In this document: one piece after another, positions 1-64,000 of the stretch | How positions within the stretch are numbered: the first letter of the stretch is position 1 | Layout: every line of letters begins with the position of its first letter | Source of the DNA: Polytrichum commune | Taxonomy: Eukaryota; Streptophyta; Polytrichopsida; Polytrichales; Polytrichaceae | Length of the DNA: 64,000 nucleotides | Assembly (NCBI GenBank): GCA_950295325.1 | Contig: OX485809.1 | Coordinates: 18,492,144-18,556,143, forward strand | Reading direction: 5' to 3' | Made by a program: the position numbers and the translations under genes | Notes under the pieces: model-generated | What the model was told of the DNA's origin: nothing | Seen by the model: only the letters and a program-made list of their open reading frames with translations | Databases searched by the model: none

Positions 1-1460
1 CCTCCCAGCATGCTCAGATTGGGTCTTGGTTTTCTAAGTACTTGAATCTACACTACCATTTTGCAGCACTGTCACTACTTTGCCACAAAAACACCGTACA
101 CACAGTCTATTCGAGCATAATGGAATCACCCTTGTTGCTCGAAAATTGGCCCGGCGGACTCGGTTGAGTTGCCTGGTCCGGTGCAAGTTGGTGGTGACCG
201 AGTACTCGGTGGTGTATCGGCTTGGCTCTAGGTCCTGGATTGTTGCTGCATACTCTGTTTGAGAGAGTTGTTGCCTTCCGCTGTGTGGACAGTGTCTGTA
301 CCGTTCACGGAACAGGCTTGCACCCTCTGAACAGGTTTGTAGCCCTGTAGCAATCTTGTGCCCACGGAGCGGGCTTCGAAGTTGTCTCTGGTGATGATTA
401 CAGTGTAATCTCTGACTTCGGAGCGATCCGCTACTTGGGTGTAGACTACTACAATCCCCTTCCCTGGAGCCGGTTATTTCCTGAGTGTAGTATGCGACTC
501 CGGTGTGTTCTTCTGCTTTGGAGTGGGTTGCTGCAACCTCGGGGCAAACTTGCACTCCCGTAGCATGCTTCGGTGTTGGTGGTGAGTTTGGTGTAGCCCC
601 CCGACCTCGGAGCGGGTTGCTTCTTGGGTGTAGTTAGCGGCCTAGTCGTGGTCTGCTACTGTGGCGCGGGCTGCTGCCTCGATGCTACGGTTTCGGGGCA
701 AAGTCCTGCTTCGAAGGGCTGCTGCGGATTTGGATCGGGCTATCACTTTGAGGTTGGGCTTCGACCTTGGTGTAGTGATCGCCCTTGGCGCTCGGATATC
801 ACCTCGGTTCGGCCTCTCCTCTAGTGCAGATTATGTCCTCGGTGTAGGTTCTGGCCTTGGTGCTAGCTTTGGAAGTTCTGCACAGGTTAGGCCTACTTTT
901 CCTAGAACAAGAATCCGAATAGAGAAACAAGGGGACAAGGTTGTGGTGGTCCTAACCTCACACTTTGATGCTCTGTTCTTTACCTTTTTCCGAATCCGTG
1001 GATGTGGTCTCCGGTCACGGTGCAGGCTCAGATGTAAGAATGATGCAGTCCCGATCTGCCCACTTACCTCCGTACTCTCCTTCCAACGCCCTCGAAGCTT
1101 TGGTTGGATTCGTTCTGCACTCCGACCGACGCCTTCTCCGTTCAATGCCCATGGAGCTTGGCTGGGTTTGGTCTGTATTTCGATCGACGCCTTCTCCAAG
1201 CAACGTCCTCAGCGCTTGGCTGGGTACGATCTTCAAACCGAACGGCGCCCTTACTGACCACGTTCTTGGAGCTTGGCTGGGTTTGATCTACTCACCGACC
1301 GACGCCCTCCCCGATCAGTTTCCTCGGATCTTGGCTGGATACGATCTCCACACCGACCGTTGTCCTCCTCGATCGTCGCTCGCAGAGCTTTGGCTAAGGA
1401 TACTTCGGAGGGTTTCGGTTTTGGTGCAACACGATCTCGGTGCAGTTTGATCTCGTTGTA
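1..1460. repeat. GC-rich gene-free block with a 58-bp minisatellite
   Basis: This stretch is visibly richer in G and C than the rest of the window and has open frames on both strands, none of which resembles a known protein. Between about 1094 and 1440 a unit built round GAGCTTGGCTGGGT recurs at about 1094, 1154, 1212, 1269, 1327 and 1385, a period of about 58 bp. The units are diverged. The upstream part (about 360-700) has looser repetition of GGAGCGGGTTGC and TTGGGTGTAG phrases. I see no gene here; the open frames are explained by the low stop density of GC-rich repeats. Confidence 0.7.
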
Positions 1461-1969
1461 GTTGTGAGCTTATTGTGGCTGCGATGTCTGTGCGGTCGAC
1501 CGACACGCAGAGCACCAGCTACACAGATCTACCCCGATCTCTTACGATTTGCACCGATCAGTCAAACTTACACCAGGCTACCGATCTACACCTAATCGCA
1601 CCACATACTCTCAGTACTATAACTTTTCTGAACCTACCAATCTTCACCGAACTACTCAGCTTACACTTAGATTTATACCTGCACAAAACCGTAAGGTAAC
1701 TCAACTAATTTCTTGCTACTTTTCGAGAGCTTCGGTCTGTAAGCATGTTCCTGTGCTAGTTTCGTACGGAAATGGCTTCACCCTTGTGCGTAGGAACACT
1801 TAGTCACAGCATGCTTGCGACAATACCAACGACCATCCTAGCTCTGTCAACACAATACCGGTGTTCAGAGCTCCGGCATTGCTCTAAGGCCCTCCAACTC
1901 TTGTTTGGAAGGACCAATTACACTCTCATAAAAGCAATCTTGAAGTGACCCATAACGAAGGCAATTTAT

Positions 1970-3345
1970 TTGACAAAATTTTCAAACTTTGTTTGCATCA
2001 CATTTGATCTCCCCTTTGTTAATATGCTTGTCCAAGTTGTTTGGGTAGCCATAAACTTGACATCTCCATGTCCAAAGTATATTAAAACTTGCCCTATATA
2101 ACTGCATAAAGCCCGACTATGATAAAATACTAATATGCTCTAAAAACTGTTCAAAAGTGTGATGCTGTAGCAAATAGAGATGGTCCTACTACTAGACTAG
2201 CTTAAGATAGTTAATGCATGGTTGGTGGCTTTGATGATATATATGTAGCTCAACTTGACAAATATTTCAAGATTTTGCACATTTCATTTGATGTTCTTGC
2301 TGACCATCTTGATGGTCCAAGTGGCTTTGGTAGCCATATACCAAACACCTTCATGCCCAAAGTATAATATGTCCGTTGTTCTATGTAACCGCATAACCTA
2401 CAAAGCACTTTATTACATGCTCTGAATTTTTCTAATAAAGATGGTGTTGTAGCAAGTGGAGACGGTTCTACCACTAGATTAACTTAGTTAATCTAGGCTT
2501 TGGTGGCTTCGATGGCATACATGTAGTTCAACTTGACAAATATTTCGAATTTGTGCAAATTTCATTTGATGTCCCCATTGACCATCCATATACCGAACGC
2601 ATCTCAGGAACGCATCCCCGGGTAGGGCACTCATACATGTATTTAATAACCCATGTGCGACGGAAGGGTATTTATCATGAGGCTATTTATCTAAGAAATT
2701 GGAATTCTTTACACCCTATCAGTACAGATAAATTTAATTTTTTTCATTTTAGATGACCCTATTTGTATTTATAAAGTCGCAAGTGAACTAGTTTCTAGTA
2801 CCCTATGTTCCTTATAATTTTTATATTTGACCCCATGAATGACGAATCATAGGACTCTTGAAAGTTTATAGTGAAAATTCAATAAACCATGTCTAGACTG
2901 AAGACATCAAACAATGTTTTTTTTCTCTACCTACTATTCCCAACCCTATTTTAAATTGAAAGAATTAGATAAATTGATGCATTATATGGTACCCTTATTT
3001 TTTTATACACACAACTTTGTAATTGAAGAGGTGCTTCATTATATCGAAGAATTGTATAAATTTTCTCACAAATGAATTAAAAATACCCTACATTCTTTCT
3101 CACATGGTTTAATAAATTTTCGCGAGTGCCCTACCCGGGAACACATCCCTATCCTAATTACATATGATCCTTGCGCTATAAATTGCATAACACCACTATG
3201 ACAAAATATGTACAAGTTGTTTTTGAAATTGTTCAAAAGCGAGGTGTTGTAGGAAGTGGAGCTTGTTTGACTCCTACAATAAGTTGGGTAAGTTACTTAA
3301 TCTATGCTTTGCGAGCTTCAATTGCATACATGTAATTTAACTTGA
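1970..3345. repeat. Three ~280-bp tandem units, third one interrupted
   Basis: A block containing TCAACTTGACAAATATTTC followed by TTTCATTTGATGT occurs near 2250 and again near 2530, with a more diverged first unit from about 1970. The third unit stops near 2616 and resumes after 3140, because a 523-bp element has inserted in it. No coding potential is seen. Confidence 0.7.
2617..3139. mobile_element. Non-autonomous DNA transposon (MITE), 16-bp TIRs, 8-bp TSD
   Basis: The ends are CCCGGGTAGGGCACTC and its exact reverse complement. They are flanked by AACGCATC on the left and AACACATC on the right, an 8-bp target duplication with one mismatch. The interior is AT-rich and holds no transposase. 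An 8-bp duplication fits hAT-type transposition, but the end sequence is not one I recognise. It interrupts the third unit of the surrounding tandem repeat, so it is younger than the tandem array. Confidence 0.8.
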
Positions 3346-4440
3346 GGAATGTGAGATGTCCAAATCAGCTCTAGGAAGCCAATTCTTCCCACTGATTGGG
3401 CATCTCTCTCCAACCCATCCAGATTGCTCAGCATAATTGGATTGGGGACTATATCTAGTCCATGTGGCGCTCTCTCAGTGGCTCCAAGGAGGTCACTCAT
3501 ATAATGATAATTACTACTCGATGGTGTGGCAGAGGAAGCATGTGCCAAGCAGCCATTGGTTTGTATCAAACCTGCCACCAATTATGTGCGGTATTGGTTC
3601 TCTGAGGGCGGGTATCAATGTATAATGGCATCCCTCAATAGGCTCGGCCTACATACCTTGCTTTGTGAGGACCCCATTATGCACCGGCCTCAGAAAAACC
3701 AATACCTAATACATAGTGATGTCAAATCCAAACCCACACATATTGCCCTGGGATTGATGCTTTGCTCTTATCGTTTGTTCCAGTTATGGAGCATGAACTG
3801 TTCTCATTCCATTGGCAAGATCAGACTCCATAGAATCCAATCCAAGTCTTGACAACATCATTAATATGCTCACAATTTCTGAAGTATATACAAATGGCAG
3901 GTCATGCATACAAGATGCAATGGATCAAAGGTCTTGCATTTCATGATGTTGTCATTGTAAATCTTATACATTTGTTGCTTCCTCTTGTGTTGGTATGCAT
4001 TGGAGGGTGACTTTTCGTGTTGTCTGTTTTGGGGATATATATAAACCTAGACCAACTCGAAGATGAAGCAACACCATAATTCATGCCGATGGCAACATTG
4101 AAGTCATCTCTTCTTCTTCTGTTATGCAATATGTATGGCAACAGTACCTTGACGAACTGTTGCAGAATTGCAAAATATCAAATATTAATCTAGTGTAACC
4201 ATTTTCCTGATCCCACAACGAATTCCTATGTCAGAATGCAGGGGAAAGCCCACGAAACATTGTACTTCTCGTTGTACCAAAATTCCATCTTGTGATGAAT
4301 TCGTTTTGTCATGAACATGTAGCAATCCTTGCTCAGTTCTCCAGGGCTTGGATTGCGGAAAATTGAAGGGCATCTTCCGTCTTCCGGACTGAGCATTGAT
4401 TCCTACATGTTCATGACAATCCGTCGTCCGGAAAATTGGG
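3346..4440. other. No gene seen
   Basis: Only short open frames without similarity, start context or splice structure are present. I see no recognisable repeat end in this stretch. Confidence 0.5.
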
Positions 4441-4734
4441 TCACATTTCCCTATTACGAAGTTCAAATCCATTCTGGTCAAAACCACGAATCTTGAGGTA
4501 ATGAGCAGCAAGACTGAGCCATTGAACTGTGAGAAGTAATAATAATGCAACACTTAGTAGAATTTGTTGTGTACGTTTGATCCACAATCTGGCAACTGCT
4601 CTTGCAAACGTTACAAATACAGATCTTGGTATGTCACCTCGTTTTCTTCTTCTCCCTCGGACCCAACTCACATTGTTAGTCACATAGTTGGGCTCTACCG
4701 GACTTTCCAATCGATCAACGCACGATGTCGCCAT
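4441..4734 (-). CDS. Doubtful small hypothetical membrane protein (97 aa)
   Basis: The frame opens with a true ATG, MATSCVDRLESPVEPN, and ends at TGA. It has a basic stretch (RGRRRKRGD, about residues 25-33) and one strongly hydrophobic segment (about residues 58-78, rich in leucine) that could form a single membrane helix. I do not recognise the protein. An overlapping 122-codon frame covers its 3' half in another phase, and neither frame has a clear splice donor. It may be a small single-exon gene, an exon fragment or chance. No expression or conservation evidence is available here. Confidence 0.25.
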   Translation of the reverse strand: MATSCVDRLESPVEPNYVTNNVSWVRGRRRKRGDIPRSVFVTFARAVARLWIKRTQQILLSVALLLLLTVQWLSLAAHYLKIRGFDQNGFELRNREM

Positions 4735-4959
4735 TCCGCCTCCCAGATCTGCGGTTCTTACTGCAAAACTCCACGGGAGCTACCAATCGTTACCGGTGTT
4801 TTTATTTGGGTGGATTGCGAAAAAGGAGCTATTTACATGATGTCTCCACTGTCATCTGGTAGACGAACACCAAGTTCAGGAGCTCGTATTTTGATTCTGC
4901 CGGAAAGCAAAATTGGCAATTCGAATGGAAAGGAAAGGCATATGGAATGAAAAAGTAGA

Positions 4960-5915
4960 AACATGCATTGATTCAAAACGTAACCACATATAGTTAACAA
5001 CTGCTATAGATATATAGAACCGCAAGAATGATGTGAAGGCCGTGTTGCGTTTCAACTAACTTCGTTTTCAGTTTCTGCTGGCTGCACCTAACAGACCTTC
5101 CAAATGACATCTGAGACACAATTTCGGTGTAAGCACTTTATTGATTACATGCATCAACTTTTGAAGTACTAATAGAATTTGTTGTGAAATCTATCTACAA
5201 ACTTTGACAATGACTTTTAAAACCTAGGTCAGGTAGAGACTGCCCACTGCTTAGTAGCATACCACACTACTTATAAGCTCCTTCGCAACCAGAAGAGAAC
5301 TTGGAAGCGTCTTCCGAGATAGAATTGGGAGGGGGGGATTAAATTGTGAGGCGGACATGTGAGTAGGCCGTCACAAAGTCTAAACAAATATGGAGGATAT
5401 AAAGAGCTCAACTGCTGCTTGGGTCTCAGTGGCCTTTAAGTAGCTAGCGAAAAATGTGAAGATTCAGATTCCGCCTCCCATTGCTACTCCAAATGACTTC
5501 TCTTGTAACAATAATTTTCAACCACACCTGAAGCTTGAAAGATTGAGTAGCGATGAGCACAACACTGATCCATTGAACAATTATGAATTGATAACAATGC
5601 AAGACTTGATCGAATTTTGTTTTACAGAGATTTGTGTACAAGGCATATTCAGTTGAGGCTGGCAAACAGGGTAGCATCTTAAATGAATGGCTGCCGTGAA
5701 TGCAATCCGTTTGTGATCGCTTCACACATAATGGCAGTAAATTACACCCCTGAAATCAAGTCACCTCAATTGAGGCATCTGATGCTTGGATTCCAAGCGC
5801 CGGGTAAGAATTCCCCTAACGAAAAAATGAGAATGGAAGTAAATATCGTTTAATTAACGAAAAAATCTGGGAAGGCTCTACATCAGTGCCTTCGAGAATG
5901 AGAGAACCAATGTGG
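4960..5915. other. No gene seen; 3' flank of FAD4
   Basis: AT-rich DNA with a run of seven G near 5330 and no supported coding frame. The part nearest 5920 presumably includes the FAD4 3' untranslated region, since FAD4 is read leftwards. Confidence 0.4.
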
Positions 5916-5920
5916 ACTAA

Positions 5921-6973
5921 TTACGAAGAAATCTGGGAAGATTCAATGTCGGTGCCATCTTCAAAGTAAGTTCCTGTCTGCAACCACTCCTCCGAAGTTT
6001 CACTCCACGCCCTGGGCGCCACCCCAAATTTGGTATAACCCCATCTCTCCAACTTCTTAAAGATTTGCGTCTTCTCCAAAGCAGGGTTCCATATCCCACT
6101 CACAATACAATAGTTAACATCATACGGCGGCTTGTGATGTGCGCCATGCATCTTCCGGCTGACCAAAACCCCAGCATCTTGCAAACTAACCACCGCACTT
6201 GGAAGCTGCGACTTCTTCATGTGCGACCACGCATGGAACTGCTGGCTCATCACCACACACCCTAAAAAAGCACCTAAAAACGAATCTGCGAAAGGAGCAC
6301 CCGGAAGAACCAACAGAAAAGGGGTCAAGAATAGCCCCGCAGGGCGAGCCAACGCATGGAGGTTGTTGGCGAATTGCCTCTTCGTGATGGTCCATGGCCT
6401 CTGATGGTGTCCTTGAAACGCATCGATCTGTGAGCCGAAAATTGGTGTATTAGCATCACCATAGTTGTCCACTCCCCAATGGTAAATCCCCGTGGCGAGG
6501 TCGGAGAGGATATAAGCTGACAGAGCTCCAGCTGCCACTTGCAACAATTCTTCGCTTGATTGACAGGACATTACTGCTTTGGCCATCATTCCTGTTACGG
6601 TCGCGGCTCCAAAGGTCACCCACAGGCGGTGTTCCAGGGTAGACTCCAAGTATGTGTCCGAAAGTCCCATAGTGGGAGATGGTTTCTTTAGAATCTCCAC
6701 GGTTTTGAATGTTCGGAGATCGGAAGCATCTGTTGATGTAATCCTGGCGCTTTCGCTTGCCTGAGAGCTCTTGACTTTCGGGTCTACCAATACTGCAACC
6801 ACAACTTTCTTACATTGCTTGATAGAAGAATTGGACATCCGACTCTGCAACTCATGTTTGGTAGAGAAAAAAGTGGTACGCGAAGAAGAGGAGGAGAGGC
6901 GAGACGATGATGAAGGGTAGGAGGTGGAGGGTGATAGATTTGAGGTGCACAATCCTCTCACGGCTGCTGCCAT
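5921..6973 (-). CDS. FAD4: FAD4-type palmitate delta-3-trans desaturase, chloroplast precursor
   Basis: The gene is a single exon of 350 codons; the longer open frame begins at a TTG, and MAAAVRG is the first ATG. Residues 1 to about 75 are rich in Ser, Thr and Arg and low in acid, as in a chloroplast transit peptide. The rest matches the FAD4/TMEM189 (plasmanylethanolamine desaturase-like) family. It shows HWGVDNYGD (about 165-173), FQGHH (about 186-190), QQFHAWSH (about 244-251) and HGAHH (about 276-280), the histidine motifs expected to bind di-iron. The family's known plant role is to introduce the delta-3-trans double bond into the 16:0 chain of chloroplast phosphatidylglycerol. The lack of introns and the complete motif set suggest an intact gene. 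Its upstream side (above 7100) is a degenerate tandem repeat. Confidence 0.93.
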   Translation of the reverse strand: MAAAVRGLCTSNLSPSTSYPSSSSRLSSSSSRTTFFSTKHELQSRMSNSSIKQCKKVVVAVLVDPKVKSSQASESARITSTDASDLRTFKTVEILKKPSPTMGLSDTYLESTLEHRLWVTFGAATVTGMMAKAVMSCQSSEELLQVAAGALSAYILSDLATGIYHWGVDNYGDANTPIFGSQIDAFQGHHQRPWTITKRQFANNLHALARPAGLFLTPFLLVLPGAPFADSFLGAFLGCVVMSQQFHAWSHMKKSQLPSAVVSLQDAGVLVSRKMHGAHHKPPYDVNYCIVSGIWNPALEKTQIFKKLERWGYTKFGVAPRAWSETSEEWLQTGTYFEDGTDIESSQISS

Positions 6974-7099
6974 CTTGAACAAGATTTCAATCAAGTTTTC
7001 TGATCAGTCAGCCGTTGTTGGTTGAATCTGTCTGGAAATTCGTCCTCCCCGTGAAGTAGCGCAATGGTATTCACAAGACTTATGAAAGTCGAATTCTAA

Positions 7100-7735
7100 A
7101 CTTTCTCAGCAATCCTCCAGTGTCCTCAGAGTACAGCTGAATTACCAAAAAGTGCCAAGTTAGAATCTCGGCAATCAACTGCTTCCTCGAATACTTGAAG
7201 CTTTAATAGCTTTCACAGGTATACACCTAGAATTATTATGAAGACTCTTGAAAATCCTCGAGTGCCCTCTCGCTACATTTACAACTCTACAACACCAAAT
7301 TTGCCAGTGGAGTGCTGTTTAGAAATTTGACAATCTACTGCTTCCTCAAAGACTCAAAGCCTGGGAATGACACCCAGCTGCGAATGCATGAAAATGAAGC
7401 TCCAATGCCACGGAATTTTTGAGAACCGTCTACTGCAATTAGCAATCCCAGGTTCTAAACTCAAAATCCAAAATCTAAGCTCTCTCAACAATCGTCGAGT
7501 GCCCTCAGACCGCATCTGCAAGTCTACAGTACCGAATATGCAAGTAGAGTGCAGCCATACATGTACAAATTTATCAATCACCTGCTTCCTCGAATTCTCG
7601 AAGCCTTGGATTAGCCCCAGCCGTCACATGAAAATGAAATCTTCAACGGCACTAACAGCACCCTTGCAGTGCCCTCAGAACACAGTACCAAATCTGCGAG
7701 TCGGCTACTGTTTAGAAATTTGGCCAACTTGAATT
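7100..7735. repeat. Degenerate tandem repeats upstream of FAD4
   Basis: The phrase CAACTGCTTCCTCGAATACT recurs in variant form near 7176, 7335 and 7575, and TCGAGTGCCCTC near 7113, 7257, 7495 and 7667, with spacings of about 140-240 bp. The block lies 130-760 bp upstream of the FAD4 start codon, so it falls within its likely promoter region. It also produces a spurious 121-codon open frame. Confidence 0.55.
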
Positions 7736-8214
7736 TAACTTCAACAAACTACTCACTCGCGACTGTTATTACGTAACTGATGCAAATAGATAGCTCTGAA
7801 GCGGTGAAGCGTTAGTCGCGAAGTAGTTGAGCAACCTATGGATAGAAACCAAACATTGGGATGAAATTGGGTCACAGGCGGGCAGCCGGGAAAAGTGCAG
7901 TCGACGACGACGTGGACTCATGCCATCTCTGAGCCGCACATTTCTGCTCACAGTCTCCCTTACATGCCACACCGATCATTCAACGCTCAAGGTCAGGTTT
8001 TCGAGCATTGATGTGCGATCTGTTTCTCTGTTTTCACCTTCCGAAATCTCTGGAGTCGCTAGCTAAAGAGCAGGTAGGCTTGGTACTGATGAAGTCGGTC
8101 GGCCGCAGATTCGTTTCATGATTCGCCACCATCCTCGCCGGCCATGCGACGTCGACGGTCTTCATCCAACATGACTGCTACCCAATCCATGACCGCCATT
8201 CTCCATAACTATTG

Positions 8215-8370
8215 AGTGTGGAGTATGTAGCCGATGGAATTTTGAAACCGTATTTCCATCTCCTCTAAACATGTGTCTTTGTGGTGTTTGTTCTTTGATC
8301 CTCACTAATCACACACCCATCAAATATAGACCGGTGTCCGAATAGGACCCGCATACCGTAATGGCATCAT
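8215..8370. repeat. Diverged fragment of MITE family F1
   Basis: The sequence contains ATCTCCTCTAAACATGTGTC, then TTTGTTCTTTGATCCTCAC, then CCGAATAGGACCCGCATACC. These correspond in order to one arm of the F1 family described at 46341-46722. No complete ends are seen. The surrounding 7740-8780 holds no gene. Confidence 0.5.
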
Positions 8371-8788
8371 CAACACTCGATCACTTTTGATAACATGGTA
8401 TCTAGCGAGGCCTTGTGTTAATGAGCATCCATACCATAGCCACCCTTCAAGATGCTAGGTTAAAGTTAATCAGATCGACTTATTGTATACGAGCGTACTT
8501 CTCATCCATCCAACATGAAAGTTTGGCCTCATGTAGGGTTCTTGTCGGCTCGTCTCAAAATAACCTCAAGTAGTACGCCAATTCGGGGTTTGTAAAATTG
8601 ATTCCGGTATTGAACCAACTAATAGAAGTAACCGCTTGGGATGCATATTGTTTCAGGGCTCTTATGTTGGATGAATGAAAGGTACACTTGTATATGATAA
8701 TTCCCTCTCTCCCAATTGATCCAACTACATTGATTATCCCAATTAGTGCATGCTATTATTTGGAGTTACACATGTGCAATAACATCTT

Positions 8789-9010
8789 ACTCAGGAGTTC
8801 ATTTTCACTAACAAAAGTTCAATGTATAGGTTGTTTGGACATTATAGAACATAAATGACTTGTCATACTCGGGAGTTCAATTTTTACTAACAAAAGTTCA
8901 AGAAGTTGTTTGGACATTATAGAACATAGATGACTTGTCGTACTCAGGAGTTCAATTTTTGCTAACAAAAGTTCAAGAAGTTGTTTGGACATTATAGAAC
9001 ATTGATGACT
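8789..9010. repeat. 75-77-bp tandem repeat, three copies
   Basis: Units start at 8789, 8866 and 8941 with TACTCAGGAGTTCA or TACTCGGGAGTTCA. Each includes CTAACAAAAGTTCAA and TTGTTTGGACATTATAGAAC. The second and third copies are nearly identical, so the expansion is recent. A reverse-oriented relative is seen around 17650-17720. Confidence 0.8.
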
Positions 9011-9046
9011 TTGCTGGGTAGATTATTACATTCTTATTTACTAAAT

Positions 9047-9397
9047 ACACTCCAAACTCCGTAACACCAACCTCCTTCTCTTATATCCCGAATCCCTAGG
9101 GAACAGATAATGCTCTCAACTTAAACCACTCCTCGTTATCACATTCCCCTCCCACACATCATGAATTTTGACATTAAAATATACCATCAAAGACTTCAAA
9201 CCACACGCTCACACGCATCACGTTATCATCATTGTAATTATCGTCACTACTGCAACGATGATGTCGCGTTATTCTGTATTGTCACATGCTACACTAATAA
9301 ATCTCTTTTCTCATGCATCAACGTTCACGCTACAGAACTCCTCAATCTCACGTGCACTTTGGGTAACACAAGCATGATATTATGGAGTTTAGAGTGT
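9047..9397. mobile_element. MITE, family F3
   Basis: The ends are ACACTCCAAACTCCGTAAC and, on the other strand, ACACTCTAAACTCCATAAT, an imperfect inverted repeat of about 19 bp. The interior matches the stretch 41250-41609 along its length in the same orientation, including CTTCTCTTATATCCC, TTCAAACCACACGCT and ATCACGTGCACTTT. There is no transposase. The 103-codon open frame inside is a by-product. Confidence 0.7.
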
Positions 9398-9849
9398 AGC
9401 CATAGCAACTGCGTAACTCCAAATGGTAAACACACACACATCATCATCAGTGTAGTTCACAATTTTTTATAACTGGGATGGATGAGATGGAAGCATGGGA
9501 TTGGGAGGATTTCCAGCCACAGGGAGAATGTATGAAATCTAAGCGTCCACCTCTCCACTTTCCTCCACCAGGGCACTTTTTCCATTCTACTGAGTGTGGC
9601 GGATTGGGTGGGCGCCTGGTGGACCACAGGCTCTTCTACTGGTCCACAATCATTCCAGCACATTTATGCACAAACACATAAAGAAAAGAAAATAGATAAA
9701 TACATAGATACATAAATAGATAGTAATTGTCCTCTCCAGTGGCCAATCCTTGACTTATAATGAGGTGGGGTCATGCTGACGCGTCTCTCCAAGCTGAAGT
9801 CATACACCTTTACCAAGAGACATACCTCTGCACTGTTTTTTGTGATGTG

Positions 9850-10165
9850 CCTAATTCGGTCACTGATCTTAAACTTGAGTGGTGGATGGTTGGATGTGGA
9901 TCTAAGAACACATACTAAAAATGGTTGGATATGTGTTGGAAAGGGATTGGACTATGTGTTCACAATTTGTTAACCATTCTAGATTTGATAGTTGACATAA
10001 TTGGGAAAAGAGAGGGACCTATATGACAGTTTAATAACTCAGAGCACCTTCACTTTGACAATAAATCAGATATTCATAGGAGCTCCATATAATATGAGGA
10101 CATTTGCGAATCATCTCGCACAAGTCGTGCGTTTCATATATTATGAGGAGCAGGTGCGAAGAGAA
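9850..10165. mobile_element. F1 MITE copy, incomplete
   Basis: It carries the F1 core in order: a GGTGGATGGTTGGATGTGGA phrase, GGATTGGACTATGTGTTCAC, ACCATTCTAGATTTGATAGT, GGGACCTATATGACAG, then AATCATCTCGCAC. The distal end is replaced by a poly-T run near 10170-10185. No coding frame is supported here. Confidence 0.6.
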
Positions 10166-10667
10166 AGATTTTTTTTTTTTTTTTCTAAGACGTGCTTACC
10201 TAACATGTAGTAGAAAACACAGGTATATTCACTTGACATGTTCTCCGAAAGTTCTCCAAAAACATTTTTGTTACTATGTACCAGTGGTTTTTCTGACATC
10301 CACTACATATAACAAACAATTTTATTAGCGAGTAGACGAAGTGCCGTTAAAAGGTCAGACTCTTGTCACATCTTGAGTTGCCAACATTGACATGTCTTTA
10401 AGTTGAAGTTATATGGCTGCAAGCCATCTTTTGTCAAAAATACAATTATGGACTAGGTTACAACTCAATTCTACAGAAAGAGATTTGAATCAACATACCA
10501 AAAAAATTGTACTTTAGTGGGTGAGAATTGAGAAGTGCACAACTGACATGTCTGTTCCTGTAGATGTGAATATCACACACAAATCCTAGAACTGATCATT
10601 TCACTCGACTCACTCTCCTTGTCCTTGCCACAAGCATGGAATGAATTATCAATTTGCCAATCTTAAG

Positions 10668-11017
10668 TTAAGGTAAGCAGGTCTAGTTTGGTTACTTATC
10701 ATCAGACACCAATATTTGAGTGGTGTGTGTTGATGACATATGTCTAAAAGAGATCAACCTAAGTGCTCAAATATTTGTCCACTATTTTAGATTCAATAGT
10801 CAACATGATTAGGGTGTGGGGAGCATATAATCATTTGTTTTGTTTACATCTTCGTTTTGATAATAAAAAATTTATTCAAATAAGCTCCCACAAATGAGGA
10901 ATATGGCTACGGTCCCGATTTGGATTTGCTAATTATTTTGTACTAATAGTGTGTTTAATGTCCTAGAAAAATTAAGCTAATTGAAAATATATAACCATTT
11001 AAGAACCATCTACCTTA
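10668..11017. mobile_element. F1 MITE copy, near full length
   Basis: It begins TTAAGGTAAGCAGGTCTAG and ends CCATTTAAGAACCATCTACC followed by TTA, the inverted-repeat ends typical of F1. The interior has the F1 core (TTTAGATTCAATAGTCAACA, then GATTTGGATTTGCTAATTA). It lies just downstream of the lipid-binding gene read leftwards from 14881. Confidence 0.65.
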
Positions 11018-11291
11018 GAGCCTCTCATGAAGGGTGTTCAAATCCAGCATAGAAAGCCAGTCACCACAAGAGTTTAATCCTTTTCCATATCATCTTCATT
11101 GCGTTGTTGTCAAAGTCCAGTGGTAGAGAGATTCATATGTACGTAACACATTAGAATTACAATATGTCACATATAGCTACATCAATTTGGAAGTGTACAA
11201 ATTTTCTTTGAATCTATAAGTGAGTTCTGGAGATCACAAACAACTTGGTGTTATTTTCAAATCACTCACTTGCAGGTTCAGAATTCCATAG

Positions 11292-14200
11292 CTATGCACG
11301 ACTGGCATTTGTGTTGATACTCTGCTGCTTTGCATACTTGGCAAACCGCTCCAAATCTTGCTTTAAAATGCTCTCTACAAGTGGCACAATCCCCTGCAAA
11401 CATTTCACCAAAATATACTTGAGAAACTTCATGAAGAACTTAATTCAATCTAAACACAAACACGGTGCATAATTCAACTCATAACTTGCTTTGAGACTGA
11501 CTCACTAAAGCTGATTCCTTACGGAAGCCCATTTTGTAGGTAGTAAAAACCTAACTTTTCAGGATTCTATGCTGCTGTAAAATTAATCATCTAGCAGTGG
11601 AGTAGAATTGCTTTTTGGCAATGTGGAGACAAGGATTTTAAGGCTTTTGGTTGCAGGCCTTCTCTTCCACATGTTTACTCAGGTAAAAACTGTGTTCCAA
11701 AAGATGAAGTTAACTATTGGATAGATTATTGAGAGCACGCACCGTTGCAAAGGGAGCCAGCACATCTGGAACTTCATATGAGATAGTCAGCTGCAAACAA
11801 CCCAACAGTGAGAAACACATTTGCAACTGAAAATTTTACATTGAACATCAATGTGCAGGTAGAAACAAAACAAAACCTTCTGATATGTAGAATCACAATT
11901 CCTTCATTGTCAAATGAAGATTGCTGAGGAGCTTAAAAAAAATTCTATGAGAAAGGAAATAAAAAGAGGAAACAAAAGCAAGAAGCAAATACCCTATGAA
12001 AGAAAGATAAAAGAGATGCAAATACAGGGTCCTGTTTTTAAAGGCCACTACACTACTGATTTTTTTAAGTACCCAATGTTAATGTAGACTTACCTGGACA
12101 CCACATGAAGATGGGCCCCTTGGATAAAATCGGACTGCCCCCCTGCAAACAAGAAGTCAATCAACAAAATACAGCAAAAGACTCAAAATGACAGACGAGC
12201 TCAGGGCCACTTTACACCACTGCCAAGGGCCATGACCATGAAATTGTGACGGCCCTTGAAACTCTTCCACAGGCTGTACCATGGAAAATTGAAATTGAAG
12301 GGTCATAAGGCTTCAAGTGTAATGTTAAAGACATAAGCCACCGGACTCTCAACCAAATGCTATTTCATTACCATCCTATTCATGTGGCCCCTTCCACACA
12401 ATAAACTATAATAATTTTAGGATTTTAGGATTTTGAAGTGTCATGGTCTCCCAGTGTTGTGTTAGACCCACCCTCTCTGAGATGTGATTCATGAAAATCC
12501 CAATAGACCATGAAACATTTATCCATTGCATGCCATGTAGATGTTGAATTCTTTCAAACTTCCTTGGTCCCGTAGGCCCTCAAGCTCTAGAGTAAACTGC
12601 TCCTCACATACTGAACTCATCACATATGTGCAGCAATTACAAATTCTATCAGAGAGTACGTATTAACACTTAGAAATAAAATTTGTGCAGTAGTGCATAA
12701 CAAACCTGTTCGCAAGTCCATCAACTGAGCGCCAATGGATTTTTTGGTGATGAATTGGCTGCAAGGTAAGGAGGTATAGCCACATATCAAATACAGTAGA
12801 GAGGACAATAAAGATGTAATATGTATCAAGAATCCTTGACCCATAATACTTACCACCTTCTAGGTCACTTTGCAAGCACTAGATTGACATATATCCTGAT
12901 AAAATGCGTGACAGTAAACCAATGAGCGGAGTATAAACCTTCAAGTTGCGGGCCAGCCAGGAGAATTCGAAGTTTTGACCGAAAGCTGAATATCGCAGAG
13001 TCCATTTAGACATGTTGGGCTTATCATCTAGAACCTGAATGTAACACCCCATCCCTGGCCCCAGTTCAGAAAAGGAAAATGTCTCCTCCCTACACATGCA
13101 ATTGAACCACAATTAAACAATAGGTAGATCAATCATTGGAAAGAGAGGATGATACCTTGACCGAGGCGATCCATGGCATCCAGTTCACCACATTCTCTTG
13201 GTTCGACCACAAAGCCCAAGCCTCTGGTAATGGCACATCTACCTCCACCTGCGCACTAGACTAAAGAGAAAAGGATTACATGGTGACAGAACATCTAAAT
13301 GCAATACTGCCACTATGAAGTGCAATTTAAATTCACCAACTTTACAATTTCAACTAAGATGTCCATCAGCAATGCAAGACCAGAAAGAAGAATGAAAATA
13401 GAAGGCCATGCACAGCTCAAACTACTATTATGTTATTTGGTGAGGCGAATCGACAGAATCATTCACATGACATGCCAAAAACATTTATCAAAAGGATAAA
13501 AAACAAGGGATCTGTAAGTCATGACAAAAGTGGTTGCTCTCATCAATGTCCTTGCATTTCTCAAGCATCTAGTAATCAGGTGTTACGGTGGGTTACTAAC
13601 CTACTTGGGAATCAAGTCATTTCATTTCCCCTTCTCTACACATGTCGGTTCTAGTTCACCTGCAAGTGGAGATTCCTTCCCTGGTTGACATGGTTAAATG
13701 AACCAATGACCACTGAGGGATTTTTTTTTTCCTCCGTTACTCTTCTAGTGCTGCCATCTATAAAAAACCCATCTTACATTGGGACCCCCTATTATAAGAA
13801 GGAATTCAACTCACAAAATGCAGCTGCTGCGAACTTGTGATGATTGCACAAGTGCAAAGGACAAGTCTTCAACTCTCAAAGAAGGTTACTCTCTTATGTG
13901 TGTTGCTTTCTTCCATTTCTCAAGCATTATCTAGTAGGTGTTGCGGTGACTAACCTATTTGGGAAAATACTAATTTCCCCTACTCCCTACACTTGTCGGT
14001 TCAAGTTCACCCACAAGTGGAGCTTCCTCCCCATAGTTTAAACTTCAAATGGTTAAATGAGCCGACGACCAATAAGAGATTATTTTTCTTCAAACAAAAA
14101 TCCCATCTCACATTGGATCCCGTCCCACTATCATAGCATGGAATTCAAACAGACAAAATTCAGCTGCTCTGACACCTTGACAATGCCTAACCCAACCTAA

Positions 14201-14881
14201 CCTAATTCCTCACAACTCAACATCACATTTCAGACTAGTTTGTTTGGCATGTCCTATGAGGAAGTTCACCCACAAGTGGAGGTTTCACATGGTTAAATGG
14301 ACCGACCACCAATACGAGATTTTATTTTTATTTTTTTTTCTCTCCACTTCGAGTGCTCCCATTTAAAACAAAACCCATCTCATCGTGGAACCCCCTATCA
14401 TAGCAAGGAATTCAATTCACAAATTGCAGCTGGTATAACACATTGGGTGTGCCTAACCTTAACCTAACCTAACCTAGCCTAATTCCTCACAATTCAGAAT
14501 CACATTTCAGTTGGCATGTCTTATGAGGAAGAGTCATAGAAGAAGATGTAATTGGAGTTATAATTGCAAAGCTTACGAATTATCGAGCCACGTACTCGCA
14601 GTCCACCTGGCGCCATTTCCATTACCCAAGCTTACGGCCAAGCCTTGGCCGAAATGTGCACTCCCACATGCTCCAACCCTAATTCTCCCTCCTGCATTGC
14701 TGACATAACCTCTCTGCCTGCTTCCATTCATGTTGAAATCCTTACTACCCATACCCGAAATTTCAAGTTTGCCCAAGGATAGAGTATTCCTGCACGAAGA
14801 AGGAGAAGAATTTGTGGACCGAATTGCTGAGGCCTGAATCCCGAATGGCTTGCTCATAGCTGCAGTGGTGATGAGCTCCAT
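11292..14881 (-). CDS. Chloroplast START/COQ10-like (SRPBCC) lipid-binding protein, 7 exons
   Basis: Exons read leftwards: 14881-14607, 13255-13156, 13034-12939, 12758-12706, 12142-12094, 11790-11743 and 11393-11292. All junctions keep phase and use GT-AG, giving 240 residues. Residues 1 to about 90 are Ser-, Gly- and Arg-rich like a plastid transit peptide. The remainder is one SRPBCC fold domain of the polyketide cyclase/COQ10 type. Recognisable segments are VNWMPWIASVKVLDD, SKWTLRYSAFGQNFEFSW, QKIHWRSVDGL, VRFYPRGPSSC and a C-terminal helix LERFAKYAK. This matches a plant family of plastid proteins of unsettled function, probably binding a hydrophobic ligand. The start at 14881 is the first ATG in frame after a pyrimidine-rich stretch. 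Intron 1 is swollen by a triplicated repeat and intron 4 by a MITE. Confidence 0.85.
12203..12606. mobile_element. MITE family F2 in intron 4 of the SRPBCC gene
   Basis: The left end is GGGCCACTTTACACC and the right end carries GGCCCTCAAGCTCTAGAGTA, approximate inverted repeats. The interior shares ATGCTATTTCA and CATGGTCTCCCAG phrases with the copy at 15142-15638. There is no coding capacity. It fills most of the 563-bp intron. Confidence 0.7.
13560..14520. repeat. Triplicated ~300-bp repeat inside intron 1 of the SRPBCC gene
   Basis: Three diverged units share TTCACCCACAAGTGGAG, GGTTAAATG, a T-rich run, then CCCATCTCACATTGG and GGAATTCAA...CAGCTGC. They occupy about 13560-13833, 13915-14170 and 14258-14440. 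Short runs of CCTAACCTAA occur between units near 14190 and 14465. No exon-like sequence is seen in them. Confidence 0.65.
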
Positions 14882-15141
14882 ACTGAAAAGAAAAGGAAAT
14901 AGTTGCCACCAATGGGTTAAGAATCTGAGACAATGCAATCCTCCGAACTGCACCAAAATTCTGCTGGGGAGCTTGGAATTTGGAGCTGAATTCAGGAGCT
15001 GAATTTTTTTAAGGCTTTCAGATATAAGTTTCTCAAAGTTTCACAGATTTGAACTACTTAGCCTTTCTGACACATTCTGGGAGTATCCACAACCAGAATC
15101 TTTCTGCAACCACAAAACTTCAGCACCGATAACAAAACAAA

Positions 15142-15638
15142 GGGCCACTTCACACACGAGCCAAGAGCCGTGACCATGAAATTGTGAGAGCCCAAAAGAA
15201 AGTGTCCAAAGGCCGTCCCAAGACACTTCAAAATCATGTACCGTGGTCACGGACTCTAAGTGTAGTTTGAAGTCATACGTGACGGGCCCTCAACCAAATG
15301 CTATTTCAATGAATTTCTATTCATGCTGATTCTCACACATGATAAAATAAAATAAATCAACAGTTGTGAGCATTTGGAATGCCATGGTCTCCCGGTTTTG
15401 TGTTAGGCCTACCTCCAAGAGATGGTTTTTAAAATAATTCCAAGTGACCATGAAACATGATCCATTCGATGCCATGTAGGAGTCCATGTAGACTTTACAT
15501 CCATCTTGCATTCACAAACTCCGTTGGTATCTCAAGCATAGTGTGAAGCGAATTTGGACCAGCTCTACCTTTTCCACCAGTGAGAGTATTTGAAGTGTAA
15601 TGGTCACGGGCTCTCAGTCTCATGTGTGAAGTGGCCCT
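15142..15638. mobile_element. MITE family F2, full-length copy
   Basis: The left end is GGGCCACTTCACACACGAGC. The right end, read on the other strand, is AGGGCCACTTCACACATGAG, with inverted similarity continuing through GAGCCCGTGACCAT. This is about 497 bp with inverted repeats of 35 bp or more. I cannot define the target duplication. Other copies lie at 12203-12606, about 30893-31660 and 60250-60570, each inside an intron. Confidence 0.75.
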
Positions 15639-15639
15639 A

Positions 15640-16690
15640 GTTAAGGTATAGCTAGAGGGTGCTTAATCTAACCTTTTTCTTCAATTTTCCTATATATAGC
15701 ATCCAATTTGTAATGCAGATGGCATGTATGCCTTAGCAAATGCAACCATATAGCCATGATTTTTTTTTAATTTTAATAAATTAATATTAGAATTTTAATA
15801 AAAAAACGTGAATATAAAAGGCAGAATTAAATGCGCGTGCAAGCTGTATGGTGGGAGATAGTAAAAGATCTAGTTTGCAAAACACAACAATCATGAAAAT
15901 TCACAAAAAATCTAAAAAAAATTCACGACATGTAGCCTAACATACTCAGCTAATGGGTTGTGTTCAGTCACCCTAACTTGAGATCGTTCCAAAGCATTAG
16001 GATTCCGGCATTCACAGTCTTTATCCTCAACTCTATTGTCGGGCCTATGAACATTGCTCATCATGTTAGTAATGTTATGAGTAGCTTCTCAATGCCGTCA
16101 TATAAGGGGGCCTTCACTAGGCCACTACCTAACTACAATGCAAGTTCCTTATAGCCTTAATCCATCCACACCTCACCTTTTCTTGACCCGTCCTATCTTG
16201 AGTTGGCTTGGCACAACCTTAACATGTCCGTCTTTGTTGGCTCTGTCTGTAGGACAGAGACTATGCATCAACTTCTTCGTTTCAAGAGAAAATTTCCTAA
16301 CCACTTTGTGTTCACACTTGGACGTTTCTTGTTCTTGTTATTTTTGGTCCATTGTATTTAATGTGGATGTCATCTATAGTCTATATATATATATATATAA
16401 GTGCTCCCTAAAATGCATTGAAAGAAATCTAGTTAACTATAGTTATTTCGGAAGTTCTTGATTTTTTATTTTTTTTAAATCGAGTGATAAACGAGTAGCT
16501 TTAATCCTTGACCCGTATTTGAGAAGAAGGTGCACAAAATCCAAGAAAGGTTTGGTATAGTGAATAGCCATGAATTGGCATGAGCAAAGTGGACAACTAC
16601 AATTGTAGTCTTTCATAATAAAGAACAAAGCCTCACGGTTCTACCGTTTTCTTGTTTCTAGCATGTGGTCCCAAACCGTCCCCATTAACA
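15640..16690. other. No gene seen
   Basis: AT-rich DNA with an (AT)n run near 16387-16400. The open frames, up to 107 codons, have no similarity or gene structure. Confidence 0.5.
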
Positions 16691-17370
16691 TGGTTGATTT
16701 TTCACAAAGTTTTTGCCCGTCCACGTCCAAAAACCTTGAATTAAAAGGCAAAAAAAATTGCAACTTGTCCCAAAACCGGTAATTTCTAAACCAACCCGTC
16801 CATGGAAAGGTTAAAGAAAACACAACCCGTCCCAAAACCGGTTTGAAAATGAAAATACCCGTCCCGCAAGAGGTATATATAAGTCTCTTACAATGTTGGT
16901 AAAAGATTTTTAAAAAAACAAAAACAAAAAACCGAAAGATGTCAACATGTGACTAGTTGCACTTGGAAACAATAGGATCTTGACAAATTATACCTTCAAT
17001 GTTCGTCAGTTATCTATCTTTTGTTGTCGATTCTCATCTTTCTAGTACACCCCATTCTAAATTTTGTGGTTGATGAATTAATGTATGCAGGTGAATCAAG
17101 CACTTCAAGATTGATATTTTGATTGGGTATTAGTGGTTTGATTGCATTATGCTTATATTCACATGTCATATATGATATAATGTAATTGATATTTGTACCA
17201 TTTTTTTTTTGGAAAATTTTATCAAAATATTTGTTATTTTTAGAGCCCGTCCATAGTGAATTTGACACGTCCAAAAACCGGTTCATTTTCTAAGAACCCG
17301 TCCACTGGAATTTTTTTTTTTTTTATGAACATGTCCCTAGACATGTTAGGGACCTTGTGAAAAATCACCA
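16691..17370. mobile_element. Probable non-autonomous element with CCCGTCC repeats
   Basis: The outer ends TGGTTGATTTTTCACAAAG and, from the other strand, TGGTGATTTTTCACAAGG form an inverted repeat. Inside, the motif CCCGTCC, often followed by AAAACCGG, occurs at least six times in one orientation (about 16729, 16796, 16826, 16857, 17247 and 17297). No transposase is seen. The assignment rests only on ends and internal motif repetition. Confidence 0.5.
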
Positions 17371-20300
17371 CTGGCCATTAACCCCATGAATTGGGCCCCA
17401 TTTGCTTAATCCATTTGCAAGCGGTTAAGCCACTACTATCTTCAGCACTATTTGTCATTGGATGCATCATGTGTCACTATACTTAGCTAACTACATTTTT
17501 TTAATAGCCTTTGTTGACCCCAAGTAGCCATAGACATGCCCAAATAATGCCCAACCTCACCACGAGAATTATCCCAATAGTGCATGTTACTATTCGGAGT
17601 TACGTAGTGCCATAATTATTTCATGAGAATGTAATATTTTACTAAGAAAAAATCAGTTATGTTCTATAATGTCCAAACAACCTATTGATATTTCGTTAGT
17701 AAGAAATCAACTCCTAAGTAAGACATTATTGTATTGCATAATCTCAAATAGTAACATAAACTAATAGGGATAATTAGTGTAGTCAACACACACACTGCTA
17801 ACCTCATGGGGAGGTCACTTCATTGTCAAGTTGACACCACGTGCGGACAAAGTTTGCTACCCCTATATTACATGCCATATATAATTTTAAAATTCATGAT
17901 ATTTTTTCTACATATACATAACCATTGATAGTATCTTTTGTATATTTTTTTGAAATTTTTAGTCATATTTTTTTTAGTAATTTTTTAGTTCAATTCTGTG
18001 TCATTCTAGTTAGAAATGGTATGTTTTATGAAAAAAAAACAAATCATTAAATATAGTTACCACTTTTGACTATGTCATAGGTACTGTGTATATCTACTCA
18101 TGAAAAAAATTTGATAAAATTTTGACCCATTTTGGTGGTGCAACTTACCAAAAGAAGATTTTTTTTGGTCACACGTGGTGTTCAACTTGACAATGGAGTG
18201 ATCTACCCGTGGCTAACCTATGAGCTATGTACTTACAGTGGGACAAAATTAGATTGCATAAAGATATTGGAATGGGAGAGTGACCTACGGGATGGATTTA
18301 GGCAGGGGTCATAATTAGTTGCCTCTATCTTAACTCACAATTTTTGGAGTGAAATTGCCAAAAGAAAAAGCAAGTTTGAGGAAGCAAAGTCAATTGAGTC
18401 AAGGCTTGTTTTGGTTTGAAAAACAACTAATGTTAGAAACAAATAATAACTTGTAGTATTAACGTTGCTACATTGAAGTTATCCTAAAGTCTCTCAAAAA
18501 TTCATAAGGTTTGGTAGGGAGTTTTGGCCTACTTTAAACATTTTATATTATAGTTAACTTTAAAGTATCTTTGAAATTCATGTTTTGGTAAGGAGATCCT
18601 CCCCACTTTTGACACTTTAAGGAGTGTTCAAGTAGTGTTGGAACCCTCAATTTTGGTGAAATGAAGGGGAGGCTTTTGACTTTTGCCATAAGATAGTTAT
18701 GTAAAAGTGAGTTTTATAATAATCTTTTGAAGGCACCTAAAATGATGCTTTCAAAAGTTTGGCAAAGTCTTCATTTTTATGAAGCCATCTTTTGGCAATG
18801 TCAAATGCTTTCCCTTCATGTCACCAAAATTAGGGGTTCCAACATCACAATAAACATTGGAAAATGTCAAATGCAAGGAAGGACTCCTCCCCAAAACATG
18901 AGTTTTTTGGGAGAATTTAAGGTTGAGTCTAATGTGTAAGGAGTGTCCATGTGATGTTAGTAGTCGCAATTTAGTGAATCAAAGATGAGATGTTTGACTT
19001 TGGCCAAAAGACGGCTATATATAAACAATTTTCATGGCAAACTTTTGAAGACACCTAAAGTGGTGCTCTCCTAAAGCTTGATAAGGAGCTCATTTTTACC
19101 GACATGAACCAAAGCCCAACAGTCAATAAAGTGTCCATAATCTTTTAAATCTAAATATGGGATGAAGGTACATGCATTTAAATGAATAAATGTATTTTAA
19201 TCCATGATTTGGCTTAATTGCTCCAAGTATTGTCTCCAATTCAATTATCTTGAAATTTTGAAAAAAAGAATCTTGAGCAATAAATCCATCCTTTATTGTG
19301 CTCACAATCATCCTTCAATGTTGATCGTCTATAATCTATGTCAACTTCACCTATCCTACATTTTTTAACATGCTCCCATTTTCAGGCATGAACACCATGA
19401 TTGTCATAATCCCCCTTGCTCTCCCTCCCCCTCACCACTCAAGCTTTGAACTAGTTGGATTGTTTCTACAAGAGTTTGTGTTTGGGCATGTACCATAGTC
19501 ATCCATTGTAGGCAAATCATTGGTTGTTTAGATTAATCTATTTAAATGCATTGTCGACACCCTCAAACTCCAAAGCTTGGCCTATGCATTCATTTGCATC
19601 CAATTGCGATACCTTGGTACTGCCAAGTAGTTGCATTTGCGGTGTGAGTAGATGTCCCTAGAGGGCATTTGGTTGCAGTATAAGAGTAACCTTAGCATGC
19701 TCCATAAGGATAGAGCGAACATGGTCATAATGGAAACTGACATGCGTGCACACCATGCCTACAATATGGTCTATATTTTAGGTAGATGTCCATAGGATTG
19801 TTTATATCCTCTATGCACATTTTGTGAATGATATATAGAAGATGGTGGAAAGTAATGTGCGGTTGTGTGATAGCATAAACAACATCAAATTGTAGGGCAT
19901 TGCACACATAAAATGTGTAATAGAATCATGCTTGTACTACACTCTAGAAATGAGATGCCAAATAAAGAAACAAAGAGACTAAAAAAACCCTCTAACAATA
20001 GACCCCAAAAATATAGTCCCTAAGGCAAGGATAGTAACGTATAATACTACTTGGAGTGCACAAAATATTCCAAGATAAACCAAAGAGGAGGTCTCAAATT
20101 ATATGATAGTATGGTTGTAGATTTATGGAAAAGATTTGACTTCAGTATGTCTTGCTATCACAAGTAGAACTTGAGCCAGAGGAAAAATTTGCATGGGTAT
20201 ACATTCATACTCAATCATATTCAAGTGATAAGGTTATTACTTTTGTATTGAATCAATGATTTAAAAAAGGATTTGATCTAAAATTAACAAATATATCAAT

Positions 20301-20432
20301 GCAATATTCAATTGGACATATACATGCCTAAAAATTATAATATAAATGTATTGCCAATGCTTGAATAACATATGATTTTCTTTCACTTTATGTATGTATT
20401 ATCATGTTCTTAAGGGTTTATACACAACATTT

Positions 20433-20467
<35 letters not shown>

Positions 20468-22439
20468 ATCTTGATCACAATGGCGAGCTCGTCTATGAAT
20501 CCGAGTGGGTTTGATGAACATGACCATTTGATCAAGAATGTCGATAATGAGCATTAACTTATAACTTGATTAATATGCAATAGAGGAAAATTTGGATGTT
20601 GTTTCAAATGCATGAACAACATATGAAATGACTTTACTTTATATATGTTATTCATTTTTATGACATTGAAGGTAATAAATTTGGCATTAAGCATTTAATT
20701 TATTTTTTCTCTCATACTCATTATTATTATCCTCATGCCAAGTTGTGGCCAAGTTAAGTTGTATAATAGGCTTTTTGCTGTAGAAACAATCACTGAACTT
20801 GAGTTTAATATTTGACAAAGATAAAATTTCAATCCATCACAAGTTGCAGAAATCCTCAGACATCAATGTCCTCCTTGATATTCAAATTGTTATGGACTAT
20901 GCTAGGCTTGTTGCCACTTTTGGATCATGTAATTGGTGTCTAGGTTTAGACGACCATGTACATCTACCTCCCATATATTTGTAGCCATCAATTAGGTCGT
21001 AGTTCTAGTGGACACAACAAGCTCAAGTGTAGGCTAGTTTAGGATTTTCATAATGAAATCATTCCTTCATTTAAAGCTCATGCCTTTAGACTTTCTATTT
21101 TGCACATTGTTGGCTTTTGCTTGACGTTTTTGTTTTGCCTAATTTGATATTTTCTTTTGTTTCATCTCACATGTTGAAGCTCTCATTATGTTTGGCTTGG
21201 TTCTGTTTATGGTTTTGCTAGCTTTTGGTGTTGTTTCCTTGTGCATTCTTGCAACCACATCTAAGTGTCTTGTTTAATGATTCAAGCTCATAATTGAAGG
21301 CTTCTTATTTTGCTCAATGGTTGCCTTCCACTGGAGGTCTCTTTGCTTGACTTCAGTCAACACACTTGTGTGTAAGTAAACACGTGGACGAGAATTAGAG
21401 AGGTCAATTGGATGACCTAAATTTCCTCTCTTTGAGCATAGTATGGCAAAAGGACAGGCAGGGCCAAGAAACTAGGTTCATTCAATCTCTGTAAACCGAT
21501 GGCGAGGATGTATTTATTGGACAATCAACATTGATTGTCCATTATGCCAACACTTTGCTATGTAGGATAAACTCCATAGGTATTGGCAATGTGAGCAAAC
21601 TCAATGCGTGTGAGTCTTTGCAATCAAATTAGTAAACAAATTGGTTATTATACCTACCACATGGGGATTTTGGCTATAGTTTGAGTTGGCATCACTACAT
21701 TTTTGGAGATAATTTCCCACACAAATTATGGACATTCAACAAAAATGGCATCTTTGTGATGACTTGGATGATTTGGATTGCACGGTGGCACGTCCACCGA
21801 TTGGAACTTCATGCATTGCGCCATGGGTGCAAAACTTAGAAAATAACTATATACAAATGTGAATGTTTTCCATTGGCATGGGTTGGTGCCTCAAACACTT
21901 GCACAAAAGTCAGGGTGCACATGGTCTCATATGCAAGAGAAATGAGAAAAGAGTTATGTGGTCCCTTCGCCAAATGATGTTGGTTCTTGTCCTTGAGGCT
22001 CCTGGGCTTTGGTTCATGTTGCTTTGTCTTTTGTTGTTCTCCAAGTTGCTCTCTGAAACCTAGTTTGGAATCAATGAGTGAGGTGCATTATTCTTTTCCC
22101 AAGGAAATTTTAAAAAATCAATGATCCAAATTTTTGGTTTTGACCAACATGATTGCTTAATTTCATAGTTCCTTAGTCTTAGACCCTACTATAAACCCAC
22201 CCTCATTCCATTACTTAAAATATGTGGGTGTTATTCAATTCGTTTTTCATGTTCTCCAACTTCTACAAGTTATATTTGAACAAATAAACTTGTGTTGTAT
22301 TAGCAAATCTACAATGAAACATCAACACTAATTGGACTAAAAATCGGACCTACCTTGTTCAATTACGGTCATTGGAAGTGCATGCTTTGTTGATTTCTTG
22401 ATTGTATACATAAATATTCCCATTTGTGTTCACTCTTGA
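17371..22439. other. Long gene-free, repeat-rich region
   Basis: I find no supportable gene in this 5 kb. It contains a diverged relative of the 8789 tandem repeat near 17650-17720. Two copies of a dispersed family, called F4 here, lie near 18470-18760 and, partly, 18880-19110 (GTGAAATGAAGGGGAGGC and CTTTTGAAGGCACCTAAA phrases). A (GA)n microsatellite of about 30 bp lies near 20437-20466. The rest is AT-rich unique DNA. Confidence 0.5.
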
Positions 22440-22600
22440 TTGTAACGTAGTCAGCAAAATGTGAAGATGTAGTCCAATCTCTTCCAAACATATATCTTTA
22501 TGGTGCTTGTTCTTTGATCTTCACCTCACCACACACCAATCAACATACAAAGTTTCCGAGTAAGAAAAGTAACCGAATAACACCCGCATACCTGACACTC
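22440..22600. repeat. F1 MITE fragment upstream of the VLRF1 gene
   Basis: It contains GTAGTCCAATCTCTTCCAAA, TGGTGCTTGTTCTTTGATC and AAGTAACCGAATAACACCCG in the order seen in F1 copies. It ends about 160 bp before the VLRF1 start codon, so it lies in the likely 5' region of that gene. Confidence 0.6.
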
Positions 22601-22758
22601 ACAATGCAAATTACACAGAGATGAGATCCATTGCTGCTCGGCCTTCTTCTCACTTACATTCCACGCACAGGAATGAAGGAAATTGAATCTCGTTCGGAGA
22701 GGACACATGATGTTTTGTTGTGCAATTGCAGCCTTTCGCAGCTGTGCAGAGGCTTAGG

Positions 22759-23372
22759 ATGATGATGCTGATGATGGCAATGATGATGCCCCAATTAGCT
22801 ATGGCTGGAAGAATTTGGAGGAAAAACCTGCTGCTGCCTCATCACTCCATGCTTTCACGCTGGGGTTTGGGTTTAGGTTCTGGGATAGGGTTGCCCAGAC
22901 AACACGGGATGATGATGCACATGCATCGAGCCATGGCATCTGGCAAACGAGGAGAGAGAGAGCACAAGGAATTGAGCGTGTTTGAGGAATGGTTGGCTGC
23001 AAATCCCCTCCCAGGAGCCAATTCACATGAGGAAGAGACCATCATAGGGAACGGCCATGCCAAATTGATGCGTCGACATGATGATGATGATGATGATGAG
23101 AAGGAGGAGGGATTGTTAGGTGAGGGTGTGGGGTCTGATGGGATGGAGCTATGGGTGGATTCATTGGGCAGACAACGAAAAATTGCTTCCTCTACATCTG
23201 GGAGGCATGAATTGGGCCATGGTGATGGAATTTGGTCCAGCATTGTGAATAAGAAGAAGCAACAACCGCAATGGAATGGAAAATATTCGTGGCAAGACAC
23301 TGCGAGTGTGTTTTACGAGTGTTTGCGAGTATCTGGACAGATGGTCTGGGATGACAAACACAAGTGCTTCGT

Positions 23373-23415
<43 letters not shown>

Positions 23416-25922
23416 ATCGTCTCGTGATTTTTTTTACCATCTTCTGATTGATGTCTTGTCATTGAGATTGAATCGGATCAGTCGAACGTCGGACGTTTAA
23501 AAAAACCTGCCTTCTCCAGTAACCCCTTAGTAATTTCTTGAAGTTTTTACAATCTTCTGATGTCTTGTAATTGAAACCAGCCAGTCGCATTTCTGAATGG
23601 TTTAGAAATTATGGTTCATCATACAATTCAACCATGGAGTGAATCATGATGCAAAATCTGTGACAATGGGAAATAGACATGCAATGCAGTTCAGATATGG
23701 AGTGTTTTATCGTTACAATGTTGGGCTTCGTGTTGGAGTATTGAGTCATTTCGTTTCGTGGCTTGCCAGGTGAGTAGCAGAGATGGGACCGAGCTACTGA
23801 CATTTGTGCCACCATTATTTCAGCTGCCCAAGCATGCCGCATGCACACCAAGCGAGTACCCTCCCTCCGTCTCCCTCCGTCTCCCTCCGCACTATGTTGT
23901 ATTTCGTGTCTGTTTCCAGAGTTGCTGGTATTTCCAGTAGAGGATTGTTTCGAGTCAGCCATAGGAACTTTTAAAATCATGTTGTCCCATTCTTCGTCCT
24001 TCATCCTTCACATACTCAAACACCCACTTCTAGACTCTGGCAGTAATGAAATCTCCCGCAATTTGGAGGTTTCATGCTTTTGGTTACTTGGATGAGAGGA
24101 CACCCAGTGATTGTGAGCCTGGAAAGTGCAGGTATCTAAATTCATTGCGGCAGAGCCAGGATGTAGGAAACCAGAGTAAACTGCTCCTGGCACTGGTCTC
24201 CAGTAGTGCAGCTGCTTTGGGAATTTTCGAAGACGATTCTCTTGTATTGCACAAGGTCAGTATTTGCTCCCATAAGTAATTTAGGTCTAAATCCTTTTTG
24301 TTCCACTTTTCTGTGCTCCTCCTGTTGCCATGTTGAAAACGGAGTAGTTTTGCACATTTGCTAGCTTTTCAAGAATTGCCTGGAACCAATGCGCACCACA
24401 CTACGTCCGATTTCTTTTGGTGGCAGAACTATAGAGTGCTTTTAATGTTTTTACGCTTTTCCCTTTGTCTCACCCTAGGTCATAACTGCATACACTGTAA
24501 GAGCAAAGCAAGGGAAAGCACAACTTCATTATCTCCGGCAGGGAGGCCCTGGTCGCATGAGTGTTGGTGGTGGCATTCGTGCACGAGAAACTGCACGACT
24601 ATTTTCTCGTATTTGCGAGGTGCTCAACATGTTCATTGATATGAATATCTTCAAATTATTGTGGCCTTGAGCTACAATCTGTTATTTGAACTCAACAAAC
24701 AGAATTATGTGTTCTGGGATTTCTGTTTTAATTAGGCTCCAGTATTCAATGAACACACTCTGAATAAGCTTTGACATGAACACTGTACACCTAGTGAAGA
24801 ATTGCACACACAACTTAACTCCACATTTCAACCAGAACAAATCCAGTGGTTGTGAATGTGTAGCTACTTAAGCACACGTCTCACACTGACAAATTTTTAT
24901 AACTTCATTTGCAGAAATTGGATGAATGGAAAGAGGAGATTGAAAGTTGCAAGTTGCTCTTCTACAGCGGTAATATGCGAGTCTGGAATGAGGTACACGC
25001 TTTTGTAACGTTTGTATTTGCTTTATTTGAAAACTACCCTAAGAAAGTAATTCTTGGACTGCACATCACTGACTCTCGACCATTGCATTTACTCCCTGCT
25101 TTTCTGATTCTCAATAATTATTGCAGGTATATGCATCTAATGATCCAAGGATACCTGTGGCAAGAGATGATGTCCGCTGGCTCAAGGTGCCCTACAGTGT
25201 TCGACAACCACGACTTCGAGAGCTTCAAAGGTGGGTACCAGATTTCTGTTGTCTTGTCCAATGTCGGTCTGGTATATAAGTGATTGCATGGTATCAATAA
25301 TGGTATCAAAAAACCCACTGGTGGGTATCAAAATTTTAATACCAGTCAAATGTTGATATCTGGTGGGCAGGACAAGGTGAGAATATTTGTATACCTGAGT
25401 TATTATTTGGGTCAACACCATTCTGAACCATATTGATACTAAGGTGATTTTACCTAGGTCTGAAGGTTCTTGCATGGTATATGGACCCGAATGGTATTGA
25501 ATACAAAGATACTGTCAAATATCCATACCCTACAGGTATCAAAAAATGTGAAATTCTCATTACAGATACCCGAAGGTATAAAAAGAAAGACGACACCAGT
25601 CCAACACTGGTCTTATTGTAGTAAATTATTGTCATCTCAAGAATACAGTTTACTACTTTCTTTGAATGTTTGCAATTATAGTGACAGAGACACTGATTCT
25701 TGTGGGAATAAAAATGGTTTGGAAGGCCCAATGTAAAAGTTGGACCTAGAACGCTACTCTTTTCTCTCTTTTCGGGGTTCTTGAAAGTCTTCAAATTGTA
25801 TAGCTGTGGATCAGCTTCTTCATTTGCAATAGACTAAACATTGGAGAAACTGACAAGTCTGAATGTGGTGCAGAGTTTATTATGGACTAAGCCATGGAGC
25901 AGTTGGTCGTGGAGTCCCTTGA
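22759..25922 (+). CDS. Stand-alone VLRF1 (Vms1/ANKZF1-type release factor-like) protein, 7 exons
   Basis: Exons: 22759-23376, 23770-23855, 24132-24255, 24479-24619, 24915-24992, 25127-25230 and 25874-25922. All are in phase, giving 399 residues. The longer open frame opens at a GTG, so I start at the first ATG. Residues 1 to about 75 are Met-, Arg- and His-rich with almost no acid, like a mitochondrial or dual-targeting presequence. Residues 236-384 form a VLRF1 domain: ALGIFEDDSLVLHK, YTVRAKQGKAQ with the family's key glutamine at about 291, GGGIRARETARLF, and DPRIPV...VPYSVRQPRLREL. Known VLRF1 proteins (yeast Vms1, ANKZF1) cleave peptidyl-tRNA on stalled 60S subunits. This one lacks their zinc finger, ankyrin repeats and VCP-binding tail, and stops 15 residues after the domain. 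The exon 2 donor (GTACCC) is the weakest junction. Intron 1 starts with a (CT)n run. Confidence 0.75.
23377..23413 (+). repeat. (CT)n microsatellite at the start of VLRF1 intron 1
   Basis: About 18 CT units follow directly after the exon 1 splice donor. Length variation here could influence use of that donor; this is inference. Confidence 0.9.
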
Positions 25923-27700
25923 CCTTGGTATAGATTGATTTTGTCTTATTTGTAAACACAAGGCCATTCTTTCATTATCATTTTGTGGTCTTAGATATTA
26001 AACTTCAAAACCCGGACAAAGGATTGTTTGCTGTTTGCAGTTTGAGGGCAAAAGTTTATTTAGTTAGGTCCTCATTTTGTAATCACCAGACAAACATTAT
26101 TCTTGATGATAGTACTGGATGTGCTTCCATCATTAGGTTAAAGGCCATCTTAGCTACCAAACAGAGATTTTCAAATAAAACCAGACCTTCACTCAAGGTA
26201 CAGGACTTTTCATCAAATCACAGATGAAGCATCACTGCCAAGTTTTGTGATGTGATTAGATTTTTGATTATTCAAAAGTGTGTATGCAATGTTTGTTATT
26301 GTCAAGGTGCATGTCCACAAGATATGTTCAGAACTTCAGAAGATCAAGGCCCTGTGCTTCTTTTAACATGTACAGGCAATGGCAAGGGTTCAAAGCAGAT
26401 CATTATAGTCACTGGCAAATTCTATTCAATATAGAAGGGTCTCAAATAGTTATGTTTTTTATAAGTGCACATCTCCTAGGATATGAAACACATGATTAGC
26501 ACAAGATGATTAGCAAATCCGAATCGAGGCCAGAACCATTTTTCTCATTATTTCTGGAGCTCATATGCTTTATTTATTTGTTATTATAGTGTAATTTCTA
26601 GTGCTCATTAAATGGTCACATAGGTCCCCCCCATTTATGTTGACAATTAAGCCTAAAGTGGTTATCATATTTTAAACACATAGTCCAATCTGCTTCAAAC
26701 ACACATCTCTTTGGTATTTTGTTCTTGGAGCTACACCTAGCAACTTACCACTCAAATAAAGGTGTCAATTCAAATATGGCACTGTATTAGAAATGTCTAC
26801 CTTAGTCTTCATGCATAAAAAATATACATGACACAACAGGTATTTGCATTGGTGATGGAAGTGAATGTCGTTACTAAGTTGCACACAATCTTCGAGTTTT
26901 GCTAGGTACTGTACATCATACTGAACATATTAAGAAGAAAGGATCTGGATATAATTCTTGATAATACAATGTAAAGATTGGAAAGCATCGTAAAGTATGT
27001 GGGTGTTTGGTTATTTTTCTTAATCAGAAACTTATATTAGATTGGTGTGTCTTTAAACAGTATTAACTACTCCACAATCAATTGGGAGGCCCTAATATGT
27101 ACTCAGTCAACCAATCATCAAGCATGCACTTCCAATGACCATAACTAAATCAGGGAGGTCCAAATTTCAATCTAACTTTTGCTTATATCCCCATCATAGA
27201 TTTGCTAATGTAACACACATTTCATTGTATAAATCTAATCGGCGGAACATGAAAAAGGAACCGAATAACACCCACATACCTTTACATTTGATGAAACTCA
27301 CCACTTCAAAAGTTCAGGTCAACAGCTCTGTAGAAATATCTCCAACAGCAAAATATTTATACTTTCTTGACATTAAAGCTCCACATGTCTACAATCATTG
27401 AGCAAGTAGGTCTCAAAATTTCTAGTCACCATGTAGTCCTGGTATGTCCCACCATCATATTTTTGATTTGTTGGAGTCTAATAGGAAATGGATCCCTTCT
27501 ATTACTCTACAATGTACAACCACAGGTCCTCAACTTATATTGAAAGTGATACTTGTTGCCTCCATGTCCGACTTTATTGTTCTTGAAGTACATACCATAA
27601 TACTTGATTTTAGCAGATCCAGGTTTCTCTCAACCTTCGTGATAAACATTCTGGGGTACACCACAAAAAATATGATATCAAAGTTGGACCCATTAAGAGT
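25923..27700. repeat. Convergent intergenic region with F1 MITE pieces
   Basis: This separates the 3' ends of VLRF1 (+) and pyruvate decarboxylase (-). F1 sequence is recognisable at about 26470-26790 (TGCTCATTAAATGGTCACAT, CACATAGTCCAATCTGCTTC) and near 27240-27290 (GGAACCGAATAACACCCACA). No gene is seen. Confidence 0.55.
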
Positions 27701-30700
27701 TTATTGAGGATTAGGTGGTCGGCTGTTAGCCTGTGCAACCCGTGATCCCCATTCAAGAAGTTCCTTGCTGGTGTCGTCCTTGTGGATTATGACCTCAATG
27801 AAACAGAAGCTGTCTTTCTCCTTCTGTGCCGTCGCAATTGCCTCCACAAGTTCCTCCTCTGTTCGTACCTACACAATCAGAAGCTGATATGAATATATAT
27901 CTGTTACAAAAGTGAAGGTCATCATATAGGTCCCCCAAATGATGTTGACTATTGAACCTAGAATACTTGACAAATTTTGCTCACATAGTCCAATCTCTAT
28001 TGAACATGTGTGTTTGGTTTCCAATTTTAAATCCACACCCAACCACTCACCACTCAATAATAGAAGTCCAATTAAAATATGTAACCAAATTAGGTCCGCT
28101 TACCTTACATTTGGTTACAATTTGCTGTATCAGTGAGCATGTGTGCTATTAATCTGAACAATATTTTGTAGTTCAAGGAGTCTCTAATATAGCACAGCTA
28201 GGAAAGAACAGCATTACAAATGACTCCTTAACACAAACCTCAAATAATTTCTCGATACATTACTTGTGACTTTTGTCCTTCCCACCTTTGTCTTTATTGA
28301 ACAATATGTATGACGTAGCACAATGTGCACAAACTTACCTTGCAAGTATATAGCTTCCCTTCACCATTGTGGAAGGCCTCCACCAAAGCCGTGTAGTTCC
28401 AATTTTTTATAATGTTGTAGGGGCCATCGTGGATTTCAACCTCAATTGTGTATCCACCATTGTTGATCAAGAAGATGATGGTCTTGTGCCCATTTCGTAT
28501 CATCGTAGACACATCTTGTGCTGTGACCTGGTAAGAACACCCCCATTGCGTAATTTCTTCAGGAATGCCAAAAAAGTGTTACAAACTACCAACTCATCTG
28601 GATTAATTTTATGTACTACGTGATGCTCATCGACACAATTTGACCCAGACAGCAAGAAAAATACTACAGCATCAGATGAGAATGTTCAAATTCTGACAGG
28701 CTTATGTGAGGTGGAATTTACTTGAAAGCTTCCATCACCAATGCATGATATTACACGCTTCTCTTTTGCACCTTGGGCATAGCCCAATGTGGCTCCCACC
28801 GACCACCCAATTGACCCATATTGCATTTGAAATTCATAGCCACAACCGATGGGTAGCTTAAGTTTCTGGCAATTGAACCATGAGTCTCCTGTTTCAGCTA
28901 TAACAGCTGTGTCACTTGATAACATTCCCTGAAAAATAAAAATAAAACATCAATGTGCACGTGCATATCAGCTACTCTAATTACAGCTTACATTCACATG
29001 GGAAAGTCAAACTGGTAGCCAAAATGTAATGAAACAAAATCAACTAGATTTTGAAACCTAATTACATATTTAGAAGAGGAAGGACCTGAATGTGTTGAAG
29101 AAATTGATAGTTTACATTGACATGTCAAAGTCAACCTCATAGCCAAAATGTAAGTGAAACAGAGACTAACAGAAACAACTAGAGTTTTTGCAACCTGATC
29201 TACAAAATAGAAGGGGGAGGACTGAATGTGTTTAAGAAGGTTGACAGCTTATATTCACATGTCAGAGTCGACCTCATAACCAAAATGTTACTGAAACAGG
29301 AAAAAACAAACAAAAATTAAAATTTGAAGCCTGATTTACTGAACAGCAGAGGGGGGGCACCTGAATGTGTTTGAAGAGGTTGATAGTTTTGAGAGGCTCC
29401 CCAGGCTTTTGTTTGAGTGCAACACTGGGAGGGACATACATGCGGTTGTAGGCTTCCAATGATGTCGGGTTTCGCTTCACTTTCTTTGCCAATGCCTCCA
29501 AGAAATCCTTCATTAACACGCACCCAAACGACGGACCATTTCCAACAACCACACGGTCCGGCTGCAGAGTAATCGATTTTTCCTTCTTGCAAAGAAGCGA
29601 GTATCCAACAGAGCTTCACCACATCCAAATTTCCAGATCTTTAGCCCTGTCGACTGGAGTGTTGTCAACACTATAATTTACATGTGGATGACGGGTTTCA
29701 AGTTAATCATACATAGTTTGAACATCTTAATCATGTAATGAATAAGATACTCATATGAGCTCCGAAAATTATGAGGCAAATGGCTTCAAGCATGATTTGG
29801 ATTTGTTAATCATCTTGCACTAATTGCATGTTTCATCTCCTACGAGAAGTGGGTGCAGACAGAAAAGTATCCAAATAACACACATCTACCTAAGGGCCAC
29901 TGAACAATCCAGGTGAAATAAAGAATGGTAGGATATGAAAATAAACTACTTGGGAATATTCCAAACATGAATCAAATATATGAAATACCCTATGAATATG
30001 CGCATTACTTCATCGCCCACCTAAAAATGCCCCTTGATCTCAGATGGTTCGTATTTCTACAAGGAGTGACCCCTCCAAGGTGTCATGATATATCTAGATT
30101 GACACAGCTTAAGGTAGATAGGTATTAAATGGTTACATTTCTGACTAGCCCATTTCTCCTAGAATATGAAACGCGCTATTAGTACAAGATAGTTAAGCAA
30201 TCCACATCAAGAAGGTAGCCGCTTTCCTTATAATTTTCTGGAGCTCATATGAATATCTTAATCATTATCGAAGTGAAGATTAGTGTGCTCATTAAATGGT
30301 CATATAGACCCCCCCCCCACCCCTGATTATGTGGAACTCTAAACCTAGAATGGTTATCATATTTTGAGCACGCAGTCCAATCTCTTTAAAACCCATAACG
30401 TCATTTGATGTCCGTTCTTGGAGCCACACCAAACCACCGGAATATAGGTATTCTCATATGGAAAGTAACCGAATAAGGGTTGCCTAGCTTGTATGCAGGG
30501 TGTAATAATTGAAATAATAAACTGACCTGTAATCATTGAAAACTGGCCCTGCAAACAGATAGATGTCGGCCGACTCGACAATTTCGGATGTGCACGGTGA
30601 GCTGACTGAACCCCAGTAGGTGCCGATAAAATTCGGGTGCTCTTCTGACACTAAACCTTTTGCCGCCGGTTGGATGGCCATCGCATACCCACATGCTGTA

Positions 30701-32913
30701 GCCAACTCCTCAAATGCTTTATTTGCCTTTGCCACTCGAATTTTGGGACCGGCTACAAGCACAGGTTTCACACTCTTGTTTAGAATATTGCCAACCACTT
30801 CCACAGCAGCTTCCAGGGACAGTGGGTTTGTCTTCATGTTCCCAATCCCATACAATCTGCACACCATCAAGAGGGAAGAGAGATCCCACATTTAGGGCCA
30901 CTTTAAACTAGAGCTTGAGGGCCCATAACCACTGAAATCTGAAATCTATTCTTGGTGGAAAATGCTTAAGACTGTCCCACATCACTTCACACTCGAGCTT
31001 GAGGGCTCATGACCACTGAATTCTAGATTCTATCAGTGGTGGAAAATGCTTAGACTGTACCACTTCACTTCCCGCTAGAGCTTGAGGGCCCATAACCACT
31101 GAAGTCTAAAATCTATCATTGATGGAAAATGCTTAATCTGTCCCACTTCACTTTCACACTCGAGCCTGAGGACCCATGACCACTGAATTCTAAATTCCAT
31201 CGTTGGTGGAAAATTCTTAGACTGTTTCACTTCACTTCCCACTAGAGCTTGAGGGCCCATGACCACTAGAATCTAAAATCTCTAATTGGTGGAAAATGCT
31301 AATGGATGGAAAAACCTACATGAAGTCCTACATGACAAGTAATGGGTAACATTTTATGGTCTCCCAGATTTTGCGTCAAGCCTGCCTCAAAGAGGTGGGT
31401 GTAACAAAAAACCGACCAGGAGACCGCGATACTTCAAATCAGGTCACTAACCCTTGATTTTTTATTACTTAAAGTGTAGAAGGGGCCCACATGATCAATA
31501 CGACGGTAATAAAAATAGCATCCTCTTGCGAGCCCGGTCACCTATGCCTTTACACTACACTTGAAGGCCCGTCACCACACAAAATTCAATTTCAATCTTC
31601 CATAGTACAGGCTCCAGATGAGTTTCAAGGGCCCATCGACAATTTCATGGTCACAGCCCTTGATAATTCAATGAAACAACATAAGTTGTATCTCCATAAG
31701 TGTGAGGTTGAAACTTCACTGCATTCTCTGCCAGATTTGCACCTGGCGCTTCATGGGTTAATCTACTGTGAATTTGATAACAATCATAGAGTTGCATTTA
31801 TAACTATGACAGAAAGGATTTTAGGCACATTGTGAGAATCACTACCTTCCTGGATCTGGACCCTGGGTGAGGGAGTATGGAAGGGGCGCTGATTTAAAAG
31901 ATGGATGTGGGAGGGAAGGCAAATTGCAGCTGATGCTTATGTACACAGGTTTGCTTTGTGCAATTGCAGTCGAAATTGCTCGGTCGATTAGCTCATGCGC
32001 ATCATCCAAGCTTTGGATCACCACCTTTTGTTCCAAAAACACACTGCCAGATTGTCAGTGTGCAATAGAGTTATTTGTAAAGCAAAGCACATGATACCAT
32101 GGATTTAGTCCCAAACCCTGAGTTTACGCAAATTAACACAAATGTTTGGTGTGCCTCCAAAAACAGATACCCAAAAAGACACATGTTTAAAGGAGATTGG
32201 ACTGAGATGCTCAAAACATGCTAACCATTCTAGGTTCAATAGTCAACAGAATTGGGGGGGACCTATATGATCATTTAATGAGCACGAGAATCTTCACTTT
32301 GATAATGGATACGATATTCATATGAGCTCCAAAAATTATGAGGAAATTGTTTACGGCCTCGATTTGGATTTGCTAATCATCTCACCCTAATCGTGTGTTT
32401 CCTAGCCTAGGAGAAACGGGCTAGTCGGAAACAGGAACCATTTAAGACCCATCTATCTACCTTACATACCTGGCAACAAGTGATTTCCTTGAAGCATCGA
32501 GTTTCTTGACCCCAATCGGGTTCGCCGATCGTGTGATGGAGGATGTGATTGGTTCCAAAATCATTTGAATTCGGCCCACCCGCAATGCAAATGACAGGCA
32601 GATTCTCACTGTACGCGCCCGCAATCGCATTTATCACACTTAAGCCTCCCACTGTGAAGGTGACTGCGCATGCCCCGACGCCATGGGACCGAGCATACCC
32701 GTCCGCCGCGTACCCGGCATTCAATTCATTGCAACATCCGATCAAATTCAGTCCTGGTTCTGCCAACAAATGGTCCAACAGCATCAGATTGAAGTCCCCT
32801 GGAACCGAGAACACATCGTTCACTCCAATCTCCACAAGTCGGGCAGCTAAGTATCGGCCTAACGTCCTCTCGTGGTCTGGCAGTACTTCAGAAGGACTGT
32901 CATTTCCTCCCAT
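27701..32913 (-). CDS. PDC: Pyruvate decarboxylase, 7 exons
   Basis: Exons read leftwards: 32913-32470, 32024-31846, 30856-30527, 29613-29361, 28928-28722, 28527-28339 and 27868-27701. They are in phase throughout, giving 589 residues, close to the normal plant length. The enzyme is cytosolic, uses thiamine diphosphate and Mg, and converts pyruvate to acetaldehyde and CO2 in ethanolic fermentation. Visible hallmarks are the cofactor-activating Glu63 in [15 protein letters not shown], the catalytic His pair in HILHHTIG (126-127), and the metal and diphosphate motif GDGSFQ (466-471) to NNGGYTIE (493-500). The end, SRPPNPQ, is typical of plant enzymes. No transit peptide is evident. The exon 2 acceptor (AAAAG before GTGGTGATC) was chosen by alignment and leaves one residue fewer than usual. 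Introns carry F1 and F2 elements and duplicated sequence. A tandem repeat lies upstream. Confidence 0.96.
27915..28110. mobile_element. F1 MITE arm in PDC intron 6
   Basis: It contains ATATAGGTCCCCCAAATGAT, CACATAGTCCAATCTCTATT, CACACCCAACCACTCACCAC and ATTAGGTCCGCTTACCTTAC. One arm and its terminal repeat are present, and the other half is missing. Confidence 0.65.
28984..29395. repeat. Three ~137-bp units spanning the PDC exon 4 end and intron 4
   Basis: CTGAATGTGT followed by TGAAGA..TTGATAG starts at 29086, 29222 (with a one-base shortening) and 29361. The last is the authentic end of exon 4. Each unit continues into AGCTTACATTCACATG and GTCAACCTCATAGCCAAAAT. Intron 4 therefore holds two diverged copies of the last ~30 bases of exon 4 plus flanking intron. 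The copy at 29086 keeps a GT after the exon-like CAG. Confidence 0.7.
29735..29895. mobile_element. F1 MITE fragment in PDC intron 3
   Basis: It contains ATGAGCTCCGAAAATTATGA, GATTTGGATTTGTTAATCAT and ends in CACACATCTACCTAAG. It is an F1 terminal half with one inverted-repeat end. Confidence 0.65.
30108..30486. mobile_element. F1 MITE, near full length, in PDC intron 3
   Basis: It starts CTTAAGGTAGATAGGTATTA and ends near AAGTAACCGAATAAGGG. The core includes TGCTCATTAAATGGTCATAT, a C-rich run, CACGCAGTCCAATCTC and GTCCGTTCTTGGAGCCACAC. The distal end is degraded and lies about 40 bp from exon 3. Confidence 0.65.
30893..31660. mobile_element. F2 MITE in PDC intron 2, enlarged by an internal tandem array
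   Basis: The left end AGGGCCACTTTAAACTAGAG is an F2 terminus. Its terminal sequence GAGCTTGAGGGCCCAT...CCACTGAA is then repeated at 30911, 30995, 31078, 31162 and 31245, five units of 83-84 bp. Beyond 31310 F2 interior sequence continues (TGGTCTCCCAGATTTTGCGT, AACCCTTGAT) to a mirrored end near 31560-31660. Confidence 0.65.
32150..32466. mobile_element. F1 MITE filling PDC intron 1
   Basis: Near full-length F1 copy: CCAAAAAGACACATG, GGAGATTGGACTGAGATGCT, ACCATTCTAGGTTCAATAGT, TTGGATTTGCTAATCATCTC and the terminal CCATCTATCTACCTTA. The terminal TAAGGTAGAT on the gene strand begins only four bases inside the intron after the donor GT, so the element abuts the exon 1 splice site. Confidence 0.75.
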
Positions 32914-33149
32914 TTCTTCAGCAGCAGCAGCAGCAGCAACAGCAACTCAGTTCTGTGGGCAGAAAAAAAACACACAGCTTAAGTTTTTCATTATTTATAG
33001 TTTTTCGAGATAAATGAAACAAGTTCATTGCTTTTTGCTTTTAAAAAAAACTTAAACGGCCCACCAGCGGCCGGCAAAAAGAGAGCAGCCCGAAACTTTC
33101 TAGGATGCGGCCTAGTGGAACCACATAATTTGCAGACAACTGAAACAAA

Positions 33150-33775
33150 GGTTAGGGTTTGGAAGGTATCCTCAAATGGATGGTGTACTCAAATTTCACA
33201 TGACAATTTTATTGCAGCTAACTTAGTAGATTTCAAGTCGTTCCTTCAAGGCCTTGGGTTAAGTGTGACTCCATTTGTTTGTTGGTGCAATCAGAAATTG
33301 ATTTTTTTGGGCGAAAAGAGGCTGAAACAAAGGATAGTTTCACATCATTTCTGTGGCCAGCCAAACAGGGTTAGGTTCTGGAAGTCATTTCAAATGGATG
33401 GTCTACTAGACTTCACATGTCCATTTCATTACAGCTAACTTAGTAGATTGCAAGTCTTGGCTTCGACTTCAAGGACTCAGACCGAGTGTGACTCCATTCC
33501 CTTTTGTTGGTGCAATTAAAAACTAAACATTTTGACAAAGATGTGGGGATCTGCCCAGAGTATTTCTGCAGCAACCCAGTTCTGTAGCCAGCCAAACAGG
33601 GTTAGGTTCTGCAAGGCATCCTCAAATGGATGGTAGACTAAATTTCACATGTCAAATTAAATTGCAGCTAGGTAGGAGATTGCAAGTCATTGCTTCAAGG
33701 TTTCCAGGTTGAGTGTGACTCCATTCTTTTGTTTGTGCGATAAAAACTTGAACTTATGAAAGCAGGCTGGATTCT
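33150..33775. repeat. Three ~220-bp tandem units upstream of PDC
   Basis: Units begin GTTAGGGTTTGGAAGG (33151), GTTAGGTTCTGGAAGT (33370) and GTTAGGTTCTGCAAGG (33600). Each contains CAAATGGATGGT, TTCACATG, TTGCAGCTA or TACAGCTA, and TGAGTGTGACTCCATT. They lie 240-860 bp upstream of the PDC start codon, in its likely promoter region. Whether they regulate PDC is not shown by the sequence. Confidence 0.7.
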
Positions 33776-34960
33776 GCACACAGCATTTCCAACTGACAAG
33801 AATCGGTGTGGAAACTATCTGTAGCACCTGCAGGGGGTCAGCATGTTTAGAATCTGGTTTGGAGCTACTAAAACATGCTTAAGAAGGATTAGTTTGGATC
33901 TGCCTTTCGTATTGTGAACGAGTTCACAGATTACAAATTCTTAGAAAGTTTTCTTAGAAATTGGAAATTTTTTACCTAGGGGTCCGGATGGTGACCCCTG
34001 CTTTCGAAAAATTCCCCTCCAAGGATTTCTACAAACGACATTTGAAAGTGGAAAAGATATCTAATTCAGACACATATGGTATTAACAGAACCCATGGCAA
34101 AAACATAATCCTCGTCACTGAACGCCTCAATTCTCTCAAAATCTACCCAAAGAAGGTTTCCAGATGGACACAAGAGCATCTAGGTACATACTCAAAGCTC
34201 TTCCTTCCCTAGCCTCCACCAACTGTCCATTTTTTTTTCTTAGAATTGACAACAAACACTAGGGAGTCTGCATGGTGCCTATCCTTCCTTCCTTCCCTCC
34301 AAAAATAAACTCCAGCTTCTACGTAGTTCTAAACACATCGACATCTAAAAGTGTAAACTTTCTCTAATTCAGACACACAAATGGTACCAACAGATTCCTG
34401 CCAATGCCTATGATCTCCACTCCGACCCATCTCTTCCCATCTCTTTGCACAATTCCCCTCAATCCTTAAAAACTGATTCCCCAAATTCCCAACCCATGCA
34501 AAACCTGGAGACTACAACTACTCCTGCACCCACATTCAGGTACACCTTCAAGCCTAACCTAACATTCATCCCCCACCAAAAATTGAAGGTATAATTAACC
34601 ACAACTGACCTCTTCACTGCACAACCCAGGTCTCCCAAAACTCCAAGCTGCGACTCTGGCTACAATATCCTGCAACCAAAACAACTCCACCACTGCATCC
34701 AGCCAAACCAGCCACTGCAGTGCCCAGTGAGATCTGGTTGAATTTAAGGACGAGATGGAGGAGGAATTCTTCTGCTTTTCCAAGTGCTGACGGTGGCGGC
34801 ACACTAGTGATGCATGCAATTGCATATATTTGGTCGTCATTGGGGGGGGGGGTGCCACGTGGAAGCCTCAAGTCCAGCCCACAAACAACAAGAGAAGCCA
34901 CCTTACAGGCTCCTTTCCTAACTGGACTTGATTGGTGTGCCCAAATGAAAGGAAATCGAT
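33776..34960. other. No gene seen
   Basis: A loosely duplicated segment is present: TCTAATTCAGACACATATGG near 34060 resembles TCTAATTCAGACACACAAAT near 34364. A run of nine G lies near 34842. No supported coding frame. Confidence 0.45.
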
Positions 34961-35069
34961 TTTAAGGTACCGAGGCCTTATGCGATATACCCGGATTAAA
35001 AGATTCAATGTTGGATTATGCAAGTAAGGAAGACAAATCATATTTTGTTGTACTTAGCATGTGAGCAGA

Positions 35070-35216
35070 CATAACATTATTCAGATCCATAACAATGTTG
35101 TGTGGGACTGACAGTATTTTGTGGAATATTTCTCACATTCAGTCTGAATGTGGGGAATATTCTACAAAATAATGTCAGTCCCACACAACATTGTTATGGA
35201 TCTGAATAATGTTATG
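35070..35216. mobile_element. Fold-back MITE, 147 bp, inside the left TIR
   Basis: The whole element is an inverted repeat: arms of about 73 bp starting CATAACATTATTCAGATCC and ending with the reverse complement. A few mismatches lie near the centre. The right TIR of the host element lacks this sequence, which shows it is an insertion. The two-base GA may be duplicated at the junctions. Confidence 0.85.
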
Positions 35217-35678
35217 GATGGTGTTAGGAGATAGATAACTCTAGAAAAAGAATTAGGTCAAACAAACCAAGAGAGAGTGGTACATTAGGGCTAGATAATG
35301 CACGAAATGATTGTGCACATGAGTTAGATAGCTCCCAATTGTAGATCTTTGCATTGGACTTAGACAACTTTAGCTAGAAGATATTTGCGTTGGAGTTAGA
35401 CAACTCCCATTGGATGGATGTTATTCATTGGAGCTAGACAACTCTCAATGAATGAATCTAATTGGAATTAGATAGTTCCAACTACAAGAATGGATGATTG
35501 GAACGTGTTGGAATTAGACAATTCCAACTAGGGGATTGTGATGGAGATGAAAGATAAGAAAAGATTATATAGTGAAATAATCTATGTATATACATAAGGA
35601 AGCTCCAATCTAAATTTAATAAACTTAAGACTTCTAGAAGTGTCTCTTAGATACTAAGGGTAAAGATGGATAAGATTA

Positions 35679-36098
35679 AGGTAGAAATACCATAACCCAT
35701 GAAAATAAGGTGATTCACATTGAAGGTCTGGTTTGACAATCATGAGAAAAATTTCCAAGATAGACGAGAAGGATTCATGAAGAATGCAAGTTGTTGCATA
35801 TTTTTTTGCCCTATACAAAAGATGCTACAATTTTCAAAGTGGAAAGTTGTCCAAACCCCTACTCGTTCACTAGATTTTCCCTACACCAAACACGGTAATC
35901 TGCATTTCCATACATAATATCGCCTAAATCGGTTACCTCATGAGCACATTAACACTTGACTCCCATTGGCTACACTAAGTGTACACACATTGAAGTTGCC
36001 GCCAAGCCATGATCCGTTTTAGAAATGGCACTTCATCATTATGACGGCAGTCTAGTGCACAGCCATAGGGTGGTTAATGGGTTATGGTATTTCTACCT
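35679..36098. mobile_element. MITE of 420 bp with TA target duplication
   Basis: The ends AGGTAGAAATACCATAACCC and reverse complement are exact over at least 20 bp and are flanked by TA on each side (35677-35678 and 36099-36100). The empty site is visible in the opposite TIR as ...GATAAGACTAGGAG.... There is no coding capacity. The TA duplication fits mobilisation by a Tc1/mariner-type transposase. Confidence 0.9.
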
Positions 36099-36171
36099 TA
36101 GGAGTACCTTTGCGTATAAGAGAGACCTCGGGGGAGGAGAGAGGATCGATCATTTACTTTAATCTCTCCTA

Positions 36172-37142
36172 TGGTCGGGTGGTTGGGGTTCATAGCAATC
36201 ACAATATTGTGTTTAAGTTGTAAAGCTTTTGATGTACATTTACAAAGTTTAAAAGCTCTCATAATTGGAATCTCATGTGCATCCATTCTTGTCCTATTCT
36301 TATGTAAAAGAGGAACATGGCAATTTGAAAGATCTATTTCGTAGATATTGTGTATACACCTGCAAGAATTTTTCATGTTCTCCTAATAGGTTTTCCTTAG
36401 GAGTTGCTTAGGAAGCTCGGGCAACACATGGTTAGGAACCAATACATGTTTTCTCAATAAACTCAGTAACATGGTTTGTGTGAAAATGGCACATTCACAT
36501 GTGACGTTTTTTTCTTTCAAAGCCGACCCAATTTCTAGTCTTGGGAAGTGCACTTCAACCTTGGAAAATTTCATATTTTGAAACTAATTTAGTATGGGCA
36601 CCTATGGTACAACTTCATAAGAAGAAATCCCGTTACATCATGAATATTATTTTTTAATTGCTATCAAGAGTGTTTGAAGTAACAATGGAGAACATAACAT
36701 TAAAGATATAAAAAGAATACGTTATCATTTGCACATGCTACTAGCATTTTGTAAATACATTTGGATGTAGTTGGCAAAAGTTGCCTTCAAAGTCTAATTT
36801 AAGTTGGCTTTGTTTGAATTTGAGATACAACATTTGGAACATTTTTGCATGCCATGTGATGATTTACCATGTAAGTGAGTTTATTGAGAAAATATGCATC
36901 AGTTCCTAACCATGTGTTGCATGAGCTTCCTAAAGCAACTCCTAAGGAAAACCTATTAGGAGAACATGAAAAATCTTTGCATGAGTATACAAATTATCTA
37001 CGAAGTAGATCTTACAGATTGTCATGTTCTTCTTCTACACAAGAATAATACAAGCATGATTGCACATGAGATTCCAATTTTGAGAACTTTCAAACTTTGT
37101 AAATTATAACAACTCTACAATCTAAATACACCCAGCCAACCA
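36172..37142. mobile_element. MITE of 971 bp with ~300-bp inverted arms and TA duplication
   Basis: The ends TGGTCGGGTGGTTGGGG and, on the other strand, TGGTTGGCTGGGTG are flanked by TA at 36170-36171 and 37143-37144. The arms are about 300 bp each and pair through AGGTTTTCCTTAGGAGTTGC, AGAACATG and GAATCTCATGTGCA. The spacer has no gene. The opposite TIR (CTCCTATAGTGAC) shows the unoccupied site. Confidence 0.88.
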
Positions 37143-37485
37143 TACAGTGACGAACAAAACTGAGTATTCAACCAAGAACTTCAATTTTGGCAAGCAATCT
37201 CTGGCGATTGAAATTTGATATCATTGAAGTAATTAAGCAAAGTATGTGTACAAAGTAGACTTCTTCATGTATGTAAAAAGAAAATTGAAAAAAAAATAGG
37301 GTTTCTGACAATAGCCATGCAAAGTGGCTAGGGTTCACAGACTCAGTTTTGTTTGGAGCCACTAGCCGAACTTTGATTTTCATTTGCATATTGATTTGTG
37401 GTCAATTTCGTTAGATCATTAGTGCATTGTGACACTCTGCAATTGGAGATTGTGTAGTAGTGAGCATTCGTGCAATTGCTTCTTT

Positions 37486-39256
37486 ATGCCTTGTTCACCT
37501 ACGTTGCAAAAGCTCCAAGCGCTGGAGCAACTTCGGAATGGCAATTCAACACGCAAAGTTGCGGATGCAATTGGAATGAGTCAATCTTGGGTAGTTAGGC
37601 TTAGAAAGGAGATTGCGGGGGAGCTTGAGAGGCAAAAAGGAGGGCGCTGTCGTAGTGTAAATACGTACATTATTTACATGTGTACGTATTTTGTGTTTCA
37701 TGGTGATTCCTTCATTTGGAGATGAAGGAGGAAAGTAAAAGGGAGTAGAATTAGATTACCTTTTTGTTACTCATAGTTATTCTTAGTAACTTTTAGTTTA
37801 TCTTTTTTATTCTTATCTATCTTTTTTACTCTTAGTTTACTCTTATTACCCTTTTAGCCTTATTTCTAGTTTTATCCTTAGTTTATCTTTAGACCAATGG
37901 ATAATTAGAAATCACGTGATGAGGATAAGAGGAGGATTTGAGGCCTTATCTCATATATGTGGTTGAGGAGAAGAGAGTGGGGAGAGACAAGTTTTTTGTT
38001 GTTGAAAGCTCGATGTTTTTGTTGTGTGTTTTTTTTTGGAGAAGAAAACTTGAAATAAAATATGTAATTGAGTTTTCATGTGATTGTTTTATCTTGAGTG
38101 TTTACATGCTTGAAGGAGAGTGAGCGAAAACAAAGTTGTGCTAGTTTGAGTGGAGGGAAGTTTGCTAGCTCTTACATAGAAAGAGCTGAGACTTCGACCG
38201 TCCACAAAAAGACGGACAAGTCTTTGTTGGCAACAATCCTTTGAGAGAGTAAGACTTATTGATAGATTTGTTTTGTAAAGATTTGAAAGATTGAGGAAGT
38301 TTTGAGGACAATTGAAGATTTGACGGTCCGGCGAGCGAAACCAGTTGCAGCCAGAAGCCCCGTGCTTTCCTAAAGCGGACCCCTCTCTCCACGACAGCGC
38401 CCAAGACACCTTGTTGCGAGAGAGAGACGGAGATGTGTCACCTTGCTTACGGAAGGGCGTTTGGGAGTAGCATCAAAGGTGGCAACAAAGATTCGAAATG
38501 ACTCGGGTAAAAATGTGTCTGATGTAACTGTGAGACGTGCTTTGTCATGGGGAAGGTTTCGCTGTACATGTGCAACACAATAAACTGTTGTTGACAAGAA
38601 GACATGTTCAGGCACGGGTGAGTTTTGCTCGTAGGTATGCAAATTGGACCGTTCATGATTGGAAACATGTTATTTTTAGTGATGAGACGAAGATAAACAA
38701 GTTTAATTCCGATAGTAGGTCCTGGTGTTGGATAACAAATGGAGAGTTTGTACAACTGCGACATGTTCAACAAACAGTGAAACATGGTGGTGGACATATC
38801 ATGATTTGGGGTTGTATGACAACTTTCGGACTTGGAGCTTGGCATAGATTTGAAGGTATAATGGATCAGCACGTGTACAAATTTATTTTGGAAAACTTCT
38901 TGTGGTTTACAATCAGGCATTACAATTTGGTTCCAAGCAATGTTGTGTTTTGATAGGATAGTGATCCAAAACACACAAGTAAGAGAGTGTAAGAATGGCC
39001 GAAATTGCAGCCATTCCAACTTCTCCAGTGACCTGCTCAATCACCAGATTTGAATCCCCTGGAGCATTTTTGGGCTCTTTTCAAACGACGCTTGAATGAA
39101 TTTTCTACACCTCCACGAGGAATTGAATAATTGTGGGAACGTGTGTGCATTGTTACTTCTAATTTTAGTGAAGAGGATTGTATGGCACTATATGAGAGTA
39201 TGTCACGAAGGATTGTTGTTGTATTGGCTGCTAAAGGCTATTGGACAAATTATTGA
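37486..39256 (+). pseudogene. Tc1-like DD34E transposase pseudogene
   Basis: An N-terminal helix-turn-helix segment (LQALEQLRNGNSTRKVADAI...WVVRLRKE, 37504-37630) is followed after the LTR by a second DNA-binding part (RERRRCVTLLTEG, DVTVRRAL). Then comes the catalytic domain: first Asp in FSDET at 38681, second Asp in DSDPKH at 38957, and Glu in LNPLEHFW at 39062. Thirty-four residues separate the second Asp from the Glu. The end resembles Tc1 C-termini (SMSRRIVVV..AAKGY). A frameshift near 38550, stop codons near 38951-38956, 38991, 39031 and 39127, and the LTR insertion make it non-functional. Several stops look like CAG or TGG codons changed by C-to-T-type mutation. Confidence 0.88.
37648..38396. 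mobile_element. Solo LTR of 749 bp in the transposase gene
   Basis: It begins TGTCGTAGTG and ends CTCCACGACA (TG...CA with a 6-bp inverted TGTCGT/ACGACA). It is flanked by a 4-bp duplication GCGC at 37644-37647 and 38397-38400. Removing it and one GCGC restores a continuous GGRPR-type transposase frame, confirming the junctions. No second LTR or internal retroelement sequence is present. The superfamily is not determined. Confidence 0.88.
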
Positions 39257-39439
39257 AGTTCAAAGAAGTATGAACAATATTGAGTACTTGTATATGGTTG
39301 GTGATTGTAAATTGTAGAAGATTATCTAGTTTTCAATACGATGTATAACTCTACATATATATACATAGCTCTATTTGTTTTTATAACTCATTTTTCAGCT
39401 TTGCAAAAAAAGATCTACATTGTCTATAATGGCTTGTTG

Positions 39440-40194
39440 AAGTTGGCTTCTTCAACAAAGTACTCAGTTTCGTCTGTCACTATAGGAGAGACCAACGTAG
39501 ATGATCCTCTCTCCTCCCATGAGCTCTCTCTTATACCCAAAGGCACTCCTAGTCTTATCCATCTTTATCCATAGTATCTAAGAGACACTTTTAAAAGTCT
39601 CAGGTTTTAATAAATTTAAATTGGAGCTTCCTTATCAATATGCGTAGATATTTCACCATGTGATATTTTCTTATCTTTTGGCTCAATCACAATCCTCTAG
39701 TTGGAATTGTCTAATTCCAACTTGATGCATTCATACATTCTTCTAATTGGAATTGTCTAATTCCAACTTGTTCTAATCATCTATTCTTCTAGTTGGAATT
39801 GTCTAATTCAAACTAGATTTATTCATTGAGAGTTGTCTAGCTCCAATGAATAACATCCATCCGGTGGGAGTTGTCTAACTATGATACATATCTTCTCGTT
39901 GGAGTTATCTAACTCCAACGCAAATATCTTCTAGTTGGATTTGTCTAACTCCAACGCAACGATCTTCAATCAAGAGTTGTCTAACTCCCTTGCATAATTA
40001 TATTAGGGGTTGTCTAGCCTTTGTGCATCATTCTCTCTTGAATTGTATGACCTAATTCTTTCTTTGGAGTTATCTAACTCCAAACACCATCTACTCACAT
40101 GCTAAGCACAACAAATTAAGGTTAGTCTTTCGTACTTGCATAATCCAACATTAAATCTTTTAATCATGATATATCACCCCTTAAAGCGCCATTT
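39440..40194 (-). repeat. Right terminal inverted repeat with palindrome array
   Basis: From about 39700 to 40085 ten copies of a palindrome near TTGGAATT-GTCTA-ATTCCAA occur at 35-55-bp spacing (near 39701, 39748, 39791, 39829, 39864, 39898, 39933, 39972, 40005 and 40063). Copies alternate between AATT and AGTT forms. This arm is uninterrupted and acts as the reference for insertions in the left arm. Confidence 0.85.
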
Positions 40195-40197
40195 TAA

Positions 40198-41249
40198 GAT
40201 ATGTTTGCTATTTCAAGCAAGCTATATAGCTTGGAAAAATTTCAAAAAAATTCCCTAGATTAGCAAGTCAATACAGAGTCTACAAAAGCAAACTCAAAAA
40301 TGAAAAATCACATGCAACCTATATAAATTTGCAAAGTCGTCTTCAAGAAAGAGCCTTTTACAATCAACAGAGGGGGGTATTGATGTTGTAAGTAAGAATC
40401 ATCATAAAATCAACCTTATTGCAAGTGAGAATCTTTTATTGAATGAAGGTGTTGTCCCCTTTTGTGGATCACTTCTTACACCATCTTGTTGAGCGCAGAG
40501 ATCCATGATTAGCCATTATGATTGGCCAAAGTTGGTGCTCTTCTAAATGTATTCTTGCATCCTTCTACATTGCTCTAATGAATGGCCGAAGTGGTGCTAT
40601 TTTATACTTAATGCCACATATGATTAATCGATTTCATCAATGACTTACTTGATGTCTCCGTTGCACTCACTTGTTCACGGCTTAAGGATTAAAAATAGGT
40701 GTCACCAAAAGGAAGGTGATGTTTTAAGGCCTTAGTACCTTAAAGTCCGGAAAGCCGAAAAGGCTAATGGGATTGAAAATGCATTAGGATGGTTTCAAAC
40801 CAAACTAATTCTCTAGAGTGGTGAAGTGCGGTAGCCTCTGTGATACAAAGGCTAATATCCCCTTGATGGTCCAATTGAAAGTAAGACTTGAGGCTCCCTA
40901 GAACTACATCGTCAAATAGTGATGGAAACTTATCTCTAATGGTGTTATGTGGGGGACATTCCAACATGAAATGTGACTTATTCTCAATTGCATTACAGGA
41001 GCAAAAGTGCTATGATCTATTATCTCTAGAAATAGGGATAGTCGATCATCAACCGGTTTCAATGGCAAGTCTATGATTCAAGGTGTGGTAAGCAACAATG
41101 ATCTTGCATTGTGGTGGTGTCAATGATTGCTTCAAGTACAATTCACATTTATATTTGAGAAAATCCTTGAGGTGGAGGTAATCTACTTTCTTCCTTGAGA
41201 GATGGAAATAAAAGAGGAATAGGAGAAGCCTCGGCAAGTCCCATCTAGT
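40198..41249. other. No gene seen
   Basis: AT-rich DNA between the transposon and an F3 element. The short frames on both strands lack similarity. Nothing separates PDC from the ADH-like gene here except repeats. Confidence 0.45.
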
Positions 41250-41609
41250 ACACTCTAAACTTTGTAATATCACCCTCCTTTTAATGTCACTCCTTCTCTT
41301 ATATCCCAAAACCCTAGGGTACAAATGTTGTTAGTTTAAATCTCACTCCTTATTGTTTCATTTCCCTCCCATATATCATGGGTTTTGACATGAGATTAAA
41401 CCACGAAAGAATTCAAACCACACGCTTGCATGCATCATGTTGTCATGATTGGAATTATTGTCATTATTGCAGTGTTGACTTTGTGTTATTCCATAATGTC
41501 ACATACTACACTAATTATATATTTATCACGCATCTGTGTTAACACTACATAACTCCTAACTATCACGTGCACTTTATTTGCCACAAGCATCATATTACGG
41601 AGTTTAGAG
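41250..41609. mobile_element. MITE, family F3, second copy
   Basis: The ends ACACTCTAAACTTTGTAATA and, on the other strand, GCTCTAAACTCCGTAATATG are an inverted repeat. The interior matches 9047-9397 along its length. The stretch 41610-42230 that follows has no supported gene and holds the 3' flank of the ADH-like gene. Confidence 0.72.
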
Positions 41610-42233
41610 CAGTCAAATGGTAGACCATTGATCAGAGGCCATCCTCACAAATCTACATAAAAGAAGCCACCTTCCATTACATCATCACTTCTTTCATGTG
41701 GAGCATGTTCACTAGTTCTCCATACAACACCTCTTAACAGAACGATGCCGGGTTTTAGTTTACGAGTTGAATCCACGTGTCAACTTCAAGCACGATTGTA
41801 TCGTTGGTGGGTCTAAAGAGCTCTCCCAGACCATGATCGCTGAACTTTCAACACCTCATAATCTTTGACCAAATGAATTTTAGCTTCAACTAGTTCTATG
41901 TAAAGCCTTGCGTATTGTAAGATATTAGTTTTAATCATGAGACCCATAGTTTAATGAAGCTCATATAGAGTGAATATGTGAGACATGTACAGTAACGAGA
42001 TCACTCCCCTCTAAAATATTGTTACCTGATTCAACACCCCTTTGGGTTAGCGTTTGGTGTACAATGTGTGATTATGCTCGAAGTTCCCTACAATGCATCC
42101 TCTAGTATAGTTGAATGGAGGTTCTACTGTGCTTATAAATTCAGCTGGTGCTTTCTAAGCCCGCGTTTGAGATTGAAACAATATAACTGTTGCAGCAGAT
42201 GATGGTTGAAGTTGTCCAAGATATCGATCCCCT

Positions 42234-48324
<6,091 letters not shown>

Positions 48325-48639
48325 GGCTTCAAACTCAGATCCTCAGCAATTTAGCACGTCAAGAACTCTTTTTCCTTCCTTTTCCTGTGTTTATCCTGTA
48401 CAATAAAGTGTGAAGGCGCCTTTCATCAGAGCAATATCACCTTTAATTTGTTCATTTCATTTGAGCACGATCTGCAGATAGAGATACGAGAAGGTGAGGC
48501 ACCTCTTCGTCCACTTTGTTAACCTTTGGCCTCTTGGCTAGCTGGATGTATAACCACTTTTTTTCTTGCAGTTAGAAAAAGCCATTTATTATAGAAACTG
48601 CTTCAATAAATTAAAAAAAACACATGTATGAAGATATAC

Positions 48640-48663
48640 ACACACACACACACACACACAACA
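48640..48663. repeat. (CA)n microsatellite
   Basis: About eleven CA units lie between the ADH-like start and the 3' end of the next gene, in the presumed ADH-like upstream region. The 662-bp gap otherwise shows nothing specific. Confidence 0.9.
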
Positions 48664-48986
48664 GTACAGACAAACTTTTGCAACAAAGAATTTCAAGAGT
48701 ATCTGCATATCATGGTTGTAAGAAACTTTATGTAAACTAATTGGAACTCATAAGGTCAGATCATCATGTGAAAAAGGGAACATCCAGCAAATCTGTAACC
48801 CAACCCACTCACAACATCAAAAAATGGCTAAAAATAATATGTGAAAGTTAAGATTCAGTGACTAGAACAACCATGTGTAAATTATGGTTACTTCACAATC
48901 AATTTCAATGCCAGGAGGGGAAGAACACATCCCCACATTGCCTTAATACAAATGCCCACATCACAATACAGTGCTCTTCTTCAATT

Positions 48987-51900
48987 TCAATACATTGCTT
49001 CGCAGAAATATGTACACAGAATGATTTTTCTTGAGCTACCCATAATTGTCAATTGCTGCCATGGTGGGTCGATGCGCACCAGGCCACCAACATCTACATC
49101 AAGTTCCGCTGCCACTTTTGAATTAAAAATCACTTCTACTCTATTTACACTTGACGAATCTGATGGTTCAGCCATCCATGTTGAAGGTGCTTGAATGACC
49201 TCACATTTGCAAGTTGTAAGCCGGCCTTCCAAAGATTTCTTGAGGATTCGCACCTGTATAAGACATGAGGTGTGAGAATTGGAAAATCATAATTTGACCT
49301 CAATAATTGTCCCTCCTATTGGGCAATCTATGAGACAAATATTTTATGGATTCTAGTGGAAATTTTGTCTAAGAGTAATTGCCTCCTACAAAATCCTCTC
49401 CTATACTTTGGCCTTGAAGTTCTCTCCTGGTGCCACAAAGTAACTACAAACAATATAGAACCAAAGGAAGTTAATTGCAATTATCATCACAACTACCCCC
49501 AACTACACCTTGTATCGTAGTTGGGCATGGTAGAGTAGTTGTGGTTGTGGTTATCATCAATACATCTTATCCCTCCTCATCGCCAATAATAGAACCAACA
49601 AAACCTACAACCACCAACCACCAAAATGGTGGTTGTATGTAAATTGCACCTTGAGAAACTTACCAGATAATCTATCTGGGGCTTACCTGAATTGAATCAA
49701 AGGGGTTGTTGTATGGCTGTCCCTTTGTATAATTTGCTTGTTGAAGTTTCTCCAACTGGAAAACTCTTTGTAACCTGGTTGAGAAGGTGGCATCATGGTC
49801 CATTGGAATCTGGATTGAAGGCAAAGAAGGGATACTAGCTACCGGGGCTGCCAATAGTGCTTCATGAAACTGCTCTGCAATTCTTGGCAAGGAATGTGCT
49901 TTAGTAACTGGTGGAGACTTGGGAGGAATCTGAGTGAGGATAGTATCACAAGCCTCAATTTCGTCATCTTTCTGGAAATCATCAACTTCGAGATCTGCTT
50001 CAATTTGTCCTGAGACAAGCCAAAGATGCAACCATAAGACACTCTTTGTATCAGTTTCAATCTGTCAGCAGATTTACATCTATGCATAGAAAAACTTCAA
50101 GAAACTCAAATGTAGTCAAGCTACAAAATCAAATATTCATCATGCTTCCCATCGGATGAATTCAGCAAGGTGCAAGGTGAAATTGTCAGAGCAGCATAAG
50201 ATGCATTACCAGTTGAGATTGTTTAAATAAAACACATCTTTAAGCCTTCATTTATGTTCCAACCACATGAAATGGACATGACATCATCCCCCTTCTAGTT
50301 AGGTTTAATGGTTGGGCTGGCCTGATTTTGATTGATCAGCCCTTTTGTGACAGTTTCATCTGTTAGATTACATCTATGCATAGTTTCAAGAACTCAAAAT
50401 GTAGTCAAGCTACTACAGTTATCCTCAAAGTCTCTCAGAAACTCATGATCTGGTAGGGAGTTTTAGACCCCTTTTGACATATTATAATGTTTAAGGAATG
50501 ATCAAGTGGTGTCAGAACCCCCACTTTCAGTGAAATGAAGGGGAGAAGTTTGACCTTGGCCATAAGACAGCTATATACAAATGAACTCCTTATCAAACTT
50601 TTGAGAGCACTGTTTTAGGTGCCTTCAAAGTTTGCCTTCAAAGATTCATCATGCTCGCTGCATCAACAAGTCCAATCTCATTGGATGTATTGGCCAAAAT
50701 GTAAGGCCAAATGAAACCTACAGAGATATGTTTTGCAACTGGCAAAATGCGCAATCCTATGTAAGATGGTTACAGCAGCATAAGACACTTTTTGTAACAG
50801 TTTCAATTATTGGTGAATGCACATCTATGCATGGAATACTTCAAGAAATGTAGTCAAGCTACTGACTTACAGATTCATCATGTTTGCTGCATCAACAAGT
50901 CAAATCTCATCAGACGAGCTCGCAAGGGAAAGGCCACATGATACCTACAGAGATCTTTTTGACACTGGCGATTGCAAAATCCTATGTAGGCTGGTTACAG
51001 CAGCATAAGACCTTGCAATGTGCACAAAAGAGTTTCATCGAAGGACCCGGTACCATTGCCATACCATGTCCCAAATGTTTCTGGTTGTGTAGACGTTGCC
51101 TAGAATGTGTATTTCCTTCCTTCAATAGCTCCTCTAATCGTTGCGCCATAGGCACAACCTTCACAGATCTTCGTGACCTACCACCGTTGTCGTCCTTATG
51201 GTCGCTGTGGTCACTCTCCAGAGCCTCTGACTCATCATTCCGCAAATGTCCAGTTCCTCTGCTTGTATCACCATCTTCATTATCATGCAAACAACATCAT
51301 CAAAAAGTTGAATTATACCCTCACAGCAGATTCTACTATTCAAGAAGGTTATTCGTACCACCAAATAAGACCAAGAGTTGTTCACTGGCTCGAAATCATT
51401 ATACTCTGCGGTGCATCCACTGAGCATGAGAGGTTTTAATAGATGGCCAAATAGGTGGAAATTCATAGCTACCTTTGAATTGCCTGCTTCCTCATAAGTT
51501 CCTATCCGAATCAAACCCAGAAAGCGCATACAGAAGCAGAACGGAAAAGTTCTTCCATACAAATGTGTTTGTGGAATACTATAATATACCGGACATCAAA
51601 AATCACATGCAAACCATATCATCAGATATAGTTGAATTATAATACTATTCAAGAAAGTCATTCATACCACCAGATCAGTACTAAGGATCATTGGCTCGAG
51701 ATCATCATACTCTGCGGTGCATCCTCTGAGCATAAGAGGTTCTAATAGGTGGCCAAATGGTGGAAATCCATGGCCACCTTTGAGTTGTCTGTTTCCTCAT
51801 CAGCTCCTATCCGAAACAAACTCAGAAAACACATACAGAAGCAGAAGGGAAAAAGTTCCTCCATTATTGGGTATGTAAATTTACATGAAAATGAACAAGG

Positions 51901-52188
51901 ACATCAAAAATCACCTGCACTGCACCGATTTCTCTGAACTGGTTGATGACATTGATGATTCTCCGCTTCACCGAGCATTTCCTGTAGACGCTGGGCCATG
52001 GTTGTGGATGTGCCATTTCGGAGGGGCGCTTGAAATTGTTCGACAAAATCATCCTGCTCCACAAGCTCCTTGAATTTATTTGCAAGGGGTACAGATGCCA
52101 CATTCTCGTTGCGAAACAGAGCAGATGGAGGAGGAGGATGAGCCCTGGATGTAGGACGAAACTTAAACTTTCGAGATTTCGACATCAT
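48987..52188 (-). CDS. Unrecognised 357-aa protein, 4 exons
   Basis: Proposed exons read leftwards: 52188-51915, 51274-51065, 50009-49687 and 49253-48987, in phase with GT-AG junctions. The start is the first of two consecutive ATG codons (MMSKSRKFKFRP). I do not recognise the protein. The N-terminus is basic, followed by PLANKFKELVEQDDFVEQFQ. Exon 1 contains TMAQRLQEMLGEAEN and exon 2 contains PMAQRLEELLKEGN, which look like duplicated helices. Exon 2 also has an acidic run DNEDGDTSRG..ESDHSDHKDD, so it is probably flexible. Exon 3 is rich in Pro and Ser. Exon 4 has alternating hydrophobic strands ending VGGLVRIDPPWQ, which recalls an OB-fold strand and 'PPW' turn, but this is only an impression. 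The exon 2 donor is the least certain junction. Confidence 0.6.
50033..51005. repeat. Duplicated blocks and an F4 copy in intron 2 of the 357-aa gene
   Basis: ACATCTATGCATAG or ACATCTATGCATGG followed by TTCAAGAA and TGTAGTCAAGCTAC occurs near 50077, 50366 and 50821. A 230-bp block with GATTCATCATG, GCTGCATCAACAAGTC and TTACAGCAGCATAAGAC is present at about 50642 and 50872. An F4 copy lies at about 50415-50640. Confidence 0.65.
51300..51915. repeat. ~306-bp tandem duplication in intron 1 of the 357-aa gene
   Basis: The stretch 51300-51605 matches 51610-51915 at about 305-308 bp offset through CTCTGCGGTGCATCC, GGTGGAAATCCATGG-like and CATACAGAAGCAGAA phrases. The left copy near 51591 includes a mutated version of the exon 1 splice donor region (TGCATGTGATTTTTGATG, where the real one is TGCAGGTGATTTTTGATG). 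Confidence 0.75.
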
Positions 52189-52649
52189 TGCTTCCAAATT
52201 CTACCAGCAGCATTGTACACTTATCGAATCCACCTACTTGTCCGGCCTAAGTCATGTGAAAAATTCGGCTGTCAAAACTCTCACTTAAGATTCGGTGGAT
52301 TCTTGAAGCTCTTTGCAGTGAATTAGGGCATTACCATCATCAGCGACATTCGAATTAACACACTAAATGAGTTGATGAATTATCTCCGGGTGTTCGGTTC
52401 ACTCCACAATCGCAAATTACATGAAAGCAAAGCTCCTAAGTCAATTTGTTATACACAAACGAATCATCACAGCCAGATTCACAAGAGTCGCCGTGATCAC
52501 ATAGCCAGGAAATTCAAATCTCAAAATGATCACATACTCCAAATGGAATCCTAGATTTCGTAACCAAAACAAAAATTGGGTCGGAATCATACGTCAAGTA
52601 ATTGCGGTGCGAGTGAGGAGTCAGGACGGGCGGGAAACGGAGGTGTTGA

Positions 52650-52850
52650 CGTAGGTTTAGGTCTTGGGTCCTATACCCGCGACTATTTCATTGGTTTAGG
52701 TTTTGGGATCTATCCCCGTGGCTCGTGGGTTTTGCACGGCGAGAAATAAGAAGGTGGTGAGTGGGTTTGGGTCGTAGGTCCTACAGCCGTCAGTGGGCTT
52801 AGGTCTTGGGACGTTTTCCCGTGCCTAAAGGGTTTAGGGTTTAGGGTTTT
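52650..52850 (+). promoter_or_regulatory. Divergent promoter region: four ~36-bp repeats and a telo-box
   Basis: Between the start codons of the 357-aa gene (52188, -) and MPP10 (53186, +) lie four diverged units of the type GGTTTAGGTYTTGGG..CTATMCCCG, near 52653, 52692, 52763 and 52797. They are followed by GGGTTTAGGGTTTAGGG near 52830-52846. Telo-boxes (AAACCCTAA) are known upstream of plant ribosomal protein and ribosome biogenesis genes, which suits MPP10. A CT-rich stretch follows at about 52875-52905, as in many plant leaders. Confidence 0.6.
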
Positions 52851-53185
52851 GAGAGGTTGAGAGCTTGTGACCTTGCTTCCTTCCTTCTCCCACTCTCACT
52901 TCTTCCAGTTCCTAGTTTCGAAGTATTTCGAAATACCTACTGGACTGCCACAAGCAGATATCAAATTTTTGCTGGCATATTAAGTCAGGCAGTCAGGATT
53001 CATGTCCACTTCGTTGAAATTGCTGCCTTTCGAGGTTGTGGATGTGCAATGACTGTTATAGGTTGTATAGGAAGAGTTTTGTGAATTGCAAGTGCAGTAG
53101 GGTTGGGAAAATTGGATAGTGCGAAAGGGGGGACGATGCTTATGATGAAAATGCATGTCATTAGGGTTTAAGAGCATCTGTCACA

Positions 53186-56100
53186 ATGAGGACGAGATCG
53201 GCGGGTCCGCTCGCCGACCCCGCCGAACTTAAAGTGGCACGGCGGAGCACTCGAAAATCTGCGGAGACGGCAGGACGCAAGAGACAACAGCCGCAACAAC
53301 AGCCAACAACAACGAGGGAAGAAGAGGAACAGGTGCAGACTCCCTCTGACGAACAACCTAAATCCGTGGATGAACCTGAGACAACATCGGTAGAGATTCC
53401 ATTGCCACTTGAAGGAGGAGAAGAGGAACAGCCTCAATCTCAATCTCCTCCAACTCAGGCTAGCCCTAATCCTGCTGTTTGTAATGACACAGTTTTCCAA
53501 ACTGTGTCAGAAGTTGGAGAGCCTCAATCTGCTCCTCAGACTGAGATAGCAACAACTTCTGAGGAGTCGTCAGCTCCAGAAGTGGATCCACCATTGGAGC
53601 CTAATTCTGTTGCCGTGGCTTCTGAGGAGCCACCTGTTCAGTTTGTTGACATTACCAAAGCAGAGGCATTGAAGTTAGTGGCAAATGCAGAGCCTACTTC
53701 ATGGTTATCTGCGTCCCCGGGATTGGTTCAGCACGCACGGGCAGCGTCCGAGTATCTGTTCAACATTCTTGCACTGCAGACAGAGTCACCATTGGATAAG
53801 CTGTTTACGGAGGGGTTTGACTCCGAGCAGATATGGCAGCAAATTGATTTACAAGCCACTCCAACTCTTGCAAAAATTAAGAAACTTGTTCGCCGTGTAG
53901 AAAAGACACCTGCAGAACAGTTTTTCCCAGCAAAACGTGAGGAATTGAAGCGGAGCAGGCCTGCGAAACAACAGGCACAAACTGATGAAGAAATTGAAGA
54001 GGAAGTTGTGGATTTTGAGAATGGAGATGATATATCCGGCTCGGAGGACGATGATGATGAAGACGTTGAAGAGAAGGAAGGTGGCGAGTCTGAGGAGTAT
54101 TCTGATTATGATGAAGGTCATATTGCAATCCTACTTCTTTCCTATGCAATCAACGATGTCTAATATTTAGAAGTTCACTTTTCCTTATTTGCATTGTCAT
54201 TATTTTAGAGTTATCCATTCTCATGTGGAGTTTGAAGTTACTGACGTAGTATTTTGATGGTCCTCTCTGCAGAAGAAAAGAAAGGGGTGGAGGACAAGTT
54301 TTTGAAGTTAACTGATATGGAGAAGTTTTTAGACCGAGCTGATGCAGAAGATGCAGGCCTCGACTTTGAAGGCAGTGATGACGAAGATGATGAAGATGAC
54401 GATGCTGAAGGTGATGAAGAGGACTTGGAGGTACTTGTTTCAGCATTGTTTTGTTTTATAGTTCAATCTCATAGTTAAGAATCAAGTGTCAAATGCCTTT
54501 ATCTAGGAGGTAGTTCTGTATGTCTTGAGGTGGAATGGACTGCCATCTGGTTACAGTTCATTTGTAGCCATATCATGTTATCTTAGTCCTAGGTTTTCAT
54601 AATATTAATTGCAAATACACTTGGGAAATTATTATCTGTTGCTTCTACTTCTTTCTTACTCCATAGTTGTTTTATTGGTTCAGATGGATGAAGCTTTCGA
54701 TTTCTCTGCAAAAAGGGTGGATGGTGGGAAAGATGAGAACGCATGGGGACCCAAGTACATAAATTTTTCCCTTCCCTATACCACATGGATGAGTTCTGAC
54801 CAATCTTTTTAGAGGATTTGCATTTCATGTTGAGCATATGTTGCAATCACTTTGTAAATGTCAGTATCAGCTTTGGTGAAGATGCACCACATCTGCATGG
54901 AAAGGAACAAGAGGTTATATGTGTCTGTCAGATAACTGATGGCAATCTCCAAATTTTCAGGTACTCGGAATTTGTGGGCAAACCAAAGAAGCAAAAGCCC
55001 AAACCTTCTAAAATACATCGTACTGAAGTTGAAGAGTTGTCAGAGATGGATACACTTGAAGAAGATGAAGATGGAGGAGACAGTGAAATGGAGACAGAGG
55101 ATATGGATGTTGATTCAAAGCTTAAAGTTATGGAGGTATTTACAATCTCACAATTTGCCCATAGACTTTCAGACTGCCCAGCATGTCCTTTCCATCTTTG
55201 ATGGTTGTAGGATTTATATATATATTGGTCATCTGCTTTTGGATCGCTCAGGTGATTCATATAACATTCAACACAATGTTTTCAAATTTATGTTTTATTT
55301 ATTCTGAGGCTAAATTAATCTCATTTTAGCATGTTGGTGGTTGATGGATATCGGTTTGGCAGGAGACAAATTTATCTGCACATGAGAAACAGCAAGGGAA
55401 GGTGAAGAAGAGGATTGAACAGTTAGAAAAAGCTAATATGGATACAAAATCCTGGACAATGCAAGGCGAGGTATACTCTTCTATCCTAAAAAAGAAAATC
55501 AACATAAATGGAAAATGTGCCATTTCAATGAGTACATTGAGTTACCTAACATGAATGCTCTAGAGTGTCCGTCATAAATTACACATGTATAAATTACTTT
55601 TGAAGTCTGCTCACTTTTGTCATGAATACCCTAGCTCTGTTCAGCATCTTCCATTCTTCCATGCGTTTCTCCTGAAGTTGTTGAACTGCAACCTTGTGGT
55701 TTTGTGGAAGAAACTGTTCTAAATGTTTGTTACTTATTATGAAACTGAGTATTTGTTCATGTGTATTTCCAGGTGACTGCATCAAAAAGGCCAAAAAATA
55801 GTGCTCTAGAGGTGGAGCTTGATTTTGAGCATGGTGCTCGCCCAGCTCCTGTAGTCACTGAAGAGATTACACAATCTATAGAAGAAATGATTAGGCTACG
55901 AATCATTGAGGTGAGTGAGGATTCCATGATTACTCAGAGGAGCACTTTAGTCTTCTTACATAGGCCTTTAGGTTTATTAGCGCAACAATTTCAACTGTTT
56001 CTATCAAATGACCACTTGTATTGAAATTTCAACTGATAACCATTAAATCACACATTTCAAAGCTCGCAAATTTTTTTGATCAGGTTGTAAAATGATCTTT

Positions 56101-59100
56101 GTGAAAATGCAGAGCAAATATGATGATCCCCAACCTAGAGCTGCCCCTTCAACAGCCACTCCGAAAGAACGAGTTGAGCTGGTATGTCTCGTGAGAAGTG
56201 CCATTCAAAGAATATTGTAACTGATGCATGCCCCAATTTAGTATATGTTTTGCATGTGCAATTTGTAGGGTCAAACAGAAGATTCTGTTGGGATCATTGG
56301 AAATGCTCAGCTCTTCCCAAGGTTATACCAGTGGAGACACCATCTTCATTAAGATTTAATGGTTGTCATGTATTTCTTGCTGAGCATCTCTTTTCACTAG
56401 AAAACACATCAAATCAACTCTACTGGGATGTATCAACTCATAAGATTTAGATTAGAGCTGATTAGCCATCAAGAAAGGGTGATATATGTAAATGACTTAG
56501 TTTGTAAATGTGCAGGATGAGGAAAAAAGCAAGAAGGGTCTTGGGGAGATTTATGAGGTTTGGAACAGCTTACTCTTATCATAACCCAACTCAACTATTC
56601 AAAAGACCTTAATGAGCCTGATATTTCATATTAACTTTGTTCATCATGTTGGTGGTTATCATATGCATCATATCTATTATTGAATTCACACCATAGGTTC
56701 CAGCTACGGTATTATACTTAAATTTTTTGATCTGAGAGCTCTACATGTTGATCGCTTGTTAAAGTTCACATTTTTGTTGTACCATGGGCTCCTTTGTGGA
56801 TCCATTATATTGTGGCAAGTTTTAATTATGAAATTCATGAACTAATTAGTTGCTTGCAGCTGGGCTTAAAGCAGCTTTTGGTTTTTATGAGGGCTCATGT
56901 GACATGATGCAAAATTATTGCTATTTTTATAGGAAATTTGTGTAATTCTAATACACTTCAATGGAGTCAATGGAGAGTCTTTCTGCACTAAGCTCTGTGA
57001 GTTTGCTGATTTTCGAGTATCTCAATTGCATTTTTACAGCAAGATTATATGGTATCCACCGGACTTGCACCTGCTGCTACACCTGCTACAGAAATTCTGA
57101 AGGCTGAGGTATGCTCTACTCATCAACTATTTTTCATGTCTATACTATCGAATCTGTGTTAGCACAACCCATTAAGAAGACATGGTGAAAATAAAATCAT
57201 CTGCAAGAACAGTGATTAGATGTATGTGGTATGTATGTAGATCTTTGTCATATATATGAGTTCAAATTGCCCTATAAATCTTTTAATTTATATGTATCCA
57301 TTGATTGGAATTATGCATATAATAAATGGTATAATTGTAGAGAGGGTCACTTTTGGCGTTTTAGCTTAAAATATTAGTAACTAGTCCTAAACTCTTCCGT
57401 ATAACATCTTGAGGCTCAGAATGGGCATCTCAGACCTTGAGGGGTTAATGCATTTCTTCAATTCTAATTTCGAGGCATTTGACCAACTCTAGAATCTGAG
57501 TGTTTCTGAGGCTGATGCTATTTCACTCGTGCTGAAAAACTTGTGACAATCTTGTCAATGCAGTCTCTATATAAAGATAGGGCATGTACTGTAAGATGTT
57601 TTTGGATCTCTGAAAGGTGTGTTGGTGCAGGCAGGGGTGCTGTTCAAGAATCTTTGTAACAAGCTTGATGCTTTGTCTCATTTCCATTTTGCCCCAAAAC
57701 CAGTAAGATTGAATACCAGGACTATCATAAGGCTATCAGTTTTATTGTATTGTATAATTTTTTGTACATCGTTGAAGTGAGGAGGTTGTTCCTCTTTAAT
57801 CAAGAGTAGTAATCTACTATATGTTATGTTATCCCATTTCTTGACTTTATTTATGCTTCACATTTGATCAATATTAAGATTGACAGCCTTGGAAATGGAA
57901 AAAAGGCCACTTGTTTTTTGGTTGTGTACTATGCAAGTGCTCCTGGGGCTTTTAATCTTTAGTGTGATGGCCAAGGTGATGATTACTGTGTACGTCTTTT
58001 TGTGTCCAGACAATTGAGGAAGTGGGTGTCAAGGTGGATGTCCCAGCACTGGCAATGGAAGAGGTATGGTTTTCCACTTTCTTTTTTCTTATCCTCTTGT
58101 GGTGCCTTTGAACCTGTGGTGATTAATGTTGCAACTGCTCCTTGTTTTCTTCTTGAGTCTAAAATCGCTTATATGGTCTAGAGATGTGGTGGTTCTGCTT
58201 GACTTTGTAAGTGCTTAAATGAGTGTAAATGTAGAACTTCGCAAGGTTGTCTCCCTTAGTAGAAGCTCCACTTTTAACATTGGATCTCTTAGTTCTGACT
58301 TCAAATCGATAAGGATGCATTCCATGTGTTCAGACTGCATAATATAATTGTCACCAATCCCTTCAAAATTTCTGTACATCAAAAGGATTTGTATTCTTAC
58401 ATGTTCTTACAGGTGATAGATTTACAGAGGATAAGAATACAAACCTACTTGTCCAGACATTGTTGTTAAATTTGCAGTATCGTGGCACAATGCAAAATCT
58501 TGCATATTAGCGTCATGCTATTATATATTGCAAAATCAACGTGTGCAATATTGAAGCAATTTCCAGTATTGTTCAAAACAATCAAAATTGTGTAGATCAC
58601 TGGACCTTGCAAGAATCTCTTACCACAAGTAGTATCCAAACCAAGGTTTCCCAAGTGATGTTTACAAAATGTTTGTGCAAGAATAGCACAATGCTAAACT
58701 TTGCGAATTAGCTCTGCTATTGTACATAACAAAATCAATACCATGACAAGCAATTTTCCAGTATTGTTCGAAACAATTGTTAAAATTCTATAGATCATTG
58801 GACCTTGCAAGATTCTCTTAGCATGAGTTATTGGAACTTAGGAGTGTAGGTCTCTATATTTTGCATTGGCATGGCACAATGCTAAATCTTGCATATTAGT
58901 ATCATGCTATGATATATTGCAAAATCAACGTGTGCAATAGAGTGGCAATTCCAATGTAGTTTCCCATGAGCTCATTATACATGTGAACTTTTGGACTTTT
59001 CAAAATGTTACTTACAGTTTGATGTTATCTATCTTAACTCTTTTGTAGTAGCAAAGCACAATGCTAAATCTTGCATATTAGCATCATGCTTTGATATATT

Positions 59101-60784
59101 GCAAAATCAACGTGTGCAATAGGGAAAGTAAAATTTCACTTCAAAATGGTCTCTATGAGCTATGAGCTATGAGCTTTGCAGACTTCTGGAAATTTGCGAG
59201 ATAGGTGGTTTACAGTAAACTAAAATTTCTAGTATTTTGTGAACTGATTATCATGCAAATCTGTATACTACCCATATATACCTGTTACCATATATTCTGT
59301 TGATGAAGGATTTATTGCTTCTGAGCGACTTACTATACCAGGTCTCTATATGAACTGTAGAGGATCTGTAGTATATATAATGCAGAACAGAATGCAACTT
59401 AGCAAATATTATTTCTGTTAACCTTTTTGTTTTTCTTTGGTTGCCACATAGGACCCCAATTTGTCCTCCTCATTTCTATTATCTTCGTCAAAGCATCTAT
59501 TTCCCTTGACAGTCCTTCCCTGAATCTCACTTCAAAGAAATTCTCTTTTGGAAATAGGTTGCTCCACTGGCAGTATCAGATGTTTCAATGCTGGCCCCTG
59601 AGGAGGTGTATAAGAGTGCCGGCATTGTGAAGGGAGAGGGCGAGCTTACTCCTGCTGAACGCAAGAGACGAAGGGCAGCAAAAAAGAGGAAGAGAAAAGG
59701 TCCGACAATCTGTCATCTAATTCTATTAGAAGCTTACTACCTTTTATTCTTGAACATCACTTCTTTGTTACTTGACATTTATTTTGTAGTTAATTATGTA
59801 GACAAATTCAAGTTGACTTATACTTGAATGTACTAGTTTGAGAATGATTTATGGTGCACAAAGGTAGGTTTCTTAAAATGAAACAGATTATGAGAGGTGC
59901 TCCATGCACTTTTGGATTCTCATCTTCTTTTAATATCTCTTAATTTCGATGACTCTGAGCTGAAGCTTATTCTGTTTTTACTATTGCAGGAGCTAAGAAG
60001 GCAGCAGAGAATGATAGGAAAGTGCGCATTGGCAGCACACCTTCCAAGGACCCACTGAAGGAAATGAATGTCAGGCATATACCTAACAAGGACAAGCGTG
60101 CTACTTCTTCTTTTGGGAAATCTGCAAAGGTATGTTTCTCAAGAAACACAACTGGTAACTTTCACTGCTTTTTCATAGATACTCAACTTATCGCTGTGTA
60201 TGGAACAAATTATGTGGAGCCAAAACAACACAATTGAGTCTGCATTGTGGTCTTTGAGGGGCTCTTTACACTGGAGCTTGGGGGTCTGTGACCATTGAAA
60301 TACAAAATCTCTCATTGGGGTCTAAGCCAAAACCATCCCACTTCACTTAAAGTCCCAGCTTGAGGGCCTTAAAGTCCAAGGAAGTTTGAATGGATGAGAA
60401 ACCTACGTGGCATATAATAGGTGTTGTTTCTTGGTCTACTAGATTTTGCCTGAAGCCCACCTCAAAAAGGAGAATTTAAAATCTCTTAACCCTTGATCAA
60501 CTGTAACTTAGTTTGTAGAAAGGCCCACATGAAATAGGAGGGTAATAGGAATAGCATTCAGTTGAGAGCTGATTGCACATGCCTCTACACGAAGGTAGAT
60601 TGGTATTATATAGTTACTTTTTTTGACTTGCCCACTTCTGTTTATCTGCGTGGACTTAATTGAGGTTGTTTATTATGCACAGGTGTTTGCTGAGCTTGAC
60701 AATGCAAAAGAGAGGGGTAACAAGGCCATCAAGCCTGACAAGCCCGACAAACCTTCAATCACACCCTCATTTTTGAAGCTTTAG
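53186..60784 (+). CDS. MPP10: U3 snoRNP protein MPP10, 14 exons
   Basis: Exons: 53186-54116, 54273-54430, 54684-54754, 54961-55135, 55363-55470, 55773-55910, 56113-56181, 56516-56557, 57040-57108, 57631-57702, 58010-58063, 59558-59699, 59990-60129 and 60683-60784. All are in phase, giving 756 residues. MPP10 joins IMP3 and IMP4 in the U3 small subunit processome and is needed for early 18S rRNA processing in the nucleolus. Visible features are a Gln/Glu/Pro-rich N-terminal part, the family segment ASEYLFNILALQTESPLDKLF, long acidic Asp/Glu tracts (exons 1, 2 and 4), a KRIEQLEKANMDTKSWTMQGE block, LDFEHGARPAPVVTEEITQ, and FKNLCNKLDALSHFHFAPKP. After these come a basic ERKRRRAAKKRKRK run and a C-terminal PSFLKL. 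The telo-box upstream fits co-regulation with ribosome genes. Exon 3 ends at a GTACAT donor and exon 10 at GTAAGA. Confidence 0.95.
58470..59130. repeat. Four repeats in MPP10 intron 11
   Basis: A block GGCACAATGC..AATCTTGCATATTAGC..CATGCT..ATATATTGCAAAATCAACG is found near 58480, 58685 (diverged), 58868 and 59050, spaced by about 180-205 bp. It accounts for much of the unusually long 1494-bp intron. Confidence 0.75.
60250..60660. mobile_element. F2 MITE copy followed by an F1 end in MPP10 intron 13
   Basis: GGGGCTCTTTACACTGGAGC, TCTACTAGATTTTGCCTGAA and TTAACCCTTGATCAACTGTA correspond to the F2 copy of PDC intron 2. GAAGGTAGATTGGTATTATA and ACTTGCCCACTTCTG near 60590-60650 belong to an F1 end. 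Confidence 0.6.
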
Positions 60785-63700
60785 GATGAAACTTCTAGTA
60801 TGGTAGTCGATCAATGACCATATGTAATTCAATGGGTTTGCACCCAATTTTAGTCATCAAATCTTCCTACATTCTTGATCTATTCTTGTGGAGAGCTGTG
60901 TGAGCATATTAGATTGCAGTTTGCATATGATATATTGTCTTCCCCCTCACAGTCTCTTAAGTCTTTAAGGTATAGAGTACAGATTCACATTTGTGGTTCT
61001 TCTGTTATACCTTGTGTTCATGATTCTGTTAAATTAATCTGTATCTTAATAAGGTTCCAAAAAGAACACTTTTTCTGCACCCATGAAAGACCTTTGTACA
61101 AAGTCAGTCCTGGACCAGTTGAGAATAGAATTTGGATGCAGCTTTCCGTGGACTGCTTTTTGTTGTTCCCCATACTGTGTGCACTGCAAGTCCTGGGAAA
61201 GCTCAATAAAAGTTAACTGCAACATCTGTTGTGACATTGTCAATTTTGACTGAGATGTCCTAGGAGGCGAATGTGCTGGAGCAATAGGCTGAGCTCCTGG
61301 AAACTCTTGCACTACAATCACAAAAATCATTCCTATTATTTGGTTACATTTTGTTCTTTGCTATCTCATACTGCTCAGATTCAAAGAGGTTGAAGTATAT
61401 ATGCATCTGCAAATGTGAAGAGTCAGGATCAATCCCACAGAGGTTTGAAGCTAATCTCAATTTGTTATGAATTACAAGTCCACTGGCACTGAGCCATAAG
61501 AAGGCCACATAGGTCCCCCAAATTTGTTGACTATAGAATTTAGGTTAGTTGAATTTTTTAGCACATAATCCAATCCCTCTAAAAATCTGGCAACTGTTGT
61601 TAGGTCTACACTTAACTATTCTTATAGGTGGCCATTAAAGATAAGTAACTTAATTAGGCCCACTTAAGTTGGGTGTCATGAAGTCCCATCTAACTCTATT
61701 GAAATCGGGTCATGCAAATGTCATTTTTTTTACTTTTCTTATTTACTTATTTACTTATTTGTATGTATGTATGTAATATTATTATTATTATTATTATTTG
61801 ATTTTAGAAATTGTTGTGTGAGTTGGTAATTTGGTGCATAAATTACCCAAGGATCACATTTCATGTAATGTCTTCATTCAACACCTCCAATAATAAAATG
61901 TCTACTTCAAGGTTAAATTATGTCAGTCAACATCGATTGGTGGTCACTCCACCTTATAAAATCTTATTCACCCTAGAATGTGACTAAAATAGCTCTACTA
62001 TGCAACAAATCTTATGAAAGCAGGTGAAAGTGGATACACCCACCAATTGCACAAGATTCTCAATTGGCTAATTGGGGTTAATGAGAACCCAAAGTACATG
62101 ACATGTGGATCAACATGGGAGTGATAGGGAGCATAATTAAACAACAAAAGAGTTTTCCAATTGAGGGGGGGGGGTGGCTCTACATGGCTAATTTATTGGA
62201 CAAAAGAATCTTGTGTTTAAAAGTAATTGCAAATTTTCTTGAACTCTAGTTTGGTATTGGATTGCAAGTAACTCACCTTAAAATTACAAGTGTTCAAGAT
62301 CTCTAACAAGAACACTTCAATCCCACAAAAATATCCCCTTAAGCCACATCTACATTAATACACATGGACATAAGCTGAATAATCCATGTGTTTTTTAGAA
62401 TCCATAACATTACTTAACGATGTGGGCCCTCAGAATATAACAGTGAGATATCCAGCACTCCATCCAAATATGAGTCTCCCTATGCAACTTTTCAAGCATT
62501 TGACTATTATATTCTAAAAGCCCACAAAACAAGAGCTAATCATTGAGTAATACTATGTTTGATTAAAACCACAAACTAAGTAGCCACATAAGACAAGTAA
62601 CCACACAAGGCACGCATTCCTTAAATGACTAGCAATCTTACCAAAAATAGCAAAAACACTACTTAACAATAGCATTGCACAACTAAGGTATATTTGTCCA
62701 CTAGGTCTAGAGTAGAAGTCTACTCCAAGTGCCCAAGTCAACCCTATCGAGAGAGTCCCAAGCCACAAGCAACAACTTCTTGCTCATCATCACGCCCCAA
62801 AATTCCTTCAACGGTCTCACCAAACCCAAGCTCCTTAGCATTTTTGGTTTGAGTGCCACAATGCTACACGGATTATCCCCATTAGTGCGTGTTACTATTC
62901 CGAGTTTAGGGTACACTATTTAATGAGAGCTTTTTGCCTATGTAGTTTAATTCTTGAGCATGTTTTGTACCAAGACACCAAGAATGTATAAGGGGTGTGT
63001 GTGTAAACATGTTGGTATGTACTTGAGATTGTCATATTTTGCATCAAGTAATTTGAGGGTAGCATATTCTTATATGTGGGACCTTACTCAAAGTTGTGTA
63101 TCTTTGGATTATTTTCTTTTTTGCTAACAATCTCGAGATGTTTTACATGATTAAATCCACTCAAACAACATTCAAAATGGGTAAATGCATGATAGCCACG
63201 TTTCAACTTGCAGGTTGGACATCATTGAGACAAATCACTCTTTCACATATATGTTGGTCAACCTGCTCCAAATGGAAGTGATCGACCAACAAATGCTCAA
63301 TGAACTTGGGCGAAAGCTTCACCAATGTTGGCAAACTCTAAGGTGGATGTGTGTTGTCTAATTACTTTTCTTGCCGCCATCACTTCTTGTAGATATGAAA
63401 CATAGAATTATTGCAAGGTGATTAGCAACTCCAAGTCATGCCCATAGCCATTTTGCCTCATAAATTTGAGAGCTTGTATGAATATCTTATTCATTATCAG
63501 AGTGAAGATTCCCATCCTCACTACATGGTCATATAGGTGACGATGTACGGAGCTTAGAATGGTTAGCACAATCCATTGAGCATGTAGTCCGATCTCTTTT
63601 AACAATTGTCTTTTTGGTGTCCATTCTTAGATTCGCACCCAACCACATACCACTCAAACATAGTTGCCCCAAACTATTGCTATGTTTGGTTTAGGCACAC

Positions 63701-64000
63701 CTATCTTTTTGCGTCAATGGAACAATTGGCATATGAAAGTGTGTGCCTTGAAGGTTCATAGCAGATATGCTTAGCGACTTGCCTTGTTTTTTAAGGTAGA
63801 TGTGCTTAATTTGGTTCATGATCTTGAATGGACACCTATATTTTAAGTGGTCTATGGTTGGGTGGGGAATTGTGAATCCAAGCAAGGACACCAAAAAAAC
63901 ACACATGTTGAAAAGAGATTGGACAATGTGCTCCAAATATATTATCTATTCTAGACATGATTGTCAACTTAATGTATGATTGTTCATTAACCAAGAGTAT
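60785..64000. other. Gene-free region with F1 copies
   Basis: No gene is supported. An F1 arm lies at about 61500-61680 (ACATAGGTCCCCCAAATTTG, CACATAATCCAATCCCTC). An (ATT)n run is near 61780-61797 and a run of ten G near 62165-62174. Diverged repeat sequence shared with 8735 and 17575 (ATTAGTGCGTGTTACTATTC) is near 62880. F1 copies in opposite orientations lie at about 63420-63720 and from 63795 to the window edge, where the second is cut off. Confidence 0.55.

Follow-up and report, generated by a model that had tools for sequence, protein, structure and literature searches.

How does a plant come to carry a gene for a release-factor domain of the bacterial type, and where in the cell would the protein work? 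The question is raised by a gene at positions 22759-25922 (+) of the 64,000-nt stretch of DNA analyzed here (the window), which is made of seven exons that join into a single open frame of 399 aa (Table 1). Its start and stop reproduce the span given by an earlier note made from the sequence alone. All six introns are GT-AG, an in-frame TGA lies upstream of the first Met (22708-22710), and the G+C fraction is 0.41-0.53 in the exons as against 0.36-0.47 in the introns. The protein is encoded in a plant-like nuclear gene, the word "plant" resting on the intron structure and on neighboring frames in the window. Those frames include a Lipid_desat ORF whose start is rich in Ser, a frame for a TPP enzyme resembling pyruvate decarboxylase, and an Mpp10 frame.

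Table 1. Features of the bVLRF1 gene (positions within the window)
Feature	Positions	Strand	Remarks
Exon 1	22759..23376	+	aa 1-206; N-terminal extension and beginning of the bVLRF1 N-terminal region
aa 1-65	22759..22953	+	Met/Arg-rich, no D/E, net +8; presequence-like by composition
aa 66-168	22954..23262	+	Acidic linker including HDDDDDDEKEE; precedes the part alignable with bacterial proteins
Exon 2	23770..23855	+	aa 207-235; homology weak
Exon 3	24132..24255	+	aa 235-276; Pfam bVLRF1 match starts at aa 254 (24187)
Exon 4	24479..24619	+	aa 277-323; contains the catalytic loop YTVRAKQGKAQ
Codons Y281-Q291	24491..24523	+	Placed by alignment with Vms1
Exon 5	24915..24992	+	aa 324-349
Exon 6	25127..25230	+	aa 350-384
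Exon 7	25874..25922	+	aa 384-399 and stop TGA; stop a few residues from the ends of L002 and L003

The exons may be judged by their resemblance to two bacterial proteins described below, L002 and L003. Counted over aligned residues from aa 169, the identities in exons 1 to 7 are 8/37, 5/20, 18/37, 24/45, 12/26, 13/33, and 7/16 with L002, and 7/33, 4/26, 14/38, 24/45, 12/26, 13/33, and 4/13 with L003, and exons 3-6 are therefore well supported by homology. The end of exon 1 (aa 169-206) aligns weakly with bacterial bVLRF1, the local match beginning at aa 176; it, exon 2, and exon 7 are more weakly supported, aided by the local match over aa 176-392. Further exons encoding additional domains are disfavored, because a pattern scan of the plus-strand open frames found no C2H2 or ankyrin pattern within 12 kb on each side and because the stop falls near the ends of L002 and L003. 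A chance open frame is ruled out by the Pfam match and by the local match to bacterial proteins.

The family to which the protein belongs is bVLRF1 (PF18826), matched over aa 254-390 with E 1.7e-24 (86.9 bits, the cut-off being 27) and the only Pfam family matched up to E 1. This is the profile search that the earlier note had proposed, and it bears out the VLRF1 domain recognized there, as does the presence of the key Gln in GKAQ (Q291, at 24521-24523). The catalytic loop reads Y281-T-V-R284-A-K-Q-G288-K-A-Q291, in which Y281, R284, G288, and Q291 align with Y285, R288, G292, and Q295 of yeast Vms1, all four being kept. Changes to R288, G292, or Q295 of Vms1 are reported to cause a strong loss of function, and Y285A a partial effect (PMC5989216). 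A phmmer search of PDB up to E 10 matched five sequences, three of them Vms1 (E 0.006-0.011) and two unrelated (E 0.76 and 1.7), with no plant chain among the five. When a profile built from the plant core and 19 prokaryotic relatives was run against the PDB up to E 10, it matched nothing but Vms1, in three distinct sequences at about 1e-16.

The alignment behind that profile has seven invariant columns, including the Y, R, G, and Q of the motif, although the invariance of the motif owes something to selection, 14 of the 19 relatives having come from a scan with patterns that covered it. A wider count, from which two duplicates (L082 and L083) and one locus lacking a usable frame (L099) had been dropped beforehand, found Y..R...G..Q in 80 of 95 relatives, Y..R..G..Q in 14 more, and neither in one (L094), figures that carry a bias, since the patterns that picked out the first 80 loci were themselves derived from this motif. 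The 15 loci that came from a whole-protein search are free of this bias, and 14 of them keep G..Q in a form one residue shorter. Following GKAQ, the plant loop reads GGPGRMSVGGGIR, compared with KGKSR--AGSRIR in bacteria; it is longer by two residues and has Pro in place of a Lys that is nearly invariant among the relatives.

The zinc finger, ankyrin repeats, and VCP-binding tail, whose absence had been remarked upon earlier, are indeed missing from the protein so far as patterns can tell: a scan of the 399 aa for patterns of C2H2 zinc fingers, ankyrin repeats, and the strict VIM found none of them, and with no second Pfam family either, the protein does not have the architecture of eVLRF1 (Vms1/ANKZF1), which comprises a Rei1-type C2H2 zinc finger, ankyrin repeats, VTC, and VIM. 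(There is one relaxed VIM-like string, which we take as chance.) The architecture is instead that of a standalone bVLRF1, with a further 168 aa in front.

Relatives were sought in a collection of genome contigs covering 84,980 species, with a query in which the plant domain was aligned with a fragment of Vms1 and one invented variant. The scan matched 200 stretches, 152 of which encode relatives, and the best 80 of the 152 were retained; an earlier scan of which the query was the plant protein alone found no relatives. Among those 80, the best are L002, from a Planctomycetota MAG (48% identity in the best domain segment), and L003, from Candidatus Uabimicrobium amorphum (46%), both belonging to one class, in which two of the six genomes examined have bVLRF1. 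Over the plant core, identity is 44% to L002 (aa 176-392) and 41% to L003. Plant residues from about 176 to 392 match locally nearly the whole of these bacterial proteins, which are 220-222 aa long, the N-terminal part of the match being weak. The R-x-KQG-x-x-Q loop and nearly the same protein end are common to all three, and what sets the plant protein apart is the extension and the altered loop after the Gln. It thus looks like a complete bacterial-type bVLRF1 of about 230 aa placed behind an N-terminal extension of about 168 aa, and less like a trimmed Vms1. "Minimal", the word used of it before, is apt in that the accessory patterns are absent, but seems less so in the sense of a reduced Vms1, as the protein is colinear with whole bacterial ones. 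By eye (no score was applied), no gene neighbor is shared around the six bacterial loci compared (L002, L003, L004, L007, L008, and L013). Three scans of IMG/VR and a search of phages gave no confirmed relative, and the single match in a scan of plasmids, to a ParB protein at E 8, was taken as chance. The literature search found no functional study of bacterial proteins of the L002/L003 class.

The fold was read from L002, which stands in for the plant protein. Its AlphaFold2 model (pLDDT 85.7, pTM 0.77) was compared with known structures by Foldseek, and the top four matches were Vms1 chains, the first being the 60S-bound 6r84_R (E 6e-9, TMq 0.55), followed by chains of eRF1. Farther down come PilM, a protein of actin-like fold (rank 14), and Balon (rank 20), each with E about 1e-3. 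The eRF1-like fold is thus seen in the model of a close relative, and for the plant protein it is predicted.

The phylogeny suggested there gives a more qualified answer. Trees of 50, 43, and 42 rows were drawn from 97 prokaryotic proteins, the plant protein, and Vms1, after near-duplicates had been thinned and odd rows dropped. The plant protein groups with L002 and L003, with support of 99/95 in the careful tree of 43 rows, 98/95 when Vms1 is left out, and 96 in a quick tree made with 50 rows. The remaining ten rows from Planctomycetota in the 43-row tree form a group of their own (100/98), and in the set that supplied them the catalytic loop is one residue shorter than the plant's in 14 of 15. 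Three other placements of the plant protein were put to the AU test, and only that with the Bernardetia-type Bacteroidota was rejected (p 0.002). Forcing it together with the Vms1 fragment cost 3.5 log units (p 0.218), and forcing it together with two Asgard archaea cost 22 (p 0.086). The tree test is weak, however, in that all other eukaryotes are represented by a single fragment of Vms1, 118 residues in length, which sits on a very long branch.

These placements leave some room for the idea that the gene is a secondarily reduced copy of eVLRF1, shorn of its accessory domains, as does the "YT" within the motif, which the plant has in common with Vms1, the bacterial rows displayed having "YM" at this place. 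Against this stand the 46-48% identity of the domain to two proteins of the Uabimicrobium class, compared with 24% to the Vms1 fragment, and the colinearity with bacterial proteins down to nearly the same stop. Moreover, when the Vms1 fragment was used as a phmmer query, the plant protein came 42nd of the 91 rows that matched (20 bits; 98 compared, with 2 duplicates), while L002 came second (39.5 bits). By that rank, the plant protein is neither more nor clearly less like Vms1 than the prokaryotic rows are. We therefore disfavor reduction from Vms1 and think it quite improbable. A bacterial origin of the plant gene is favored by these comparisons, though not proven, because the sole other eukaryote in them is a fragment on a long branch. 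The Uabimicrobium lineage could have given the gene or received it, or could simply be the closest kin among those sampled. Perhaps the gene was acquired recently from a bacterium, or is decaying, and is unexpressed or without function; the long end branch of the plant row (1.85-2.0) might be taken in that sense. Six GT-AG introns, an open frame kept across seven exons, intact catalytic residues, and the G+C ranges of exons and introns given above all speak otherwise, and we give this idea very little credence. A different activity is conceivable as well: a noncatalytic factor of the eRF1 fold might, like Balon, serve in hibernation or protect tRNA. The model of L002 does match chains of Balon, 8v9l_z (rank 20) and 8v9k_z (rank 39). 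Balon and baeRF-1 have the fold of the eRF1 superfamily in common with bVLRF1, but the structural match is weak, they serve in hibernation and belong to another family, and the plant protein matches only bVLRF1 in Pfam; 2 of the 20 rows of the alignment used (A3) have additional weak matches to baeRF_family10. Since Vms1 and eRF1 match better and all four residues of the catalytic loop are kept, a role of this kind seems very unlikely.

The more serious question is where the protein acts. The first 65 residues contain no D or E, 6 R, and 2 K (net +8), and only 4 of the 65 are S or T. Their maximal hydrophobic moment was reached by 321 of 500 shuffles, that is, no amphipathic helix in the leader rises above chance. 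The leader, called presequence-like in the earlier note, is so in its composition and not by the test for an amphipathic helix; organelle targeting is plausible from composition only. If the protein is imported, its low Ser/Thr content leans toward mitochondria over plastids, because the Lipid_desat ORF in the same window begins with 23 S or T in 65 residues. By eye, a single ATG/GAT microsatellite read in different frames seems to underlie both the Met runs and HDDDDDD. Conceivably, then, the N-terminus is nothing but a low-complexity tail, and the protein is a bacterial-type release factor that acts on the 60S subunit, in the cytosol or in the nucleus, as a backup to Vms1. The want of an amphipathic helix, the Met runs lying on an ATG microsatellite, and the long acidic linker are all consistent with this, and a piece of yeast Vms1 (residues 1-417) ending after the release-factor domain is reported to have served in release assays (PMC5989216). 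Yet the scanned patterns of zinc finger, ankyrin, and strict VIM are absent from the protein, these being the parts that have been tied to binding of the cytosolic ribosome and Cdc48 (PMC6514570), and the chance of finding no D or E in 65 residues would be about 0.001, given the acidic content of the core and independent draws. A place in the cytosol or nucleus is thus unlikely in our judgment.

We consider it slightly more likely than not that the product of the plant gene is a release factor of the bacterial bVLRF1 type, from the superfamily that includes Vms1 and ANKZF1, with an extension that would most likely carry the protein into an organelle, mitochondria before plastids. Release or rescue of stalled ribosomes is the most likely role, to go by homology and the conserved catalytic residues. 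Of what the earlier note proposed, the release or rescue role is thus well founded, and the organellar setting is plausible. Once the extension had brought the protein into the organelle, a stalled ribosome there would be split first, and the VLRF1 domain would then bind the large subunit that retains peptidyl-tRNA. If the analogy with Vms1/ANKZF1 extends to the chemistry, the tRNA would be cut at or near its CCA end, with no reading of a stop codon. The partners of the protein in this scheme are likewise presumed.

Several known systems invite comparison. Yeast Vms1 and human ANKZF1, release factors of RQC and tRNA endonucleases, have in common with the plant protein the eRF1-like VLRF1 fold (as modeled for the relative) and the equivalents of R288, G292, and Q295, but the plant protein has an N-terminal extension in place of their accessory domains. 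The mitochondrial rescue factors ICT1 and C12orf65 (Pth3 in yeast) are of a different fold and motif, carrying a GGQ domain of the RF1/2 type. The likeness to them would lie in the proposed release on stalled organellar ribosomes, as these factors are described. A multidomain eVLRF-1 has been placed in the ancestor that plants have in common with several further eukaryotes, and the section on VLRF families in the same source makes no mention of a bacterial-type copy in plants (PMC6514570). A table of soybean NLR proteins includes a bVLRF1 domain (PMC10934728), so the Pfam domain is already known from plants, and the family may be present, unnamed, in plant protein databases. The earlier remark that such a role is not established for plants agrees with a literature search, made at the level of titles and abstracts and with few subscription papers, in which no plant organellar VLRF1 was found.

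What company does bVLRF1 keep in bacteria? NFACT_N (PF05833, of the RqcH/NEMF type) was found in 27 of the 34 genomes searched from the set of the best 80 of 152 loci. Matches to the plant query at E 1e-5 occur in 18 of 392 Planctomycetota genomes, presence being defined by this match, which divergent copies may escape. NFACT_N occurs in 139 of the 392, including 16 of the 18 with bVLRF1 (all but G165 and G241) versus 123 of the 374 others (Fisher p 2.5e-6). The association is structured by clade, and comparison within classes is without power: the class to which G271 belongs has NFACT in 27 of 29 genomes and bVLRF1 in 1 of 29, and that of G124 has NFACT in 13 of 17 and bVLRF1 in 2 of 17, one of the two being NFACT-negative. 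In Bacteroidota, all 5 of the genomes with bVLRF1 (of 296) have NFACT, which says little because NFACT is common there anyway (220/296). The association is no more than suggestive, and it runs counter to a published account in which the VLRF-1 proteins of bacteria and archaea are found independently of the remaining components of RQC (PMC6514570). Also, in B. subtilis, Pth is reportedly able to release chains tailed by RqcH, so a dedicated release factor is not strictly needed.

Nevertheless, a broader proposal may be put forward, speculative and, taken whole, doubtful. Plants have plastid-targeted MutS2A and MutS2B, reported as homologues of a bacterial ribosome splitter (PMC12292046). Perhaps a complete VLRF1 gene of bacterial origin passed to plants from relatives of Uabimicrobium, or was shared with them, and gained an organelle presequence, its product becoming a release factor dedicated to RQC of the bacterial style in mitochondria or plastids, downstream of splitters of the MutS2 type. 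In bacteria, the same protein would then be the termination factor so far missing from RqcH-dependent RQC.

The combination of an intact bacterial-type VLRF1 with an import-like leader in a plant nuclear gene offers one testable candidate. If the postulated origin holds, then eukaryotes would have a second lineage of VLRF1, separate from cytosolic Vms1 and standing beside the class of a bacterium, Ca. Uabimicrobium amorphum, that is reported to engulf other bacterial cells (PMC11032199).

The exon 1 donor site of the bVLRF1 gene is immediately followed by a (TC)17 microsatellite and for that reason reads GTCTCT. The gene as a whole is bracketed by two mutually related MITE-like elements, inverted relative to each other, whose termini resemble TATGTGGGTGTTATTC / CCGAATAACACCCACATA.

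Features in the window and beside the VLRF1 gene of L002, a planctomycetotal locus among the closest relatives of the plant protein
Feature	Position	Strand	Remark
Lipid_desat protein, open frame	5924-7003	-	
MITE-like element, left flank of bVLRF1 gene	22221-22593		
(TC)17 microsatellite	23378-23412		immediately 3' of exon 1 donor site
MITE-like element, right flank of bVLRF1 gene	about 26996-27281		left end placed by eye
Open frame with TPP_enzyme_N domain	32410-32946	-	
Open frame with initial portion of Mpp10 match	53165-54160	+	
Open frame close to VLRF1 gene	L002 783-1547		likeness to Thg1 judged by eye

Elsewhere in the window, the Lipid_desat protein, which we take to be FAD4/Kua-like, has a plastid-like N-terminus rich in Ser, and the TPP_enzyme_N frame finds its top PDB matches in ANC27 (5npu) and pyruvate decarboxylases (e.g., 2vbi). 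The neighbor of the L002 VLRF1 gene, judged by eye, presumably resembles tRNA-His guanylyltransferase (Thg1).

Among the 15 loci of Planctomycetota outside the Uabimicrobium class (L084-L098), the catalytic VLRF1 loop is shorter by one residue in 14, the exception, L094, having neither the plant form (Y..R...G..Q) nor the shorter form (Y..R..G..Q). Judging from these sequences, the shorter loop is possibly a clade marker of Planctomycetota outside that class.
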